Shown: piece after piece, positions 1-64,000 of the stretch
Layout: every line of letters begins with the position of its first letter
Numbering within the stretch: the first letter of the stretch is position 1
Position numbers and translations under genes: made by a program
Notes under the pieces: model-generated
Databases searched by the model: none
Seen by the model: the letters and a program-made list of their open reading frames with translations, nothing else
What the model was told of the DNA's origin: nothing
Assembly (NCBI RefSeq): GCF_900101095.1
Contig: NZ_FNFM01000002.1
Coordinates: 372,001 to 436,000, forward strand
Source: Actinopolyspora mzabensis
Lineage (GTDB): Bacteria; Actinomycetota; Actinomycetes; Mycobacteriales; Pseudonocardiaceae
Direction: 5' to 3'
DNA: 64,000 nucleotides

Positions 1-170
1 GGAAATCGAATCCGTCGGTCGGACGCGGCGGGTCTTCCGCGCGCTCTCGCCGGGGCCCACGACGTGACGTTGCTCGCCACTCGTACCGGGCCGCCCGAAG
101 CGAGAGCCTGCGGAAGATTCCGCGAGGACATCACCCGCGTGACGTGCGGGGGACTCCTGTCGTCGCACTC

Positions 171-626
171 CTACCGGCGGACCCCTACTGGGGGGGCCGC
201 CGCCCAACGCCGCAACCGGGTGCGGAGTGCCCGCACCTGGCTGCCCTCCGCCACGGCGGAATGTCGTGGCGTCTCCTCGAGGGGCAGCACCGGTTCCGGA
301 GTGTTCACGCCGTAGCGCATCCCGTAGTGCGCGTACAACTTCGTTTCCTGCTCCGGTTCCAGATCGCCGTCCTGGAGTGCCACGCGCGGTGCACGTCGAA
401 CCGTTTCCCGACCGACGGCCACGGTGAGCGTGTCACCGTCGAACGCGGCGCCGGCCAGCGGAACGAAACTCTCGTTGGTACCGAACAACCCGGTCTGCAC
501 CGTTATCCAAGCGGGCTGTTCGGTGTCATCATCCACGAATACCCGGCCGACGACGCCGATCCGACTACCGCGCGGATCGAACGTCTCACAACCGGTCAGC
601 CGCAACGCCTCTCGTTGTCCGATCAA
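171..626 (-). CDS. PRC-barrel domain protein
   Basis: About 151 residues. Residues ~10-65 fit a PRC-barrel: a conserved glycine, 'FDPRGSRIGVVGRVFVDD', then 'WITVQTGLFG' and 'FVPLAGA', the usual strand pattern of this small beta-barrel found in the photosynthetic H subunit, RimM and many actinobacterial stress proteins. The C-terminal half is acidic then arginine-rich and looks disordered. I chose the TTG at 626 because a GGGAGG ribosome site lies about 9 bases upstream and family members usually begin just before this point; a GTG at 647 is the longer alternative. It is divergent from the T7SS-associated gene at 877. The exact role is unknown; PRC-barrels commonly bind RNA or proteins. Confidence 0.75.
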   Translation of the reverse strand: MIGQREALRLTGCETFDPRGSRIGVVGRVFVDDDTEQPAWITVQTGLFGTNESFVPLAGAAFDGDTLTVAVGRETVRRAPRVALQDGDLEPEQETKLYAHYGMRYGVNTPEPVLPLEETPRHSAVAEGSQVRALRTRLRRWAAAPPVGVRR

Positions 627-876
627 GAGCAACCACCTCCCACCCACCTGCTCGCCCCGACACGAGCATCGACTGTTTAGTCTGCACGCCTACCCCCGCA
701 CGAAGCATCCCGATCATCCGTGCGGCACAGAGCCGTTGTCATATCGAAACCGCGCGTCGGACCGGACCGAGACCCTCGGGCCCGGCGACCGGGGCGCATA
801 CTGCCGTGCGGGATCCGTTCGAACGGGCGGGCTCCGTACGAACCGACCACCGCATCCGAAAGGGCCGTGAACCGAA

Positions 877-1452
877 ATGGCAGCCGACGAATCGCTACCC
901 CCCTACGCGCCACAGATCACCGAGGAGATGCGGGAACAGGCGAAACAGACCCCCAACAGCTGGCTCTACATCGTGGACCCGGCTTACGAGGCCTCCGGGG
1001 AGCACGTTCCGCCCGAAGGTGTGGTGGGCGCGTTCCGGATCGACGAGTCCGGAGAGATCGACGAGCGCTTCCACCCCAACGACGAGTACGAACCGGGCAC
1101 CAGCACCTTCGAACCCAGCAACGAGCTGGAGCGGGTGCTGCAGCTGATCGCCACCGGCCACGCCTCGGAGTCCGAGTTACCGGCCGCCGTGCTGGCGGGG
1201 GAGCTGCTGCTCTACGCCGAGGAGGACGACGAGGACGCGCTCTACGAGGCGGAGCTGGACGACGGAAGCAGGCTCGTACCCGCCTGCACATCCGTGAACC
1301 GGGTTCCGGAGGACTGGCCGAGCTACCGCACCGTCGCGGGTGCGCGGCTGCCCGAGCTGCTCGACGGCCTGGACCTGGGGCTGAACCTGGACGACCCGGT
1401 GCGTGCGGTGATCCCCCACGACATGCTGGCCCAGGCGCCCACCTCGGAGTGA
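877..1452 (+). CDS. type VII secretion system-associated protein
   Basis: 191 residues, very acidic. The N-terminal 'NSWLYIVDPAYE' followed by 'VPPEGVVGAFRIDESGEI' is the signature of a small actinobacterial family annotated as T7SS-associated protein, and the later 'LVPACTSVNRVPEDW' fits the same family. No signal peptide or membrane segment is visible, so it is probably cytosolic. No ESX core gene (EccB, EccC, EccD, MycP) lies nearby, but T7SS substrates occur at 59-61 kb. The biochemical function is not known. The family call is from recognition of the N-terminal motif and is fairly sure; the functional link to secretion is by family name only. Confidence 0.7.
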   Translation: MAADESLPPYAPQITEEMREQAKQTPNSWLYIVDPAYEASGEHVPPEGVVGAFRIDESGEIDERFHPNDEYEPGTSTFEPSNELERVLQLIATGHASESELPAAVLAGELLLYAEEDDEDALYEAELDDGSRLVPACTSVNRVPEDWPSYRTVAGARLPELLDGLDLGLNLDDPVRAVIPHDMLAQAPTSE

Positions 1453-1552
1453 GCCGACCTTCCCGATGGTGCTTCGTCGGGTCGTGCCGTGCCAGGGCGG
1501 ACCCGGGTGGCTCGCGTCGGTTCTCCCCGACACGCTCGACGCCGAGAAGTCC

Positions 1553-1597
1553 GAGTGGGAAGAATTCGGGTGGGAAGAGGCCGGGTGGGAAGAGTCC
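1553..1597. repeat. 15-bp tandem repeat, 3 units
   Basis: Three head-to-tail 15-base units of the form G(G/A)GTGGGAAGA followed by four variable bases lie in the 234-base gap before the GH15 gene. Read on the + strand they encode a W-E-E-x-G pentapeptide repeat in a short frame (1466-1690) that has no ribosome site. The unit length is a multiple of three, so a decayed or very small peptide is possible, but I treat it as non-coding. Confidence 0.6.
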
Positions 1598-1673
1598 GGT
1601 GCCACCGGGCGAGGCACGGGGCCATCTCGGACACGTGCTCGGCGCCACAACCGGGGGACACGGGCGACGCGGT

Positions 1674-1679
1674 TAGCCT
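1674..1679 (+). promoter_or_regulatory. candidate -10 element for leaderless GH15 mRNA
   Basis: TAGCCT fits the actinobacterial -10 pattern TANNNT and ends 7 bases before the GTG at 1687. No Shine-Dalgarno sequence precedes that GTG, so transcription probably begins at or next to the start codon (leaderless). Inferred from spacing only. Confidence 0.4.
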
Positions 1680-1686
1680 CGACCCT

Positions 1687-3564
1687 GTGAGTGAGGATCA
1701 ACGCAACGGCGGTCCCGGACCGATCGAGCACTACGCGCTGCTGTCCGATCTGCGTACCGCCGCCCTGGTGGGCAGGGACGGCTCCGTCGACTGGCTCTGC
1801 CTGCCCAGGTTCGACTCCCCGTCCTGCTTCACCCGACTGCTGGGCGAGGACAACCACGGTCACTGGCGCATCGCACCGACCGGCCCCGTGCGGCGGGTCG
1901 AGCGGCGCTACCGGGACAACTCGCTCGTGCTGGAAACGGACTTCCACACCGACACCGGCGTGGTGCGACTGATCGACAGCATGCCCCCGCACGAGAAGAA
2001 CCACAACGACGAGCCGTGCGTGGTGCGGACCGTCGAGGGAATCTCCGGCGAGGTGGAGATCGGAATCCGCTGGGTGGTGCGGTTCGCCTACGGCCACTCG
2101 ATGCCGTGGGTCCGCACCATCCGCGAGCGGGAGCCGATACCGGACGAGTACCTGCTCGCGCTCGCCGGGCCGCACACCGTGGTGCTGCGCGGCGACGTGC
2201 TGCCCGTCCGCAAGGAGGACGAGCGCGCGCACGAGATCACGACCACCGTGAGCGGCGGGCAACGCTACTCCTGGGTGCTGCAGTGGTCCTCGGACCCGGA
2301 CGATCTGCCCGCCCCGATGGATCCCGTGCAGGAGGTGCGGGACAACGAGGACTTCTGGCGGGACTGGTCGCGCCGGATCAACTACACCGGACCGCACCGC
2401 GAACCGGTGTACCGCTCACTGGCCACCCTGAAGGCGCTGACCTACGCCCCGACCGGCGGCATCATCGCGGCTCCGACGACCTCGCTGCCGGAGGCGCTGG
2501 ACGGGAACCGCAATTGGGACTACCGCTACTGCTGGCTGCGGGACGCCACGCTGGTGCTGCTGGCGCTGGACAACTTCGGGTGCTCGGCGGAGGCGGCATC
2601 GTGGCGGCGGTGGCTGTTACGGGCCGTCGCGGGAGATCCGGCGGATCTGCAGATCATGTACGGCGTCGGTGGTGAGCGACACCTGCTGGAGTGGGAGCCG
2701 GACTGGCTGCCCGGTTATCAGGACGTCTCACCGGTGCGGATCGGCAACGCGGCCTACGACCAGCTGCAGCTGGACGTGTTCGGCGAGGTGATGGACGCGC
2801 TGCACCTCGCTCGCGAGCGGGGAGTCGCGGAGACCCCGGACTCGTGGGCGCTGCAGCGGGGAATGCTCAAGCACCTGGAGACCATCTGGCAGCGGCCGGA
2901 CAAGGGGCTCTGGGAGGTGCGCGGGCCGGACCGGCACTTCACCCACTCCAGGGTGATGGTGTGGGTGGCGTTCGACCGCGCGGTCCGGGCGGTGGAGGAG
3001 GACGACCTCCCGGGACCGGTGGACCGCTGGCGCGAGATCCGGGACTCGGTGCGTGAGGAAGTGCTGCGCGAGGGGTTCAACACCGAGCTCGGCGCGTTCA
3101 CCCAGTACTACGGTGGCACCACGCTGGACGCCGCGACGCTGCTCATCCCCGCACTGGGTTTCCTGCCGGGCGAGGACGAACGGGTCCGCGGCACCGTGCG
3201 CGCGGTGGAGCGGGAACTGCGGCACGGCGTGCTGGTGGACCGCTACAGCACCGAGCCGGGCACGAACTCCGTCGACGGCCTGACGGGTCGGGAGGGCTCG
3301 TTCCTGGCCTGCTCGTTCTGGCTGGTCGACGCGCTCGCGCTGTGTGACAGGCGCGACGAGGCCGAGCGGATGTTCGGGGAACTGCTGGAGCTGCGCAACG
3401 ACGTGGGCCTGTTCGCCGAGGAGTACGACCCCCACGCGGAGCGGTTCACCGGCAACTTCCCGCAGGCGTTCAGCCACCTCGCCCTGGTCAACTCGGCGGC
3501 GATGCTCTACGGCGGGCACACTCGCGAGGAATCCAGTCGACGCGACGGAGGGAGCCGGCGTTGA
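1687..3564 (+). CDS. glycoside hydrolase family 15 protein (trehalase/glucoamylase type)
   Basis: 625 residues, the usual length for bacterial GH15. It hydrolyses alpha-glucosidic bonds; actinobacterial members of this form are often alpha,alpha-trehalases. The N-terminal beta-sandwich begins 'IEHYALLSDLRTAALVGRDGSVDWLCLPRFDS'-like, then an (alpha/alpha)6 barrel carries the family motifs 'NWDYRYCWLRDA' (~residue 277), 'GLWEVRG' holding the general-acid glutamate (~408), and 'GNFPQAFSHLALVN' near the end. No signal peptide, so cytosolic. The start is the GTG at 1687, 7 bases after a -10-like TAGCCT. Its stop overlaps the next start as TTGA, so it is translationally coupled to a sugar dehydrogenase; together they could turn trehalose or glucan into glucose and oxidise it. 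Substrate is inferred. Confidence 0.9.
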   Translation: MSEDQRNGGPGPIEHYALLSDLRTAALVGRDGSVDWLCLPRFDSPSCFTRLLGEDNHGHWRIAPTGPVRRVERRYRDNSLVLETDFHTDTGVVRLIDSMPPHEKNHNDEPCVVRTVEGISGEVEIGIRWVVRFAYGHSMPWVRTIREREPIPDEYLLALAGPHTVVLRGDVLPVRKEDERAHEITTTVSGGQRYSWVLQWSSDPDDLPAPMDPVQEVRDNEDFWRDWSRRINYTGPHREPVYRSLATLKALTYAPTGGIIAAPTTSLPEALDGNRNWDYRYCWLRDATLVLLALDNFGCSAEAASWRRWLLRAVAGDPADLQIMYGVGGERHLLEWEPDWLPGYQDVSPVRIGNAAYDQLQLDVFGEVMDALHLARERGVAETPDSWALQRGMLKHLETIWQRPDKGLWEVRGPDRHFTHSRVMVWVAFDRAVRAVEEDDLPGPVDRWREIRDSVREEVLREGFNTELGAFTQYYGGTTLDAATLLIPALGFLPGEDERVRGTVRAVERELRHGVLVDRYSTEPGTNSVDGLTGREGSFLACSFWLVDALALCDRRDEAERMFGELLELRNDVGLFAEEYDPHAERFTGNFPQAFSHLALVNSAAMLYGGHTREESSRRDGGSRR

Positions 3565-4604
3565 AGGCGGCGACCGTGATTCCGGGAAAACCGGGCTCCT
3601 CGGCCGTCGACGAGCTGCCCGATCCTTCACCGGATCCGGGGGAGCTACTGGTCGAGGGCCTGCTGGCGGGAGTGTGTTCGACCGACGAGGAGGTCGTGGG
3701 GTCCGAGCACGGCACGTCTCCCGCGGGTCGGGAGCGAATTGTGCTGTTCCACGAGTCGCTGGGCAGGGTGAGTTACGCCCCCGCGGTCAGCGGCTTCCGG
3801 GAGGGCGATCACGTTGTGGGGGTGGTCCGCAGACCCGACCCCCGGCCGTGCCCGGCGTGCGCCGCCGGGCAGTGGGACTTCTGCCGCAACAACGAGTACA
3901 CCGAGTGCGGGATCAGGGGACTCGACGGGTTCGGAGCGCAACGCTGGACCGTCGAGCCCAGGTTCGCCGTACCGGTGCCCCACCGGCTGGGCGAGCTGGG
4001 AGTGCTGACCGAACCGACCTCGATCGTGGAGAAGGCGTGGGAGCAGGCCGAGTTCGTCGCCAGACGCTCCTACTTCGCCCCGCGACGGGTGCTGATCACG
4101 GGTGCCGGACCGGTGGGGCTGCTGGCGGCGTTGCTCGGCAAGCAGCGTGAACTGGACGTGCACGTGATGGACCGGGTCGAGCGGGGAGCGAAACCGGATC
4201 TGGTTCGTGAACTGGGTGCCGGGTACCACAATTCGCTGGACGAGCTGGACTTTGAACCCGAGCTGGTGTTCGAGGCCACCGGTTCGGGGGACGTGGTGTT
4301 CGACGTACTGCGCAGAACCGCCCGGAACGCGATCACCGTACTGCTGGGGCTGTCCGGCGGTGATCACACGATGCGGATCCCGGCCGGTGCGATCAACGAC
4401 GAACTCGTGCTGGACAACGACACGGTGCTGGGGACCGTGAGCGCGAACCTGCGGCACTACCGCGGCGCGGTGCACGCGCTGGACGCGGCGGACCGGGAGT
4501 GGCTGAACGGGCTGATCTCGCGCAGGGTGCCGCTGACGGAGTGGCAACGAGCGCTACGCGCGGAAGAGGACGACGTGAAGGTCACGGTGCGACTGGGGGA
4601 ATGA
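3561..4604 (+). CDS. glucose 1-dehydrogenase-like zinc alcohol dehydrogenase
   Basis: 347 residues of the medium-chain dehydrogenase family, closest in layout to archaeal-type glucose dehydrogenases. The GroES-like N-terminus holds 'GVCSTDEEVVGSEHG' and a structural-zinc motif 'RPCPACAAGQWDFCRNNEY'; the Rossmann part has 'VLITGAGPVGLLAALLG' (~residue 178). 'LTEPTSIVEKA' is typical of the glucose dehydrogenase subfamily. It should oxidise an aldose at C1 with NAD(P). The TTG start overlaps the preceding TGA (TTGA), which fixes the start and implies coupling to the GH15 enzyme. Cytosolic. Substrate is inferred from subfamily motifs and operon partner. Confidence 0.85.
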   Translation: MKAATVIPGKPGSSAVDELPDPSPDPGELLVEGLLAGVCSTDEEVVGSEHGTSPAGRERIVLFHESLGRVSYAPAVSGFREGDHVVGVVRRPDPRPCPACAAGQWDFCRNNEYTECGIRGLDGFGAQRWTVEPRFAVPVPHRLGELGVLTEPTSIVEKAWEQAEFVARRSYFAPRRVLITGAGPVGLLAALLGKQRELDVHVMDRVERGAKPDLVRELGAGYHNSLDELDFEPELVFEATGSGDVVFDVLRRTARNAITVLLGLSGGDHTMRIPAGAINDELVLDNDTVLGTVSANLRHYRGAVHALDAADREWLNGLISRRVPLTEWQRALRAEEDDVKVTVRLGE

Positions 4605-4643
4605 GACGGGGCAGGAACGGGCCGCGACACCCCGTCGTGGGAA

Positions 4644-4814
4644 TCACCCCGGCTCCGAGTTCGAACACACGGCGGGCGGCCGTGCGCTCGACATCGCGCC
4701 CCGGGCGGTCCGGATCCGTCCGAGCAGTACGCACACCAGCGGCCAGCTCAGCATGGCCAGCGCGAGCAACGCCGCCGGCAGCACGTCCCAGAACGAGGAA
4801 TCCGATTGCCACAC
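4644..4814 (-). CDS. possible 56-residue single-span membrane protein
   Basis: A GTG-started frame of 56 codons. After 'WQSDSSFWD' comes a strongly hydrophobic stretch 'VLPAALLALAMLSWPLVCVLL' (~residues 11-31), then a basic 'GRIRTARGAM' that fits a cytosolic positive end, so it could be a one-helix membrane peptide. The start sits inside the GTAAC-rich palindromic region. No clear ribosome site is seen, and I do not recognise a family. It is tail-to-tail with the sugar dehydrogenase. Weak call. Confidence 0.3.
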   Translation of the reverse strand: MWQSDSSFWDVLPAALLALAMLSWPLVCVLLGRIRTARGAMSSARPPAVCSNSEPG

Positions 4815-4818
4815 GGCA

Positions 4819-4843
4819 GTAACAGTAACTGAGTTACGGTAAC
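4819..4843. promoter_or_regulatory. GTAAC palindrome cluster, candidate operator
   Basis: GTAACTGAGTTAC (4825-4837) is a perfect 6+1+6 inverted repeat. A further GTAAC lies on each side (4819-4823 and 4839-4843), so half-sites recur at short spacing. It lies in the 459-base gap upstream of the XRE regulator, which is otherwise featureless apart from the weak small frame at 4644-4814. A regulator binding site is plausible; the protein is unknown. Confidence 0.4.
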
Positions 4844-5063
4844 TGGCAATCGTGACAACTCTCGCTCACTCTTCCGTGAGGTGCTGCGCCTCAAGATTTC
4901 CCTCCGCCGAGTGATCAAGTTGTGCGGCTCCGGACTCGGAAGCGGGAACCCCGCCGAACGAAGCGGCAGCCGCCCCGCTCGCCGAGCGCCCCGACCGGCT
5001 CGCCCGCGAGCGAAACCTCCCACCCGCGTGCGGTCGCGGTGGCGTCTCGACCAGAGTGATCAC

Positions 5064-5930
5064 ATGGCACGACTGCTCAGCCCCGCGGTGTATCGCCGAA
5101 TGATCGCTTTCGAACTGCAGCGCATGCGCAAGGCAGCCGACGTCACGCAGCAGGAGGCCGCGACGAAACTCGGCTGCTCCAGGGTGCGCATCAATCACTT
5201 CGAGTCGATGCGCAACCTTCCCCGACCGGCCGATGTAGAGGTGCTGCTGCCCCACTACGGAGCCACCGGACGCGTCGAGGAGTTCCGGGAGGTCATCACC
5301 ATGCTCAAGGACGTGCCCCAGGACTCCGACCTGGCACGGCTGGCCGAGGTTCCCAGGGGATTCGACATCTACCTGGGGCTCGAGCAGGGGGCGCACAACA
5401 TCCGCTCCTACGAGGCGATGATCGTTCCGGGGCTGTTGCAGACCCCGGAGTACGCCGGAGTGCTGATGCGGGGGCACGACGAGGAGCTTCCCGAGGACGA
5501 GGCGGTACGCAGAACCGAACTCAGGCTGGCCCGACAGCAGGTCCTGGACCGCGAGGGCACACCGCTGGAACTGACGACCGTCGTCGACGAGTCGGTGCTG
5601 CGGCGACGAATCGGCGACACGCGGATCATGCGGGAACAGCTCGAACATCTGCTGGACGTCTCGGAACGCACGAACGTCGCCGTACGGATCCTCGGCGCGG
5701 ACGTCGGCGTGCATCCGGCCCTGCACGGACCCTTCACCCTGATGGACTTCGCGATCCCCGGCGATCCGGGCGTGGTCTATCTGGAGGACCGGCTGGGCGG
5801 GAGGTACTACGAGGACGCCGACGAAATAGCCGAGTACATCGGCGTCATGGCACACCTCCTCGCGCGGTCCCTGGACGAGAGCGAGTCGCGAAGGCTGCTC
5901 CGACAGGCACGGGAGGAGTTCGTCCCTTGA
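5064..5930 (+). CDS. XRE-family regulator with DUF5753 domain
   Basis: 288 residues. An N-terminal helix-turn-helix (residues ~10-65, 'MRKAADVTQQEAATKLGCSRVRINHFES') is followed by the DUF5753 ligand-sensor-like domain ('IRSYEAMIVPGLLQTPEYAGVLM', then 'VVDESVLRRRIGDTRIMREQLEHLL' and 'FTLMDF'). This architecture is extremely common in Streptomyces and Pseudonocardiales, where it is paired with a DUF397 protein as here; BldB/WhiJ-type pairs are the best-known relatives. The ATG at 5064 is chosen because the longer frame upstream is low-complexity arginine-rich sequence. The stop overlaps the DUF397 start as TTGA. Confidence 0.9.
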   Translation: MARLLSPAVYRRMIAFELQRMRKAADVTQQEAATKLGCSRVRINHFESMRNLPRPADVEVLLPHYGATGRVEEFREVITMLKDVPQDSDLARLAEVPRGFDIYLGLEQGAHNIRSYEAMIVPGLLQTPEYAGVLMRGHDEELPEDEAVRRTELRLARQQVLDREGTPLELTTVVDESVLRRRIGDTRIMREQLEHLLDVSERTNVAVRILGADVGVHPALHGPFTLMDFAIPGDPGVVYLEDRLGGRYYEDADEIAEYIGVMAHLLARSLDESESRRLLRQAREEFVP

Positions 5931-6163
5931 ACGGACAGTGGAACTCGGGGAACACGAAGAAGTGGCACAAGTCCAGCTACAGCGCGACCCACGGCCAATG
6001 TGTCGAGGTATCGCCGCGGGGCAACGCGGTGTGGCTGCGAAACGACAGTCCGGACGACGAAGGACCGGTGCTGGTCTTCGAGCCAGCTAGGTTCGGTGCG
6101 TTCCTGGGCGCCGTCAAGGCCGGCAGGTTCGACCACCGAACCGATTTACCCCGGCGGCCGTGA
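5927..6163 (+). CDS. DUF397 domain protein, partner of XRE regulator
   Basis: 78 residues with the DUF397 signature 'KKWHKSSYSATHGQCVEVSP' followed by 'NAVWLRNDS' and 'VLVFEPARFGAFLGAVKAGRFD'. DUF397 proteins act with the adjacent XRE-DUF5753 regulator and in some systems behave as its antagonist (established for WhiJ-like pairs in Streptomyces; inferred here). The TTG start overlaps the preceding stop, which makes co-translation likely. Confidence 0.9.
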   Translation: MNGQWNSGNTKKWHKSSYSATHGQCVEVSPRGNAVWLRNDSPDDEGPVLVFEPARFGAFLGAVKAGRFDHRTDLPRRP

Positions 6164-6241
6164 CCGCTGGCCGCGCGCCCGCCCCGTTGGGGACAGTGGA
6201 CGGTTCCGGAGTGGACGGTGGAATTATAAGCTCACGGGATC

Positions 6242-7003
6242 ATGACGCAGCACAGCTCGACGACACCTGCCCTCAGAACGATTATCGCGCCGCTGGCGGC
6301 ACTCGCACTGCTGACCGCGGCCGGTTGCGGTGGCGATGGAAGCGCGAACGATTCGACCGCTGGTTCCGTTGCGCCTTCGGCCACGGCTTCGCACTCCCCG
6401 AGCTCGGATCCCAGCGGCGACGAGTCCACCGCACCGGACGAATCCGACGCCGGTGGATCGGAAGCGGCGTCGTCCGGCGACGCCTCCGGGGACGGTGGCA
6501 ACGGCTCCGGCGAGGAGGCGAATTCCGGCGGAGCGAACGATGGCGACACCTCCGGCTCGGCGGGCAGCGGCGGTCCGGGCGGCGGCGCGAAACCACCCGC
6601 ACCGACGTTGGCGGGTACCGACCCGTGCGAACTGTTGACCGAGGCACAACGCGACGAACTGGGGCTGCCCCGCACCACCGCCAACAAGCGGAACGGCGAG
6701 ACCCGCAGTTGCGAGTTCAACCCTCCGCAGGGCAACGGGCCGGGCACGAGTGCGCTGCTCGCGATCCACGAGGAGCAGGGCCTGAACGAGTTCAGCGGCA
6801 TGACCGGCGAGGCCGAGAAGACCACCATCACCGGCCACGAAGCGAAGATTCAGTGCGAGTACGGCAACTGTCTGATCGGCATAGCGGTCACCGACACCTC
6901 GCGCGTGGACGTGCAGTCCACGGTGCTCGGTGACGACGCCGCCACGAAGAAGCTCGGCAACCGCATAGCGAAGATGATCATCGGGAATCTGGGCAGTTCC
7001 TGA
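6242..7003 (+). CDS. DUF3558 lipoprotein
   Basis: 253 residues. A lipoprotein signal peptide ends in the lipobox 'TAAGC' (cysteine ~residue 29), followed by a ~100-residue Ser/Gly/Asp-rich linker and then a DUF3558 domain beginning 'DPCELLTEAQRDELGL' with paired cysteines ('RSCEF', later 'QCEYGNC'). It should be anchored to the outer face of the membrane; the family function is unknown, though some members are made near T7SS or signalling genes. A TATAAG element at 6225-6230 lies about 12 bases before the ATG and no ribosome site is seen, so the mRNA may be nearly leaderless. Convergent with ino1. Confidence 0.88.
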   Translation: MTQHSSTTPALRTIIAPLAALALLTAAGCGGDGSANDSTAGSVAPSATASHSPSSDPSGDESTAPDESDAGGSEAASSGDASGDGGNGSGEEANSGGANDGDTSGSAGSGGPGGGAKPPAPTLAGTDPCELLTEAQRDELGLPRTTANKRNGETRSCEFNPPQGNGPGTSALLAIHEEQGLNEFSGMTGEAEKTTITGHEAKIQCEYGNCLIGIAVTDTSRVDVQSTVLGDDAATKKLGNRIAKMIIGNLGSS

Positions 7004-7013
7004 ACCGGACGCC

Positions 7014-7051
7014 GTGCGGCGATCCCGCGATCCCGCGTGAGATCGCCGCAC
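7014..7051 (+). terminator. hairpin terminator after DUF3558 gene
   Basis: An 11-bp perfect stem (GTGCGGCGATC, 7014-7024, with its complement at 7041-7051) begins 10 bases after the lipoprotein stop. There is no T-run, as is usual in high-GC actinobacteria. Confidence 0.6.
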
Positions 7052-7074
7052 CGGAACGGCCGCACCGCCCCGCT

Positions 7075-7104
7075 GCGCGTCGATCTCGCGCGAAATCGAC
7101 GCGC
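7075..7104. repeat. ATTTCGCG-type palindrome, copy 1
   Basis: A 30-base near-perfect palindrome: the arm GCGCGTCGAT is repeated as ATCGACGCGC around TCGCGCGA. It belongs to the family of palindromes found at 16.5, 17.6, 25.8, 50.2, 50.3, 58.4, 58.5, 61.9 and 62.0 kb. It sits between the convergent DUF3558 and ino1 genes and may also end transcription of ino1. Confidence 0.65.
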
Positions 7105-7138
7105 CCGGGCAGCGGCGGGACCACCACTGCCTACTGGA

Positions 7139-8242
7139 TCAGCTCTCCCCCGCGATGAACGACTCCACCGCCTGATAGGCGTCCGAATCGGAGTACTGCT
7201 CCGGCGGCGACTTCATGAAGTAGGAGGATGCCGACAGCACCGGTCCGCCGACCCCGCGGTCCGCGGCGATCTTGGCAGCTCGAATGGCATCAATGATGAT
7301 GCCCGCGGAGTTCGGCGAGTCCCAGACCTCCAGCTTGTACTCCAGGTTCACCGGCGCGTCGCCGAAAGCGCGTCCCTCCAACCGGATGTAGGCCCACTTC
7401 CGGTCGTCCAGCCAGGGGACGTAGTCCGAAGGACCGATGTGCACGTTGCGGTCCCCCATGTCACGCGTCACCTGCGAAGTGACCGAATTGGTCTTGGAGG
7501 TCTTCTTGGACTCCAGCCTGCCGAGTTCCTTCATGTTCAGAAAGTCCATGTTGCCGCCGACGTTGAGCTGCATCGTGCGGTCCAGGTGCACGCCGCGGTC
7601 CTCGAACAGCTTGGTGAGCACCCGGTGGGTGATCGTGGCACCCACCTGGGACTTGATGTCGTCGCCGACGATCGGCACGCCCGCCTCGGTGAACTCGCGC
7701 GCCCACTCGGGATCGGAGGCGATGAACACCGGCAGCGCGTTGACGAAGGCCACACCGGCTCGGAGCGCGGTGCGCGCGTAGAACTTGTCGGCTTCCTCCG
7801 AGCCCACCGGCAGGTAGGAAACCAGCACGTCGGCACGGGACTCGCGCAGCGCCTCGACCACGTCGACCGGCTGTTCCTCGGACTCCTCGATGGTCTCGGA
7901 GTAGAACTGCCCCAGCCCGTCCATCGTGTGACCGCGCTGCACCGGCACCCCCAGCGGCGGGACGTCGGCGATCTTCATCGTGTTGTTCTGGCTCGCCACC
8001 ACGGCCTCGGACAGATCGCGGCCGACCTTCTTCGCGTCGACGTCGAACGCTGCGACGAACTCCAGATCACCGACGTGGTAACCGCCGAAGTCCACGTGCA
8101 TCAGACCCGGGACCCGACCACTCGGATCCATCCGCCCGTAGTACTGCACACCCTGTACCAGCGACGCGGCGCAGTTGCCCACACCGACGATCGCCACTCG
8201 GACCTTGCCGGTCGTCGCCTCGTCGTGACGATCTCCGCCCAT
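7139..8242 (-). CDS. ino1: myo-inositol-1-phosphate synthase
   Basis: 367 residues, the actinobacterial form. It isomerises glucose 6-phosphate to inositol 1-phosphate with bound NAD, the first step to phosphatidylinositol, mycothiol and related products. Visible family motifs: the NAD-binding '[16 protein letters not shown]' (~residue 16), '[11 protein letters not shown]', '[15 protein letters not shown]', '[16 protein letters not shown]', '[12 protein letters not shown]', 'SKTNSV' and '[13 protein letters not shown]'. The padR gene lies directly upstream on the same strand with a 21-base gap, the same order as Rv0047c-Rv0046c in M. tuberculosis, so they are probably co-transcribed. Cytosolic. 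Confidence 0.96.
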
Positions 8243-8263
8243 GGTCGCCGGCCTCCTTCTCCG

Positions 8264-8848
8264 TCATGTCCCGTTCGTCGTGTCCCTGTCCAAGCCTCGG
8301 TCGAGGCCACCCACACCCGCGGGCCGCTCGGCTCCCTGCTCGGCCCGCTCGTGCGCGATCAGCTCGTCCAACCAGCGAACCTCCAGTTCGCTGTGATCCA
8401 GGCCCAGGCGGTGCAGTTGCGCCGTGTACCGGTCGCACTGCTCGTCGGCTCTGGCCAGGATCGCCCGTTGCCCTTCCCGGCGCTGCTCCACGCGCCGCCG
8501 GCGGCTCTCCAGAATCCGCATCCGGATCGTTGGCGGTGTTCGTGCGAAGAAAGCCAGCCTCACGTCGAACGCCTCGTCCTGACACGCTCGTGGCCCGCAG
8601 TCCTCGACCAATTCGACGAAGCGATCCCGTCCCGGCTCGGTGAGACGATAGACACGCCGAGCCCGCCGTGACCGCTGCGCCTCCTGTTCTTCCTGGGTTT
8701 CCTCGATCAGCCCCGCACGACTCATCCGGCGCAACGTCGGATAGACCGTTCCGCAGGAGAACGCACGAATCTCCTGGAGTCGCTTGCGCAGCTCGTAACC
8801 GTGCATCGGCGCCTCGTGCAGCAGTCCGAGCACCGCGAGTTCGAGCAC
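8264..8848 (-). CDS. PadR-family transcriptional regulator
   Basis: 194 residues. The N-terminal winged helix reads 'ELAVLGLLHEAPMHGYELRKRLQ', then 'SCGTVYPTLRRMSRAGLIEE', both diagnostic of PadR, and the C-terminal half is the charged PadR-C dimerisation helices. The GTG at 8848 is chosen because a GGAGG ribosome site precedes it by about 6 bases. Position directly upstream of ino1 matches Rv0047c, so control of its own operon, including ino1, is likely. A short palindrome 53 bases upstream could be its operator. Confidence 0.92.
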   Translation of the reverse strand: MLELAVLGLLHEAPMHGYELRKRLQEIRAFSCGTVYPTLRRMSRAGLIEETQEEQEAQRSRRARRVYRLTEPGRDRFVELVEDCGPRACQDEAFDVRLAFFARTPPTIRMRILESRRRRVEQRREGQRAILARADEQCDRYTAQLHRLGLDHSELEVRWLDELIAHERAEQGAERPAGVGGLDRGLDRDTTNGT

Positions 8849-8900
8849 CGGCCCTCCTCTCGCGGACGAAGCCCAGCCGAGCAGCACCCGGTGATGATTA

Positions 8901-8913
8901 TATCGTCCCGATA
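8901..8913. promoter_or_regulatory. candidate PadR operator
   Basis: TATCG-TCC-CGATA is a perfect 5-bp inverted repeat in an AT-rich patch 53 bases upstream of the padR start. PadR proteins commonly bind AT-rich palindromes near their own promoters. The rest of the 334-base gap (8849-9182) holds nothing else I can support except the DUF5318 promoter. Confidence 0.4.
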
Positions 8914-9148
8914 CATCGGAGTACTACAGTCCTCGCCGCTGCCGCATCACCGTTCCGGGCCCCGGCGGGGCAGCACCGGTCTCGTGACCGTGGCAGCCGA
9001 CCGGCGTCCCACTGGCCGGGACGAATCGCCGGGACGAATCGAGGCACCCCCGCACCCGGCCCGTTTCGCACCGAGTCACCCCGTCGTGGCACGGTCACCG
9101 TCGGTAGTTCGGAGACACCCCGCCACGGGGCTGCCCCGAACGGCCCAA

Positions 9149-9176
9149 TTGAGCCCGGGCGCAGGACACGTACGCT
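9149..9176 (+). promoter_or_regulatory. promoter of the DUF5318 gene (leaderless)
   Basis: TTGAGC (9149-9154), 16 bases, then TACGCT (9171-9176) is a good sigma-A type promoter. The -10 ends 6 bases before the GTG at 9183, so the transcript should begin at or within a base or two of the start codon. No ribosome site is present, in agreement. Confidence 0.6.
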
Positions 9177-9182
9177 GAGGGC

Positions 9183-9587
9183 GTGCGGACCCAACGGCAA
9201 GTGGTGGATTACGCGTTGCGGCGTCGGTCGCTGCTCGCGCGACTCCATGCTGGTCGGGTAGGTGTGAAGGAGGTCTGCGACGCGGGACCGTACCTGCTGC
9301 AGGCAGCCAAGTTCCACGGTGAGTCCAGTGACGTGATCTGCCCGGTGTGCCGCAAGGAGCACGTGACCTACGTCTCCTGGGTGTTCGGCGAGCAGCTCAA
9401 GCACGCCGACAATTCGGCCCGGAGCAACGCGGAACTGGCACGTATGGCCACCATGTTCGAAGAGTTCAATGTGTTCGTCGTCGAGGTTTGCCGTACATGT
9501 AACTGGAACCACCTGGTGCAGTCATACGTCCTCGGTACCGGGGGCCACCACGGCCGCGGTCGGGGACGCAGGACCGTGGCCGAGTGA
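9183..9587 (+). CDS. DUF5318 protein (Rv0049-like)
   Basis: 134 residues. It begins 'RTQRQVVDYALRRRSLLARLHAGRVG' and contains two CxxC pairs, 'CPVCRKE' (~residue 59) and 'CRTCNWNHLVQSYVLG' (~104), so a small zinc-binding fold is likely. It matches the conserved actinobacterial protein encoded between the PadR gene and ponA in mycobacteria (Rv0049). Function is unknown. The basic glycine-rich tail 'GGHHGRGRGRR' could bind nucleic acid. A leaderless promoter fits the GTG exactly. Confidence 0.88.
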   Translation: MRTQRQVVDYALRRRSLLARLHAGRVGVKEVCDAGPYLLQAAKFHGESSDVICPVCRKEHVTYVSWVFGEQLKHADNSARSNAELARMATMFEEFNVFVVEVCRTCNWNHLVQSYVLGTGGHHGRGRGRRTVAE

Positions 9588-9682
9588 GCAAGTAGCCTCA
9601 TCGGTCACGGCCGGTGGCACCCGCCGACGTGAACGCATCGCACGGCGTCCGTGTTGACGCCTGTCCCGGAGGACGACTTCTC

Positions 9683-12600
9683 GTGAGTGACGAGCGTGAC
9701 GACCGGTCCGAAGACGGCCGCCGCCACAGGCAGCCAGCTGCCGAGGATCGGGAGCCGGAGCGCGGGCGGCAACCCGGCCGACCGCCCCATACGGAGCAGC
9801 AGGGAGAACAGGCCGGGCAGCACAACGAGCCCCCGCCGGGGAACCAGCCGCCCCCACCGCCACCCGAGCGAGGCGGGGGGCAACCGCCGCCGCAGGCACC
9901 GCCGCCACCACAGGCGTCCCGTGGACAACAACCACCGCAGCACCGCTGGCCGGGTGGTCAGCAGAGCGGACAGCCGTCCGCTCCGCAGGGAGGTCCGCCG
10001 CCACCGCAGTATCCCGGGCAGCAGGGCCCCGGGCAGCAGGGTCCCGGGCAGCAGGGTCCCGACGGGGGGCACTTACCGCCCGGCCCCGCCTCCGAACAAC
10101 CACCACCTCCGCCACAGAACGGACCACCGCAGGGACCGGCGGCACCACGAGGACAGGCGCAGCCGCACGCCGGGGGACCGCCACAGACCGGTGCCGGACA
10201 ACAGCCGTCACAGGGTGGCCAGGGGCGGCCCGGCGAGGACGCCACCGCACAGTGGCCCGGCGCGCAGCAGCGGGGTGGTGGCCAGCAGCCACCGGCACCC
10301 CCACCCGGTGGTCAACAGCGGCCACCGGCCGACCCGGACGCCACCGTGCAGCATCCGGCCGTGGACGGCTCGGGAAACCCCCGTGACGCCTCGGGCAGGC
10401 CGCCCTCCGGCGCACCCGCTCCACCGCCGGGCAACACCGGCGGGCGCGGCGCGCAGGGCAACACCCCCGGACCCCAGCAGGGCGGCAATCCGGACGAGGT
10501 GCCGACCAGGAAGACCGCACCGCCAGGCCCCCCGCAGGGCCCACCCGCGGGGCAGGGCGGTCCCGGACAGCACCCGAACGATCCGGGTGAGGCACCGACC
10601 CAGCACATAGCTTCCGTGGGTGGGCCGAACGCGGCGCCCCGCGGTGGCGAGGAACCGACCCGGGAGCACCGAACCACCGGCGGTAAGGCAGCTGGCGCGG
10701 CTGGTGCGGCTGGTGCGGCTGGTGCGGCTGGTGCGGCTGCCGGGGGCATGGCAGGCGCCGCCGCGGGCGCGGCGGCCTCCGCCGGCCCGAACGGCCCGGA
10801 CGGAACCGCCGGAAACTCCCGGGACACTCCGGGCTCCCGCGAGGAAGCCGACGCGACGGCTTCGGCCCGGTCCGAATCGCCCGAAAGCTCCGCCGAGTTC
10901 GGCATGACCCGCGCCGAGCAGTCCTCGCCCCCGGACAGCGATCCGGGGCTGATCACGCACCGCGCCTCGCACGGCGGCTACAGCTACTACTCGGACTCGG
11001 ACCCCTACTCCGCCGACGAGTACGACGACTTCGAGGACGGCTTCAACGAGGGGTTCGACGACGAACTCGACTATCCCGACGATCCGGATGACGACGACAT
11101 GACGGCCCTCGCCCGCAAGAAACGCGGCAGGCGCAGGATCTGGCGCGGTCTCCGGCGTACCTGTTACGTCGCGGCGGCGCTGGGAATCCTGGTGCCCGGC
11201 GCGATATTCGCCTGGTGCTACTTCACCTTCGAGGTCACCCCACCCTCGAAGGTCGCCAAGAACTACAGCACCAGCATGGTGGTCAAGTACTCCGATGGCA
11301 GCGTGCTGAACAAGTTCTCGCCCGAAAAGGGGGAGGAGCGCGTGCTCATCAAGGACCTCAGCGAGGTCTCGCAGGAGATGCGACACGCCACCATGGCCGC
11401 CGAGGACGCGGACTTCTACAGCAATCCCGGATTCTCGGTGACCGGCATCGGCCGCGCCGTCTACAACCAGCTCTCCGGTGGCCAGGGCGGCGGCTCGACC
11501 ATGACGCAGCAGTACATCAAGCTGAGCACGGGTAAGGACGACCACAGCATCACCCGGAAGTTCACCGAGATCGTGCGGGCGTTCAAGCTGACCAACCAGT
11601 ACGACAAGACCACGATCTTCAAGGCCTACCTCAACACCGCCTACTACGGCAGGGATGCCTACGGCATCGACAACGCTGCCGAGGCCTTCTTCGACAAGGA
11701 CCCGAGCGAGCTCAACGCCTCCGAGTCGGCGGTGCTGGCCGGGATGGTGCAGCTACCCCGAGGCAACGATCCCCAGATAGACGCCGAGCGGGCCAAGGAC
11801 CGCTGGGAGTACGTCAGCCTCCAGATGAAGCAGAACGGCTGGATCAGCCAGCAGGAGTACCAGAACCTGAAGATGCCGCAAACCCGGGAAAGGTTCGCGT
11901 GGCAGCAGAAGACCACCACCGCGCAGATCCACATCCAGCGGCGCATCATCCAGGAGCTGGAGGAGCACAACTACACCAAGGACGAGCTGACCAGTCAGGG
12001 CCTGCAGGTGGTCACCACGCTGGACAGCCAGGCCCAGCAGGCCGCCCGCGACGCGGTGCAGCAGGTGATGGCCGACCAGCCCGAAGAGATCAACCCGGCC
12101 CTGGCGGCCGTGGATCCCAAAACCGGCGCGGTGCGCGCCTACTCACCGGGCAACAAGGGCTACGACTGGGTCGAGGAACGCCAGCCCGTCGGCTCCTCGT
12201 TCAAACCGTTCGTCACCGCGACCGGCCTGAAGGACGGCTACGGGATCGGGGAGACCTACGACGGTTCGGACGACCAGACCATCGCGGGTACCGAATACGG
12301 CAACGCGGCCGGGGTCACCTGCGGCAGTAATCCGGAACGTTGCGGCGTACGCACGGCCACCGAGGAGTCGGTCAACACCGCGTTTCTGAACATGGCCAAC
12401 AAGTTCGGACCGCAGAGCGTGGCCGAGACGGCCTACCAGGCGGGCATCCCGCGCGAGAAGGTCAACAGGGAAGGCGAGACCGTGCCGGTGCTCGCCAACT
12501 CCAAGGGGAACACGAATCTCGGCGTCACACTGGGTGCCTACCCGGTGAGCACGCTGAGCCTGGCCAACGGCTACGGCGGGCTGGCCGACGGAGAACGGGC

Positions 12601-13339
12601 CGAGCCGTTCCTGGTCGAGAAGCTCGTGACCAACGAGGGCGAGGTCAAGGAGGACTTCTCCTCCGAGACCGAGACCGCGTTCTCGGACAGCTCCCACAGC
12701 AGCGCCAACATCGCCGCCAACGTGACCGAGAGCATGCGGGACGTGGCGAAGGAGTACGGGCTGGACCTGAACGGTGATCGGCCGGTGGCCTCCAAGAGCG
12801 GTACCCACCAGCTCCGGGACAGTGGGCACAACGCCACCGCCTCGTACGTGGGCTACACCCCGCAGATCTCCACGGCGGTCGTGCTCAACAAGTCCACCAC
12901 CAAACAGGAACCACTGACCGACGCTTCGGGTGCGGACATCTACGGCGCCGACCAACCCGGCGCCATCTGGCAGAAGTTCATGAACTCCTACCTGGAGGGC
13001 AAGCCGGTAGAGGAGTTCCAGGAGCCGGATCCGATCGGCCAGTTCACCGTGCCCCCGCCACCGAGTCCGGATCCCCCGGAGGACGAGAAGAACGAGTCGG
13101 AGACTCCCCCGAGCGATGAGTCACCGTCCGACGAAGCACCGTCCGACGAAACGGGGCCCAGCGACTTCCCCCCGACTGGCGGGGAGAGCTCGGACCGAAA
13201 CGACGAGTGCCAGGAGAACCCCTGGTTCTCGGACTGCGAGGACGAAAGTGACACCACGAACCCGAGCGCGTCCGAGGAAGAGCGACCACACCAGCAGGGC
13301 AGCGGGAACGACGAGAACAGCGCCCGCGGTCCCGACTGA
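9683..13339 (+). CDS. ponA: class A penicillin-binding protein (PonA1-like)
   Basis: 1218 residues, much longer than the ~680-820 of mycobacterial PonA1. It polymerises and cross-links peptidoglycan. Order: a ~470-residue cytosolic Pro/Gln/Gly-rich region with repeats; an acidic patch and basic 'RKKRGRRRIWRG'; one membrane helix (~493-515); a GT51 transglycosylase with 'EDADFYSNPG' (~573) and 'GGSTMTQQYIK' (~603); a transpeptidase with SxxK 'SSFKPF' (~838), SxN 'SVN' (~896) and 'KSGT' (~1037); an acidic Pro/Ser/Glu tail with the two-cysteine 'CQENPWFSDC'. No PASTA domain. The GTG at 9683 follows GGAGG by 10 bases. Placement after DUF5318 matches Rv0050. The long N-terminus suggests regulation by phosphorylation or scaffolding (inference). 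Confidence 0.93.
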   Translation: MSDERDDRSEDGRRHRQPAAEDREPERGRQPGRPPHTEQQGEQAGQHNEPPPGNQPPPPPPERGGGQPPPQAPPPPQASRGQQPPQHRWPGGQQSGQPSAPQGGPPPPQYPGQQGPGQQGPGQQGPDGGHLPPGPASEQPPPPPQNGPPQGPAAPRGQAQPHAGGPPQTGAGQQPSQGGQGRPGEDATAQWPGAQQRGGGQQPPAPPPGGQQRPPADPDATVQHPAVDGSGNPRDASGRPPSGAPAPPPGNTGGRGAQGNTPGPQQGGNPDEVPTRKTAPPGPPQGPPAGQGGPGQHPNDPGEAPTQHIASVGGPNAAPRGGEEPTREHRTTGGKAAGAAGAAGAAGAAGAAAGGMAGAAAGAAASAGPNGPDGTAGNSRDTPGSREEADATASARSESPESSAEFGMTRAEQSSPPDSDPGLITHRASHGGYSYYSDSDPYSADEYDDFEDGFNEGFDDELDYPDDPDDDDMTALARKKRGRRRIWRGLRRTCYVAAALGILVPGAIFAWCYFTFEVTPPSKVAKNYSTSMVVKYSDGSVLNKFSPEKGEERVLIKDLSEVSQEMRHATMAAEDADFYSNPGFSVTGIGRAVYNQLSGGQGGGSTMTQQYIKLSTGKDDHSITRKFTEIVRAFKLTNQYDKTTIFKAYLNTAYYGRDAYGIDNAAEAFFDKDPSELNASESAVLAGMVQLPRGNDPQIDAERAKDRWEYVSLQMKQNGWISQQEYQNLKMPQTRERFAWQQKTTTAQIHIQRRIIQELEEHNYTKDELTSQGLQVVTTLDSQAQQAARDAVQQVMADQPEEINPALAAVDPKTGAVRAYSPGNKGYDWVEERQPVGSSFKPFVTATGLKDGYGIGETYDGSDDQTIAGTEYGNAAGVTCGSNPERCGVRTATEESVNTAFLNMANKFGPQSVAETAYQAGIPREKVNREGETVPVLANSKGNTNLGVTLGAYPVSTLSLANGYGGLADGERAEPFLVEKLVTNEGEVKEDFSSETETAFSDSSHSSANIAANVTESMRDVAKEYGLDLNGDRPVASKSGTHQLRDSGHNATASYVGYTPQISTAVVLNKSTTKQEPLTDASGADIYGADQPGAIWQKFMNSYLEGKPVEEFQEPDPIGQFTVPPPPSPDPPEDEKNESETPPSDESPSDEAPSDETGPSDFPPTGGESSDRNDECQENPWFSDCEDESDTTNPSASEEERPHQQGSGNDENSARGPD
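10013..10057. repeat. 15-bp tandem repeat in ponA (PGQQG)3
   Basis: Three nearly identical 15-base units CCCGGGCAGCAGGG(T/C) in frame, encoding three PGQQG pentapeptides in the cytosolic disordered part of PonA. A likely site of length variation between strains. Confidence 0.85.
10692..10736. repeat. 9-bp tandem repeat in ponA (AGA/GAA)5
   Basis: Five units of CTGG(T/C)GCGG give a Gly-Ala-Ala run in frame, followed by more Ala/Gly-rich sequence. In-frame slippage would change PonA length without breaking it. Confidence 0.85.
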
Positions 13340-13381
13340 CCGTCCGGCGTGATGTCCCCATGAACTCCTGAATCTCGTGCG

Positions 13382-13414
13382 GAGTGCGGCCGGTTCCACG
13401 AACCGGCCGCACTC
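13382..13414 (+). terminator. strong hairpin terminator after ponA
   Basis: A perfect 15-bp stem (arm GAGTGCGGCCGGTTC, loop CAC, complementary arm to 13414) lies 42 bases after the ponA stop and is followed by TTCGT. It separates ponA from the glycosyltransferase gene. Confidence 0.85.
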
Positions 13415-13436
13415 TTCGTAGCGAGGGCTCCGTAAC

Positions 13437-15128
13437 ATGCGGACCGTGTCCGAGCCGGAGCAGCCCGAACGAGCGGGAAACGAGCGGGACCCCGCCGAAG
13501 GGGTCGGTGAAGAACGCCACGGCACTCCGGACCCGGGCGGAGCCGAACCGGTCGCCACCACCGAGCGGGTGGCGCGGGTGGACAGCGCCTCACTCGACAG
13601 GACCCAACGCGTTCCACCCACCTGGACGGAACCGCTCGCGATCAAGCTGAGCAACCTGTTCGGCGGGCGACTCGGCGTGCACGCCCAAGTGGGCAGGCAG
13701 TGGTTCTGGACCCCGCTACGGGTGATCCTGCTGCTGGCGGTACTGCTGCTGGCGGCGAGCTGGCTCCTCAAGGCACCCTGCGCGCAGACCTACGAAACCA
13801 CCGACGGCCCCCGGCTGGACTGGCGGGACAACCGGCAGTACGTCGCGTTGTGCTACACCGACCTCATCCCGCGCTACGGAGCCGGCGACCTGGCGCCGGA
13901 CGGGGCGTTCCCCTACAAGACGTCCTGGGTGGACGATCCGGGCACCCCCCACGAGCAGGTCCGCTACATGATGTATCCCGTGCTCACGGGGCTGTTCCAG
14001 TGGGCCAACGCGAAACTGACCGACGGCTGGATGACGCTGGCGGCTCACGGGGTGCTGCCTGCCACGGCGGAGAGCGCGGTCTACTTCGAGATCAGCGCGT
14101 TCTGGCTGGCCACGGCCTGGCTGGTGACCGTCTGGGCGCTGTACCGGCTGTGCCGGTTCCGGGCGTGGGACGCGGCGCTGGCCGCCACCGCCCCGCTGGC
14201 GTTCGTGCACGCCTTCACCAACTTCGACGCGCTGGCGACCGCGCTGGCCACCACCGGACTGCTCGCCTGGGCCCGCAAGCGCGTGACGCTCGCCGGGGTG
14301 CTGCTGGGGCTGGGCGCGGCGACCAAGCTCTATCCGCTGCTGCTCATCGGCCCGATTCTGGTGCTGTGCCTGCGTTCCGGGCGGGTCCGCGAGGGGCTGC
14401 GCGCGCTGCTGGCCATGCTGAGCGCGTGGCTGGTGGTGAACCTGCCGATCATGATCATGTTCCCGCGTGGCTGGTGGGAGTTCTTCCGGTTCAACAGCGC
14501 CCGACCGGCGGATCCGGACTCGTTGTACAACGTGGTCATGCACTTCGGCGACTGGGCGGGTTTCGACGGTCCGCTGGGGCCGAACGAGACTCCCTCGGTG
14601 CTGAACGCGGTGAGTTTCGTGCTGTTGCTGCTGGGCTGCGCGGCGATCGGAGTGCTGGCGCTCTCCGCACCGGTGCGGCCACGGCTGGCGCAGTTGTGCT
14701 TCCTCGTGGTGGCGGTGTTCCTGCTGACCAACAAGGTGTGGAGTCCGCAGTACTCGTTGTGGCTGGTGCCGCTGGCCGTGCTCGCCATCCCGCGCTGGCG
14801 GCTGCTGGCGACGTGGATGCTGCTCGACGCGGCGCTCTGGGCGCCGCGGATGTACTACTTCCTCGGCACCTCCAACAACGGACTGCCCGAGGACTGGTTC
14901 CTGGGGGCGGTCGTGGTCCGCGACGCGGTGGTGGTGCTGATCTGCGTGCTGATCGTGCGGGAGATCCTGCGTCCGGAACTGGACAGGGTCCGCCGTGCTC
15001 CGCACTCCGATCCGCACGGCGGGTTCCTGGACAACAAACCCGACCGGTTCGTGCTGCCTATTCGGCGAAGGCGGGTCGGGAATCCCGCTCGGCGGCCGCC
15101 CGTGGCGGTGAACTTCCGGGGAACCTGA
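13437..15128 (+). CDS. GT87-family polyprenol-linked glycosyltransferase (Rv0051-like)
   Basis: 563 residues with an acidic cytosolic N-terminus (~95 residues) and then about ten hydrophobic helices. It fits family GT87 (DUF2029), membrane enzymes that use polyprenyl-phosphate mannose or arabinose on the outer face. Visible features: a large first loop with 'YTDLIPRYG', then 'AFTNFDALATALATTGLLAWAR', 'LGLGAATKLYPLLLIGP' (the GT87 'ATKLYP' motif) and 'NKVWSPQYSLWLVPL'. Position after ponA matches Rv0051. ATG 13437 has a GAGGG site; GTG 13446 is an alternative. Its last 71 bases overlap the 3' end of the convergent GT87 gene. Confidence 0.85.
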   Translation: MRTVSEPEQPERAGNERDPAEGVGEERHGTPDPGGAEPVATTERVARVDSASLDRTQRVPPTWTEPLAIKLSNLFGGRLGVHAQVGRQWFWTPLRVILLLAVLLLAASWLLKAPCAQTYETTDGPRLDWRDNRQYVALCYTDLIPRYGAGDLAPDGAFPYKTSWVDDPGTPHEQVRYMMYPVLTGLFQWANAKLTDGWMTLAAHGVLPATAESAVYFEISAFWLATAWLVTVWALYRLCRFRAWDAALAATAPLAFVHAFTNFDALATALATTGLLAWARKRVTLAGVLLGLGAATKLYPLLLIGPILVLCLRSGRVREGLRALLAMLSAWLVVNLPIMIMFPRGWWEFFRFNSARPADPDSLYNVVMHFGDWAGFDGPLGPNETPSVLNAVSFVLLLLGCAAIGVLALSAPVRPRLAQLCFLVVAVFLLTNKVWSPQYSLWLVPLAVLAIPRWRLLATWMLLDAALWAPRMYYFLGTSNNGLPEDWFLGAVVVRDAVVVLICVLIVREILRPELDRVRRAPHSDPHGGFLDNKPDRFVLPIRRRRVGNPARRPPVAVNFRGT

Positions 15129-16482
15129 AGCCGGCGGCCCCGAGAAACGCGACGAACAACCCGACCAGCAGTGCCGCGCGACCCCACACCCCGATCATCA
15201 CCGCCTGCGCCGCGAACGACTCGTAGATGGCGAAGGGCTGGTCGGTGCCGATCAGATACATCCAGCGGAAGAACCCGATCCCCATGGCGGCGTCGGCCAG
15301 CAGGTAGGCGATCAGCCAGCCGGTGCGTACCGGCACGAGCACGAGGAACGGCAGCAGCCAGAGCGCGAACTGCGGGGAGTGCACCTTGTGCAGCAGCAGG
15401 AAGCCGCACAGCATCGCCGCCGAGACCGCCACCCACGGGAAGGCCCCGCCACGGGACCAGTGGCGCATCCCCAGCACGCAGGCCAGCGCGAACGACACGA
15501 GCACCAGCACCGGGGAAAGCACCCCGACCAGGGATTCGAACCGGTCCTCCGCCACCAGCGGCCGCAGGCCCCAGTACCAGATCGAGTTGGTGGTCAGGTC
15601 CACCGAGCGCCGCAGCTGGAACCGGAACGAGGCCGCCCACCCCTCGAAACCGATCACCGCGAACGGCAGGTTGATCAGTACGAAAGTTCCCAGCGCGGTG
15701 CCGAGCACGCCGAACGCACCAACGATGTCGAACCGGCCGCCGCGCCTGTCGGAATCACCGGCACCGGTGGAACCACGGGAACCGGCGGCATCGCGGGCAC
15801 CGGCAGCGCCACCGGTGAGTACGTACAGCGCCAGCGGCAGGGCGAACATCGCGGGGTAGAGCTTGCAGGCCGCGCCGATCCCCAACAGCACGGCCGCCAG
15901 CAGAGCTGGTCGTCGCAGCCCGGTGGCCCGGTGGCGATGCACGGCGTAGATCGCCCCCACCGAGCAGACCACGGCGGCCAGGTCCCAGTTGTGGAAGGAG
16001 TAGAGCACCAACGGCGGGCCGAGCGCCCACCACAGCGCCCGCCAGCGGCTCAGCCTTCCCAGCCACCAGGCGGTGAGCAGTCCGAACGGGGCGAACAGCA
16101 GCGCGGAGGCGGCCAGGAAACCCGCGTCGGTCCGCACGAACAGCGACCCCAGCCACACCAGCACCCCGATCAGCACCGGGTACTCGACGACGCTGCCGTA
16201 CAGCTCCCCGTCCTCGGTGATCCCACCGGTGGCGTAGGGAAAGCCCATCTCGTCGAGCTCGCGCGCGTTCCACAGGTACTGCAGGTCCGAGTAGCAGACG
16301 TAGCGGGAGCTGCGGGACGCGACGTCGGAGCGCGAGACGCCGGACTCGTCGAACTCGGGCCCGGTGCAGCGGGCCTTGTTGGCGTAGCCCAACAGCATGG
16401 TCAACCCGGTCAGCACGCACAGTGCCGCCAGGGCCAGGGCGGAGAGTCCGGTCGTTCGCCGTCCCACCGATCGGTCGCGCAC
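15058..16482 (-). CDS. second GT87-family membrane glycosyltransferase
   Basis: 474 residues and ~10 hydrophobic helices. It carries the same landmarks as its neighbour: 'YVCYSDLQYLW' in the first extracytoplasmic loop, 'YSFHNWDLAAVV', 'LGIGAACKLYPAMFALP' and 'LLHKVHSPQFALWLLPF', so it is a divergent paralogue. The GTG at 16482 is chosen because it has a GGGAG site and because the 110 bases upstream hold the nfo terminator and a palindrome remnant; a TTG at 16593 overlapping the nfo stop (TTGA) would add 37 residues. Convergent with the first GT87 gene, sharing 71 bases. Substrate unknown. Confidence 0.82.
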   Translation of the reverse strand: MRDRSVGRRTTGLSALALAALCVLTGLTMLLGYANKARCTGPEFDESGVSRSDVASRSSRYVCYSDLQYLWNARELDEMGFPYATGGITEDGELYGSVVEYPVLIGVLVWLGSLFVRTDAGFLAASALLFAPFGLLTAWWLGRLSRWRALWWALGPPLVLYSFHNWDLAAVVCSVGAIYAVHRHRATGLRRPALLAAVLLGIGAACKLYPAMFALPLALYVLTGGAAGARDAAGSRGSTGAGDSDRRGGRFDIVGAFGVLGTALGTFVLINLPFAVIGFEGWAASFRFQLRRSVDLTTNSIWYWGLRPLVAEDRFESLVGVLSPVLVLVSFALACVLGMRHWSRGGAFPWVAVSAAMLCGFLLLHKVHSPQFALWLLPFLVLVPVRTGWLIAYLLADAAMGIGFFRWMYLIGTDQPFAIYESFAAQAVMIGVWGRAALLVGLFVAFLGAAGFRFPGSSPPRAAAERDSRPAFAE

Positions 16483-16548
16483 ACTCGCTCCCGGACAAGA
16501 ATCGAGGTCCCGGTCCTCCGGCTGGGGAAACTCGCTCCTACCGACGTC

Positions 16549-16570
16549 GAGCTCGCGTGAAATCGCCGGC
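16549..16570. repeat. degenerate ATTTCGCG-type palindrome
   Basis: On the - strand it reads GGCGATTTCACGCGAGCTCG: one arm matches the family exactly, the other is eroded. It lies between nfo and the GT87 gene and argues that this stretch is intergenic. Confidence 0.4.
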
Positions 16571-16583
16571 CTCCCCTGGCCGG
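16566..16583 (-). terminator. hairpin after nfo
   Basis: CCGGCC-TCCCCT-GGCCGG, a perfect 6-bp GC stem starting 7 bases after the nfo stop on the same strand. It is short but well placed. Confidence 0.45.
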
Positions 16584-16589
16584 GGGAAT

Positions 16590-17348
16590 TCAACCACGGA
16601 GGTAGGCGATGTCCTCGGCCTGCCCCTCGGGAGGGGTCTCCACGACGATCGGGGCCTCGGCGGTGGCGCAGACCTCGCGCAGCACTTCGGGATCGATGGT
16701 GCCGGAACCGACGTTGGCGTGTCGATCGCGCCAGGAGCCGAACGGGTCCCGCGAGTCGTTGAGATGCACCAGATCGAGGCGCCCGGTTATGGCGCGAACC
16801 CGCTCCACGATGCCTACGAGGTCCTCACCTGCCGCGTACGCGTGGCAGGTGTCCAGGCAGAATCCCGCGCCGAACTCGCCGACCGCGTCCCAGAGCCGGG
16901 CGAGGTCGTCGAACCCGCGCGCCATGGCGTTGGCACCGCCCGCGGTGTTCTCGATCAGCACCGGCACCTCGAAGCCGCCCTCGGCGGCCTGTCGCTCGAA
17001 GAGTTTGCGCCAGTTGGCCACTCCCTCGGCCGGATCCTCGTCCTTGGTGACGTGACCGCCGTGCACCACCACCCCCTCGGCCCCGATCCGCGCCGCGGCC
17101 GCGGTCTGCGAGAGCACGGACTTGCGGGAGGGGATGCGGATGCGGTTGTTCGGCGAGGCGACGTTGATCACGTAGGGCGAGTGCACGAAAACCCGCAGCT
17201 CGGAGTCGCGGATCCGCTCCTCCAGCGGATGCGGCTGCGGAGCCTTCCAACCCTGCGGATCGGACAGGAAGAACTGCACGACCTCGGCGCCGCGTTCGCT
17301 CGCGGCGGTCAGTGGATCGTCGTCACGAACATGGGCACCGATCTGCAT
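16590..17348 (-). CDS. nfo: deoxyribonuclease IV (AP endonuclease, Nfo/End family)
   Basis: 252 residues, a TIM-barrel of the endonuclease IV family that cuts DNA 5' of abasic sites in base-excision repair. Zinc-ligand motifs are visible: 'VFVHSPYVIN', 'GVVVHGGHVTKDED', 'PVLIENTAGG', 'FCLDTCHAYAAG', 'LVHLNDSRDPFGSWRDRHANVGSGTI' and 'PIVVETPPE'. The N-terminal 'MQIGAHV' is the family start, which fixes the ATG at 17348. Cytosolic. It is followed by its own small hairpin. Confidence 0.93.
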   Translation of the reverse strand: MQIGAHVRDDDPLTAASERGAEVVQFFLSDPQGWKAPQPHPLEERIRDSELRVFVHSPYVINVASPNNRIRIPSRKSVLSQTAAAARIGAEGVVVHGGHVTKDEDPAEGVANWRKLFERQAAEGGFEVPVLIENTAGGANAMARGFDDLARLWDAVGEFGAGFCLDTCHAYAAGEDLVGIVERVRAITGRLDLVHLNDSRDPFGSWRDRHANVGSGTIDPEVLREVCATAEAPIVVETPPEGQAEDIAYLRG

Positions 17349-17377
17349 ACCCCGACCTTAGTAGGAGCGCCTCGGGT

Positions 17378-17578
17378 CGGTTTGCGTGGCGGTGCGGGTT
17401 GCGGAACCTCTCGCACGGCTCTCGCCGCGGGTGCCCCGACATCGAGTGGCCACTACACCACGTCGGGACCGTCCCCGCGAGAGCCGCACGCGAGAACCCG
17501 CGGTCGGTCCTGCTGCGAGGGTGGTCGGAGTTCGCCCTGCGTCGAAGCGGCGCGGCGATTTCGCGAGAAATTGACGCC
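17378..17578. repeat. ~200-bp structured intergenic repeat, copy A
   Basis: This stretch matches 50022-50242 along almost its whole length. It contains an outer stem CGGCTCTCG (17416-17424) with CGAGAGCCG (17478-17486), and an inner stem CCCGAC (17435-17440) with GTCGGG (17462-17467). It ends in an ATTTCGCGAGAAAT palindrome (17554-17578). Both stems are kept in the other copy while the loop differs. It lies in the 492-base gap between nfo and the secreted-protein gene. It could be a non-autonomous mobile repeat or a structured RNA; no open frame in it is credible. Confidence 0.7.
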
Positions 17579-17840
17579 GCACGGGAGAAACCCCGGCGGC
17601 ACCGACCACGTGAGCAGTGGGGCCTCAAGCGGGAGAGTGATGGCGCGGGCTACGAAAGGGATCGGGGTACCGCCTCCGGGAGCGCGCGGCGGAGGCGATT
17701 CGAAACGGTTTCACACTATGGCGTTACCGTGACCGTACTCACGCGTTAACCAGGGTGAGGGCTTCGATCTCCGCGAACCGCCCACCCGCGAGCCAACGGC
17801 GGGCGTCCCGGAGAGCGCGCACGGAGTGAGGGGTACGTGT

Positions 17841-18845
17841 ATGAGCAGTCAGCGCGATGACCACCCGACCGAGGAATCCACTCTCGACGCTCGGAAACGA
17901 GCACCCGCTGCGCTGCGGCGAGCGGCCGCTGCCACGGCGGCGGGCGCCGTGGTGGCGACGAGCGGGTTCCTGGGCGGCGGTGTGGCCGCCGCGGCGGATC
18001 CGGTGGTGATCGGCACCTGCACCGAGGACGTGACGAGCGCCGAGCACGGCCAACCGATCGTGGTCTCACCCCGTGCGCTGGACTCCCGGGTCAAGGACGC
18101 GGCCGGACTGACCTTTCCGCTCGATTTCGACCGGATAGACCGGATCCACCAGCAGTTCCTGCGAACCGCGCCGATCCGCATCGGCGAAGTGACAGCCGAG
18201 GAACAGCACTTCTCCGGTTCCGCGCTGGCCGATGCGCTGGCGAATCGTATCGCCGGGCTCGCCGCCGTCGAGGACCGCGGCGACACGATGAACTTCCACG
18301 TGGGAAACCTCGCGGTCACCTGCCTGGGCGGCGTGAACGTGCCGGGCCAACCGAAACCGGAACCGAGCGAACCGAGCCCCACCCCGGATGAGCCGACGAC
18401 CGGCCAGCCCACCGAATCCCCGGATCCGGGCTCGTCCGGCGACGAGAAGCGGAATCCCGGCACACCCGGTTCCGGCAGCGGCGGTGATCCCACCACGGAT
18501 CCGATCGACGACCAGCCGCAGCGGCAGGCGGGCGGGCCGGGCTCGAACTACTCCCCGGGGTCCGCCGAACAGGTGGCGCCCTCCGAGTACGCTTACGTGC
18601 CGGGGTCGCTGCCGCCGTGGTCGGACAGCCGGTTCGGCGAGACGTCCGGTGGAGAGCCCGCCACGGGTGACCTGCGAACCGGCGATGAGCACAACCAGCA
18701 GGACCGGGTGCGCGAGGCGGGAAGCGCTCAGGCGTTGCCCACCGGCTCCGGGGAGCGCGTCGCGTTGCCGGTGCTGCTGGCCGCCGTCTCGTTGGCCGGG
18801 GTGACCGCCGCGCTCATCAGGACGTGGGTGCTGCGCCGGGTCTGA
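17841..18845 (+). CDS. secreted, C-terminally membrane-anchored protein of unknown function
   Basis: 334 residues. A twin-charged N-terminus and Ala-rich hydrophobic stretch (~residues 27-50, ending 'VAAAADP') look like a long signal peptide. Residues ~55-165 form a small domain ('VIGTCTEDVTSAEHGQPIVVSP' ... 'NLAVTCLGGV', two cysteines that may pair). Then comes a ~130-residue Pro/Ser/Gly/Asp linker and a final helix 'LPVLLAAVSLAGVTAALIRTW' plus 'VLRRV'. So it should be an outward-facing, wall-spanning protein held by its C-terminal helix, without an LPxTG motif. I do not recognise a family. ATG 17841 is preferred to the GTG at 17826 because it lies closer to the hydrophobic region. Confidence 0.65.
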   Translation: MSSQRDDHPTEESTLDARKRAPAALRRAAAATAAGAVVATSGFLGGGVAAAADPVVIGTCTEDVTSAEHGQPIVVSPRALDSRVKDAAGLTFPLDFDRIDRIHQQFLRTAPIRIGEVTAEEQHFSGSALADALANRIAGLAAVEDRGDTMNFHVGNLAVTCLGGVNVPGQPKPEPSEPSPTPDEPTTGQPTESPDPGSSGDEKRNPGTPGSGSGGDPTTDPIDDQPQRQAGGPGSNYSPGSAEQVAPSEYAYVPGSLPPWSDSRFGETSGGEPATGDLRTGDEHNQQDRVREAGSAQALPTGSGERVALPVLLAAVSLAGVTAALIRTWVLRRV

Positions 18846-19031
18846 GACGTGCCGCTTCTCGACCGTTCGGACTCGCCCGCGGGTGAACGCTCGCGGCGCG
18901 GGGGCGTGAGCACCGATCGTCAGGACGAAGCGGTGCCGGGTAACCGGGCAGTACGCGCGATACCCAGGTCACCGGCCGATTCGCCGGATTGCTACGCTGT
19001 ACCGGATCGCCATGGATATGGCGACCCTCCT

Positions 19032-19050
19032 GCCGCGGAGAGTCCGCGGC
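19032..19050 (+). promoter_or_regulatory. hairpin in the rpsF leader
   Basis: GCCGCGGA-GAG-TCCGCGGC, a perfect 8-bp stem 30 bases before the rpsF start, followed by CCGTAAG and AGGAGGTGAG. Many bacteria carry an S6:S18 autoregulatory RNA in this position with a conserved CCG. This could be that element or a simple attenuator; the sequence alone does not decide. Confidence 0.4.
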
Positions 19051-19079
19051 CGTAAGTCCACAGGAGGTGAGTGGTCGTT

Positions 19080-19451
19080 ATGCGTCATTACGAGCTCATG
19101 GTCATTCTCGACCCGAGCCTGGACGAGCGGAATGTCGCCTCGTCCCTGGAGAACTACCTCAAGGTCATTCGCAACGACGGCGGCAGCATCGAGAACGTCG
19201 ATGTCTGGGGTCGCCGCAGGCTGGCCTACGAGATCGACAAGCGCGCCGAGGGCATCTACGTCGTAGTGGATCTGAACTCCGAGTCGGCTTCGGTCAACGA
19301 ACTCGACCGGCAGCTCAACCTGAGCGAGAACGTGCTGCGCACCAAGATGCTGCGCAAGATCGTGCAGCCGCGCAAGGAGGCCCGTCTGGCCCGTGCCAGC
19401 GCCAAGGCCGCCAAGGCCGCCACCCGCGGCGAGGTCGGCGCTTCGGTCTGA
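19080..19451 (+). CDS. rpsF: 30S ribosomal protein S6
   Basis: 123 residues. It binds 16S rRNA in the platform with S18. The typical opening '[16 protein letters not shown]', then '[31 protein letters not shown]' and '[19 protein letters not shown]', are all present. The C-terminal ~25 residues are Lys/Arg/Ala-rich and longer than the 96-residue mycobacterial form. AGGAGGTGAG lies 8-9 bases before the ATG at 19080. First gene of the S6-SSB-S18-L9 operon. Confidence 0.98.
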
Positions 19452-19511
19452 TCCCCGCTCTCCCGAGCGGCCCAGCCCCCGACCTCAGCACAGAGACGGA
19501 GTCAACAGGCG

Positions 19512-19979
19512 ATGGCCGGTGAAACCGTAACCACAGTGGTCGGCAACCTGACCGCCGACCCGGAACTTCGCTTCACTCCCTCCGGCGCGGCGGTCGCGAA
19601 CTTCACCGTCGCGTCCACACCGCGGTTCTACGACCGCCAGGCGGGCGAGTGGAAGGACGGCGAAGCCCTCTTCCTCCGTTGCAACATCTGGCGGCAGGCA
19701 GCCGAGAACGTTGCCGAGACACTCACCCGGGGCATGCGCGTGGTGGTGCAGGGGCGGTTGCGCCAACGCTCCTTCGAGACGAAGGAAGGCGAGAAGCGCA
19801 CCGTGGTCGAGATGGAGGTCGACGAGGTCGGCCCCTCGCTGCGCTACGCCACGGCGAAGGTCAACAAGATCAGCCGCGGCAGTGGTGGCTCCGGTGGCGG
19901 CTCAGGCGGGGAGGATCCCTGGAGCTCGGCCCCTCCGGCCGGTTCCGGCGGCGGCTTCAGCGACGAGCCACCCTTCTGA
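19512..19979 (+). CDS. ssb: single-stranded DNA-binding protein
   Basis: 155 residues. The OB-fold opens '[35 protein letters not shown]' and continues with '[21 protein letters not shown]' and '[13 protein letters not shown]'. A Gly/Ser-rich linker leads to the acidic tip 'DEPPF', which recruits repair and replication proteins. It coats ssDNA at forks. Between rpsF and rpsR, as in most actinobacteria. Confidence 0.98.
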
Positions 19980-20160
19980 TCCGCGGGAGGAGCACGGTCA
20001 CCGGGTGACCGAAGCATCCCGTCCCGCCGTGGCCGCGGCGTTCTCGCGAATGCCCGGGAATTGCCCGGCCGTGGTCGGCGCGCCCCTGCGGTCGCTTCCG
20101 GCCCACGGCCGAACGAAAAGTCCATTACGGAGTTCTCGCTCGCTTCGAAGGAGCAAGCAC

Positions 20161-20400
20161 ATGGCCAAGGCGCCCGTGCGCAAGCCGAAGAAGAAGGTCT
20201 GCGCCTTCTGTGATGACCAGAACGCACTGAGCATCGATTACAAGGACACCACGCTGCTGCGTAAGTACATCTCGGATCGCGGCAAGATCCGGGCACGGCG
20301 TGTGACCGGCAACTGCAGTCAGCACCAGCGGGACGTTGCCATCGCGGTCAAGAACGCCCGCGAGATGGCGCTGCTGCCGTACACCTCGACCGCCCGGTAA
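20161..20400 (+). CDS. rpsR: 30S ribosomal protein S18 (cysteine-containing form)
   Basis: 79 residues; partner of S6 on the 30S platform. After '[12 protein letters not shown]' it carries 'CAFCDD' and 'CSQHQRD', so it is the C+ form able to hold zinc through C-x2-C plus C-x2-H; organisms with such a form often also have a cysteine-free paralogue used in zinc starvation. GAAGGAG lies 7-8 bases before the ATG. The 181-base gap to ssb holds no further gene. Confidence 0.97.
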
Positions 20401-20603
20401 AACCGGGATACTCGCCACCGCCCCGCGCTCCCACGCGTGCACGATTCACGACGGAGCCCCGGCTCGTCAGGGCGCGACCCCGCTGCCCGGATTCGGGAAC
20501 TCGGTCACACGCTCGATCACGCCTGGGAGACCGGCCGGCTCGTCGGTGCCGGTCGGCGACGGGGCCGGGGTGACCTCGGTTCGGCTTTGAAAGGAGACAC
20601 GCC

Positions 20604-21056
20604 GTGAAGATCATTCTGACCTCGGACGTGAGCGGTCTCGGCGCCTCGGGTGACGTTGTCGAGGTACGTGACGGCTACGCCCGCAACTACCTGCTGCCGC
20701 AGAACATGGCCATCCTGGCCACCAAGGGTGCGCAGAAGCAGGTCGAGACCATCCGCCGCTCGCAGGAGAACCGCAGGGTCCGCAACCTGGAGCATGCCCG
20801 GGAGCTGCAGGAACAGCTGCAGAACATGGGCATGGTGCGGCTTTCCAAGAAGGTTTCCAAGAAGGGCAAGCTGTTCGGTTCGATCACCGAGTCCGACGTG
20901 GTCTCGGCCGTGCGTCAGGCGGGTGGCCCCAGCCTGGACAAGCGTTCGGTGGAACTGAAGGGCAACGTCAAGTCGCTGGGCAAGATGGCCGTCGGCGTGC
21001 GGTTGCACCCCGACGTCTACGCCTCGATGCACGTCGAGGTCACGCCGGGCGGCTGA
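20604..21056 (+). CDS. rplI: 50S ribosomal protein L9
   Basis: 150 residues. The N-terminal domain 'MKIILTSDVSGLGASGDVVEVRDGYARNYLLPQNMA' binds 23S rRNA; a long connecting helix (~residues 45-75) leads to the C-terminal domain ('LFGSITESDVVSAV' ... 'VRLHPDVYASMHVEV'). GAAAGGAG precedes the ATG. Last gene before a strong hairpin. Confidence 0.98.
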   Translation: MKIILTSDVSGLGASGDVVEVRDGYARNYLLPQNMAILATKGAQKQVETIRRSQENRRVRNLEHARELQEQLQNMGMVRLSKKVSKKGKLFGSITESDVVSAVRQAGGPSLDKRSVELKGNVKSLGKMAVGVRLHPDVYASMHVEVTPGG

Positions 21057-21067
21057 ATCATTCAACG

Positions 21068-21109
21068 CGGTTCCGCGCGGAGGTGGCGAAGACCGGCCGC
21101 GCGGAACCG
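21068..21109 (+). terminator. hairpin terminator after rplI
   Basis: A perfect 13-bp stem, CGGTTCCGCGCGG (21068-21080) with its complement at 21097-21109 and a 16-base loop, starting 11 bases after the rplI stop. It marks the end of the ribosomal operon. Confidence 0.75.
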
Positions 21110-21195
21110 GTTCGGTTCCGTTCCTACCCCGTGTTTCCGCACCAACAGCACCACGGTTGGGGACGGTCGTTTCGTATCCGTCACGGACCGGCAAG

Positions 21196-21349
21196 CTGTC
21201 CACAACCTGTCCACAGGGCCTTCGTCGAGAAGTGCGCTGCGAAGACGAGCACCACGACAGAGTTGTCCCCAGTTTGTCCACAACGCGCACCGTCGAGTGG
21301 ACACGTGTGTCCAATTCCGTTCGACACGCTGTCCTCCGACTTGTCCACA
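21196..21349. promoter_or_regulatory. DnaA-box cluster upstream of dnaB
   Basis: Five boxes in one orientation: CTGTCCACA at 21196 and 21207, TTGTCCCCA at 21263, TTGTCCACA at 21274 and 21341. The first and second pairs each repeat with an 11-base spacing. TTGTCCACA is the high-GC actinobacterial DnaA box. A near-palindrome TGGACACGTGTGTCCA (21298-21313) lies between them. They fill the 543-base gap between rplI and dnaB. This could be a DnaA-controlled dnaB promoter or a DnaA-titration site; it is not next to dnaA or dnaN in this window. Confidence 0.75.
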
Positions 21350-21599
21350 GCCCCTTCGCGTCGGCTCGGTTCCGAACCGGGTCACGTATGATGTGGGCAC
21401 CTTCGAGATCACGGACATGACAGCACGCACTCGCGACACGCCGGGCCGCGACCAACCGGGCGCTGTCGATGTCTCCGCGATCATTTGCCGCGACGACTCG
21501 TGACCCGGCGACCCCATCGGGTCGGCACGGTGACGCGTATGTCGGAACTCGGCCCGGGCATCGGGGCCGGACTCTGCGTCCAGGAGGTGGCAGTAAGCC

Positions 21600-24500
21600 G
21601 TGGCGTTGGCTGACGAGCGCGGTACGGAACCGCCCCCCGACGAGAACGATGGCGATCACGGAGCGGCCTTCGAACGGCAACCACCGCAGGACGTGGCCGC
21701 CGAGCAGTCGGTGCTCGGCGGGATGATGTTGAGCAAGGACGCCATCGCCAACGTCGTCGAGGTGCTCCAGCCACAAGACTTCTACCGTCCCGCACATCAC
21801 GTGATCTACGAGTGCGTGCTCGATCTGTACGGGCGGGGTGAGCCCGCCGACGCGGTCACGGTGTCCGCCGCGCTGGAACGGCGCAACGAACTCGGCAAGG
21901 TCGGTGGTGGCGCCTACATCCACACGCTGCTCCGGACGGTCCCCACCGCGGCCAACGCCAACTACTACGCCGAGATCGTCTCGGAGAAGGCGGTACTGCG
22001 CAGGCTGGTCGAGGCGGGCACCAGGATCGTGCAGTACGGCTACAACGGCGCCGAGGGCGCCGCGATCGAGGAGGTCGTGGACCGCGCGCAGGCCGCTGTC
22101 TACGACGTGACCGAACGACGCACCAGCGAGGACTACGTCGCGCTCGAAGAGCTGCTGCAGCCGACGATGGACGAGATCGACGCCATCGCCTCGCGCGGCG
22201 GCGAATCCGAGGGGATCCCGACCGGTTTCGTGGATCTGGACGGCGTGACCAACGGGCTGCACCCGGGGCAGATGATCATCGTCGCGGCACGTCCCGGTGT
22301 GGGCAAGGCACTGGCGCTGCACACACCGCTGCCCACGCCGGAGGGTTGGACCACCATGGGCGCGGTTTCCGTCGGCGACCAACTGCTCGGCGCGGACGGC
22401 AGATCGGTCCGGGTGACCGCGGCCACCGAGGTGATGCACGGTCACGTCTGCTACGAGATCGAATTCTCGGACGGCACGCTGGTGGTCGCCGACGAGCAGC
22501 ACCAGTGGGGCCTGCGGGACGGCACCGTGTGCACCACGGCCGGACTCCGCGACAGGCTCGGCAACCGGATGGACGTGGAGCTGCCCGACCACGGGCCGTT
22601 CTCGCTGGCACAGCGGGACCTGCCGATCGCGCCCTACCTGCTGGGAGTGTGGCTTGCGGCGGGCGACAAGGCCGGTGAACTGTCCGGGGTGGGCGAGGAC
22701 GTACTGGCCAACCTGGAACCGGCCACCCCGGAACCGAACGGCCTGGTACGCGCGAACGACGGGGTCGTGCTCGACGAGGAAACCGCGGCCGAGTTGGCCG
22801 GGCTGGGAGTGTGGCACGAGGCCGAGGTCCCCGCCGACTACCTGCGCGGGAGTGAGCAGCAGCGGCGTTCGCTGCTGGCCGGACTCGCGGACACGGCGGG
22901 CAGCGTGGGCGAGGACGGCCGCGTGCTGCTGCGAGTGCGTGAGTCCCTTTCGGTGCGGGTTCGCGAGCTCGTCCTCACCCTGGGATACCCGTGCACCGCC
23001 ACCGTGGACCCGGACTCGGGTGACGAGATCACCACTCTCGTGGTCTTCGACAGCGGCGAGGACCAGATCTTCCGCCGCACCGAACTCGACGACCAGCACA
23101 AGCTGAAGCGGGGCGGCAACCGGCGCCCCCGGGGTGTCAGGGCCGTGCGGCGCGTGGACAGTGTCCCCGTGCGGTGCGTGGAGGTCGACTCACCCGACCG
23201 GCTCTACCTCGCGAGCCGGTCGATGATCCCGACCCACAACTCCACGCTCGGACTGGATTTCGCCCGTGCCGCCTCGATCAGGAACGGGCTCGGCAGCGTC
23301 ATCTTCTCGCTGGAGATGGGCCGCACCGAGATCGTGATGCGCATGCTCTCCGCCGAGGCTCGGATCCGGCTCGGGGACATGCGCGGTGGCCGGATGACCG
23401 ACGAGGACTGGACCCGCCTCGCGCGCCGGATGAGCGAGATCAACGAAGCACCGCTGTTCATCGACGACTCGCCCAACCTGACGATGATGGAGATCCGCGC
23501 GAAGGCGCGGCGCCTGAAGCAGCGCAACGACATCGGGCTGATCGTGGTCGACTACATGCAGCTGATGACCTCGGGCAAGCGGGTCGAGTCCCGGCAGCAG
23601 GAGGTCTCGGAGTTTTCCCGGAGCCTCAAGCTGCTCGCCAAGGAACTGGAGATCCCGGTTGTGGCGATCTCGCAGCTCAACCGTGGTCCGGAGCAGCGCA
23701 ACGACCGCAAACCACAACTGTCCGACCTGCGCGAGTCGGGCTGTCTGACCGGTGGTACGCGACTGCTGCGGGCCGACGACGGTTCGGAGATCACCTTCGA
23801 CGAGCTGATGGCCGAGGGGCAGCGACCGCTGGTGTGGTCGGTGGACGAGCAGCGGCGGATGGTCCCGCGACCGATCACGAACGTGTTCAGCAGCGGTGTC
23901 AAGGAGGCGTTCCGTGTCGTGCTGGCCTCCGGCCGGGAGGTCGAGGCCACCGCCAATCACCCGATGCTGACCCCGTGGGGCTGGACCCCGCTCGGCGAGC
24001 TGACCGAGGGAGCCCACGTCGCGGTGCCGGGACGGGTTCCGGACCCGCTCGACGCGGAACCGGTGTCGGAGTCCGAAGTGGTCTCGCTGGCCCGGTCGGC
24101 GCTCGACGGTGGCGAGGTGCCACATCGGGTTTTCTCGCTGCCACGTGGGCAACTCGCGCTGTTCCTGCGGCTGTGCTGGGACGGCGAGGGGAGCGCGGCG
24201 GAACCGCGCGAACTACGGGCGGGGTGGGAACGCCGCACGGTCAAGGGTCGCGCGCTGGCCGACGGGTTCCAACTGCTGCTGTCGCGGTTCACCGTCCACA
24301 CCAGGCTGCGTCGCCCGTCGCCGGAGGCGGATCCGAACCGCTGGGAGATCCTGCTCGACGGGATCGACAGTCGACAGCGCTTCGCGCGCGAGATCGCCGG
24401 AGCGGAGGTCGCGAGTCGGGAGATCGCGAGCACGGCACCCGCACCGGTCGCCCGAGCCGGTGGGTCCCTCGAACCGGGGGCGGTCGCCGTAGGGGATGGC

Positions 24501-24902
24501 ACGTTCTCCGCCGATCGGCGGGAACGAGCGGTCACCACCGACGCCGGATCGCGCCGGAACGAGGTGCCCTCGGACGAGGTGTACTCGGACGACGTGCGCT
24601 GGGACGACGTGCGCTGGGACGAGATCGTCGAGATCACCTCGCTCGGTGAGCAGCCCGTCTACGACGCGACGGTGGCCGACACGCACAACTTCGTGGCCAA
24701 CTCGGTGGTCGTGCACAACAGCCTGGAGCAGGACGCCGACATGGTGATCCTGATCCACCGGCCCGACGCGTTCGAACGGGACGATCCCCGGATGGGCGAG
24801 GCGGATCTGATCCTCGCCAAGCACCGTGCCGGCCCCACCGAGACCGTTACCGTGGCGCACCAGCTGCACTACAGCCGGTTCGTGGACATGGCCCAGGAGT
24901 AG
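21600..24902 (+). CDS. dnaB: replicative DNA helicase DnaB with two inteins
   Basis: 1100-residue precursor; removing two inteins (311 and 326 residues) leaves 463 residues, the normal DnaB size. The mature hexamer unwinds DNA at the fork. Extein parts: N-terminal DnaG-binding domain ('PPQDVAAEQSVLGGMMLS'), P-loop 'ARPGVGK|STLGLDFAR', 'VIFSLEMGRTEIVMRMLSAEA', Walker B 'LIVVDYMQLMTSG', 'AISQLNRGPEQR', 'LSDLRESG|SLEQDADMVILIHR' and 'ILAKHRAGPTETV'. Intein 1 interrupts the P-loop and intein 2 follows RESG, both known DnaB insertion points. GTG start with AGGAGG about 12 bases upstream. The helicase is inactive until spliced, at least at the P-loop. Confidence 0.97.
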   Translation: MALADERGTEPPPDENDGDHGAAFERQPPQDVAAEQSVLGGMMLSKDAIANVVEVLQPQDFYRPAHHVIYECVLDLYGRGEPADAVTVSAALERRNELGKVGGGAYIHTLLRTVPTAANANYYAEIVSEKAVLRRLVEAGTRIVQYGYNGAEGAAIEEVVDRAQAAVYDVTERRTSEDYVALEELLQPTMDEIDAIASRGGESEGIPTGFVDLDGVTNGLHPGQMIIVAARPGVGKALALHTPLPTPEGWTTMGAVSVGDQLLGADGRSVRVTAATEVMHGHVCYEIEFSDGTLVVADEQHQWGLRDGTVCTTAGLRDRLGNRMDVELPDHGPFSLAQRDLPIAPYLLGVWLAAGDKAGELSGVGEDVLANLEPATPEPNGLVRANDGVVLDEETAAELAGLGVWHEAEVPADYLRGSEQQRRSLLAGLADTAGSVGEDGRVLLRVRESLSVRVRELVLTLGYPCTATVDPDSGDEITTLVVFDSGEDQIFRRTELDDQHKLKRGGNRRPRGVRAVRRVDSVPVRCVEVDSPDRLYLASRSMIPTHNSTLGLDFARAASIRNGLGSVIFSLEMGRTEIVMRMLSAEARIRLGDMRGGRMTDEDWTRLARRMSEINEAPLFIDDSPNLTMMEIRAKARRLKQRNDIGLIVVDYMQLMTSGKRVESRQQEVSEFSRSLKLLAKELEIPVVAISQLNRGPEQRNDRKPQLSDLRESGCLTGGTRLLRADDGSEITFDELMAEGQRPLVWSVDEQRRMVPRPITNVFSSGVKEAFRVVLASGREVEATANHPMLTPWGWTPLGELTEGAHVAVPGRVPDPLDAEPVSESEVVSLARSALDGGEVPHRVFSLPRGQLALFLRLCWDGEGSAAEPRELRAGWERRTVKGRALADGFQLLLSRFTVHTRLRRPSPEADPNRWEILLDGIDSRQRFAREIAGAEVASREIASTAPAPVARAGGSLEPGAVAVGDGTFSADRRERAVTTDAGSRRNEVPSDEVYSDDVRWDDVRWDEIVEITSLGEQPVYDATVADTHNFVANSVVVHNSLEQDADMVILIHRPDAFERDDPRMGEADLILAKHRAGPTETVTVAHQLHYSRFVDMAQE
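22308..23240 (+). other. intein 1 of DnaB (class 3 type)
   Basis: Intein residues 1-311 (precursor 237-547), between GVGK and Ser. The first residue is Ala, so there is no N-terminal nucleophile. It has the class 3 WCT set: Trp67 in block B ('DEQHQWGL'), Cys290 in block F ('VRCVEV') and Thr309 in block G ('MIPTHN'), with terminal His310-Asn311 and +1 Ser. Homing-endonuclease blocks are visible but eroded: 'YLLGVWLAAGDK' (~110-121) and 'LLAGLADTAGSVG' (~189-201), where the second has Ala at the usual acidic position. So splicing should work while homing is probably lost. Confidence 0.88.
23742..24719 (+). other. intein 2 of DnaB (class 1)
   Basis: 326 residues (precursor 715-1040), starting Cys ('CLTGGTRLL'), with block B 'TANHPMLT', block F 'VYDATVADTHNF' and C-terminal 'SVVVHN' before +1 Ser, so a standard class 1 intein. 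A region like a LAGLIDADG block remains ('LFLRLCWDGEGS'). Near its end the sequence repeats: 'DDVRWDDVRWDE' from a 15-base tandem unit (24592-24622), inside an acidic spacer, suggesting insertions in the endonuclease-linker region. Confidence 0.88.
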
Positions 24903-24933
24903 GGCAGCAGTCCTCGCGAGCCGGTCATGAGGT

Positions 24934-25312
24934 CCGCGCCCGGTGCCGCGCGCGTGCTGCTTCGCGGGTGAGATGCTCGCGTTCGGCCAGGTTGGTGGCG
25001 GCGCGGGCGGCTTCGGCCTACACGCGCAGCGTGTCGTCGGTTCCGGGCACCGGAACGCCGGTTGGTTCGGCCGCCACCGCCAGCTCCCGCTCGCGCCGGG
25101 ACTTCTCGGCCCGTGCGGAGTCGAGGAACTTGTGCCACGCGACCGAGATCAGCCACGCTTTCGGGGGCGCGCGGTTGCTCCTCCGGCCGGGCTTCGAGTG
25201 CCCGAACCAGCGCCTCCTGCACGGCGTCCTCGGCCGAGGCGAATTCAGCTCCGCGACGGACGAGAACGCCGATCACCACGGGTCCGAGTTCCCGCAGCAG
25301 TGGCTCGTTCAC
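24934..25312 (-). pseudogene. decayed ECF sigma factor (ECF42/SigF-like, YCII-linked)
   Basis: The GTG at 25312 overlaps the YCII stop (GTGA). It starts an intact sigma-2 beginning: 'NEPLLRELGPVVIGVLVRRGAEFASAEDAVQEALVRALEA'-like. At a run of five G on the + strand (25163-25167) the frame shifts by one base; the other frame then continues 'PKAWLISVAWHKFLDSARAEKSRRER' and 'PGTDDTLRV', followed by a TAG (25018-25020). In-frame beyond it is 'AEAARAATNLAEREHLTREAARAA', resembling the C-terminus of the family. So there is a frameshift plus a large internal deletion removing sigma-4. Non-functional. Confidence 0.78.
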
Positions 25313-25716
25313 TCGGTCACCGTGGGTGGCTCGGTGAGGAACGGCCGTACTTCGAGCCATTCGTGGATCGGCTCGCCGCCGTTCCCGGGAGCCGCCGAGA
25401 GCTCCCCGGCCAGCTCGACCGCGCGCTCCCAGGACTCCACGTCGATGACCATCCAGCCCGCGATGAGGTCCTTCGTCTCGGCGAACGGGCCGTCGGTCAC
25501 CGGCGGTTGTCCCGCGCCGTCGTATCGCACGAACGTGCCCTCGGGAGCGAGGGCCTGCGAATCCACGAACTCGCCGGTCTCCTCCAGACGGGCGGCGAAG
25601 TCCTTCATGTACTGGATGTGCGCGTCGACCTCCTGCGGAGTCCACTGATCCATGGTCGGATGGTCCGCAGCCGGTTCCGGACCACCTCGGTAGTGCTTGA
25701 GCAGCAGATACTTCAC
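25309..25716 (-). CDS. YCII/DGPF-domain protein
   Basis: 135 residues. 'KYLLLKHYRGG' at the start, 'DGPFAETKDLIAGWMVIDVESWERAVELAGEL' in the middle and 'WLEVRPFL' at the end are the DGPF/YCII fold, a small ferredoxin-like barrel. In most actinobacteria this protein is coded with an ECF42-type sigma factor and probably works with it. Here the sigma gene is broken, so this copy may be an orphan. GTG start with GGGAG about 8 bases upstream. The shared GTGA shows former coupling. Confidence 0.9.
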   Translation of the reverse strand: MKYLLLKHYRGGPEPAADHPTMDQWTPQEVDAHIQYMKDFAARLEETGEFVDSQALAPEGTFVRYDGAGQPPVTDGPFAETKDLIAGWMVIDVESWERAVELAGELSAAPGNGGEPIHEWLEVRPFLTEPPTVTE

Positions 25717-25804
25717 GATGAGCTCCCTATCCGTCGAACGACCGGTTGATCCGATCGTGCCCCGGGGACGGAGCCAGCGCGCTGTTCTCGACACCGTTGC
25801 GCCT

Positions 25805-25824
25805 CGATTTCTCGCGAAATCGCC
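25805..25824. repeat. ATTTCGCG-type palindrome, copy
   Basis: CGATTTCTCGCGAAATCGCC, the family palindrome in reverse orientation, in the gap between the GNAT and YCII genes, where it may end GNAT transcripts' neighbour reading or simply be a dispersed repeat. Confidence 0.65.
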
Positions 25825-25847
25825 ACGCGAGCCGAGTCGACGAAGTC

Positions 25848-26354
25848 TCACCGGAGCGCGCGGTGCATGATGTGCAGCCCCACGAAACCCTTCTCGGGGT
25901 GCTCGAAGGCCTCCGGCACCGTGGTCAGGATCTCGAATCCCAGGGAGCGCCACAGCGCCACCGCCCCGGTGTTGGTCTCCACCACCGCGTTGAACTGCAT
26001 CGCCGAGTAACCGTCGGCGCGGGCCTGCTCGACCACGTGTTCCCCCAGCGCACGGCCGTAACCGCGTCCGGCGTGGGCCGGGTCGACCATGAAGCCCGCG
26101 TTGGCCACGTGCGCGCCGGGCCCGGGGTGGTTGGGGTGGGTCTCGGCGGTTCCCACCACGGTTCCCTCGTCGTCGATGGCCACCACGGTTCGGCCCGGCG
26201 GCAGTCGCATCCACCCCGCGCGAGCACTCGGTTCGGTGGTGTCCCGCTCCCAGCAGAAGGTCTCGCCCGCCGAGACGATGTCGCGCATGAAGCGCCAGAT
26301 CGCGGGCCAGTCGTCGGCCGTCGCCTCCCTGATACGCACGTAACCAGCATCCAT
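25848..26354 (-). CDS. GNAT-family N-acetyltransferase
   Basis: 168 residues. 'VRIREATADDWPAIWRFMRDI' at the N-terminus, 'VVAIDDEGTVVGTAETHPN', 'GFMVDPAHAGRGYGRALGEHVVEQAR' (acetyl-CoA pyrophosphate loop R-G-x-G-R) and 'ALWRSLGFEIL' give a full GNAT fold. It transfers an acetyl group to an unknown amine. ATG 26354 is chosen over an upstream ATG at 26375 because the fold begins straight after it. Cytosolic. Confidence 0.88.
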   Translation of the reverse strand: MDAGYVRIREATADDWPAIWRFMRDIVSAGETFCWERDTTEPSARAGWMRLPPGRTVVAIDDEGTVVGTAETHPNHPGPGAHVANAGFMVDPAHAGRGYGRALGEHVVEQARADGYSAMQFNAVVETNTGAVALWRSLGFEILTTVPEAFEHPEKGFVGLHIMHRALR

Positions 26355-26414
26355 CACCGATGGTCCGGGAGGCAATCGAGGGGCCGGCCGGGAGGCGGGA
26401 ACCCCAGCGACCTC

Positions 26415-27065
26415 TCACGCGGACAGTTCGGCGAGCACCCCGGGCAGCTCGTCGATGCGTTCCAGGCGCCGTTCGGCCAGTCGCAACGCGTCCGCGGCGG
26501 GTGGGAAGTGCGGATTCGGCACGGCGACGACGGTGGTGCCCGCGGCCGCCGCCGAGCGCAGCCCGTTGGAGGAGTCCTCCACCGCCACGCACCTACGCGC
26601 GTCCACCCCCAGCTCGTCGGCCGCGCGCAGGTATACGTCCGGGGCGGGCTTGCCCGCCCCCACCTGCTCACTGGATACGGTGTGGCGCACCACGTCCGTG
26701 AGTCCACCGGTTTCCAGGAACGCCCCGATGATGCGTGGCGGGGCCGAACTGGCGATCGCGACCGGGTACCGCTCGGCCACGGTCCGCACCGTCTCGACGG
26801 CTCCCGGCAGCGTCGGTGGTTCGGCGGCGTAGTGCTCGGCCATCCGGTCGATGACCGTCTCGGCCACCTCTTCGGAGGACAGTCGAACGCCCAGCCCGGT
26901 GACGAGGTACTCGGCCCATTCCGGCGTGCTCATCCCCATCATGCGTTCACTGGCACCATCGGCCCATTCGCCGCCGTGCTGTTCGGTGACCTCGCGCCGT
27001 ATGCGGTCCCAGAGGTGCTCGGAATCGACCAGCACACCGTCGAGATCGAACAACACCGCGGTCAC
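26415..27065 (-). CDS. HAD-superfamily hydrolase (beta-phosphoglucomutase/phosphatase-like)
   Basis: 216 residues. The HAD motifs are present: 'VLFDLDGVLVDSE' (nucleophile Asp), 'IASSAPP' (motif II Ser), 'KPAPDVYL' (motif III Lys) and 'VAVEDSSNGLRSAAAAG' (motif IV). A small helical cap lies between motifs I and II, as in beta-PGM and many sugar-phosphate phosphatases. Start is the GTG at 27065; GTG 27086 is possible. Substrate not predictable. Confidence 0.88.
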   Translation of the reverse strand: MTAVLFDLDGVLVDSEHLWDRIRREVTEQHGGEWADGASERMMGMSTPEWAEYLVTGLGVRLSSEEVAETVIDRMAEHYAAEPPTLPGAVETVRTVAERYPVAIASSAPPRIIGAFLETGGLTDVVRHTVSSEQVGAGKPAPDVYLRAADELGVDARRCVAVEDSSNGLRSAAAAGTTVVAVPNPHFPPAADALRLAERRLERIDELPGVLAELSA

Positions 27066-27170
27066 GCCATCGCTGCCGTCGCCCACGCCGTCGATGGTAT
27101 GACCCGGACGCGGTTCCCGGCTCGCTCGGTGAGCTTGCTCATCCCGGAGGGGCAGCCACCCGGCATGAAA

Positions 27171-27185
27171 GTTAGCATTTCTAAC
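27171..27185. promoter_or_regulatory. palindrome upstream of the MFS gene
   Basis: GTTAG-CATTT-CTAAC, a 5-bp inverted repeat with a 5-base spacer, 33 bases before the MFS ATG in a locally AT-rich patch. It could be an operator; no regulator gene is adjacent. Confidence 0.4.
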
Positions 27186-27218
27186 GAAATACTTCGTCCA
27201 CAAGAGGAGCGCGCGCCC

Positions 27219-28442
27219 ATGAGCGGGTCCGAAGCCACCCCATTGCGCGAGGTGTTCAAGGGGCAGCCCAAGACCGTCTGGATCACCGCGTTCGCGGCCG
27301 TGATCGCCTTCATGGGCATCGGCCTCGTCGATCCGATCCTGCGTTCCATAGCCGAAGCACTCGACGCGGGCCCGGAGCAGGTGACCCTGCTGTTCTCGTC
27401 CTACCTGGGGGTCCAGGTGGTGGCCATGCTGATCACCGGCGCGTTCAGCGCGCGGTTCGGCGCCAAGCGCACGGTGGTCACCGGTCTGGTGCTGATCGTG
27501 CTGGCCACCCTGGCCTGCGCGCTGGCGGGCACGGTCGTACAACTGGTGGCGCTGCGAGCGGTCTGGGGCCTGGGCAACGCCCTGTTCATCGCCACGGCAC
27601 TCTCGGTGATCGTCGGCGCGGCCAGCGGCGGACAGCAGGCCGCGATCCTGCTCTACGAGGCAGCGCTCGGCATCGGCCTGTCCACCGGACCACTGCTCGG
27701 GGCGCTGCTCGGCAACATCTCCTGGCGCGGGCCGTTCGCCGGAACCGCCGTGCTGATGGCCATCGCCCTGATCCTGGCCGTGGGCTTCCTGCCCTCCGAC
27801 ACCGGCAACCGCGGTGAGCCGGTCAGGCTGCTCGACCCGCTGCGCGCCCTGCGGCACGGCGCGCTGCTGCGTACCTCCGTGGGTTCGGCGCTGTACACCG
27901 CGGCCTTCTTCACCGTGCTGGCGTGGTCCCCGTTCGTGCTGGAGTACGGCGCGATCGCCGTGGGGCTGGTGTTCTTCGGCTGGGGTGTGTGCGTGGCGTT
28001 CGCCGGGGTCACGCTGGCCCCGAAACTCGCGAACAGGTTCGGCGAACTGGGCGGCACGGTGCTGGCCGTGCTGCTGTACGCGGTACTGCTGCTGATCATG
28101 ACCATCGACAGCAAGGCCGTGCTGATCGCGGGCATCGTGGTCAGCGGTCTGGTCTCGGGACTGCTCAACACGCTGTTCACCGGTAGCGCCATGAGCGTCA
28201 GCAGGGCTCCCCGCCAGGTGGCCAGCGCGGGATACAACTTCTGCCGGTGGCTCGGCGGAGCACTGGCCGCGACACTGGTCAGCCACATCGCCACCTGGCT
28301 GGACTGGCCCAGGGCACCGTTCGCGGCGGGCGCGGTGGCCTGCCTGATCGCGGCCGGGCTGCTCGCGGTGGGACTGCGCTCGCACGCCACCGATCCGCAC
28401 CGGGTCCCGGAGGAGGCAGCGGTGGTCGGCGAGGAGTTCTGA
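27219..28442 (+). CDS. major facilitator superfamily transporter
   Basis: 407 residues with about 12 hydrophobic helices; the loop 2-3 motif appears as 'GAFSARFGAKRTVVTG' and TM5 carries the motif-C-like 'ALGIGLSTGPLLGALLG', typical of drug:H+ antiporters. So it is probably an efflux pump in the cytoplasmic membrane. GAGGAG lies ~9 bases before the ATG at 27219; an ATG at 27165 would add 18 residues but crosses the palindrome. Divergent from the HAD gene. Substrate unknown. Confidence 0.88.
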   Translation: MSGSEATPLREVFKGQPKTVWITAFAAVIAFMGIGLVDPILRSIAEALDAGPEQVTLLFSSYLGVQVVAMLITGAFSARFGAKRTVVTGLVLIVLATLACALAGTVVQLVALRAVWGLGNALFIATALSVIVGAASGGQQAAILLYEAALGIGLSTGPLLGALLGNISWRGPFAGTAVLMAIALILAVGFLPSDTGNRGEPVRLLDPLRALRHGALLRTSVGSALYTAAFFTVLAWSPFVLEYGAIAVGLVFFGWGVCVAFAGVTLAPKLANRFGELGGTVLAVLLYAVLLLIMTIDSKAVLIAGIVVSGLVSGLLNTLFTGSAMSVSRAPRQVASAGYNFCRWLGGALAATLVSHIATWLDWPRAPFAAGAVACLIAAGLLAVGLRSHATDPHRVPEEAAVVGEEF

Positions 28443-28784
28443 TCAGCCCCGACGGAGCACGCCCCGGCAACGCCCCGAAAACGAGCAACGAACGAGAACC
28501 GCGAGTCCACAACGGATTTCGGCGCGCCCGAGCGCGGGACGGATCGACAAATCGGCGGTGCCGTAAATCACATCGAGAGGTAACAGTGTCGAAAGTGGAA
28601 ACGCTGGGTCGCCTTCGCGCTGTCCGACATCCGGTCGTGGGACGACGCTTTCACCGTTGTGCAGCAGCCGGACTCGACTCACCGTCACGAATTTCCCTGC
28701 CGTTCACGTTCAATCAGCTGGGACCTCGCCTGCCGCGCATAGTGTCGGCACGTCCCACTGACAAAAGCTGTGGAAAGGCAGGAA
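28443..28784. other. intergenic gap before phoX
   Basis: 342 bases with no credible frame. GTTCACGTTCA at 28702-28712 resembles half-sites of the Streptomyces PHO box (GTTCACC repeats at 11-base spacing), but the spacing here is wrong. I see no terminator or other element. Confidence 0.4.
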
Positions 28785-30893
28785 ATGTCCGCCAACTCAG
28801 CCGAACCACGCACGCTCCCGCTACCGCTGCTGGACCACCACTCCGCCAGCCGATCCGCGGTTACCTGCGAATACCGCTGCGGGAACGCCTGCGCGCACGA
28901 CGCGCCGAACGAATCGGACAACAGCTACTTCGGAGACCTGGTGCGACGGGTCGTGAACAGACGGGGCGCGCTGCGCGCGGGCGCGGTGCTGTCCGTGGCG
29001 GCGGGGGCGACCGCCACGGCCGTGGGCACGGCAGCGGCGAACCCGGGGCGGGGAAACGGCCGTGGGCACGGGAACGGTCACGGGAACGACTCGGGCGCCG
29101 CTGCCCTCGGCACCGACTTCGACCCGGTGCCGCCGAACACCCAGGACAGGGTGGTCATCCCCGAAGGGTATGAGCAGCAGGTCGTCATCCGGTGGGGAGA
29201 CCCGGTACTGCACTCGGCCCCCGAATTCGACTTCTGGAATCAGACGCCCGAGGCCCAGCAGGCCCAGTTCGGCTACAACAACGACTTCGCCGGGCTGATC
29301 CCGCTGGACAACGCGGGAATTCACAACCTGCTGGTGGTCAACCACGAGTACACCACCGAAACCCACATGTTCGCCGACTACGACCCGGACAAACCCACCG
29401 AGCAGCAGGTGCGGACCGCCTGGGCCGCGCACGGGATGTCCGTGCTGCTGGTCCGGCGCGACCCGGCACGCGGCGGACTCAGCCCACTGCCGAGCTGGTA
29501 CAGCAGGCGGATCACGCTGCGGACGGAGTTCGAGCTGCGTGGCCCCGCTGCCGGGAGCGAACTGCTCAAGACCTCCGAGGACCCGAGCGGTACCCGGGTG
29601 CTGGGAACCCAGAACAACTGCGCCGGGGGTGTCACCCCGTGGGGAACGGTGCTCTCCGGTGAGGAGAACTTCCACCAGTACTTCGCGCACGCCGACCGGG
29701 TGAGCGACCCGGAGACCAGGGAGCGGATGCGCCGCTACGGACTGGGCACCGGCAGCAGCACCCGCAAGTGGGAACGCTTCGAGAAGCGCTGGGACGCGAG
29801 CCGGGAGCCGAACGAGTCCAACAGGTTCGGCTGGGTGGTCGAGGTGGATCCGCACGACCCGAACTCGACACCGGTCAAGCACACCGCGCTGGGCCGCTTC
29901 AAGCACGAGGGCGCCACGATCCGCACCGCGGACGACGGCCGAGTGGTCGCCTACATGGGGGACGACGAGCGGTTCGACTACATCTACAAGTTCGTCTCCA
30001 GCGGCAGGTTGAAGAACGGCCGGAGCGCCCACGCCCGCAGGCACAACATGTCGCTGCTGGACCACGGCACCCTGTACGTGGCGCGGTTCTCCGGCGACAG
30101 CCCCGCCTCGGAGATCGACGGCAGCGGCGAGCTGCCCTCCGACGGCGAGTTCGACGGCTCCGGTGAGTGGCTGCCGCTGGCCACGGGCGACACCTCGCAC
30201 GTTCCCGGCTTCACGGCCGAGGAGGTCTACGTGTTCACCCGCCTCGCGGCCGACGAGGTGGGGGCGACCAAGATGGACCGCCCCGAGGACATCGAGCCGA
30301 ACCCCTCCAACGGGCGGGTCTACTGCGCGCTGACCAACAACTCCAACCGAGGAGCGGCGGGGCACGCACCGGTCGACGAGATCAACCCCCGGATCGGCAA
30401 CAAGCACGGTCACGTGCTGGAGATCCGCGAGAACCACGACGATCCGACGTCGACCCGCATGTCCTGGGGCCTGTTGCTGGTCTGCGGCGACCCCGAGGAT
30501 GCGGGCACCTACTTCGGCGGGTTCGACAAGGATCAGGTGAGCCCGATCTCCTGCCCCGACAACGTGGCGTTCGACCGGCACGGCAACCTCTGGGTCTCCA
30601 CGGACGGCAACGAGCTCGGCTCGCACGACGGGCTGTTCGCCGTGCCGGTGACGGGCCCGGAACGGGGGCACGTCAAGCAGTTCCTGACGGTGCCCAACGG
30701 CGCCGAGACCTGCGGCCCGATCATCACCGACGACGTCGTGACCGTGTGCGTCCAGCACCCGGGCGACAACGGGTCCGGCCCCTCCGACCCCGGTTCGCAC
30801 TGGCCGGACGGCGGTGACTCCCAGCCCCGCCCGTCGTTGGTCGCCGTGTGGCGCGACCACGGCCACCGCGTGGGCGAGATCGGACGACGCTGA
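28785..30893 (+). CDS. phoX: PhoX-family alkaline phosphatase (DUF839)
   Basis: 702 residues, the normal PhoX size. PhoX enzymes are secreted phosphomonoesterases using Ca and Fe. A long N-terminal leader ends in a Tat signal: 'VNRRGALRAGAVLSVAAGATATAVGTAAANP' includes the twin arginine (~residues 61-62). Downstream motifs of the beta-propeller include 'LLVVNHEYT', 'NNCAGGVTPWGTVLSGEENF', 'KHTALGRFKHEG', 'YMGDDERFDYIYKFVS', 'MDRPEDIEPNP' and 'SCPDNVAFDRHGNLWVSTDG'. Expected outside the cell under phosphate limitation (family knowledge). ATG 28785 is chosen; GTG 28770 is in frame. A hairpin follows 90 bases after the stop. Confidence 0.93.
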   Translation: MSANSAEPRTLPLPLLDHHSASRSAVTCEYRCGNACAHDAPNESDNSYFGDLVRRVVNRRGALRAGAVLSVAAGATATAVGTAAANPGRGNGRGHGNGHGNDSGAAALGTDFDPVPPNTQDRVVIPEGYEQQVVIRWGDPVLHSAPEFDFWNQTPEAQQAQFGYNNDFAGLIPLDNAGIHNLLVVNHEYTTETHMFADYDPDKPTEQQVRTAWAAHGMSVLLVRRDPARGGLSPLPSWYSRRITLRTEFELRGPAAGSELLKTSEDPSGTRVLGTQNNCAGGVTPWGTVLSGEENFHQYFAHADRVSDPETRERMRRYGLGTGSSTRKWERFEKRWDASREPNESNRFGWVVEVDPHDPNSTPVKHTALGRFKHEGATIRTADDGRVVAYMGDDERFDYIYKFVSSGRLKNGRSAHARRHNMSLLDHGTLYVARFSGDSPASEIDGSGELPSDGEFDGSGEWLPLATGDTSHVPGFTAEEVYVFTRLAADEVGATKMDRPEDIEPNPSNGRVYCALTNNSNRGAAGHAPVDEINPRIGNKHGHVLEIRENHDDPTSTRMSWGLLLVCGDPEDAGTYFGGFDKDQVSPISCPDNVAFDRHGNLWVSTDGNELGSHDGLFAVPVTGPERGHVKQFLTVPNGAETCGPIITDDVVTVCVQHPGDNGSGPSDPGSHWPDGGDSQPRPSLVAVWRDHGHRVGEIGRR

Positions 30894-30982
30894 ACCACGG
30901 CGGTGAGCCCCCCCCACCGCGCACCCGGATCGCACCGATGCGCTCCCCTGGTAGGGAACGGTGACGGAAGCGCGACAACCGA

Positions 30983-31020
30983 CCGGTCGTGCCGGGGTCG
31001 AGAAACCCCGGCACGACCGG
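30983..31020 (+). terminator. hairpin terminator after phoX
   Basis: A perfect 16-bp stem (arm CCGGTCGTGCCGGGGT, 30983-30998; complement 31005-31020) with a 6-base loop. It isolates phoX from the SDR gene. Confidence 0.8.
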
Positions 31021-31063
31021 GGCGTGCGGTGTGCACCGTGGTGACGGCGCTACCGTAATCGGG

Positions 31064-31750
31064 ATGACTTCACGACCGACCGCACTGGTCACGGGCGCTT
31101 CACGGGGTGTGGGGGCGGCGGTGGCACACCGGCTTTCCGAAACCCACGACGTGCTGCTCGGTGGCCGCGACGAGGAAACCCTGCGAAAGCTCGCGGCGGA
31201 TCTGCCCGGGGCCAGCCCCTGGCCCGCCGAACTCACCGACTACGAGGGAATAGCAGCGGCGGCGGCCGGGATCGGGGAACTCGACGTGCTGGTGCACAGT
31301 GCGGGCATGATCGAGCTCGGCTCGGTCTCCGAAACCGGGGTCGACTCGTGGCGCCGCACCTTCGAACTCAACCTGTTCGCCGTGACCGAGCTGACCAGGA
31401 CACTGCTTCCCGCGCTGCGGGCCTCCGCCGGCCACGTGGTGCTGATCAACTCCGGCGCGGGCATGACCGCCAAACCGAACTGGGGCTCCTACGCCGCCAG
31501 CAAGTTCGCGCTGCGGGCCTACGCGGACGTGCTGCGCGGTGAGGAAGCCACCAACGGAATCCGGGTGACCTCGGTGTTCCCCGGACGTGTCGCCACCGAC
31601 ATGCAACGCGAGGTACGCGAGTCCGAGGGCGGAGCCTTCGAACCGGAGCGCTACCTGCGGCCGGAATCGGTCGCCGACACTGTGGTGTCCAGCGTTCGGG
31701 CCGGCGCCGACGCGCACATGACGGAGATAGTGCTGCGGCCGGACGGCTGA
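31064..31750 (+). CDS. short-chain dehydrogenase/reductase
   Basis: 228 residues. Classical SDR: 'ALVTGASRGVGAAVA' (cofactor loop), 'LDVLVHSAGMIELG' (NxAG-like, with His-Ser in place of Asn-Asn), catalytic Ser in 'VVLINSGAG', 'SYAASKFALRAY' (YxxxK), then 'TSVFPGRVATDM'. NAD(P)-dependent oxidoreductase of unknown substrate. ATG at 31064. Cytosolic. Confidence 0.9.
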   Translation: MTSRPTALVTGASRGVGAAVAHRLSETHDVLLGGRDEETLRKLAADLPGASPWPAELTDYEGIAAAAAGIGELDVLVHSAGMIELGSVSETGVDSWRRTFELNLFAVTELTRTLLPALRASAGHVVLINSGAGMTAKPNWGSYAASKFALRAYADVLRGEEATNGIRVTSVFPGRVATDMQREVRESEGGAFEPERYLRPESVADTVVSSVRAGADAHMTEIVLRPDG

Positions 31751-31880
31751 CCGGCCGGGACCCGTCCCGGACCCGCGTCGGTCCAGCGTCGGGACTCGGC
31801 CGGTGGCGAGCACCGGCACGACGGAAGCGAGAGGCACCGCATCCCGGCGGAGTCAACCGGTCGGGAAGCCACCGAGTGGT

Positions 31881-33212
31881 TCAACTCTCGATTCGGCGTG
31901 CCGCCGCGCGTGCGGACTTCAACACCGAGTCCCGCTCCACCCGAGTGGGTTCCCCCGCACGCAACACTTGTTCACCGGCCACCCAGACATCGCGCACGCG
32001 GTCGACTCCCGCCGCCCAAACCAGGTTGGACAGGATGCGTTCGTCCGTGGTGTCGGCACCGCGCACGAAAGCCGGGGTGTCCAGGTCCAGTTGGACGACG
32101 TCGGCCCAGCGGCCGCGTTCCAGCACGCCGATGTCGGTACGGTGCAGGGCCTGCGCGCCTCCCCTGGTGGCGGCGAGCAGCAGCTCCGCCGCGCCGACCG
32201 CGTTGGCATCGCCCTCCCGCAGCCGGGCGAACATCCCGGCGAGCTGGATCTCCTCCCGGAGGTCGATGTCGTCGTTGCTGGACGGGCCGTCGGTGCCGAG
32301 CCCGACCGGGATGCCGGCCCGCAGCAGATCGACGAACCGGGCCGTACCGGAGGCGAGTTTCGCGTTGGAACCGGGGCAGTGGGCCAGGCCCGCGTCGTGC
32401 TCGGCGAGGGTGGCGATGTCGGTGTCGTCGAGATGAACCCCGTGGGCTGCCAGGAAACGCCCCTCCAGCACCCCGAGTTCGGCCAACATGCGCGGCACCG
32501 AGCCGTACGAACGTCGCTGCTCGGTGTCCTCGTCCGCGGTTTCGGCCACATGGGTGTGCACCAGCGCGTCGCGTTCGCGCGCCTGTTCGCCGATCGCTCG
32601 CAGGGCCTCCGGCGGAAGGGTGTAGGCGGAGTGCGGGCCGTAGGCGAGTTCCACGCGCTCGCCCGGGCCGAAGCGCAGGCCGTCACTGTCGATCCAACGG
32701 CTGACCCGGTCCACCATGCCCTGCCAACCGCCCAGGTCACCCAGGTCGGGAGTGTCGATCACCGCGGAGGCGATCACCGCACGCGACCCCACTTCGAGTA
32801 TCGCCTCGGCGACGGATTCGGGCGCGAAGTACATCTCCGCGCTGGTGGTCACTCCCGCGCTGAGCATCTCCAGGCTGCCGAGCCGCATGCCGTCCCGGAT
32901 GTCCGAGGCCCGCAGCCGGGACTCGGCGGGCCAGACCGCTTCCCGCAACCAGCGGAGCAGCGGCAGCTCACCTCCGATGCCCCGCAACAGCGTCATGGGC
33001 GTGTGCGCGTGGGAGTTGACCATTCCCGGCAGCAACAGCCCGGGACAGTCCTGTACGACGGTGTTCGGATCCGGTTCGGGAGCCGAGACACGCGGACCGC
33101 AGTAGCCCAGCCTGCCCTGCTCGTCGATGTCCACGACAGCGTCACGCCGGACCGAGCAGGTCTCGTCGCAGGGAAGCATCAGCGGGGCGCGTAGGCGTCG
33201 AGCGATCGGCAT
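31881..33212 (-). CDS. amidohydrolase, methylthioadenosine/S-adenosylhomocysteine deaminase-like
   Basis: 443 residues of the ATZ/TRZ amidohydrolase group. Metal-site motifs: 'NSHAHTPMTLLRG' (HxH), 'AYGPHSAYT', 'VHTHVAET', 'LAAHGVHLDD' and 'LGTDGPSSNDD' (catalytic Asp). 'WLREAVWPAE' is typical of MtaD-type deaminases, which convert adenosine thioethers to inosine forms; guanine- or cytosine-type substrates remain possible. ATG 33212 is chosen because the family begins with the small N-terminal barrel; an ATG at 33227 is in frame. Confidence 0.88.
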   Translation of the reverse strand: MPIARRLRAPLMLPCDETCSVRRDAVVDIDEQGRLGYCGPRVSAPEPDPNTVVQDCPGLLLPGMVNSHAHTPMTLLRGIGGELPLLRWLREAVWPAESRLRASDIRDGMRLGSLEMLSAGVTTSAEMYFAPESVAEAILEVGSRAVIASAVIDTPDLGDLGGWQGMVDRVSRWIDSDGLRFGPGERVELAYGPHSAYTLPPEALRAIGEQARERDALVHTHVAETADEDTEQRRSYGSVPRMLAELGVLEGRFLAAHGVHLDDTDIATLAEHDAGLAHCPGSNAKLASGTARFVDLLRAGIPVGLGTDGPSSNDDIDLREEIQLAGMFARLREGDANAVGAAELLLAATRGGAQALHRTDIGVLERGRWADVVQLDLDTPAFVRGADTTDERILSNLVWAAGVDRVRDVWVAGEQVLRAGEPTRVERDSVLKSARAAARRIES

Positions 33213-33333
33213 GACCGCATTGTCCAACCGGCGACCGGCGGGCCGGAAGCTACCCGGTACGCCTTCGGCCGCGGCGGGGCACCGGTCAATGTCTGGATTC
33301 CTCCCGGGACGGCGGGAGACCGGGTTACCTGTT

Positions 33334-33699
33334 TTATGGCCCGAGTGCGTTCATGATGTGAAACATCACCAGCCCAGCGGCGAGCATGCCGCACGACAGT
33401 GCCGCACAGATCAGTCCCTCGCGAAGTCTTCGCGCGGCGACCGAGAACTCACGGACCCTCCCTCCCGGAACGGCGTCCTGCTGTCGGGAATGTCCCGGCA
33501 GCCGTGGGCTTGCGCCTTCACGGAACTTGTCTCGCGCTCGCGACGGGAGCAGAGCTCGCAGCGGGGTCAACGCTCGCAGCAGGGCCCTGGGGCGCAACAG
33601 GGAGCGGGATTGCAACGAGGTTCGGGATTGCAACGAGGTTCGGGATTGCAGCGGGCTTCGGGATTGCAGCGGCATTCGGGCTTGCGTGTGTCGCGTCAT
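33334..33699 (-). CDS. small basic protein with C-terminal membrane helix
   Basis: 121 residues. The N-terminal half is an arginine/serine/leucine repeat (x-L-Q-S-R-x hexads from an 18-base tandem repeat), then 'FREGASPRLPGH' and 'RLREGLICAALSCGMLAAGLVMFHIMNALGP', a hydrophobic C-terminus of about 22 residues. It resembles a tail-anchored peptide. No recognised family and a weak ribosome site, so only a modest call. The repeat may have arisen by slippage. Confidence 0.35.
   Translation of the reverse strand: MTRHTQARMPLQSRSPLQSRTSLQSRTSLQSRSLLRPRALLRALTPLRALLPSRARDKFREGASPRLPGHSRQQDAVPGGRVREFSVAARRLREGLICAALSCGMLAAGLVMFHIMNALGP
33605..33676. repeat. 18-bp tandem repeat, 4 units
   Basis: CGGGATTGCAACGAGGTT occurs twice identically (33605-33622, 33623-33640), followed by two variants to 33676 and a partial unit to about 33686. 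The unit is a multiple of three and keeps the small - strand frame open. Confidence 0.85.
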
Positions 33700-33838
33700 G
33701 TCCCCAGCATGCGCGCGGTTCGGTGCGCTCACCTCGGCAGTTCGGCCAGAAACGATCCGCCGAACGGCCGGTGCTCGGACACTGCCCGTACGAGGTCGCC
33801 TCCACTCCCCGGGGGGTACTGCGGGATCGCCAGCCCGG

Positions 33839-34498
33839 TCAGTCGTTCATCCGGCCGGTGCGCCACGCCCAGGCCGCGATCTCCACCCGGTTGCGCGCCC
33901 CGATCTTGCCCTGCACCGAGGCCAGGTGGGACTTCACGGTGGAGAGCGACATGTAGAGCTCGCCGCTCACCTCGGTGTTGGTCAGGCCGCGGGCCACCGC
34001 ACGGACCACGTCGTGTTCCCTGCTGGTCAGTTGTTCCCCGGGCTTGTCCGCTTCGCGTTCGCGGTGTGTGCCGGACTCGTGGAAGTGCCTGAGCAACCGC
34101 ACGGTGATCTGCGGCGACACCAGGGCGTCGCCGCGGGTGGCGGCGTGCACCGCTTCCACCAGCAGCGCCGGCCCGGCGTCCTTGAGCAGGAAACCGCTGG
34201 CACCGTTGTTGAGCGCGGTGGCGACGTACTCGTCGAGGTCGAAGGTCGTCACCACGACGACCTTGATGGGGTCGGTGGCCTCCTCGCCCGCGAGCAGTCC
34301 GGTGGCCTCCAGGCCGTCGATGCCCGGCATCCGGATGTCCATGAGGCAGACGTCCGGGCGCAGTTCGCGTGCGAGCCGTACGGCCTCATCGCCGTTTCCC
34401 GCGTCACCGACCACCTGGATGTCGTCCTCGCTGTCCAGGATCATCCGGAAGCCGGCTCGGACCATTTCCTGGTCGTCGGCGATCAGTACCCGGATCAT
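33839..34498 (-). CDS. NarL-family response regulator
   Basis: 219 residues. A receiver domain with 'VLIADDQEMVRAGFRMIL', phospho-acceptor Asp in 'DVCLMDIRMPGIDG' (~residue 54), Thr in 'VVVVTTFDLDEYV' and Lys in 'FLLKDAGP' is followed by a LuxR-type helix-turn-helix ('LTSREHDVVRAVARGLTNTEVSGELYMSLSTVKSHLASV'). The start overlaps the kinase stop (ATGA), so the two are co-translated. Confidence 0.94.
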   Translation of the reverse strand: MIRVLIADDQEMVRAGFRMILDSEDDIQVVGDAGNGDEAVRLARELRPDVCLMDIRMPGIDGLEATGLLAGEEATDPIKVVVVTTFDLDEYVATALNNGASGFLLKDAGPALLVEAVHAATRGDALVSPQITVRLLRHFHESGTHREREADKPGEQLTSREHDVVRAVARGLTNTEVSGELYMSLSTVKSHLASVQGKIGARNRVEIAAWAWRTGRMND

Positions 34499-36318
34499 GC
34501 CCGCTTTTCCTCCGTATCCGTCAGCGGCAGCCGAGCCTCGACTCGCCAACCACATCCTCGCCCCGGTCCCGCGCTCAACCGACCGCCGAGCAGTTCGATT
34601 CGCTCCCGCATGCCGACCAGACCGTATCCACCGGAGCCGCCCGGCGGCTGCCCGCTGGGAGCTGTTCCGTCGTCGGTGATCTCGACCAGTAAGTGCTCGT
34701 TCGCGGTGTTGACCGAAATCGTCACGAGGTCGGCGTCGAGGGCGTGCTTCTCGGCGTTGGTGACCGCCTCCTGGACGAGTCGCAGTGCCGAACGCCCCAC
34801 TTCCTGCGGCACCTCCTTCGTCAAGCGCACCTCCAGCTCGATCCGCTTCCCCGAAGCCTCGCGCGTGCTGTGCTCGACAAGTTTCCGCAGGTCGGCCTCC
34901 AGGTCGGCGGTGGGCTCCGTCTCCAGTGCGGAGAACGAGTCGTTCTCGGGGTCACGCATGCTGCCGACGAGCCGCCGCATGGCCGTGAGGGCCTCGGTAC
35001 CGCTGGACGAGATCCGCTCCAATGCCTCGCCCGCGGCTCGCGGGTTCTTCTCGGCGACCTTGAGCGCGGCCTGTGCCTGCACCACGATCCCGGTGACGTG
35101 ATGTGCGACCACGTCGTGCAGTTCGCGGGCCAGTGCCATCCGCTCGTCCTGCTGCGCCCCCTTCACCGCCGCACGAACCGCACGGGCCCGGTCCTCGTCG
35201 CGGGCGCGGAAGTACATCCCGGTGCCGACCGCCATCACCAGCAGGACTGCCCCCAGGAACAGCAGGCCGAGGAGCTGGGACAGCGGCTCGCTGTACCTCG
35301 TCTGCGGAACGAGAACCGCACCGAACACGGCCGAGGCCGTGAGGGCGCCGGTGGCCACGGTGGCCTCACGTGTGGACGCCAGCCGGACCGCGAAGGCCAC
35401 GAGCAGCATTCCGGCCACGACGATCGGTGCCGGGAGCGCACCCATGCCCGGGATGCCGGCTATGACGGCCTCTTCTCCCATCGCGTCGAACAGCCAACCC
35501 AACACCGTGGTGAACACGACGGTCACCGCCCCGAACAGCGCGGCATGCACCGGTCGGAGCGGGGCGAACACCGCGAGCACGGACATGAGCACACAGCTGA
35601 CCAGCAGCATCATGCCGCCCCAGGGCATCCTGAGGAAGTCGATGTTGATCGTCTGCACGAACAGCAGAACGGACAGCACGGCGGTGATCGGCCACTGTTC
35701 GCGCAGCAGCTCGACGATCGGGGAACGTGCGACCCGGTGTTCGCGGTTGTCCCGCAGATACATACCGGTGCCCACCGCGAGCACCAGCTGCAGGAATCCG
35801 AGTTCCAGACTCCGGTCCCTCGGGACGAACACCGAGGAAGCGTCCCGCAGGAACACCGCTGCCAGGCAGGAAGCCACGAGGACCAACGTGACCAGGCCCG
35901 CTCTGCTCCGAGAAAGGCCACGGAACGCGTAGACCACGAGCAGCAGCCCCGCGACGTTCTCGGTGATCGAGACGTTCGCGAGCACTCCGGGGCCCGGCTC
36001 GAACCCCGGGGCATACGAGAACACCACCCCGAGCAGCAACGTGCCCGCGCCGAGCAGGCCGCACCTGACCGGATACCACCGAGCGGCCAGCGCGAGCAGC
36101 ACCATCACCGTGATCAGCGGAATGCGTCCCAGTTCCGGAAAACCGGCATCCAGTGTGTGGGCCAGTTCGCCGAGCCAGGTCAGCAGCAGCAGGGCCGCGA
36201 AGATCCACTGCTCCCGCAGCGCACGCGCCGTGCGGCGTGACAGGAATCGTGCCGACCACCGTCCCGGTTGCTCGGGACTGGGCCGAGTGGTGGATGAGCG
36301 ACCGGACCGAGGCAGCAC
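34495..36318 (-). CDS. HisKA_3 sensor histidine kinase with long membrane sensor
   Basis: 607 residues, larger than most of this class. About ten hydrophobic segments (residues ~38-360) appear in two similar blocks, each beginning with 'LREQW' and ending 'VGTGMY(L/F)R', so the sensor looks like an internal duplication. The dimerisation helix has phospho-acceptor His in 'ARELHDVVAHHVTGIVVQA' (~residue 395), then an HATPase with 'LVQEAVTNAEKHA', 'EITDDGTAPSG' and 'GYGLVGMRERIELLGG'. No extracytoplasmic domain, so it may sense the membrane itself. Partner: the overlapping NarL regulator. Confidence 0.93.
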   Translation of the reverse strand: MLPRSGRSSTTRPSPEQPGRWSARFLSRRTARALREQWIFAALLLLTWLGELAHTLDAGFPELGRIPLITVMVLLALAARWYPVRCGLLGAGTLLLGVVFSYAPGFEPGPGVLANVSITENVAGLLLVVYAFRGLSRSRAGLVTLVLVASCLAAVFLRDASSVFVPRDRSLELGFLQLVLAVGTGMYLRDNREHRVARSPIVELLREQWPITAVLSVLLFVQTINIDFLRMPWGGMMLLVSCVLMSVLAVFAPLRPVHAALFGAVTVVFTTVLGWLFDAMGEEAVIAGIPGMGALPAPIVVAGMLLVAFAVRLASTREATVATGALTASAVFGAVLVPQTRYSEPLSQLLGLLFLGAVLLVMAVGTGMYFRARDEDRARAVRAAVKGAQQDERMALARELHDVVAHHVTGIVVQAQAALKVAEKNPRAAGEALERISSSGTEALTAMRRLVGSMRDPENDSFSALETEPTADLEADLRKLVEHSTREASGKRIELEVRLTKEVPQEVGRSALRLVQEAVTNAEKHALDADLVTISVNTANEHLLVEITDDGTAPSGQPPGGSGGYGLVGMRERIELLGGRLSAGPGRGCGWRVEARLPLTDTEEKRA

Positions 36319-36524
36319 ATCCGAACCCTAACCGGCACGAGCGCCCGCGCCCCTTGGCCGATCGGTCGGCAGGAAATAACCACATGGCCGATACAACACG
36401 TGACGATCGCCAGTCACGCTCGGTGACGCAATGCAGTAACCGGCGGCCTCCCGTTACCGACACGGGCCGTTGCCGACACGGAATCGGCGCGGGACACGAC
36501 CGGCGGCACGAAAGGAGCGACACC

Positions 36525-36638
36525 GTGCTTACCACGTTATCCGTCATCGGGACAGTACTGGCACTGGCCGTACTGGTGCTGATGGCACTCAGCGCGACGC
36601 TGCCCGACCTCTGGGAGGTGTTCCACCACGGACGCTGA
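36525..36638 (+). CDS. 37-residue single-span membrane peptide
   Basis: A GTG-started frame with AAAGGAG 7-8 bases upstream encodes 37 residues: a hydrophobic helix 'VIGTVLALAVLVLMALSATL' (~7-26) then 'PDLWEVFHHGR'. The good ribosome site, clean membrane topology and place directly divergent from the large kinase (206-base shared promoter region) support a real small protein, perhaps tied to that kinase. No family recognised. Confidence 0.6.
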   Translation: MLTTLSVIGTVLALAVLVLMALSATLPDLWEVFHHGR

Positions 36639-36821
36639 CCGGTGATCCGTTTTGACCACCGAACGACAGGTCAGGTTCTCATCCGGCGCGGTCGAAGACG
36701 ACGAGGGACGCAGGTGTGCAAGGCACGCATCCGGAGGCATGCGCCCGGGTTCGAATGAACCGCCCACCGTCGCCACGACTGTCGAAACGGGATCGCGCCG
36801 GTCAACCTCGAACGACGTGCC

Positions 36822-36875
36822 GACGTCGAGCAACCTGCCAAGATCGAGCAACCTGCCAAGATCGAGCAACCTGCC
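36822..36875. repeat. 18-bp tandem repeat, 3 units
   Basis: (A/G)A(G/C)(A/G)TCGAGCAACCTGCC repeats three times (36822, 36840, 36858), followed by a partial variant. It lies in the 359-base gap between the small peptide and trmB. Frames through it exist on both strands (hexapeptide SSNLPR on +, DLGRLL on -), but neither has a credible start. Confidence 0.8.
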
Positions 36876-36997
36876 GAGATCGGGCAGGTGACTACCCCGA
36901 AGTCTCCACACCCGGCACGTTTCTCCGCACTCGGAGCTAGCACAGCCGAGAAATTCCGCCGAGCGAACAATCCGTCCACCCGACCGGAAAAATTCGA

Positions 36998-37711
36998 TCA
37001 GACGCGCTCGAAGAGCAGGTCGTGCACTTCACGACCCTCGGAATGGGCCCGGTTCTCGAACTTGGTCACCGGTCGCCACTCCGGCCGCGGCGCCCATCCC
37101 CCCGGAAAGTCCGCCCAGCGGTTCCGCAGGCTCGGTTCCGCGGTGCAGACCTCCATCATCTGCTCGGCGTAACTCTCCCAATCGGTAGCCAGGTGCAGCA
37201 CCCCACCGGGGCGTAACCGCGAGGCGACCAACGCCACGAAACCGGATTGAACCAGCCGTCGTTTGTGATGGCGCTTCTTGGGCCACGGGTCCGGGAAGAA
37301 GACCCGCACCTCGCTCAACGTGTCCGCCGAGAAGTGCTCCCGCAGCAGTACCGTCGCGTCGCCGCGCAGCAACCGGAGATTGTCGATGCCGAGGTTCTCG
37401 GCACGTGCCAGTAGCTGGGCCAGCCCGGGCTTGTAGACCTCGACAGCCAGGTGGTCGCGATCCGGCTGGGCCGCGGCGAGCTGTGCCGTCGTCTCCCCCA
37501 TACCGGAGCCGATCTCCAGCACCAGCGGGGCGGTTCGACCGAACCATCCGGTGGTGTCGAGCGGCCCCGCGGGCAGTTCGGAGATGTCGTGGCCGAACTC
37601 GTGCCAGTACCGATCCCACGCACGCTGCTGTCCGGTCGTCATGCGCTCGCCGCGCTGCACATAGCTGACGACCGTGCGGTGGTGGGGAATCTGCTGGTCG
37701 GAAGCACTCAC
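36998..37711 (-). CDS. trmB: tRNA (guanine-N7-)-methyltransferase
   Basis: 237 residues. It methylates G46 in the variable loop of tRNAs. Motifs: N-terminal 'HHRTVVSYVQRGERMTTGQQRAWDRYW', SAM-binding 'VLEIGSGMGETTAQLA' (~residue 66), 'AVEVYKPGLAQLL', and the family hallmark 'FFPDPWPKKRHHKRRLVQ'. GTG 37711 is chosen; TTG 37729 is in frame. Same strand as the next upstream gene, 149 bases apart. Confidence 0.95.
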   Translation of the reverse strand: MSASDQQIPHHRTVVSYVQRGERMTTGQQRAWDRYWHEFGHDISELPAGPLDTTGWFGRTAPLVLEIGSGMGETTAQLAAAQPDRDHLAVEVYKPGLAQLLARAENLGIDNLRLLRGDATVLLREHFSADTLSEVRVFFPDPWPKKRHHKRRLVQSGFVALVASRLRPGGVLHLATDWESYAEQMMEVCTAEPSLRNRWADFPGGWAPRPEWRPVTKFENRAHSEGREVHDLLFERV

Positions 37712-37860
37712 GTCGAGCCAGTATCGCAAACGCGGTTCCGGGGCCGAGGCGGACCACCGGTTGCCCGTGTCGTCCGGACGAGTGGAGCAGGTTGTCGAAT
37801 TGTCGAAGCGCCATCACTCGGTGACCGGACGGCTGATCCGACCACCGAGCGGCGCACGTG

Positions 37861-38469
37861 TTACCAGGCCTCGATTCGAGGCAGGATCGCGGCCAGCTCG
37901 CTGACGCCCGGTGCGGGCACCCGTGGTGTGGGCGCTCCCTCCGTCTGAGCGGGCACGATGTTGATCCACCCCGGATGCTGGTCGGTCAGCGTCACCGTGG
38001 TCGGTACCGACATCGGTGGACGATCGGAAGGACCGTACTCCCAGTAACCGATCTCACCTGCGGTGGACCAGGGCACGAACACCCAACCGGGCCGAGTGAT
38101 CAGCAGCGCGTGGAGGTCGTCCTCGAACCGGAACGCCTCGGCGCGGGTGCCGATCTCGCCCCGGTGCAACGCGTGCAGCCACCATGGAGCAGGCAGGCGT
38201 CCATCGGGGCCGCCGAGTCTGCGGAACAGATCCAGCACCTGGTCCTGCGAAGCGGTGTGCACCCATCCGGTACGCATCGACTCGGGCGAACCCGCCTCTC
38301 CCTCGGGCTGGTTCGATTCGGTTGCCAGCGACCACTCCAGCCGGGGAGTGGGAATCAGTCGTACGTCCTCGGCTTCCTCGGTGACTTCGGTGTCCTCTGC
38401 TACTTCGGTTTCCTCGATGGCCTTGGCGGATTTTTGATTGAGCGACGAAAACTCACTCGACAGAACCAC
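37861..38469 (-). CDS. conserved-looking protein of unknown function
   Basis: 202 residues, acidic N-terminus with a Glu/Thr run ('EETEVAEDTEVTEEAEDV'), then a Trp-rich domain: 'TGWVHTASQDQVLDLFRRLGG', 'LPAPWWLHALHRGEIG', 'ALLITRPGWVFVPWSTAGEIGYWEYG' and 'HPGWINIVPAQ'. No signal peptide or membrane helix. The GTG at 38469 follows GGAGGAGGG by ~9 bases, which settles the start. Possibly co-transcribed with trmB. I do not recognise the family. Confidence 0.65.
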   Translation of the reverse strand: MVLSSEFSSLNQKSAKAIEETEVAEDTEVTEEAEDVRLIPTPRLEWSLATESNQPEGEAGSPESMRTGWVHTASQDQVLDLFRRLGGPDGRLPAPWWLHALHRGEIGTRAEAFRFEDDLHALLITRPGWVFVPWSTAGEIGYWEYGPSDRPPMSVPTTVTLTDQHPGWINIVPAQTEGAPTPRVPAPGVSELAAILPRIEAW

Positions 38470-39228
38470 AGCTTCACCCTCCTCCGCGTGAGCCGCGAGG
38501 GGATTCGGGTAGGCGACTCGCGGCCTTACCCCCAGGGATGTGCTCCGGAGACATCGGCCCCCTGGAGCTACATCTCTTACCTTACGGGTTACCACAGACA
38601 CGGTGGGTGTATGCAACATTCCGAAGAATGTGCTACCCCTCACACTGTCCAGCGAGAATGCAGGACCCGCAGCGCAATCAGCCGTTCAACCGAACGAAAC
38701 AACGCGAACGGGCTATGTGAGCATGGTCACCGAATCGGCCACTGTGGGACGTTCGCGGCGAAATCCGTCGCGATGGGACATCACTCCCGAGCGAGCACGG
38801 GTTCTCCCGCCGCGCACTCTCACACGGACCCCCCGACGTTGTGCGGTTCCTACCCGATGTGGCAGCCGCCCGGAGCGAGAGCAGGCTGGGGTTCCGCCGA
38901 GCGAACAGCTCCACAGCCCGGCTGGAGAACATCGATGCGGCCGAAAAATACAGGGCCAGGGCCATCCCCCGAATGACAGCCCTGGCCCTCCCCCGTCCCG
39001 ACCACAGGCACCCCCGAGCGCCCGTCCAGTCGGTTTCCGGCTGTGCGCGACCGGTCCGGGATTGCCACGACAGACACTCCGGCGGCCCGCTCAATCTCAC
39101 AACCAGCGGTAAGTTCGATTTCTCTTGATCTTATCGGTAGGGGTGAGCAGTATCTCCCCCGGGCTCGATAACGACGTGCGGCACCGCACAGCCGCTACCG
39201 AACCGGATTCGGTTACCGGCCGACGACC
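38470..39228. other. 759-base gap with operator-like and terminator-like hairpins
   Basis: No supported gene. ACATTC-CGAA-GAATGT (38616-38631) is a perfect palindrome about 147 bases upstream of the 37861 gene and could be an operator. A 10-bp stem AGGGCCAGGG (38952-38961) with CCCTGGCCCT (38980-38989) looks like a terminator, yet no gene points into it from the left, so a small RNA from ~38.65-38.99 kb on the + strand is possible. The ABC permease terminator is at the right end. Confidence 0.4.
39197..39213 (-). terminator. hairpin after ABC permease
   Basis: ACCGAA-CCGGA-TTCGGT, a 6-bp stem 16 bases beyond the permease stop on the - strand. Modest strength. Confidence 0.4.
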
Positions 39229-39978
39229 TCAGGCGTCGCGCTTGCGGACCGTGATCAGCGCGATGACCAGCAGCGCCACCCCGACGGCGAGGAAGTAGAC
39301 CAACGAGGCCCACGGTCCGATCGGCGCTTCAGGCATCTGGGAGGTCATCGGCGTCTGCGGAGCACCGCCCTGCAAAAACTGGTTGGCGGCGGCGAAGGGC
39401 ATCCAGTCGAAGATGTCGTCGCCCACCCTGGGCAGCAGCCCGACCAACGACTCGACCAGCAGTGCCCAGACGATCACCAGCGAGATCGCTCCGGCGCTCT
39501 GCCGCACCAGCATGCCCACCGCGAGGGCGTACAGCGCGGCACCGGCGTAGACCAGGCCGAGTCCGGCCACGTTGCGCCACTCGTGCCCCGCGTCCAGCAC
39601 GAGCGTCTCGCCGCCCGTGATCAGGTAGCTGACGCCCCAGGCCAGGAAAGCCGCGATCTCACCGATCACGAAGGCCAGCGCCGCCACCACGCCGCTCTTG
39701 GCCAGCATGACCGCCGTCCGGTTCGGCACGGCCTGGAAAGTCGCCTTGATGGTGCCGAAACGGTACTCGGTGGTCACGGCCAGCGCGGCCAGCACCATGA
39801 TCACCATCATGCCCAGTTGGCCGCCCGACTGGGTGGCGCCGACGACAGTGAACTCCGCGGGCGCCGTGGCCGCGTACAGCACACCGAGCCCTACGGTCAG
39901 CAGCAGGGCTGCGAACATGCACCACCACGGGGAACGGGTGGTGAACAGCTTCATGCGTTCGATTGCCAGCAATGTCAT
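39229..39978 (-). CDS. ABC transporter permease (ABC-2 type)
   Basis: 249 residues with six hydrophobic helices: 'WWCMFAALLLTVGLGVLYAA', 'LGMMVIMVLAALAVTTEY' (followed by 'RFGTIKATFQAVPNR', the coupling-helix motif of ABC-2 permeases), 'VVAALAFVIGEIAAFLAW', 'LVYAGAALYALAVGMLV', 'AISLVIVWALLVESLVGLL' and 'LVYFLAVGVALLVIALI'. It forms an exporter with the ATPase coded 286 bases upstream. ATG at 39978. Substrate unknown. Confidence 0.9.
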   Translation of the reverse strand: MTLLAIERMKLFTTRSPWWCMFAALLLTVGLGVLYAATAPAEFTVVGATQSGGQLGMMVIMVLAALAVTTEYRFGTIKATFQAVPNRTAVMLAKSGVVAALAFVIGEIAAFLAWGVSYLITGGETLVLDAGHEWRNVAGLGLVYAGAALYALAVGMLVRQSAGAISLVIVWALLVESLVGLLPRVGDDIFDWMPFAAANQFLQGGAPQTPMTSQMPEAPIGPWASLVYFLAVGVALLVIALITVRKRDA

Positions 39979-40264
39979 TTCGAATATCCCGATGCTCGTG
40001 ACCGGCGAAGCCGCTCCGCGCGGCGTCGCCGAGTGCTCGTGGCTGTCTGTCGTCTCGAACGGGGCGCTAGAACACGACTCCGCCGGATGTCCGGGAGATT
40101 CGGACGGCCCGAGAAGTCGGGCCGGATCGAGGTCCCACGCTGCGGGACCGCGTGCTCCCCCAGTACCGGAACTCCCACGGGGCAGCGTTCTCGGCACCCA
40201 CCGCGGGGCTGCCGGAAACGACTGCCGTCTCGCTTCCCGTTCGATGCCTACTGGTCGTGCGGGG

Positions 40265-41233
40265 TCACTTCTCCGCCGCGACCGGCGCCTCGCCCGGGGA
40301 GCCGGAAGACTCCGCACCGGAGCTCCCGGTGCTGAACTCCACTTCCTCCCCGGTGATCTGCATGAACGCCTCTTCGAGCGAAGCACGCTGCACGGTGAGT
40401 TCGTGCAGTACGCAGTCGTACTTGGCGGCCAGCTCACCGATCTGTTCGGTCGCGCCGTCGGGCACCAGCAGGGTGTCCCGCTCCTGCTGGTTCTCGCGGG
40501 TGACGGCGAAACCGTTCGAGGTGAGGACCTCGCCGAGCTGATCGGCCTGCGGGCTGCGGACCTTCACCGAGGTGCTGCTGGAGCTCTCCACGAACTCCTG
40601 GGTGCTGCACTGCGCGATGAGCTTGCCGCGTCCCACGACGACCAGTTCCTCTGCCGTCTGGGCCATCTCGGAGAGCAGGTGGCTGGAGACCAGCACGGTG
40701 CGCCCCTCCGCCGCGAGGCGCTGCATGAACCGCCTGATCCAGTGGATGCCCTCCGGGTCGAGCCCGTTTACCGGCTCGTCGAACATCAGGATCTTGGGAT
40801 CGCCGAGCAGTGCGGTGGCGATGCCGAGCCGCTGGGACATGCCGAGCGAGAACCCGCCCGCCCTGCGTCGGGCCACCTCCGAGAGCCCGACGATGTCGAG
40901 CACCTCGTCCACCCGTTTGGTGGGGATGCCGTTGGACCTGGCCATCCACTTGAGGTGCGCGTAGGCGGAGCGGTTCGGGTGAACCCACTTGGCGTCGACC
41001 AGCGCCCCCAGCGTGCGCAGCGGGTTCTTGAGTTCGGTGTAGTGCTTGCCGTCGATGAGGACCTTGCCGGCGGTGGGGCGGTCCAGGCCGAGCATCATGC
41101 GCATCGTGGTGGACTTGCCCGCCCCGTTCGGCCCGAGAAACCCAGTGACCTTGCCGGGCTTGACGGTGAACGAGAGATCGTCGACCGCCAGCTTGGAGCC
41201 GTAGCGTTTGGTGAGGCCCACAGCCTCGATCAT
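40265..41233 (-). CDS. ABC transporter ATP-binding protein
   Basis: 322 residues. 'GFLGPNGAGKSTTMRMML' (Walker A, ~residue 36), 'GFSLGMSQRLGIATALLGDPKILMFDEPVNGLD' (signature and Walker B) and the H-loop 'VLVSSHLL' are complete. The C-terminal extension (~220-322) with 'LEEAFMQITG' is typical of DrrA/CcmA-like ABC-2 exporters for drugs or lipids. Acidic Ser/Glu tail. Pairs with the permease downstream; the 286-base gap between them shows no gene. Confidence 0.93.
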   Translation of the reverse strand: MIEAVGLTKRYGSKLAVDDLSFTVKPGKVTGFLGPNGAGKSTTMRMMLGLDRPTAGKVLIDGKHYTELKNPLRTLGALVDAKWVHPNRSAYAHLKWMARSNGIPTKRVDEVLDIVGLSEVARRRAGGFSLGMSQRLGIATALLGDPKILMFDEPVNGLDPEGIHWIRRFMQRLAAEGRTVLVSSHLLSEMAQTAEELVVVGRGKLIAQCSTQEFVESSSSTSVKVRSPQADQLGEVLTSNGFAVTRENQQERDTLLVPDGATEQIGELAAKYDCVLHELTVQRASLEEAFMQITGEEVEFSTGSSGAESSGSPGEAPVAAEK

Positions 41234-41473
41234 CGTCACTCCTGTGGATTCCGGTGACCGGCCGGAAATGTGATCCGGCCTCATGTCACCTACCAGCCTG
41301 CCCGAGGAACGGCCGTCACCGCGTCCACCCGGGGTATAGAACCGAATCCACTTCAGGTCGTAGTCTTCCCGGATCCCCCTGAGACCCTCAGCCCGGAGCT
41401 CGTTCGCAGGGGTGGGATCGCTCACTCGACCGGAGGGCACGGCGGTACGAACCCGCCGCTGCCACGGAGGCGC

Positions 41474-42283
41474 TCAGCCGGGGGCGAACCAGCGTTCGAG
41501 AGCGGGAACCAGCCCGTCCTCGGTCACCGGGTTCGCCACCTCGGCGGCGGTGAGCCGCACGGTCGCGGGTGCCTGGCCCATCGCCACCGAGTGGTGTGCC
41601 CATTCGAGCATCTGGAGATCGTTGTCACCGTCCCCGGCCGCGAAGGTCCCATCCGGGGAGACCCCGAGTTCCAACCGGAGTTTCTCCAGGGCGGCAGCCT
41701 TGCTCACCCCTGCGGGGACGACCGTCACCCACGGGTCGTAGTGGTCGATCGTGAAGGTGCACCCCGGCAGCTCGAGACCTTCGAGGCGCCCCCAGACCTC
41801 GGCGGGATCACGGTTCGCCCAGTTCACTATGAAACGGGGCACCGGATGTCCGAGCAGTTCGGCCAGCCCGACGTGCCACTGCGGACCGTGCAGCTCCTCC
41901 GGAGTGAACGGGGCGGTCACCATGCTGCCGACGCCGATGCGCTCGGCGGCGAACAGCGAGCCGGGCAGCAACGGGGAGAGTCGGGTGTGCACGGGCTGCG
42001 GATCGAAGGTCTCCACCGAGACGGCCTCCCTGGTGGCCACATCGACCCGGACGGCTCCGTTGGAGCACAGCGCCACCCCGTCGGTGACGCCGAGCTCGTC
42101 GAGCACCGGCAGCGTCCCGAGCATGCTCCGACCGGTGGCGAGGACCAGGTAGCTACCCGAGGAGGCGACACGCCGCACCGCCCGACGCACCGGGTCGGAC
42201 AGCAACTGCGTCTCGGGATCCACGATCGTCCCGTCCACGTCGAGGGCGACAAGACTCGGTGTCCAGCTGGATCTCGTGGTCAC
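41474..42283 (-). CDS. Cof-type HAD hydrolase
   Basis: 269 residues. 'LVALDVDGTIVD' (motif I), 'VLATGRS' (motif II), 'SKAAALEKLRLELGV' (motif III Lys) and 'FAAGDGDNDLQMLEWAHHSVAMGQA' (motif IV) are those of subfamily IIB phosphatases, with a large C2 cap between II and III. Acts on small phosphorylated metabolites such as sugar or nucleotide phosphates; the substrate cannot be told. ATG at 42283. Confidence 0.9.
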   Translation of the reverse strand: MTTRSSWTPSLVALDVDGTIVDPETQLLSDPVRRAVRRVASSGSYLVLATGRSMLGTLPVLDELGVTDGVALCSNGAVRVDVATREAVSVETFDPQPVHTRLSPLLPGSLFAAERIGVGSMVTAPFTPEELHGPQWHVGLAELLGHPVPRFIVNWANRDPAEVWGRLEGLELPGCTFTIDHYDPWVTVVPAGVSKAAALEKLRLELGVSPDGTFAAGDGDNDLQMLEWAHHSVAMGQAPATVRLTAAEVANPVTEDGLVPALERWFAPG

Positions 42284-42370
42284 AACAGCAGCCTATCCGT
42301 TCGGCCCGGTGGCGGGGGTCGGTCGCGAGTCGAATAACACTACGGGAGCGCTGCTCGGGGCGAAACCCCT

Positions 42371-42405
42371 GTCACGCACTGCCGACACCGTCACGCACTG
42401 CCGAC
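42371..42405. repeat. 19-base direct duplication over a stop codon
   Basis: GTCACGCACTGCCGAC occurs at 42371-42386 and again at 42390-42405, so the second copy contains the stop of the FAD oxidoreductase and the first lies just after it. Confidence 0.75.
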
Positions 42406-43641
42406 CGGACGTTTTCGCAGTGCTTCGATGTCGTCCAACGAGTAGGCGGTGTCGACCAACCGCTCGGGCACCACCGAGGCGCCGGAGTGGATCAGACCGC
42501 GGATCGATTCGGCCACCCCGAAGACGTTGACGTTCATGGCGGCGAGCACCCGTTCCGAGCTGTCGAGCCAACAGGCGACGAACCGCTGCTCGTCCGTCGA
42601 ACCACGCACCACGACCCGTTCCTCAACCCCGGCGGGCACGAAACCGTGGTACTCCATCCCCAGGTCGTACTGGTCGGTGAAGAAGTAGGGCAACTCGGTG
42701 TAGGAAGCCGAGTGCCCCAACATGGTCGCCGCCGCCACGGCGGGTTGTTTCAGCGCATTGGCCCAGTGCTCCACCCGGAGCCCACCGAACGACGGATGCC
42801 GCACCTCGGCGATGTCACCCACCGCGAGGATGTCCGGATCGCTGGTGGTCAGGCCGGTGTCGACCAGCACCCCGTGGTCGATGTCCAGTCCCGCGCCCTC
42901 GGCCAGGCCGAGCTCTGGGCGGGCCCCCACCGCGAGCAGCACGGCATCCGCCGGCAGCTCGGACCCGTCGGTGAGCCGCACTCCGGTGACCCCGGAGGGG
43001 GTCATGATCTCGGAGACGTGGGAGGAAAGGTGCAGCGTGACCCCGTGCTCGCGGTGCAGGTCGGCGAAGAACTCACCCATCCGCGGCCCGAGCGAGAGCA
43101 ACAGGGGCTGACGCGCCGCTTCGACGACGTGAACCTCCACCCCGTAGCTCCGGGCCACGGCGGCCACTTCCAGCCCGATCCAGCCAGCACCCACGATCAC
43201 CAGCCGCTCCACGCGCCGCAGCGCGGCGGCGAGCCGATCGGCGTCGCCCAGTCTGCGCAGGTAGTGCACGCCTCGGGAATCCGTTCCGGGCAGCGGCAAC
43301 CGGCGAGGCCGGGAGCCGGTGGCGAGCACGAGCTTGTCATACCCCAACCGGGTGGAATCGGCCAGTTCGATCTCGTGGCTGCCCGGATGCAGCCCGGTCG
43401 CCCGGGTGCCCAGCCGCAGCTCGACGTCGTTCCGGACGTACCACTCCCTGGGGTGAACGGCGAAGTCGGCCACCTCGGCCCTGCCTGCCAGGTAGTCCTT
43501 GGAGAGCGGCGGACGCTCGTAGGGCGGTGCCTCCTCCTCGCAGATCAACTCGACACGACCGGGGAACTCCCGCTCCCGCAGCGCCTCCACGGTCTTCGCG
43601 CCTGCCAGGCCACCACCGACCACGACGAATGTCTCGGACAT
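42391..43641 (-). CDS. FAD-dependent NAD(P)H oxidoreductase (ferredoxin-reductase type)
   Basis: 416 residues. FAD motif 'FVVVGGGLAGAKTVEAL', then 'PPYERPPLSKDYLAG', 'KLVLATGSRPRRL', NAD motif 'LVIVGAGWIGLEVAAVA' (~residue 150), 'DILAVGDIAEVRH' and the C-terminal dimerisation domain with 'YFFTDQYDLGMEYHG' match the class that reduces ferredoxins or rubredoxins for cytochrome P450s and dioxygenases. No ferredoxin or P450 gene is adjacent. ATG at 43641. Confidence 0.9.
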   Translation of the reverse strand: MSETFVVVGGGLAGAKTVEALREREFPGRVELICEEEAPPYERPPLSKDYLAGRAEVADFAVHPREWYVRNDVELRLGTRATGLHPGSHEIELADSTRLGYDKLVLATGSRPRRLPLPGTDSRGVHYLRRLGDADRLAAALRRVERLVIVGAGWIGLEVAAVARSYGVEVHVVEAARQPLLLSLGPRMGEFFADLHREHGVTLHLSSHVSEIMTPSGVTGVRLTDGSELPADAVLLAVGARPELGLAEGAGLDIDHGVLVDTGLTTSDPDILAVGDIAEVRHPSFGGLRVEHWANALKQPAVAAATMLGHSASYTELPYFFTDQYDLGMEYHGFVPAGVEERVVVRGSTDEQRFVACWLDSSERVLAAMNVNVFGVAESIRGLIHSGASVVPERLVDTAYSLDDIEALRKRPVGSA

Positions 43642-43798
43642 GAGAACTCCCTCCCCACCAGGGCGGTTAGGGGGAGGGTAGGCACTGGAAGTCGAGCTCG
43701 CTCACCGGAAGACCGGGGCGGCACGGGTCCGGGGGTGCACGGACGGTGAACACCGAGCGGCGCCACCCCGGACCCAACCGAGGCGGAGCCAGCGGCAA

Positions 43799-44455
43799 TC
43801 ACTCCGTGCCGGGGCGGATGAGTCCCGTCTCGTAGGCGAGCACCACGGCCTGCACCCGGTCGCGCAGCTCGAGTTTGGCCAGGATACGGCCGATGTGGGT
43901 CTTGACGGTGGCCTCCGAAAGGTAGAGGCGCTCGGCGATCTCGCCGTTGGACAGGCCACGTGCCATGTTGACCAGCACTTCGCGCTCGCGCCCGGTCAGC
44001 GACTCCAGTACGGAGTCGTCACGCAGCTTCGTCTCGCCCGTTCCGATGAAACGATCGAGCAACCTGCGCGTCACGCTCGGCGATACGACCGCGTCGCCCT
44101 CGTCCACCGAGCGCACCGCGGAGACCAGATCCGCCGGAGGCGTGTCCTTGAGCAGGAATCCGCTGGCTCCCGCCCGGAGCGCGGACAGCGCGTAGTCGTC
44201 CAGGTCGAAGGTGGTCATCACGAGCACCTTGGCGAGCTCCTCGCCCACGATGAGCTCGGTGGCGCGCACCCCGTCCATGCCGGGCATGCGGACGTCCATC
44301 AGCACCACGTCGGGAGCGAGTTCCCGTGCTCGTTCGACCGCCGCGGCACCGTCGTCGGCCTCGGCCACCACCTCCACGTCCTCCTGGGCGTCCAGCACCA
44401 TGCGCAGCCCCACCCGCATGAGTTCCTGGTCGTCGACGAGCACCACCCGAACCAT
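43799..44455 (-). CDS. NarL-family response regulator
   Basis: 218 residues. Receiver: 'VVLVDDQELMRVGLRMVLD', Asp in 'DVVLMDVRMPGMDG', 'LVMTTFDLDDYA', 'FLLKDTPP'. LuxR helix-turn-helix: 'LTGREREVLVNMARGLSNGEIAERLYLSEATVKTHIGRIL'. Partner of the kinase 62 bases upstream; together a second two-component pair of the same type as that at 34-36 kb. ATG at 44455. Confidence 0.94.
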   Translation of the reverse strand: MVRVVLVDDQELMRVGLRMVLDAQEDVEVVAEADDGAAAVERARELAPDVVLMDVRMPGMDGVRATELIVGEELAKVLVMTTFDLDDYALSALRAGASGFLLKDTPPADLVSAVRSVDEGDAVVSPSVTRRLLDRFIGTGETKLRDDSVLESLTGREREVLVNMARGLSNGEIAERLYLSEATVKTHIGRILAKLELRDRVQAVVLAYETGLIRPGTE

Positions 44456-44517
44456 GCGGATCAGCCTATAGCAGAATTCTCCGGCCCGGTTTCCGTAGTG
44501 GGGGACGGGTACCCCGC

Positions 44518-45717
44518 TCAGCTCGCGGTCGCGGACTCCCCAGCCAACAAGAGCTCCGCGCGCACCCGCCAACCGCCCTCCTCCGCCGGTCCCGCCTCCA
44601 GGCTCCCGCCGTAGATGGCCGCGCGTTCGCGCATCCCGATGAGACCGTTGCCGCCCGGCACCGCCTCCGACGCGAGCACTCCCCTGGCCCCGTTGTCGGT
44701 GACTTCGATCCGCACCCGCTCGCCGTCGTTGCGCAGCAGCACGGCGGCCGTGGCGTGCCATCCCGCGTGCTTGAGCACGTTGGTCAGCGACTCCTGCACG
44801 ATGCGATAGATCCCCAGCCCCTGTCCGGTGGGAATCCGATCGAGATCACCCTCGACCCGGAACGTCACCGGCAGCCCCAGACCACGCACCCGCTCCACCA
44901 GTTCGTACACCCCGCCGACGCCGGGCTGCGGGTCGCGTCGGGCGCTGTCGTCGGCCTCGGTCCGGTTCCGCAGCACGTGCAGCAGGCTGCGCAACTCGAC
45001 GAGTGCCTCCCTGCCGGTGTCCCCGATCGTGTGCAGCGCCCGCACAGCGTTGTCCGGGGCGTCGCGGACGATGTACGCCGCGCCGTCGGCATGGGTGACC
45101 ATCACGTTCACCGAGTGGGCCAGCACGTCGTGCAGCTCCCTGGCGATGCGGTTGCGTTCCTCGGCCACCGCGATCCTGGCCTGCTGGTCGCGCTCGAACT
45201 CCAGACCGCGCAGCCGGCTCTCCATCGCCTCCTGGTAGGCCCGGCGGGCCCCGAAGTACTCGCCGAGCACCCAGCAGAATCCGAGCACGAGCACCAGTTG
45301 CACGGCGAACAGCGCCCACGGGGGCGTGACACCGGTCGTCGGATAGCTCGACAGCAGCCAGACCGCGAGCACCGCGCCCACGTAACCGCCCCCCGCCCTC
45401 CTGCCGACATAGGCGACGAGGGTGTAGACCATGATCAGCACTGCCAGGAAACCCGGCCGCAAGAGGGGTGGGTGCGGACCGAACAGCTGGAAGAGCAGAC
45501 CGAGCAGCACGGCACAGGCCGTCACACCGGGCAGGTTCCGCCGGAACGCGAGTGGGAACACCAGCAGCGCGCCCGCCAGGACGCTCCAGAACCCGATCAG
45601 ATGCTCGGCACCCCAGGTTATCACCACAGCGGCGAGCTCGGTAAACAGCAGCAATACCATGATCGAGACATCGCCCACGCTCGGATGCGCACGCATCCAC
45701 AGACTGAGTCGCCGCAC
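44518..45717 (-). CDS. HisKA_3 sensor histidine kinase
   Basis: 399 residues. Four to five N-terminal membrane helices (residues ~17-150), a short coiled coil, phospho-acceptor His in 'ARELHDVLAHSVNVMVTHADGA' (~residue 195) and an HATPase with 'YRIVQESLTNVLKHAG', 'EVTDNGARG' and 'GNGLIGMRERAAIYGG'. Divergent from the dynamin operon, with a 110-base gap, so it could respond to envelope stress that also calls for the GTPases (inference). Confidence 0.93.
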   Translation of the reverse strand: MRRLSLWMRAHPSVGDVSIMVLLLFTELAAVVITWGAEHLIGFWSVLAGALLVFPLAFRRNLPGVTACAVLLGLLFQLFGPHPPLLRPGFLAVLIMVYTLVAYVGRRAGGGYVGAVLAVWLLSSYPTTGVTPPWALFAVQLVLVLGFCWVLGEYFGARRAYQEAMESRLRGLEFERDQQARIAVAEERNRIARELHDVLAHSVNVMVTHADGAAYIVRDAPDNAVRALHTIGDTGREALVELRSLLHVLRNRTEADDSARRDPQPGVGGVYELVERVRGLGLPVTFRVEGDLDRIPTGQGLGIYRIVQESLTNVLKHAGWHATAAVLLRNDGERVRIEVTDNGARGVLASEAVPGGNGLIGMRERAAIYGGSLEAGPAEEGGWRVRAELLLAGESATAS

Positions 45718-45827
45718 GTCCGCCGATGCTATGCCAGGTGAGTCGGCGATCGCCTCATTCCGGGGTCGAAATCGAGGTCATACTTGAGAGGCAGAGGGTC
45801 GACAGCGCCTCGCACGGAAGGAGCCCG

Positions 45828-47426
45828 TTGACTACGCAGCGAACCCGCGGGCCGTTGTCTGACGTGGTGGCGCGGCTGTGCGCCGACCTGCGCGGCAGGG
45901 TCGGAGCGGACACCGCGAACGGGTTGCACGAGGTGGTGCTCCGGCTCGGGGAACCGTTGCAGCTTGCGGTGGTGGGCAGGATCAAGTCCGGCAAGTCCAC
46001 GCTGGTCAACGCCCTGATCGGACGTAACGTGGCGCCGACCGACGTCGGCGAGTGCACGCGGGTCGTCACCCGATTCCGGTACGGCACGGTGGACCGGGTC
46101 GAGGTGGTCCTGCGCGACGGTGGCAAACGGTCGCTGCCGTTCACCTCCGACGGGGCGATCCCGGCTGATCTGGGAGTGGAGCGGGAGCGCGTCTCACACC
46201 TGGAGGCCTACCTGACCAACGAGGCGCTGCGCGATCTGACGGTGATCGACACTCCGGGGCTGGGGTCGACCGACGACTCCTCGGTCGCCCGCACCGAGGC
46301 GGTACTGGGTAGGGAGGCGGTGCCGGGCGAATCCGGAGCGGCGGAGACCGGAGCGGCGGGGACCGAAGCGGCGGAGCCGGAGGAACGCGCCGAAGCACTG
46401 GACCCGGTGTCGCGGAGCGCGGTGGCGGGCGCGGAGGCCGTGCTCTACGTCGTCACGCAGTCGGTGCGGGCCGACGACCGGCGGGCGCTGAGCTCGTTCG
46501 GCGCCGCGACCGGCAACCGCCCCGCGGGCCCGGCGAACGCGTTGGCCGTGCTGAACAAGGCGGACACGGTGGAGCCGGAGTCGGTGCGCGAGAGCGACGG
46601 CAGCGTGTGGCACGCGGCGAGTCTGCTGGCCGGCAGGCAGGCCCGGCAGCTCGGCCCGCGGGTGACCGACGTGCTCCCGGTGGTCGGGTTGCTCGCGGAG
46701 ACCGCCGAGACCGGGGTGTTCACCGCTTCCGATGCCGAGGCGCTGCACCGGCTTGCCGGGCTGGACGAGACGACCAGGGAAACCCTGCTGATCTCCGCGG
46801 ATCTGTTCACCGGCTGGGAGTGCGACGTGCCGACGGGCACCCGGACCCGCCTGCTGGAACTGCTCGATCTGTACGGCATCAGGTGTGCCCTGGAGGCCAT
46901 AGCCGCCGACCCGGACATCACGGCGGGGGAACTGCGTCGAGTGCTGCACGAGTCCTCCGGCCTGTCCGAGGTCTCCCGCAGGTTGAACGCGGTCTTCCGC
47001 GCCCGGGCCGACGGCATCAAGGCCGCGGCGGGTCTGGCGTCGATGACGGCCGTGGCGCAGCGGAGTCGGGACCCGGCGGAACGCGGGCGGATCCAGGACG
47101 GGATCGAAGCACTGCTGGCACGGCCCGACGCGCACCAGCTGCGGCTGCTGGAGGTGTTGACGCTGGTCTCCTCGGGCGAGGTCACGCTGCCGAACGACCT
47201 GCTCGACGAGGTGCTGCGGCTGGGGGCCTCGAACAATCCGTCCGAAAGGCTGGGGATGCTCGGGGGAGCTCCGGAGCGGCTGCTCGAGTACGCGATGGAA
47301 CGCGCCAACTGGTGGCGCTCGTTCGCATCGCTGGGCGCCACCCCGGCGCAGAGCCGGGTGGCCCACGTGGTGCACCGTGCCTACTTCCTGCTGTGGCAGC
47401 AACTGCGCAGCGGGACGCGCGGGTGA
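45828..47426 (+). CDS. dynamin-like GTPase (first of pair)
   Basis: 532 residues. G domain: P-loop 'VVGRIKSGKSTLVNALIG' (~residues 46-63), switch Thr in 'ECTRVVTRF', 'VIDTPGLGSTDD' (~142) and 'VLNKADT' (~243). An Ala/Glu/Gly insert follows DTPG. The C-terminal half is helical ('FRARADGIKAAAGLASM', 'LLEYAMERANWWRSF') and lacks an obvious membrane hairpin, as in IniC-like partners. Bacterial dynamins remodel or protect membranes. TTG start with GGAAGGAG about 7 bases before. It heads an operon with a GrpE-like protein and a second GTPase. Confidence 0.88.
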   Translation: MTTQRTRGPLSDVVARLCADLRGRVGADTANGLHEVVLRLGEPLQLAVVGRIKSGKSTLVNALIGRNVAPTDVGECTRVVTRFRYGTVDRVEVVLRDGGKRSLPFTSDGAIPADLGVERERVSHLEAYLTNEALRDLTVIDTPGLGSTDDSSVARTEAVLGREAVPGESGAAETGAAGTEAAEPEERAEALDPVSRSAVAGAEAVLYVVTQSVRADDRRALSSFGAATGNRPAGPANALAVLNKADTVEPESVRESDGSVWHAASLLAGRQARQLGPRVTDVLPVVGLLAETAETGVFTASDAEALHRLAGLDETTRETLLISADLFTGWECDVPTGTRTRLLELLDLYGIRCALEAIAADPDITAGELRRVLHESSGLSEVSRRLNAVFRARADGIKAAAGLASMTAVAQRSRDPAERGRIQDGIEALLARPDAHQLRLLEVLTLVSSGEVTLPNDLLDEVLRLGASNNPSERLGMLGGAPERLLEYAMERANWWRSFASLGATPAQSRVAHVVHRAYFLLWQQLRSGTRG

Positions 47427-47500
47427 CCGGACTCCTCGAACGTGCCGACAGTGCTCGATGGCCCGCCCCGCTCCGCCCGACCCGCGGTGTGCCCCACACC

Positions 47501-47551
47501 TGTCGGGTGGGGGTCCCTGTCGGGTGGGGGTCCCTGTCGGGTGGGGGTCAC
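47501..47551. repeat. 17-bp G-rich tandem repeat, 3 units
   Basis: TGTCGGGTGGGGGTCCC twice exactly and once with a final change. Each unit has G3 and G5 runs, so two units could form a G-quadruplex on the + strand. It lies in the 314-base gap inside the dynamin/GrpE operon. Unit length is not a multiple of three, in line with non-coding sequence. Confidence 0.85.
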
Positions 47552-47573
47552 AGCCATGCCGGGCGGCGTCGTT

Positions 47574-47601
47574 ACAGCCCTGCCGGAACAGCCCTGCCGG
47601 A
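47574..47601. repeat. 14-bp tandem duplication
   Basis: ACAGCCCTGCCGGA twice head to tail, 22 bases after the G-rich repeat in the same gap. Confidence 0.8.
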
Positions 47602-47740
47602 ACCGAGCGCGAGATTACTCGCGAGTGGAACCGAACACCGCGCCGCCGCGTCCAATGCGGCGGCAGCAGGGGCTTCGTATCGCGTCCCTCGGCCGAGAGA
47701 CCTGGGGTTGGGCAAGCCGCAACGGAGTTCGGAAACGCTG

Positions 47741-48124
47741 ATGGCCACTTTGAGCAACGAATCGCTCGTCGACCCGCTGGACCAGGCGCTGGCGGAGCGG
47801 GAAAAGCTGATCGAACTGTGCATGTACGCCTTCGACCGGACGCGCAGCGCGGGCGTCACCGAACGGCTGACGGAGGGAATGAGCACTGTGGGGGTAACCG
47901 CGTTACGTCCCGACGGGGAGCGGTTCGACCCGACCAGGCACGAGGCGGGAGGCACGGTCGCCACCGGTGACCACTCGCTGGACGGTGTCATCGCGGAAAC
48001 CGAGGTTCTCGGGTTCTCCGACCGAGGACGGATGCTGCGGCCCCCCGTCGTGGTGGTCTACCGCTCGAACCACGAGAGTTCCACCGTGGAACCGACGTCC
48101 TCCGGTGAGTCCACCGCGTCATGA
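47741..48124 (+). CDS. GrpE-like nucleotide exchange protein (short)
   Basis: 127 residues. The C-terminal part matches the GrpE beta domain: 'GVTALRPDGERFDPTRHEAGGTVATGDHSLDGVIAETEVLGF' then 'RMLRPPVVVVYR' (compare canonical 'FDPxxHEAV... RVLRPAxVxV'). The long GrpE coiled coil is reduced to ~45 residues. It should interact with an Hsp70, but no Hsp70 gene is next to it; in related genomes such genes occur beside an Hsp70 and dynamins. The stop overlaps the next start (ATGA), so it is coupled to the second GTPase. Confidence 0.8.
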   Translation: MATLSNESLVDPLDQALAEREKLIELCMYAFDRTRSAGVTERLTEGMSTVGVTALRPDGERFDPTRHEAGGTVATGDHSLDGVIAETEVLGFSDRGRMLRPPVVVVYRSNHESSTVEPTSSGESTAS

Positions 48125-50001
48125 GCACGAACTCTCCGCTCTCGAACCTGCCGGGCGCCGACGCGGCGGCGGCCTCGCAACTGCCCACCCAGGTGAAGCA
48201 GACCCGGGAGAACCTGACCGCGCTGGTGCGGGAGGTCGACACCGAGGCTGCTGAGTGGATCGAGCGCATCAGGAACTCGCGCACCGCCGTTCCGGGGGTG
48301 GTGGCGGTCGGCGAGACGAACCGGGGAAAGAGTTCCCTGGTCAACGCTCTGCTGGGCAGCCATGATCTGTCCCCCGTGGATGCCGATGTGGCAACGTCCA
48401 CCTATCTGTGGTTCCAGCACGGTACCGAGTGGGCCGGTTACGCGTGCTACCCCGGCGAGCAGGAACCGGTGCGGTTCGACATCGAGGAGCTGGGCTCCTG
48501 GTCCTCGGGAGCTGGCGAGCTCCCGGCCGGTGAACTGCCACCGAGATACATCAGGGTCGATGCTCCGCTGGAACCGCTGCGAGAACTCACGCTGGTGGAC
48601 ACACCCGGAGTTGGCGGGCTGCAGGCCGTGCACGGCGAGCTCGCCGCCGAAGCCGCCGCTTCCGCGACCGCGCTGCTGTTCGTGGCGGACGCCTCGGCTC
48701 CGTTCGGTCGCGGCGAGCTGGACTTCCTGCACAGCGTGAGCAACCGCGTGGAGACCGTGCTGTTCGTGCTGACCAAGACGGATCGGCATCGGGGTTGGCG
48801 CAGGGTGCTGGAGGAGAACCGGCAACTGCTGGCCACGCACGCCCCGCGGTTCGCCGAGGTTCCGATATATCCGGTTTCGGCGCGGATGGCCGAACTCGCC
48901 GCACGTTCCTCCGCCCCGGAGAGCGCGGCGATGCTGCGGGAACGCTCCGGTGTGGACGAGCTGCGTTCCGCGTTGCGGCAACTGGTCGCGGGCCACTCCG
49001 CGATGCTCGGCGAGGCCAACACCATGCGCGGCATGTCCACAGTGCTCAGCGAAATCGTCTCCGGCCTGGAGGGTGAGAAACGGGCGCTCACCGCAGGGGA
49101 GAGGGAAGTGGAGTCACTGCGCGCCAGACGGGAGGAGCTCGCGACGGCGCGCCGCTCCTCCACCCGGGGTTGGCAGGTCAAGCTGCGCGGGCGGATCCAG
49201 CGCACCCGCGTGGAGACCAGCCACGAGGTCACCGACCGGGTGCGCGAGGTGCAGAACTGGTTCCGACGCGAGGTCGATACTGCCGACGGGGAGAAGCTGG
49301 CGTCGCTGCCCGGGCAGGTCGACTCGGCGCTGCAGCTGGTCTCGACGCGAGTGGCCACCCTGCTGTCGGGCCGCCTGGACGAGGTGGCTCGCGACTCGCT
49401 GGCCGAACTGTTCGGCGAGGCGGAGCTGAACGTGATCCGCGCCCAGTTCGCACGCGGTAACCGCTCCCCGGTGGCGCTGCGCCCACCGGAGAGCAGGCCA
49501 CCCACCGCCGAGGACAAACTGCTGGTTTTCATGGGCGTTTCCGGCGGGTTGGGAGTCGGCCGCGCCGCGGCGATGCCGCTGGCGGGGATCGGGGTGGGCG
49601 CACTCAATCCCGTGGTGCTGCCGGTGACGATCGTGCTGGGCCTCGGGGCGGGCTGGTGGATGGCCCGCACCCGCAAGCACGCTGCCGACAAGCAGCACAT
49701 GAAGCAGTGGCTCGGCGACGCGATCTCGGAAGCGCGCTCGGCACTGGACCAACTGGTCTCCGAACAGCTCATCGATGCGGAGCAGCAGTTGTCGCTCGCG
49801 CTCGACGAGGCGCTGAGCAAGCGGATGGAGTCGATCGAGAGCGAACTCCGCGAGATCGACCAGGCGCTGAAGCTGGACTCGGCCGAGCGCAACCGGCAGT
49901 TGCAGCTGGTGAACCGCAGGTTGGAGGAGGCGGTTTCCGGCCGGGACAACGTGGAGCGGTTGCTGGAACGGATACGCGGGCTGCGCGACCGCTCCGGGTG
50001 A
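48121..50001 (+). CDS. dynamin-like GTPase with membrane hairpin (second of pair)
   Basis: 626 residues. G domain: 'VVAVGETNRGKSSLVNALLG' (~61-80), 'LTLVDTPGVGGL' (~157) and 'FVLTKTDRHRG' (~216). Helical stalk with heptads (~300-420, 'REVESLRARREELATARR'), then a hydrophobic hairpin 'LLVFMGVSGGLGVGRAAAMPLAGIGVGALNPVVLPVTIVLGLGAGWW' region (~462-512), and a C-terminal coiled coil to the end. This is the layout of IniA/DynA-type bacterial dynamins: membrane-inserted and probably heteromeric with the first GTPase. Overlaps the GrpE-like gene by ATGA. Confidence 0.9.
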   Translation: MSTNSPLSNLPGADAAAASQLPTQVKQTRENLTALVREVDTEAAEWIERIRNSRTAVPGVVAVGETNRGKSSLVNALLGSHDLSPVDADVATSTYLWFQHGTEWAGYACYPGEQEPVRFDIEELGSWSSGAGELPAGELPPRYIRVDAPLEPLRELTLVDTPGVGGLQAVHGELAAEAAASATALLFVADASAPFGRGELDFLHSVSNRVETVLFVLTKTDRHRGWRRVLEENRQLLATHAPRFAEVPIYPVSARMAELAARSSAPESAAMLRERSGVDELRSALRQLVAGHSAMLGEANTMRGMSTVLSEIVSGLEGEKRALTAGEREVESLRARREELATARRSSTRGWQVKLRGRIQRTRVETSHEVTDRVREVQNWFRREVDTADGEKLASLPGQVDSALQLVSTRVATLLSGRLDEVARDSLAELFGEAELNVIRAQFARGNRSPVALRPPESRPPTAEDKLLVFMGVSGGLGVGRAAAMPLAGIGVGALNPVVLPVTIVLGLGAGWWMARTRKHAADKQHMKQWLGDAISEARSALDQLVSEQLIDAEQQLSLALDEALSKRMESIESELREIDQALKLDSAERNRQLQLVNRRLEEAVSGRDNVERLLERIRGLRDRSG

Positions 50002-50021
50002 AGGATCGGGGCTGCCCGGCC

Positions 50022-50242
50022 GGGTTGTGTGGGTGGTCGCTTGGCGGAACCTCTGGCACGGCTCTCGCTGCGGGTGCCCCGACATCGAGTGTTACTACGC
50101 CACGTCGGGACCGTCCTCGCGAGAGCCGCACCCGAGAACCCGCGGCGGTGCCGACTGCGTGAGTGGTCGAGGTTCGGCCTGTGTAGGTGGTGGGAGTTCG
50201 GCCTGCGTTGAAGTGGCCCGGCGATTTCGCGAGAAATTGACG
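50022..50242. repeat. ~200-bp structured intergenic repeat, copy B
   Basis: Second copy of the element at 17378-17578, same orientation. The stems are kept: CGGCTCTCG (50059-50067) with CGAGAGCCG (50120-50128) and CCCGAC with GTCGGG inside. The loop and the spacer before the palindrome differ (a ~20-base near-duplication GGTGGGAGTTCGGCCTG is added). It ends in the palindrome at 50220-50242. Situated directly after the second dynamin gene. Confidence 0.7.
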
Positions 50243-50293
50243 AACGCCCAGGCCGGACCACTTCACGCACCGGGTCCCCTCGCCCAGCCGCCC

Positions 50294-50318
50294 GGCGATT
50301 TCGCGAGAAATCGACGCC
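50294..50318. repeat. ATTTCGCGAGAAAT palindrome, copy
   Basis: GATTTCGCGAGAAATCGACG within a GGC...GCC frame, 74 bases after the copy that closes element B. In the gap before the siderophore operon. Confidence 0.7.
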
Positions 50319-50546
50319 GCGGACACGGTGGCGCGGGGACGGCTGAGCGGCCACAGGGGACCCCACGAGCGAGACCTCTAACCACTTCCGCTTCCCACAC
50401 TCCGGGAGGGGCAGCCGGCCGTGGCGGGTATTCGCTTCCGAGGCCTCGCCGGCGAGTTTCGCCGCGAGGACGACACCACCACCCGACGACACCACCACCC
50501 GACCGAACGTCCGACGTGAACGGACTCACGACACAGCGAGCTCGAA

Positions 50547-50565
50547 ATAGGTTAGCCTAAGTTCA
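50547..50565. promoter_or_regulatory. iron box 1 (DtxR/IdeR/DmdR site)
   Basis: ATAGGTTAGCCTAAGTTCA matches 15 of 19 positions of TTAGGTTAGSCTAACCTAA. It lies 146 bases before desA. Binding of Fe-loaded DtxR-type repressor would shut off desABCD in iron-rich conditions (established for Streptomyces des). Confidence 0.88.
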
Positions 50566-50567
50566 AT

Positions 50568-50586
50568 GAAAATTAGGCTAACCTAA
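50568..50586. promoter_or_regulatory. iron box 2 (DtxR/IdeR/DmdR site)
   Basis: The last 14 bases TTAGGCTAACCTAA match exactly; 15 of 19 overall. It is 21 bases from box 1, two helical turns, so two dimers can bind side by side. The rest of the 709-base gap 50002-50710 holds element B and two palindromes. Confidence 0.88.
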
Positions 50587-50710
50587 TTCCGCACGGTCGC
50601 GACGCGCCGAACACGGTGGCTGACCTCGCAACGAGGTACTCGAAGCCGCGATGCGGCGCACGCCCCCAAGCCATCCGGCATCGCACACCCAGCACCGAGG
50701 AGGACGGTTC

Positions 50711-52276
50711 GTGAGTTTCCTCGTACCACCGGCCGAGCAGACCGCTGCGACATCGGCACAGTCCGTCGACCCCAAGTCGTACCTGCTGGACGAACACAAC
50801 ACCGAGCAGTACCGCGATTCGGTGACCGAAGGGGTACAGCGGGTGATCGGCGAACTCCTGGATCCGGGCCACCAGCCCACCACCGGAGTCACCCCCGAGC
50901 AGCTCGGGCCGGTCATCGGCGGAATCGACCTGGACGAACCGTTGCCGGACACCAAGAGCGCGCTCGACGAGCTGGAACGGGTCTACCTGCACGACGCCGT
51001 CTACTTCCAGCACCCGCGCTACCTGGCCCACCTCAACTGCCCGATCGTCATCCCCGCCCTGCTGGGCGAAGCCATCGGCTCGGCGATCAACTCCTCACTG
51101 GACACCTGGGACCAGAGCGCGGGCGGCACGCTCATCGAACGGCGGCTGATCGACTGGACCACTGCCCGCATCGGCTTCGGCCCGACCGCCGACGGGGTGT
51201 TCACCAGCGGAGGAACCCAGTCCAACCTGCAGGGACTCTTCATAGCCCGCGAGCAGGCGCTGCAACGGCACGCGGCGGAGAGCGGAACCGGCGGACCGGA
51301 GAGCGACCGCGCCGAACAGCTGTCGCGCCTGCGTGTCATCGCCTCGGCCGACAGCCACTTCAGCGTTGTCAAGGCGGCGAAACTGCTGGGCATGGGCGCT
51401 GCTTCGGTGCTGACCGTGCCCACCGACGAGCACCGGCGCATGCGGGCCGACGAGCTGCACGAGCTGCTGCGGAGCTGCCACGAGGCGGGACTGACCACGA
51501 TGGCCGTGGTGGCCACGGCGGGCACCACCGACTTCGGCAGCATCGACCCGCTCTCCGATATCGCGGCGCTGTGCGAGCGGTTCGGGGTGTGGCTGCACGT
51601 GGACGCGGCGTACGGCTGCGGTCTACTGGTCTCCCGGGAGAGCGCCCGACTGGACGGGATCGAACGCGCCGACTCGGTGATCGTGGACTACCACAAGTCG
51701 TTCTTCCAGCCGGTGAGTTCCAGCGCGGTACTCGTGCGGGACGGCTCCGTGCTGCGGCACGCCACCTACCACGCGGACTACCTGAACCCGGAGCGCCACG
51801 TGGCCGAACGGGTTCCGAACCAGGTGGACAAGAGCATCCAGACCACCAGGCGGTTCGACGCGCTCAAACTCTGGCTGACCCTGCGGATCATGGGCCCGGA
51901 CGCGCTCGGGCGACTCTTCGACGACGTGCTGGACCTGGCCGAGCGCACCTGGGAGATGCTGCGGGCCGATCCACGTTTCGAGGTGGTCAACCGTCCCGAG
52001 CTGAGCGCCCTGGTGTTCCGCTACGTGCCCGCCGCGAACGCGGACGGACAGCTCTGCGACCGGGTCAACCTGCACGCGCGCGACGCGCTGTACCGCTCGG
52101 GTGCCGCGATGGTGGCCGAGACGGTCGTCGACGGGAACACCTACCTGAAGTTCACCCTGCTCAACCCGCGCACCACGCTGCGGGACGTCGCCGAGGTGTG
52201 CGAGCTGATCGTCGAACACGGCAACCGGTACCTGACCGGGACGCCCGAGGCGGATCCCGAGCGCCGTGCGAGCTGA
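50711..52276 (+). CDS. desA: PLP-dependent lysine decarboxylase, desferrioxamine biosynthesis
   Basis: 521 residues, group II decarboxylase. It makes cadaverine from lysine, the first step to desferrioxamines. Motifs: '[32 protein letters not shown]', '[13 protein letters not shown]', '[16 protein letters not shown]', '[11 protein letters not shown]' and the PLP-binding Lys in '[15 protein letters not shown]' (~residue 327). GTG at 50711 is preceded by GAGGAGG. First gene of desABCD. Confidence 0.95.
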
Positions 52277-52301
52277 CCGAGAACTCCGAAGGGAAAACCC
52301 C

Positions 52302-53639
52302 ATGCCCCCCACTTACGACTTCGTAGCCGTCGGGGTCGGTCCGTTCAATCTCGGTCTGGCCTGCCTGACCGAGCCCATCGACGAGCTCGACGGGCTGTTC
52401 CTGGACGAGAAGCCGGACTTCGAATGGCACGGCGGGATGATGCTGCAGGACACCACCCTGCAGACGCCGTTCCTGGCCGACCTGGTGAGTCTGGCCGATC
52501 CGACCTCGCCGTTCTCGTTCCTGAACTACCTCAAGGAGGTCGGCAGGCTCTACTCGTTCTACATCCGGGCGGACTGGTTCCCACCCCGAGTGGAGTACAA
52601 CGAGTACTGCCGCTGGGCGGCGCGCAACCTCGACAGCGTCCGGTTCGGCCACCGGGTCGAGCGCATCGAGCACGACCCGACCGAGGACGTCTACCTGGTG
52701 CACGCCACCGAGGTCGCCACCGGGCGGACGGAGACGCACCGGGCGCGCAGGCTGGTGCTGGGCACCGGCACCCCGCCCCACGTCCCCGAACCGTGCCGCG
52801 ACCTGGGCGGCGACGTGATTCACGCGTCGCGGTACCTGCACAACCGGGACTCGCTGGTGCGCAAACCCAGCATCACGATCGTCGGCAGTGGACAGAGCGC
52901 CGCGGAGATATACCGGGATCTGCTCGGTGAGATCGACGAGCACGGCTACACCCTCAACTGGGTGACCCGCTCGGCCAGGTTCTTCCCGCTGGAGTACACC
53001 AAGCTGACCCTGGAGATGACCTCGCCGGAGTACGTCGACTACTTCCACTCGCTGCCGGACAGGACCCGGCAGTCGCTGCTCGCGCAGCAGCACGGCCTCT
53101 ACAAGGGCATCAGCGCTGAACTGGTCGACGAGATCTTCGACCTGCTCTACCTGAAGCGGGTGGCCGGGCCCTGCCCGACCAGACTGCTGACCAACACCGA
53201 GGTGACCTCGGCCGAACACCACCCGGCGGACGGCGGCTACACGCTGGGACTGCGGCAGTGGGAACAGCAGGAGGACTTCAGCCTGCACACCGACGGGCTC
53301 GTGCTCGCCACCGGCTACCGGTACCGCACGCCGGAGTTCCTGCAACCGATCACGCACCGGATCAGCTGGGACGAGTCGGGCAGGTTCGACGTCGGCCGCG
53401 GCTACGGCGTGGACCCGACCGGCGAGGAGATCTACGTGCAGAACGCCGAGCTGCACACGCACGGCTTCGTCACCCCCGACCTCGGGATGGCCGCGTACCG
53501 GAACTCGCGCATCATCCAGGGGATGCTCGGCGAGGAGTACTACCCGGTCGAACGTTCGATCGCCTTCCAGGACTTCGGCGCTCCCGGCGACCTCGGACCT
53601 GCCCGGAGCGAACCGGCAGGAGAGGAGTCGGCGGCATGA
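52302..53639 (+). CDS. desB: cadaverine N-monooxygenase (lysine N6-hydroxylase family)
   Basis: 445 residues, FAD-dependent. It N-hydroxylates cadaverine. Motifs: '[20 protein letters not shown]' (FAD), '[22 protein letters not shown]', '[16 protein letters not shown]' (NADPH) and '[15 protein letters not shown]'. ATG at 52302 follows GAAGGG; 25 bases after desA. Its stop overlaps desC (ATGA). Confidence 0.95.
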
Positions 53640-54226
53640 CCGAGATCGTGTTCGAGCGCACGGACGAACGGCTGGGCGAGTTCGCCGTGCGCCCCGTGTC
53701 GGCCGACGAGGATACCCAGCTGCTGCACGGCTGGCTCACCCACCCGAAGTCGGCCTTCTGGCTGATGCTCGACGCCGAACCGGCCGACGTGCGGCGGCAG
53801 TTCCGCACCATCGAGGCGACGCCGGGCAACGACGCGTTCGTCGGCCTGCACAACGGGATTCCCGCCTTCCTGATCGAGCGGTACGACCCGGCCCGTTCGG
53901 AACTGGCGGAGCTGTATCCCGTTCGGCCGGGCGACGTGGGGATGCACTTCCTGGCCGCGCCCACCGGTATGCCGGTGCACGGCTTCACCCGCGCCGTGCT
54001 CACCACGGTGATGGACATGCTGTTCACCGACCCCGCGACCGAGCGGGTGGTCGTGGAACCCGACGTGAACAACACCTCGGTGCACGCGCTGAACGCGGAG
54101 GTCGGTTTCGGAGTGGTCGACACCGTCTCGCTGCCCGAGAAGAGAGCGCTGCTCAGCATCTGCACCCGCGCCGACTACCTGGCGAGCAGGACCGCGGGTT
54201 CGACCGAGGGGGAGGTATCACGGTGA
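53636..54226 (+). CDS. desC: siderophore N-acyltransferase
   Basis: 196 residues, the IucB/AlcB-like GNAT fold: '[29 protein letters not shown]', '[18 protein letters not shown]' and '[40 protein letters not shown]'. It acylates N-hydroxycadaverine with acetyl- or succinyl-CoA. Overlaps desB by ATGA and desD by GTGA, so translation is tightly coupled. Confidence 0.95.
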
Positions 54227-56022
54227 GTTCCGGCAACCCCGGCACGCACGAGCCCGCGGGCCATCTGACTCCGGAGCACTGGCGGCTGGTGAACCGCCGC
54301 CTGGTGCGCAAGGCGCTGGCCGAACTCTCGCACGAACGGCTGCTGACCCCCACCCCGGTCGGGGAAGGACGCTACGTGCTCGGCAGCGACGACGGCAGGG
54401 TGCGCTACCACTTCCGGGCCAGGATCGGGAGCCTGCGGCACTGGTCGATCGACACCGACAGCATCACCCGGCACCGCGACGGCGCGGAGCTGCCGCTCGA
54501 CGCGCTGGAGCTCTTCCTGGAGCTGCGCGACACGCTGGGGCTGCACGAGGGGCTGCTGCCGGTGTATCTGGAGGAGATCAGCAGCACGCTGGAGAGCGAC
54601 GCGTTCAAACTCGCCAAGCCCCGGGTGAGCTCAGGAGAGCTGCTGGACGCCGGGTTCCAGGCGATCGAGTCGGGCATGACCGAGGGGCATCCGTGCTTCC
54701 TGGCCAACAGCGGCCGGATCGGGTTCGACCTCGCCGAGTCCGCGAAGTACGCGCCGGAGGCGGGGGTGCCGCTCAAGCTGGTGTGGCTGGCCGCGCACCG
54801 CGACCGGGTCGGCTTCAGCGCCTCGGCGGGGCTGGACTACGAGGAGCTCGTGCGGTCCGAACTGGACCGATCGACCCGGGAGCGGTTCGAGAAGCGGATC
54901 CGCGAGTTCGGGCTGGATCCCGCCGATTACCTGTTCGTGCCGGTGCACCCCTGGCAGTGGGACAACAAGCTGCCGGTGACCTTCGCGGCGGAGTTCGCCA
55001 CCCGCAACCTGATCCACCTCGGCGACGGCGACGACGATCACCTGCCGCAGCAGTCCATCCGCACGTTCTTCAACGCCGACTCGCCGGAGCGGAACTACGT
55101 CAAGACGGCGATCTCGGTGCTGAACATGGGCTTCCTGCGGGGGCTCTCGCCCGAGTACATGCGCGCCACCCCGGCCATCAACGACTGGGTGGGCGAGCTG
55201 GTCGCCGGTGACGAGCTGCTGCGCGAGTCCGGCTTCGACATCCTGCGGGAACGCGCGGCGGTGGGATACCACAACGAGTACTACACGGCCGCCGCGAAGG
55301 ACTCGCCGTACCGCAAGATGCTGGCCGCGCTCTGGCGGGAGAGCCCGGTTCCGAAGCTGCGGGAGGGGCAGCGGCTGGCCACCATGGCCGCGTTGCTGCA
55401 CGTGGACGAGTCCGGCGAGCCCCTGGTCGGCACGCTGATCAACCGTTCGGGGCTGGCACCGGCCGACTGGCTGCGGCGCTACCTGGACGCCTACCTGCGC
55501 CCGCTGCTGCACTGCTTCTACGCCTACGGCGTGGTGTTCATGCCGCACGGCGAGAACATCATCCTGGTGCTGGAGGACGGGGTGCCGAAGCGGGCACTGC
55601 TCAAGGACATCGGCGAGGAGGTCGCCGTGATCGAGCCGGAGACCGAACTCCCGGCCGAGATCGAGCGGATCCGCTCCGAGGTGCCGGAGCACCTGCGGGC
55701 GCTCTCGCTGTTCACCGACATCTTCGACTGCTTCTTCCGCTTCCTGTGCTCGATCACGCACGAGCACGGGCTGCTGGACGAGCGGGAGTTCTGGCGGACG
55801 GTGGCCGAGTGCGTGGCCGATTACGAGGCAGCCGCGCCGGAGCTGCGGGACCGGTTCCGCAAGTACGACCTGTTCGCCGAGCGTTACGAGCTGTCCTGCC
55901 TCAACCGGCTGCAGCTGGGCGACAACCAGCAGATGGTGAACCTGCAGGACCCGGCGAGCGCGCTGCAGATCGCGGGAACGCTGGACAACCCCATCGCGCC
56001 CCACGCGCCCGATCGGGACTGA
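54223..56022 (+). CDS. desD: NRPS-independent siderophore synthetase (IucA/IucC family)
   Basis: 599 residues. It joins N-hydroxy-N-succinylcadaverine units with ATP to give desferrioxamine E/B-type chains or rings. Motifs: 'GHPCFLANSGRIGFDL', 'FVPVHPWQWDNKLPVTF', 'LPQQSIRTFF', 'NYVKTAISVLNMGFLRGLS', 'YHNEYY' and 'VVFMPHGENIILVLEDG'. GTG start overlaps the desC stop. No transporter or receptor gene follows. Confidence 0.95.
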   Translation: MSSGNPGTHEPAGHLTPEHWRLVNRRLVRKALAELSHERLLTPTPVGEGRYVLGSDDGRVRYHFRARIGSLRHWSIDTDSITRHRDGAELPLDALELFLELRDTLGLHEGLLPVYLEEISSTLESDAFKLAKPRVSSGELLDAGFQAIESGMTEGHPCFLANSGRIGFDLAESAKYAPEAGVPLKLVWLAAHRDRVGFSASAGLDYEELVRSELDRSTRERFEKRIREFGLDPADYLFVPVHPWQWDNKLPVTFAAEFATRNLIHLGDGDDDHLPQQSIRTFFNADSPERNYVKTAISVLNMGFLRGLSPEYMRATPAINDWVGELVAGDELLRESGFDILRERAAVGYHNEYYTAAAKDSPYRKMLAALWRESPVPKLREGQRLATMAALLHVDESGEPLVGTLINRSGLAPADWLRRYLDAYLRPLLHCFYAYGVVFMPHGENIILVLEDGVPKRALLKDIGEEVAVIEPETELPAEIERIRSEVPEHLRALSLFTDIFDCFFRFLCSITHEHGLLDEREFWRTVAECVADYEAAAPELRDRFRKYDLFAERYELSCLNRLQLGDNQQMVNLQDPASALQIAGTLDNPIAPHAPDRD

Positions 56023-56207
56023 GGAGCCATGGCGGAGCTCGCGTCGGTGGTCGGTTAGCCGCCCGCGTGATTAGCAACTCAAGGTCGTGGGGCGCGTGGC
56101 GTGGTTGCACGCGATGTGTCCCGCGATCTCGCGAAACTCCCGATACACGCCCCACCGGTACGGTTTTCGATGCTCAGCGAAAAATCCCCACCGGAAAAAC
56201 ACTTGGA

Positions 56208-56450
56208 ATGAACGAACAAGAGCCCCAAGCAACAGGATCACTTCACGTCGAGTGGTCCTGGGACAAACGAGCCAACGCCGCGGTTTTCAAGTTCGACGGG
56301 AAACTTTCGGGCAACCCTCCCGAGACGCTGGAGGTGCGCGGCAAAAACGATGAAACGGTCGCGCTTCTCGATTTCTCGGACGACGGCGAACTGTTGAACC
56401 TGGAACTGCTGGACGCGGAAAAGCACATGCCGCGTTCATGTCGGGATTGA
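56208..56450 (+). CDS. small DUF2283-like protein
   Basis: 80 residues. After a polar start the body is 'LHVEWSWDKRANAAVFKFDGKL', then 'VALLDFSDDGELLNLELLDAEKHMP', which resembles the DUF2283 pattern ('vxlDfdxdGxlxgiEil...P'). The region around it is less GC-rich than its neighbours and the ribosome site is weak. In the 185-base gap from desD, GTGGGGCG (56088-56095) pairs with CGCCCCAC (56147-56154) over a wide loop. Function unknown. Confidence 0.5.
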   Translation: MNEQEPQATGSLHVEWSWDKRANAAVFKFDGKLSGNPPETLEVRGKNDETVALLDFSDDGELLNLELLDAEKHMPRSCRD

Positions 56451-56621
56451 GATCCGGTCCTGCTCGGTAACGACTCGTCGAGCATGTGCGCAGCGTCGAG
56501 CGGGATCGAGTCGTGGCGGACACGCGGCGACCCCGGCCTGTTCCGAAGCCGGGGTCGTCCGTGATCATCCGAAGGAGTACCGCGACCGGCCGGAGGGCGG
56601 GTCCACCGGTCCGTTGTCGAC

Positions 56622-57662
56622 TCAGTTGTCGACCGGGAAGCGCAGCAGCGCTCCGACGCCCTCGGCCAGACCGGTGCCGGACTCCACCAGATCAGCGCGG
56701 GCGCTGGTCTCGGCACACGTCTTGAGCAGGAACGCCTCGCGCTCGGTTCCGGTGCCGTACTCCAGCAGCAGGGTGTCCACCGCGCCCATCTCGGCGGCGC
56801 GGGCCACCGGGTGGTCACCGTGCACGGCCTGTCCGTGCGCCAGTCCCGCGTTGAGCTGTTCGGCGCGTTCCTGCGCGTTGCGGGAGCTCTCCTTCTCGGC
56901 GATCTCGCGCAGCTGTTCGTTCAGTGCCTGTTCCGCGGCCTCGTCCTGGTTACCACCGCGGTCGGCGTCCACGTGCAGCTCGGCCAGCCGCTCGGGCAGC
57001 TTCTCGCGGACCATGCTGCGGGCCTGCGTCTCACCGGCCAGCACCAGCAGCCGCGGCCGGAACTCGGCCTCGATGGTGCGCAGCCGCTCGACGATGTCCT
57101 CGACGTTGTGCTCGACGGCCTGCTCGGCCCGGCGCTGCAACTGCTTGTGCGCCAGGGCCGCGCCGCGCGGTTTGTGCGTGTCGGTCTCGGCACCGCCCTC
57201 GACGGTCTCACTGCCCAGCTCCCGGGGATGGTGCTGCTGGGCCAGGACCTCCTGCCGGACCACCGCACCCTGCTCGTCGGCGATGACCACCAGCATGCGC
57301 ACCGAGCGGCACTCCTCGCGCACGTAGGCGCCCAGTTCCGGCAGCCGCGTCCAGTACTGCGCGTCACCGGCTCCCAGGGCGGCGTCCCACGGCTCGGCGA
57401 GCAGCACTCCCTCGTTCTCGGTGGCCACCAGCACCCGCCCGTTGGCCTGTTCCTCGCCGTACTCGGCGTCGAGGACGTACGCTTCGAGCGCGTCCAGCAC
57501 CTCGTCACCGGCGCCGGCGCCCGCCAATCCTTCTCGCAGGCCACGCCACCGCAGTCGCAGCTGATCGGCCGACTCCTCGCTCGGGGAGCGTCCCTCCAGG
57601 TACACCGTGGCGAACGGTCCCTCGCTCTCGTAGACCGACCGCAGCCGCGTCAAGTCCATCAT
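56622..57662 (-). CDS. Rv2629/Balon-type ribosome hibernation factor (baeRF family)
   Basis: 346 residues. Recognised by overall sequence: 'DLTRLRSVYESEGPFATVYLEGRSPSEESADQLRLRWRGL' at the N-terminus, 'RMLVVIADEQGAVV', 'AEQAVEHNVEDIVERLRTIEAEFRPRLLVLAG' and the C-terminal 'GAVDTLLLEYGTG'. This is the bacterial aeRF1-like family of M. tuberculosis Rv2629 and Balon, which bind the ribosomal A site with EF-Tu during stress. Role here is by family. Tandem ATG ATG start with GAGGGGAA upstream. Divergent from a DUF2267 gene. Confidence 0.82.
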   Translation of the reverse strand: MMDLTRLRSVYESEGPFATVYLEGRSPSEESADQLRLRWRGLREGLAGAGAGDEVLDALEAYVLDAEYGEEQANGRVLVATENEGVLLAEPWDAALGAGDAQYWTRLPELGAYVREECRSVRMLVVIADEQGAVVRQEVLAQQHHPRELGSETVEGGAETDTHKPRGAALAHKQLQRRAEQAVEHNVEDIVERLRTIEAEFRPRLLVLAGETQARSMVREKLPERLAELHVDADRGGNQDEAAEQALNEQLREIAEKESSRNAQERAEQLNAGLAHGQAVHGDHPVARAAEMGAVDTLLLEYGTGTEREAFLLKTCAETSARADLVESGTGLAEGVGALLRFPVDN

Positions 57663-57917
57663 CGTTCCCCTCTCTCAGCTCCAAGGACCGTTCTTCCGGA
57701 CCGACGTCGAACGCTCACGAGAAGTGCTCACACGTCGATCACAGTCACTGGCATGTGCATGCCCCGCACACAGCGCGGCAAACCCACAGAGTGCCATAGA
57801 GTGACTCAGATCACGTTTATTGACCACGGCGGCGTGGGCACTGCGATGAGAGCCGCCCCGGGGAGACCACTCCGGTTTCGGGGACGGGAGGCGGAAACGA
57901 TCCGAAGAGGGAGTTCG

Positions 57918-58313
57918 ATGGCAGAGATCTGGCAGAGCGAGCCCATGCGCGACTTCGCCGAGCAGGTACGGCAGAGCGCGGGCATGTCCTCGGCGGACGA
58001 GGCGTCCCGCGTCGCTCGCGCCACCCTGACCACGCTGGCCGAGGCCGTCAGCGCCGGACAGGTCGACGAACTCGCCGAGGGGCTGCCCGAGGAGCTGCGG
58101 AACGAACTCTCGCAGCGCAGCGGGCAGGCGCGTTCGCTGAACAAGCTTGAGTTCCTGGACCGCGTCAGCGGCGAGATCGCCACCACCGACCTGGAGACGA
58201 CCGAGGACCAGGTCAGGGCGGTGCTGAGCACGCTGCGCCAGTGGGCTCCCGCCGGCGAGACCTCCGACACCGTGGAGCAGCTGCCGGGCTCCATCGCCGG
58301 GCTCTTCCAGTAG
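57918..58313 (+). CDS. DUF2267 protein
   Basis: 131 residues, helical. 'DFAEQVRQSAGMSSADEASRVARATLTTLAEAVSAGQVDELAEGLPEELRNEL' and 'FLDRVSGEIATTDLETTEDQVRAVLSTLRQ' are the DUF2267 pattern (two similar helical halves). Members are common in stress and dormancy regulons. GAGGGAG before the ATG at 57918. It shares a 255-base divergent promoter region with the Balon-like gene, so both may be stress-induced together. Confidence 0.88.
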   Translation: MAEIWQSEPMRDFAEQVRQSAGMSSADEASRVARATLTTLAEAVSAGQVDELAEGLPEELRNELSQRSGQARSLNKLEFLDRVSGEIATTDLETTEDQVRAVLSTLRQWAPAGETSDTVEQLPGSIAGLFQ

Positions 58314-58447
58314 CGTCCCGCGAGCCCCCCCGGAGTTCCCGGGGTTCCCGGAGCTCCTCGGCGAATCTCGGGGGTTCCCAGTGATCGCACTCGGCAGCCA
58401 GTGACCGCACCCGGTGCCCGAGCGAAGCCGGACCAGCACCGCCGCGC

Positions 58448-58472
58448 GGCGATTTCGCGAGAAATTTACGCC
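58448..58472. repeat. ATTTCGCGAGAAAT palindrome, copy
   Basis: Full copy with GGC and GCC ends, 135 bases after the DUF2267 stop. The 307-base gap also has a short direct repeat CAGTGA(T/C)CGCAC (58380-58410) and nothing else. Confidence 0.7.
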
Positions 58473-58504
58473 GGTTCGGCGGCGGTGCCGTCGGCGTCGT
58501 TCGT

Positions 58505-58527
58505 ACATTTCGCGAGAAATTGACGCG
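58505..58527. repeat. ATTTCGCGAGAAAT palindrome, copy
   Basis: ACATTTCGCGAGAAATTGAC, 57 bases after the previous copy and in the same orientation: a pair, as at 50.2-50.3 and 61.9-62.0 kb. Confidence 0.7.
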
Positions 58528-58620
58528 GATTCGGTGTCGGGTGATGCCGCGCACCACGAAGAAGCTCAGGCGAAAACCGTGGGGTCGCCGGTAAGGAACT
58601 CCGCTCACCCTGCCGCACTT

Positions 58621-59277
58621 TCAGGCGGTGTCGTCATCGTCGGGCAGCCATTCGACCGTTTCGAATATCCCCCGGGCCAGGTCGGCGATGTCGGTCCAGT
58701 CCTCGGTGTTGTTGCTCGTGACCGAAACCCCCAGGATGTCCGACACGGCAGGACTGGGAATCCACGCCGTGATCGCGTGATTGGTCAGCTCGACGGCTTC
58801 CTCGCCCACTTCGACGGTGCTTGGGGTGGCGGCACGGGTCACGACGGATTCACCTGCGGGAAGCTCGACCACTTCGACCTCCGTGCCCGACTGATTGCCG
58901 TAGTACTGCTCCAGCGCGGCGACGGCGGTGTGCCGTGTGGTTCGTTCCGAGCCGAATACGAAGCAGCTGACCACGACCATCAACGGTCGTTGCGCTTCCT
59001 GGGCCGATCGGAAGACGGCGGCGGCGTTGTAGTGCGCCCCGCCCGCCTCTGCGGAGGCGCCGAGCGTCATCAGCATCGCCGCGACACCGGCCAGCCCCTG
59101 ATCGATCTCGGTGTCCTCGGGGAGCCCGAACCGGACCGCCACGGCCGATGCCAGCGCGTGCAGCTTCTCCTCGGTCGGCTCCCCGTCGGGAAGTTCGATG
59201 AAGCCCTCGGGCAGCACGAGCGAGTAGCGGGGTACTTCCTGAGCGGTATCGGTGGTGTCGTCGGTGATGTCGGTCAT
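58621..59277 (-). CDS. unknown protein of the T7SS locus
   Basis: 218 residues, acidic, no signal or membrane helix. 'VPRYSLVLPEGFIELPDGEPTEEKLHALASAVAVRFGLP' then 'RPLMVVVSCFVFGSER' and 'NHAITAWIPSPAVSDILGVSVTSNNTEDWTDIADLARGIFETVEWL', a pattern seen in proteins beside actinobacterial T7SS substrates. It may be a chaperone-like or accessory factor (inference). Starts by ATGA overlap with the preceding gene. Confidence 0.65.
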   Translation of the reverse strand: MTDITDDTTDTAQEVPRYSLVLPEGFIELPDGEPTEEKLHALASAVAVRFGLPEDTEIDQGLAGVAAMLMTLGASAEAGGAHYNAAAVFRSAQEAQRPLMVVVSCFVFGSERTTRHTAVAALEQYYGNQSGTEVEVVELPAGESVVTRAATPSTVEVGEEAVELTNHAITAWIPSPAVSDILGVSVTSNNTEDWTDIADLARGIFETVEWLPDDDDTA

Positions 59278-59867
59278 CGTGGTTCGTTGTTCCAGGTGGC
59301 GTTGACGAAGCGGGTAATGAGCTTGCGTTCCTCGATGGTGGGGCAGAAGTACGCCCGGCAACCGTCCGGCCAGGCGACCTCGATGCTCTGCTGCGAGGCG
59401 TGGTGGAACCGGACCGAGGAGGACTCGTCGCTCTGCCACACCACACGCGGCGGCTTGTCCGGCTTGTTCAGCACCACCACCGCGACCCGCGAGCGGGAAA
59501 CCACCAGCCACAACCGGCGCTGCGTGCGTTTCACCGTGTCGATCAACGAGGTCGGGCCGGGATTGCTCTTCGAACCGGAGACGGAGATGACGCCGGGCGC
59601 CGGTTTGACGTGGTGATAGGACTCCTTGACCAGGCCGAAGGCCTCGAACCATTCCCTGATCCAGGCATAGGCAACCAGCAGCGGGAAAAAGACTACAAAA
59701 CCAATCTTGAACCCAATAGACCTGGTCCCAATCTCCTCCCGCCCATTGAAATCACTGAGCTCAAATTTTTCCCAACGGAAGTAGATTACCTCGCAAGACT
59801 CAGACCAAGCATCGACATACCGACCCTTAACAACATCGCGCTCGTGCTCATCCACTGGACAAACCAC
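59274..59867 (-). CDS. single-span membrane protein, possible immunity or accessory factor
   Basis: 197 residues. Residues ~1-50 are charged with several Cys/Trp, then a helix 'IGFKIGFVVFFPLLVAYAW' (~51-69), then a basic domain: 'TQRRLWLVVSRSRVAVVVL', 'VVWQSDESSSVRFHHASQQSIEVAWPDGCRAYFCPTIEERKLITRF'. The first ~60 codons are AT-rich like the end of the effector 19 bases upstream, while the rest has normal GC, so the gene looks chimeric. An immunity role is a guess from position. Confidence 0.6.
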   Translation of the reverse strand: MVCPVDEHERDVVKGRYVDAWSESCEVIYFRWEKFELSDFNGREEIGTRSIGFKIGFVVFFPLLVAYAWIREWFEAFGLVKESYHHVKPAPGVISVSGSKSNPGPTSLIDTVKRTQRRLWLVVSRSRVAVVVLNKPDKPPRVVWQSDESSSVRFHHASQQSIEVAWPDGCRAYFCPTIEERKLITRFVNATWNNEPR

Positions 59868-59886
59868 CCCAATTTTGTTGCTATTT

Positions 59887-61203
59887 TTATTTTTCGTTCA
59901 ATTTTGACTCAACATAGGATTCAGCCTGCCCCGAAGCATAGTCCTTGCCTTCAGCTATAGCAACCTTTTTGACCGACTCCACCCCAGAGCCAATAGCAAC
60001 CCCCGCATTAGAAAATGGATCAATCGAAGATTTCGTCACCGTGTTAATCAAATCGACAGATTTCGCATGAGTGTAAATCGCGGCGTTTTCGATGGCTTCC
60101 TTGGGATTAGCCCTCAGCTCTGCTTTGGTGATCGGAGAGATATCCGTCTTCCCGGTAGCCTGCTTCAGAATGTCCGATTTTGAAGTAATTCCATCGACAC
60201 TCAAAGCTTTCTTACCGAGACCGCTCGCCTTGCTCGGTATTTTGGATGCCGCCGCGACCTTCCCTGCCTGTGAAGCCGCGTTCTTCGCACCGGCGACGAG
60301 GCGTCCGCCGGGAATAACTCCGATGGCGTCCATACCGATCTTTCCCCAGGAGACATCGGCACCACCGGCCTTGGCCAGCGCGTTGGTTCCCAGCGCGGCG
60401 GCGCTGACGGTTATGGCGGCGGCCGAGGTGACCGCGTTGACTCCCGGGATCCAGGAGGTCGCGATCGCGACGACACCGAGCACGGTGCTCACGGTGCTGA
60501 GCACGTCGCCGATCTGTTTCAGGAGTTCGGCGTGGTCCTCGACCCACTGCCAGGCCCGGTCCGCCACCTCGCTGATGCTCTCGCCGAGTTCTTCGAGCGC
60601 GTCGCCGAGACGTTCCAGCAGGCCGGGTTTCTCCGGAGCCTCGTCGGTGGCGCGGCGTAACGCGTTCTCCACCTGCTTGGCCAGCTCTTCGTGCTGGGCG
60701 AGCAGACGCTTGGCCTGGTCCAGGATCGCTTGCAGCTCGTTGTCGGCTTCACGCAACGTCGCCTGCGCGGCGTCCAGTCGGCGCTGCGCCTGCTGCAGGG
60801 ATTCCTGGTCCGGGAACCGCTGGTTGGCCAGGTTCAGATCCGGATTCGACTCCGCCTCGCGGAGACGTTTTCGCGCGGCGGCGGCCTTGGCCTCGTAGTC
60901 CCGTGCTCGTTGCTGGAACGAGCTCAGGTCGTGCGACCACTGCGTGAGCGTCCGTGAGGCGTCACCGAGCGAACGGTGCGCCTGCTGCAGGTACTTGGGT
61001 AATTCGCCCACGGTGTCCTGGAACGCTTCAGCGGCCTTGCCCTGCCACAGCCCTTCCTGGCCGCTGATCTTCGACAGCGCCTCGTGGGCACTTCCCATCC
61101 TGGTGGCCACGTTCCCGAGGTCGGTGGCCACCGACTCGACCGTGGCGACGGTTCCGGGGGCGGGATCGAAGCCCAGTGCCGGGTACTCGGAGTTTCCACT
61201 CAT
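59887..61203 (-). CDS. T7SS-secreted WXG-type effector with variable C-terminus
   Basis: 438 residues. The N-terminal T7SS signal domain starts 'YPALGFDPAPGTVATVESVATDL' and has WxG 'GLWQGKAAEAF' (~residue 53). Then long coiled coils (~80-205), a hydrophobic pre-toxin-like stretch 'VLSTVSTVLGVVAIATSWIPGVNAVTSAAAITVSAAAL' region (~235-285) and a C-terminal ~100 residues rich in Ser/Lys/Ala. That last part is coded by DNA much richer in A+T than the rest, typical of exchanged toxin tips. No catalytic motif is recognised there. Confidence 0.78.
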   Translation of the reverse strand: MSGNSEYPALGFDPAPGTVATVESVATDLGNVATRMGSAHEALSKISGQEGLWQGKAAEAFQDTVGELPKYLQQAHRSLGDASRTLTQWSHDLSSFQQRARDYEAKAAAARKRLREAESNPDLNLANQRFPDQESLQQAQRRLDAAQATLREADNELQAILDQAKRLLAQHEELAKQVENALRRATDEAPEKPGLLERLGDALEELGESISEVADRAWQWVEDHAELLKQIGDVLSTVSTVLGVVAIATSWIPGVNAVTSAAAITVSAAALGTNALAKAGGADVSWGKIGMDAIGVIPGGRLVAGAKNAASQAGKVAAASKIPSKASGLGKKALSVDGITSKSDILKQATGKTDISPITKAELRANPKEAIENAAIYTHAKSVDLINTVTKSSIDPFSNAGVAIGSGVESVKKVAIAEGKDYASGQAESYVESKLNEK

Positions 61204-61284
61204 CGTCGTCCTTGTAAGCACTCGTCCGGGTTGTCGATCATTCGATCCACCGGCTCGATATGTCCACTGTGTTCTCCGCAGGCG

Positions 61285-61671
61285 TCACTGTCCCGCCATG
61301 CGTTGCTCGATGGCGGACATCTCACCCTGCGATTCCTGCGTTCCCTGTCCTCCGGAGCCGTCGGGCGAGGACTGCTGCGAGACAGCGGAGGCGAGCAGTG
61401 AAACGACCTCCTGTTCGAGCTTGGCGTAGGTCTCGCGTGCCGACCCCAACGCGTCGCTGGTGGCCTTCGCCCCCTCGGCGATCTTCTCGATACCGTGCGA
61501 CCAGCGTTCCCGGAACCCCTCGCTGGCATCGTCGATGCCGGGGCTGCCCAGGTCGCGACCTCTGGCATCGCTGAGCGCCCTGTTCGCCGCTGTGATGTCG
61601 TCGGCGGCGTGGTCCAGATCGCTTATCAGCCTCGTCAGTTTCTCGATGTCGACGCGATAACCGTCACCCAC
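61285..61671 (-). CDS. small helical T7SS protein (ESX/WXG100-like)
   Basis: 128 residues, almost all helix: 'GDGYRVDIEKLTRLISDLDHAADDITAANRALSDAR', a turn, then 'FRERWSHGIEKIAEGAKATSDALGSARETYAKLEQEVVSLLASAV' and a Ser/Gly/Gln tail. The hairpin with a central Trp fits WXG100-like partners or chaperones. GTG 61671 is chosen because GGGGAGGA lies ~6 bases before it and the family starts 'GDGYxVD'; an ATG at 61749 is the long alternative. 81 bases upstream of the effector, so probably its co-secreted partner. Confidence 0.7.
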   Translation of the reverse strand: MGDGYRVDIEKLTRLISDLDHAADDITAANRALSDARGRDLGSPGIDDASEGFRERWSHGIEKIAEGAKATSDALGSARETYAKLEQEVVSLLASAVSQQSSPDGSGGQGTQESQGEMSAIEQRMAGQ

Positions 61672-61932
61672 GAAGTCCTCCCCGAACGAACGATCGTCGC
61701 TTCGGCAACGTAGCAATCCCGTAAGCCGCTCGGGGGCGAAACGAGACATCCGGTGCCCCTCAGCACCAAGCGGAGGAATCCACGCAACGATGCGGCACCA
61801 CCGATTGTGGGTTTCACGGGGAACCGAAACGGGGGTGCGGGAGTTCGGAGCGTTCTGGTGGGTCCCCGCCCGGCCGGGTGGGAGTGGGGAGGGAGGCCCG
61901 GCCGGGCGGGGTTTTCGGTGGTGGCGGTTTGT

Positions 61933-61955
61933 ACATTTCGTGGGAAATCGTCGCC
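61933..61955. repeat. ATTTCGTGGGAAAT palindrome variant
   Basis: ACATTTCGTGGGAAATCG, the family core with TGGG for CGAG in the centre, in the 446-base gap upstream of the ESX-like gene. Both copies here share this change, so they differ from those elsewhere. Confidence 0.65.
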
Positions 61956-61973
61956 GCAGTGTGGGGCGTGCGC

Positions 61974-61998
61974 GGCGATTTCGTGGGAAATTGACGCC
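61974..61998. repeat. ATTTCGTGGGAAAT palindrome variant
   Basis: GATTTCGTGGGAAATTGACG with GGC and GCC ends, 41 bases from the previous copy, same orientation. No other element is seen in 61672-62117. Confidence 0.65.
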
Positions 61999-62117
61999 CC
62001 GCCACCGGGGCCCGGGGTGTCTCGGCGGTTGTCGGGGGTTGGCCGAGTGCACGGTTCCGGGCCGGTCTGGGCTGGAGAGATGGATCGTGGGGGCGGACGC
62101 TGGCGAGTAGTTGGTGG

Positions 62118-62531
62118 CTAGAGGCGATGGAGCCCGTTGAGGACGCGGCGCATGAGTGCCAGCTCGGGATGCTCTGTCCCGCTGGGATCGGTGGCGGGTT
62201 CAGGTGCCGTGGTGCTGGTCGTCACGGTGGGAAGCGGTGCTGCTGGTTGCGCCGGAATCGGTTTCGGGAGCACCGGGGCCGGTGGGTCGAGGTGGAACAG
62301 GTGCGGATGCTCGTCGGGGTCGCACAACGGCCAGCCGATCAGCTCGGTGGTGGGGCGTTCGTCGCGGACATGGTGCTCCAGCCGCAGTGCGGCCAGCCGT
62401 CTGGCGGCCGGGCCGCTGCCGCCCGCGTGGCGGGGCCGGTAACTCGCCCGGTTGCCCCAGCCGCCCAGCACGATCGCCGTGGCGGCCAGCACGATGGCGG
62501 TGGTCAGCAGCATCGCCGGATGGGTGCTCAC
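62118..62531 (-). CDS. small membrane protein, T7SS-adjacent
   Basis: 137 residues. One N-terminal helix 'AMLLTTAIVLAATAIVLGGW' (~6-25), then a basic stretch, 'ELIGWPLCDPDEHPHLFHLDPP', a Pro/Thr/Ala linker and 'LALMRRVLNGLHRL'. Function unknown. Its start overlaps the upstream stop (ATGA), in a three-gene string with 4-base overlaps. Confidence 0.65.
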   Translation of the reverse strand: MSTHPAMLLTTAIVLAATAIVLGGWGNRASYRPRHAGGSGPAARRLAALRLEHHVRDERPTTELIGWPLCDPDEHPHLFHLDPPAPVLPKPIPAQPAAPLPTVTTSTTAPEPATDPSGTEHPELALMRRVLNGLHRL

Positions 62532-62776
62532 TCCCCATCACCCCGCCTGCGGAACTCGTCCGGGTCGATCGAACTCGATTCCGGCGGATGGCCGCCGCCG
62601 AAGGCCAGTCCGGCGGCGTAGTCACGCAGCTCGTCGGAGAGCCGCTGCAATATTCCGGCGAGTTCGGCGCACTGCCTGGGGGTGGCCTGCCGCGCCGGGA
62701 TGTCATACGAGGCCTGTTCCAGCTTCCACTGCTCGTGGGCCAGCCACATGCCCAACCTGCCCGCATAACTGGTCAC
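62528..62776 (-). CDS. small helical protein of unknown function
   Basis: 82 residues, mostly helix: 'SYAGRLGMWLAHEQWKLEQASYDIPARQATPRQCAELAGILQRLSDELRDYAAGL', then 'EFRRRGDGE'. GTG 62776 gives the 4-base GTGA overlap with the preceding stop; GTG 62779 is equally possible. Middle gene of the three-gene string. Confidence 0.65.
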   Translation of the reverse strand: MTSYAGRLGMWLAHEQWKLEQASYDIPARQATPRQCAELAGILQRLSDELRDYAAGLAFGGGHPPESSSIDPDEFRRRGDGE

Positions 62777-62997
62777 CACGACTCACCCCCAGTCTGAACA
62801 GCCGAGGTGAGCACATCCCGCAGGTGGGCAGCCTGATCCACCGTCCACACCGTCCGGTGGAACACCGTCGGCGTCTCGATCCGAATCACCTCCGGCGACC
62901 ACCGCGAGATCCACACCAACAACGACGACGACCACCCCGACTCGTTGCCACACCACACCCGCACACCCGGATGACGGACCTCGTAATTACCTGGCAT
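62773..62997 (-). CDS. small protein of unknown function
   Basis: 74 residues: 'PGNYEVRHPGVRVWCGNESGWSSSLLVWISRW', then 'VIRIETPTVFHRTVWTVDQAAHLRDVLTSAV'. Beta-rich first half and a helical end. AGGAGG lies ~8 bases before the ATG at 62997. It is divergent from the XRE regulator with a 122-base shared region that contains the direct repeat GCTGTATC (twice near 63014-63031), a possible regulator site. Confidence 0.65.
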   Translation of the reverse strand: MPGNYEVRHPGVRVWCGNESGWSSSLLVWISRWSPEVIRIETPTVFHRTVWTVDQAAHLRDVLTSAVQTGGESW

Positions 62998-63119
62998 CAA
63001 TGACCTCCTCGCAATGCTGTATCGCTGTATCGCAATCCAGAGTGGTGGATTGAGTTACGTTGGTGCAATAGCGCGATCGAGTGATGATCTTCGAGGCCGA
63101 TATCATCTACGGTTGGTTT

Positions 63120-63968
63120 ATGAACCGATCCAAACCTGGCAGTCCCAAAGCACGCTCGCTGGCGGCTGAACTGCGTAAACTTCGCCAAGATGCCGATGTC
63201 GGCGTGCGCGAACTGGCTCGCAGGATCGGAACATCACACGGTTGGGTAACCAGGACCGAATCGGGCAGCCGCTCGATCAGCGTTGCGGACGTGACCAGCA
63301 TCCTGGCTGCCTTGGAGATCTCCAGCGAGGACCGTGAACGTCTGGTCGACATGGCCAGGGAAGCGGATCAGCCGGACTGGCTGCGTCCCGGCATTCCCGG
63401 AGTCCGGGAAGAGCTGGTGACGCTGATCGAGTACGAGCGCACGGCTACCCATTTCGTCGAAGCCGCCCCACTGTTGATCCCCGGCATCCTGCAGACCGCC
63501 GACTACGCCCGGGCGATCATGTCCGGTCTTCCGGCAGGTGAACGTGAGGCCAAAGTGGGGATGCGAGCCGCCAGGCGCGATGTACTCACCAAGGTGCAGG
63601 CTCCGGTCTTCGAGGCGTTCATCCTGGAGCACGTCCTGCGTGATTCGGTATGCGATGCGTCAGCGCACGCCGATCAGCTGCGGCACCTGCTCAAGATGGC
63701 CGAGCTGCCGAACGTCTCGATTCGGGCGCTTCCCAAAAACTTGGGATGGACACACCTGCACAGCGGCCACTTCATCCACTTCGAGTTCGGCGACGCGGCA
63801 CCGATCGTGCATTTGGAGACGCTCGGTTCCGGTGTATTCCTTTCCTCACCCGGAGCTATCTCCAATTACACGGATGCCATGGGTAGCCTCCGACAGGCAG
63901 CGATGACCGAACAGGAGACAGCTGAGTTCATCACTTCCATCATGGAGCGACTGGAGGAGAGCACATGA
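63120..63968 (+). CDS. XRE-family regulator with DUF5753 domain
   Basis: 282 residues. Helix-turn-helix: 'LAAELRKLRQDADVGVRELARRIGTSHGWVTRTESGSRSISVADV' (~14-58), then DUF5753 with 'YERTATHFVEAAPLLIPGILQTADYARAIMSGLP', 'FEAFILEHVLRDSV' and 'HSGHFIHFEF'. Same architecture as the regulator at 5064 but clearly diverged. ATG at 63120. Its stop overlaps the next start by ATGA. Confidence 0.9.
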   Translation: MNRSKPGSPKARSLAAELRKLRQDADVGVRELARRIGTSHGWVTRTESGSRSISVADVTSILAALEISSEDRERLVDMAREADQPDWLRPGIPGVREELVTLIEYERTATHFVEAAPLLIPGILQTADYARAIMSGLPAGEREAKVGMRAARRDVLTKVQAPVFEAFILEHVLRDSVCDASAHADQLRHLLKMAELPNVSIRALPKNLGWTHLHSGHFIHFEFGDAAPIVHLETLGSGVFLSSPGAISNYTDAMGSLRQAAMTEQETAEFITSIMERLEEST

Positions 63969-64000
63969 CGGCATCCCCCGAAGGCTGGCGCAAAGCCAGC
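63965..64000 (+). CDS. DUF397 protein, 5' fragment cut by window end
   Basis: Twelve codons, 'MTASPEGWRKAS', match the DUF397 start (compare 'WHKSSYS' in the 5927 gene). The ATGA overlap with the XRE gene repeats the pairing seen at 5.9 kb. The rest lies outside the window. Confidence 0.75.
   Translation, partial: MTASPEGWRKAS

Follow-up and report, generated by a model that had tools for sequence, protein, structure and literature searches.

Several described systems share parts of the gene neighbourhood reported here. The iniBAC operon of mycobacteria encodes two adjacent dynamin-like GTPases, in the order iniB-iniA-iniC, and in M. smegmatis, according to the available portion of PMC5760070, iniR has a dnaK-like gene downstream of it. 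Divergent dynamin partners also lie side by side in Cj-DLP1/2 and LeoABC; Cj-DLP1/2 tethers membranes as a 2:2 complex, and the available excerpts of the two reports mention no GrpE or Hsp70 partner for these systems (PMC6104087; PMC4159319). HSP70 and GrpE occur together in about 14% of the neighbourhoods of the GAP1-N2 GTPase-centric conflict systems, and a subset of these neighbourhoods, mostly in actinobacteria and firmicutes, also has an HSP70 that lacks the peptide-binding domain (Kaur et al. 2020, available portion of PMC7159879). The GTPases of these systems belong to the DO-GTPase family and accompany GAP1 and FNIII proteins, and the word ‘dynamin’ has no occurrence in the main text of the paper.

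The locus described here lies in an Actinopolyspora genome, within a 64,000-nucleotide stretch of DNA that was analysed as a whole (the window), and its GTPases, unlike those of the GAP1-N2 systems, are dynamins. In a Pfam scan of the three window proteins, no GAP1 or DO-GTPase family matched at E≤1. All three genes read along the plus strand. The first, dyn1 (45828..47426), encodes a dynamin-like GTPase; a TTG at 45828 is usable as its start, with GGAAGGAG ahead of it, and the gene caller chose a GTG at 45864, which is also possible. This caller was rough and missed some genes in related loci, such as the Hsp70 of L068 and the GrpE of L045, which were recovered only by tblastn. A spacer (47427..47740) follows, in which an exact 17-base unit occurs three times in tandem at 47499-47549; no sites resembling promoters or terminators were found. 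The GrpE-like gene (47741..48124, 127 amino acids) comes next and dyn2 (48121..50001), a second dynamin-like GTPase, ends the run. The first-pass annotation had described two bacterial dynamins flanking a shortened GrpE-like protein, with the last two genes overlapping by ATGA; gene calls, coordinates and Pfam all agree with this arrangement, and the overlap is seen at 48121-48124, where four bases join the GrpE stop to the dyn2 start. The same 4-base overlap is present in 66 of 120 neighbouring GrpE–dyn2 pairs across all loci read. The three-gene run is beyond chance, since its order and direction are kept in 78 of 80 named loci from related genera and dN/dS lies at 0.08-0.46 when the genes are compared with those of five Actinopolyspora species (15 comparisons, the dyn1 test beginning at 45864).

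Both flanking proteins match Dynamin_N in Pfam (E 4.7e-15 and 1.4e-14), and each has the GTPase domain and helical stalk, dyn1 by its modelled fold and dyn2 by a full-length match to IniA (6j72, E 3.8e-15, residues 42-600). The PADLOC models of LeoA and LeoBC match dyn2 (3.1e-29 and 2.9e-26) and that of LeoA matches dyn1 (5.8e-9); none matches the GrpE-like protein. The best reading of these similarities is a heterotypic pair, with dyn1 as the putative IniC-like and dyn2 as the putative IniA-like partner. One of the two had been predicted to carry a membrane hairpin; by hydropathy, a hydrophobic segment with a mean above 1.7 is present in dyn2 only (residues 490-508, value 2.02; none in dyn1). 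A further likeness to iniBAC is that in some families a STAND/LuxR protein is encoded close to the dynamins; the Gordonia plasmid pG135 has an Hsp70 family gene immediately after its dynamin pair. However, the window differs from iniBAC in having a GrpE-like gene between the GTPases and in the reversed order of their genes (IniC-like, GrpE, IniA-like), and no iniB-like gene adjoins the trio. A separate iniBAC-like locus (L078) lies elsewhere in the same genome. In a check for mobile DNA, 33 records of a plasmid collection matched dyn1, each below 60% identity, and two of these were opened (L273 and L274).

The middle protein is a truncated relative of GrpE rather than a standard one. The Pfam profile PF01025 is covered only from position 98 to 163 of 165 (E 2.9e-7, 30.8 bits, cut-off 25.8). 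Structure prediction, used to check that the protein has a GrpE beta domain at all, gave a confident one (AlphaFold pLDDT 92.1), and the 12 best PDB matches of the model are all GrpE. The model contains only two short helices (12-33 and 37-49) and its alignment to 1dkg_B begins at residue 66 of that chain, so that the full long dimerising coiled coil of GrpE is absent from it. The beta domain and an FDPxxHEA-type motif are well preserved among the GrpE-like proteins, and an arginine near the C-terminus, which contacts DnaK in E. coli, is variable across the 32 rows of their alignment. In some families the GrpE-like protein also carries hydrophobic, anchor-like segments. We infer that the protein could release ADP from an Hsp70. 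It differs from the GrpE of the canonical DnaK–GrpE system in its shortened helices, in being encoded between dynamins and not beside dnaK, and in that its likely partners show no substrate-binding domain.

The first-pass annotation had also described the operon as lacking an Hsp70. This holds for the window and mostly for its family, the Pseudonocardiaceae, in which only 1 of 80 named loci has an Hsp70 within 10 kb. It is not general, because 26 of the 27 dynamin-pair loci of this type that were read outside the family (f1) have a gene of Hsp70 type on the piece, 16.5-21.6 kb long, that holds the pair (L055-L063, L065-L068, L137, L170-L178, L180, L269 and L273, the last a chosen example opened as the top match in the plasmid collection); the only one without, L169, has the trio on an 11,352-base contig. 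The count leaves out L270 (dyn1 near a contig end, dyn2 and Hsp70 not seen), L064 and L179 (GrpE-like genes with no dynamins nearby), L181 and L182 (DnaK-type loci), L138 (Hsp70 at a contig end), L272 (fragments), and L271 and L274 (IniA/IniC type, both with an Hsp70). The survey of related neighbourhoods for a lost or distant Hsp70 thus identifies the missing neighbour as a lineage-specific lack of linkage. Linkage ranges from loose, with the Hsp70 6-8 kb away (L060, L061) or on the opposite strand (L057, L059, L062, L063), to a single operon. In Nonomuraea (L273) the genes run dyn1–GrpE–dyn2–Hsp70 with the same GrpE/dyn2 ATGA overlap; L269 has dyn2–GrpE–Hsp70–dyn1 with a GrpE/Hsp70 overlap of 4 bases, and L170 and L172 have Hsp70–Hsp70–GrpE–dyn2.

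These Hsp70s are unusual in architecture. In the 12 that we scanned (nine beside a dynamin pair, the Gordonia protein, and Hsp70B and Hsp70C of this genome), the best Pfam stretch stops at position 368-377 of 599; no substrate-binding domain was detected by Pfam in any of the 12, and no DnaK linker was seen in the alignment. The linked proteins retain their ATPase motifs, and those scanned bear a membrane segment, a beta-propeller or a CD225 domain in place of the substrate-binding domain. A hydrophobic segment is present in the Hsp70, the GrpE or both at 23 of 26 linked loci, by a crude cut-off (a 19-residue hydropathy mean of 1.7) that is not a membrane predictor; L171 was not flagged, and L058 and L068, whose Hsp70 tails look hydrophobic, lay outside the computation. 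Relative to the lobe IIB loop of this genome's DnaK, 12 of the 14 other alignment rows are 9 columns shorter and the remaining two 7 and 4 columns shorter. The shortened loop recalls HscA-type Hsp70s, which are not known to use GrpE. The suggestion of chaperone-controlled GTPase assembly is sound in placing a true GrpE head in a membrane-remodelling operon, but the word ‘chaperone’ is doubtful because the likeness of the scanned Hsp70s to the family is confined to the ATPase domain.

Five related Hsp70s used as tblastn queries against the window gave a best E of 0.41, and nothing better marked a relic, for example by the trmB-like gene where L118 carries an Hsp70. Just outside the window there is none either; the nearest found is DnaK at 513 kb of the same contig (C14), with an ordinary GrpE adjoining it (C14:512-515 kb). 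Two further genes are Hsp70C (C13:261-263 kb) and Hsp70B (C14:41-43 kb), the latter about 375 kb upstream of the dynamin locus in a type VII secretion (ESX-4-like) cluster. Hsp70B, the sole member of the dynamin-linked Hsp70 subfamily remaining in this genome, is the likeliest partner of the window's GrpE and dynamins and is encoded apart from them. Its orthology to the dynamin-linked Hsp70s is unsupported, since the tree does not join the type VII-linked clade with the dynamin-linked clades (clade order is unsupported and the bootstrap unsettled, two rows have more than half of their columns empty, and the branches to DnaK and Hsp70C are very long) and since the EccC proteins by the Hsp70 in L055/L056 and by Hsp70B are only 41-43% identical. 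Joint loss of the secretion cluster and the module is ambiguous as a test of partnership: G011 (L265) and G056 (L266) keep EccC and lack the module, with no Hsp70 seen in the fetched piece, and G050 (L267) lacks the module and keeps a diverged type VII-linked Hsp70.

Across 100 genomes, the GrpE-like protein and the ATPase-domain-only (NBD-only) Hsp70 occur together in 63, GrpE alone in 1, Hsp70 alone in 6 and neither in 30, and for dyn1 and the Hsp70 the numbers are 67, 1, 2 and 30, much of this reflecting shared ancestry inside one family. The cut-offs were our own choice (E≤1e-18 for GrpE, E≤1e-110 for Hsp70 and a score of roughly 190 bits upwards for dyn1); with them, three f15 genomes with Hsp70s at 1e-102 to 1e-107 were scored absent, and G089 was scored as lacking GrpE and Hsp70 despite diverged copies adjoining its dynamins.

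On balance, we lean towards a model in which the IniA/IniC-like dynamin pair takes part in envelope maintenance under the control of a membrane-located ATP switch of the Hsp70 type, whose exchange head is the GrpE-like protein. The switch would be the Hsp70 ATPase domain, devoid of a substrate-binding domain, that is encoded near the dynamins in other families; it would reach the membrane through its own segment or through its GrpE partner, and its variable C-terminal part may be a sensor. Once at the membrane the domain would bind ATP, hydrolysis would alter how it contacts the two dynamins, and the GrpE head would free ADP and reset the Hsp70. The dynamins would thereby assemble, and divide or tether membranes, only where this is appropriate or when the envelope is under stress. 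Within the Pseudonocardiaceae, this Actinopolyspora genome among them, the Hsp70 gene mostly no longer adjoins the pair. We favour this model because of the GrpE fold, the linkage in 26 of 27 loci, the one-operon cases and the co-occurrence, and because the linked Hsp70s keep ATPase motifs without the DnaK linker or substrate-binding domain, usually with a hydrophobic segment, while the window's GrpE likewise lacks much of its long helix. It is weakened by the short, HscA-like IIB loop, by GrpE being dispensable (L203, L215, L268 and L137 have dyn1–dyn2 without it) and by the GrpE-like genes apart from dynamins in L064 and L179, as well as by the unsupported orthology of Hsp70B, the shared ancestry behind much of the co-occurrence and the Hsp70 retained in G050 without the module. 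In a more specific form, which we put forward tentatively, NBD-only Hsp70 and minimal GrpE head may constitute a dedicated non-chaperone ATP/ADP switch at the membrane that licenses the dynamins to assemble. Hsp70 would have lost its substrate-binding domain in parallel with the loss of much of the coiled coil from GrpE, and the membrane anchor would sit in Hsp70, GrpE or both according to family.

The short IIB loop, the variable DnaK-contacting arginine and the pairs without GrpE would also suit a GrpE head that is no longer an exchange factor and serves as an adaptor, binding the Hsp70-like ATPase or the dynamins and uniting them at the membrane; with the beta domain and FDPxxHEA-type motif so well kept and the Hsp70 ATPase motifs intact, we find this unlikely. 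We also regard as improbable that the GrpE-like protein works with the housekeeping DnaK, its operon placement coupling general proteostasis to the dynamins, and decidedly so: the genome has a DnaK and the window no linked Hsp70, but that DnaK is adjoined by its own GrpE, and it is the NBD-only Hsp70 that neighbours the locus in other families and co-occurs with the GrpE head.

A role in conflict, anti-phage or cell-suicidal, in which the dynamins would act on the membrane once invasion is sensed by a STAND regulator or by the Hsp70/GrpE switch, is likewise unlikely. The LeoA/LeoBC matches of dyn2, the STAND/LuxR proteins of some families, a caspase-like protein noted by eye in Nonomuraea and the predicted conflict systems in which HSP70 and GrpE accompany GTPases of another family (available portion of PMC7159879) are consistent with it. 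Yet the flanking genes are largely conserved among the Pseudonocardiaceae loci read, unlike those of a mobile defence island, and GrpE has no PADLOC match. The first-pass annotation had suggested that the locus may act against envelope or phage damage; of these two, an envelope role is the more likely, because its dynamins resemble those of iniBAC.

What turns bacterial dynamins on at the correct membrane site is the question on which this locus bears; together with the linkage in its relatives, it suggests that they have a hitherto uncharacterised ATP switch. If the ATP-switch model is true, an Hsp70-type ATPase with an exchange head would be a candidate regulator of dynamins, and the Hsp70/GrpE cycle would reach past protein folding. 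The model would likewise hint at what the Hsp70-like protein encoded in ESX-4-type secretion clusters (the Rv3446c family) does, and at a role of the dnaK-like gene adjoining iniR.

The dynamin-GrpE-dynamin arrangement in the window, correctly recognized by the first-pass annotation, consists of an IniC-like dynamin gene (dyn1, 45828–47426), a GrpE-like gene (47741–48124) and an IniA-like dynamin gene (dyn2, 48121–50001), and it belongs with bacterial dynamin-pair operons, a known kind (passages in PMC6104087, PMC4159319 and PMC6715688). Among 80 Pseudonocardiaceae loci of named genera, those ranking highest by dyn1 among at least 560, order and direction are identical in 78, and GrpE is absent from two (L203, Halopolyspora; L215, Saccharopolyspora). 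A four-base overlap occurs in 66 of 120 codirectional adjoining GrpE/dyn2 pairs over all loci read, as placed by our own gene caller and with certain genomes counted more than once. The GrpE-like protein is found in 64 of 100 genomes (our own plus 99 relatives; E ≤ 1e-18) and, at class level, matches in 17 of 394 (E ≤ 1e-12), two of these matches being DnaK-type loci (L181, L182). The spacer between dyn1 and the GrpE-like gene contains a GC-rich 17-base unit repeated three times in exact tandem (47499–47549). In genome G077 (L056:10305–12908), GrpE and dyn2 are separated by a pair of almost identical genes, each of 291 aa and transposase-like by eye. Two other pieces (L064, genome G069; L179, G423) carry a GrpE-like protein of module type, and neither a dynamin nor an Hsp70 was found on the stretch read.

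The module had been described as lacking an Hsp70, which mostly holds within the family: none was found in 26 further module loci read over 14.8–19.9 kb, and only 1 of the 80 named-genus loci has one within 10 kb (L238, Tamaricihabitans). Three family genomes with an Hsp70 approximately 6–13 kb from GrpE (L118, L121, L123) were fetched for that proximity, and L118 is the same contig as L238. Outside Pseudonocardiaceae, however, an Hsp70-type gene lies on the same 16.5–21.6 kb piece in 26 of 27 dynamin-pair loci read, so what is missing is the linkage to Hsp70, and only in particular lineages. As the genomes searched have 1 to 17 Hsp70-type matches each, by our own arithmetic a few per cent of loci would have one within approximately 10 kb to the left or right by chance. 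The Hsp70 gene is immediately upstream of dyn1 in L055, L056, L065–L067 and, found by tblastn, L068; other orders are Hsp70-dyn1-dyn2 without GrpE (L137), Hsp70-Hsp70-GrpE-dyn2 (L170, L172) and, in Nonomuraea gerenzanensis (L273), dyn1-GrpE-dyn2-Hsp70, with the ATGA junction of the window and 27 bases ahead of Hsp70.

Over the 100 genomes, whose kinship makes the counts non-independent and the Fisher p values to be read accordingly, the GrpE-like protein co-occurs with dyn1 (63 both, 1 GrpE only, 5 dyn1 only, 31 neither; p 1.7e-19) and with an Hsp70 ATPase domain lacking a substrate-binding domain (63, 1, 6 Hsp70 only and 30; p 1.9e-18), as does dyn1 with that Hsp70 (67 both, 1 dyn1 only, 2 Hsp70 only, 30 neither; p 5.1e-22). 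In G089, the sole genome with dyn1 and without Hsp70 by the cut-off, diverged GrpE and Hsp70 genes adjoin the dynamins (L269) in the order dyn2-GrpE-Hsp70-dyn1, with a four-base overlap between GrpE and Hsp70.

A Pfam scan covered twelve proteins of Hsp70 type (nine encoded next to a module-type dynamin pair, Hsp70B and Hsp70C of our genome, and one from Gordonia), and in every one the best stretch stops at position 368–377 of 599, past the ATPase domain. With no substrate-binding domain detectable, 'Hsp70-type ATP switch' describes them better than the chaperone originally proposed to control GTPase assembly. An alignment of 15 ATPase domains shows that the linked Hsp70s keep the phosphate-binding and neighbouring motifs, whereas the DnaK linker is absent from them. 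Where DnaK has its substrate-binding domain, hydropathy indicates a membrane segment after the linker in some, with or without an outer part; others have a PQQ-type beta-propeller (L172), WD40-like repeats by eye (L171) or a CD225 domain (L273). The last, a fusion of an Hsp70 ATPase domain to this interferon-induced transmembrane type of domain (L273:13824–17965), is followed two genes on by a caspase-like protein (by eye). Several hydrophobic segments follow the ATPase domain encoded at L172:4259–6454, perhaps a polytopic membrane Hsp70.

By a crude hydropathy scan, Hsp70, GrpE or both carry a hydrophobic segment in 23 of the 26 Hsp70-linked loci outside the family, with one not flagged and two outside the computation. 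At least one such segment precedes the GrpE head in 14 GrpE-like proteins, and in the L273 GrpE too; N-terminal segments in those of L057, L059, L060, L062, L170, L174–L178 and L180 apparently anchor these heads in the membrane.

At the cut-offs used, our genome encodes three proteins of Hsp70 type. Of these, Hsp70B alone strongly matches the profile of dynamin-linked Hsp70s, of which it is itself part, and is therefore the first candidate for partner of the module, at somewhat short of even chances. It is encoded in an ESX-4-like type VII secretion cluster (L079:7448–19332; contig C14, 40–52 kb) with EccB, mycosin, EccD, EccC and two WXG100 proteins (names by reading), and a hydrophobic segment joins its ATPase domain to a C-terminal T7SS_Rv3446c domain (TIGR03931, 83.2 bits versus a cut-off of 47.6); a passage in PMC4791881 regards Rv3446c as an ESX-4 component. 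The Hsp70 tree does not place Hsp70B as an orthologue of dynamin-linked Hsp70s, and EccC beside the L055 and L056 Hsp70s is merely 41–43% identical to that beside Hsp70B. Hsp70C resides in an iniBAC-like locus (L078:6921–15855, contig C13) together with a pair resembling IniA and IniC and an IniR-like regulator of 862 residues (names by reading); a change in the second phosphate motif of Hsp70C makes it a possible pseudo-ATPase. For M. smegmatis, one sentence in PMC5760070 mentions a dnaK-like gene next to iniR.

The third protein, DnaK, has a separate GrpE of its own encoded next to it. Relative to this DnaK, the IIB loop, in lobe IIB of the ATPase domain, is 9 columns shorter in 12 of the 14 other aligned rows, and 7 and 4 shorter in the remaining two. 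This short loop, together with the dispensability of GrpE (L203, L215, L268, L137), counts against a standard exchange role; we therefore allow a small chance that the GrpE head is instead an adaptor, and consider it less probable still that the GrpE-like protein serves DnaK. A conflict system, with parts that overlap those of the switch model and a different purpose, is also improbable. Part of Kaur et al. 2020 (PMC7159879) places HSP70, HSP70 without a peptide-binding domain and GrpE with another GTPase family and GAP1 proteins. Literature searches limited to open-access papers, and so covering few subscription journals, listed none whose title or abstract deals with an operon combining dynamin and GrpE genes.

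Following dyn2 in the window is a siderophore-type cluster (50711–56022; decarboxylase, N-monooxygenase, acyltransferase and NIS synthetase, names by reading), with two iron-box-like palindromes upstream near 50547–50586; in many other genera a DUF6802-like and a PEPCK-like gene occupy this place. Approximately 4.2 kb past the window end is an acidic DxDxDG-repeat protein (L110; C14:440210–440779), perhaps a further module part. In 68 of the 80 named-genus loci a relative of it is encoded downstream of dyn2, at most approximately 5.3 kb away, and a relative in L055 matches DUF6802.

The analysis establishes the parts, their order, the fold, the linkage in relatives and the absence of any detectable substrate-binding domain. 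Beyond this we favour the switch model, in which the Hsp70 ATPase domain would act as a switch at the membrane, with the GrpE head as exchange factor for it and the two dynamins as the output of the switch. The setting may be envelope maintenance, as suggested for IniA and IniC.
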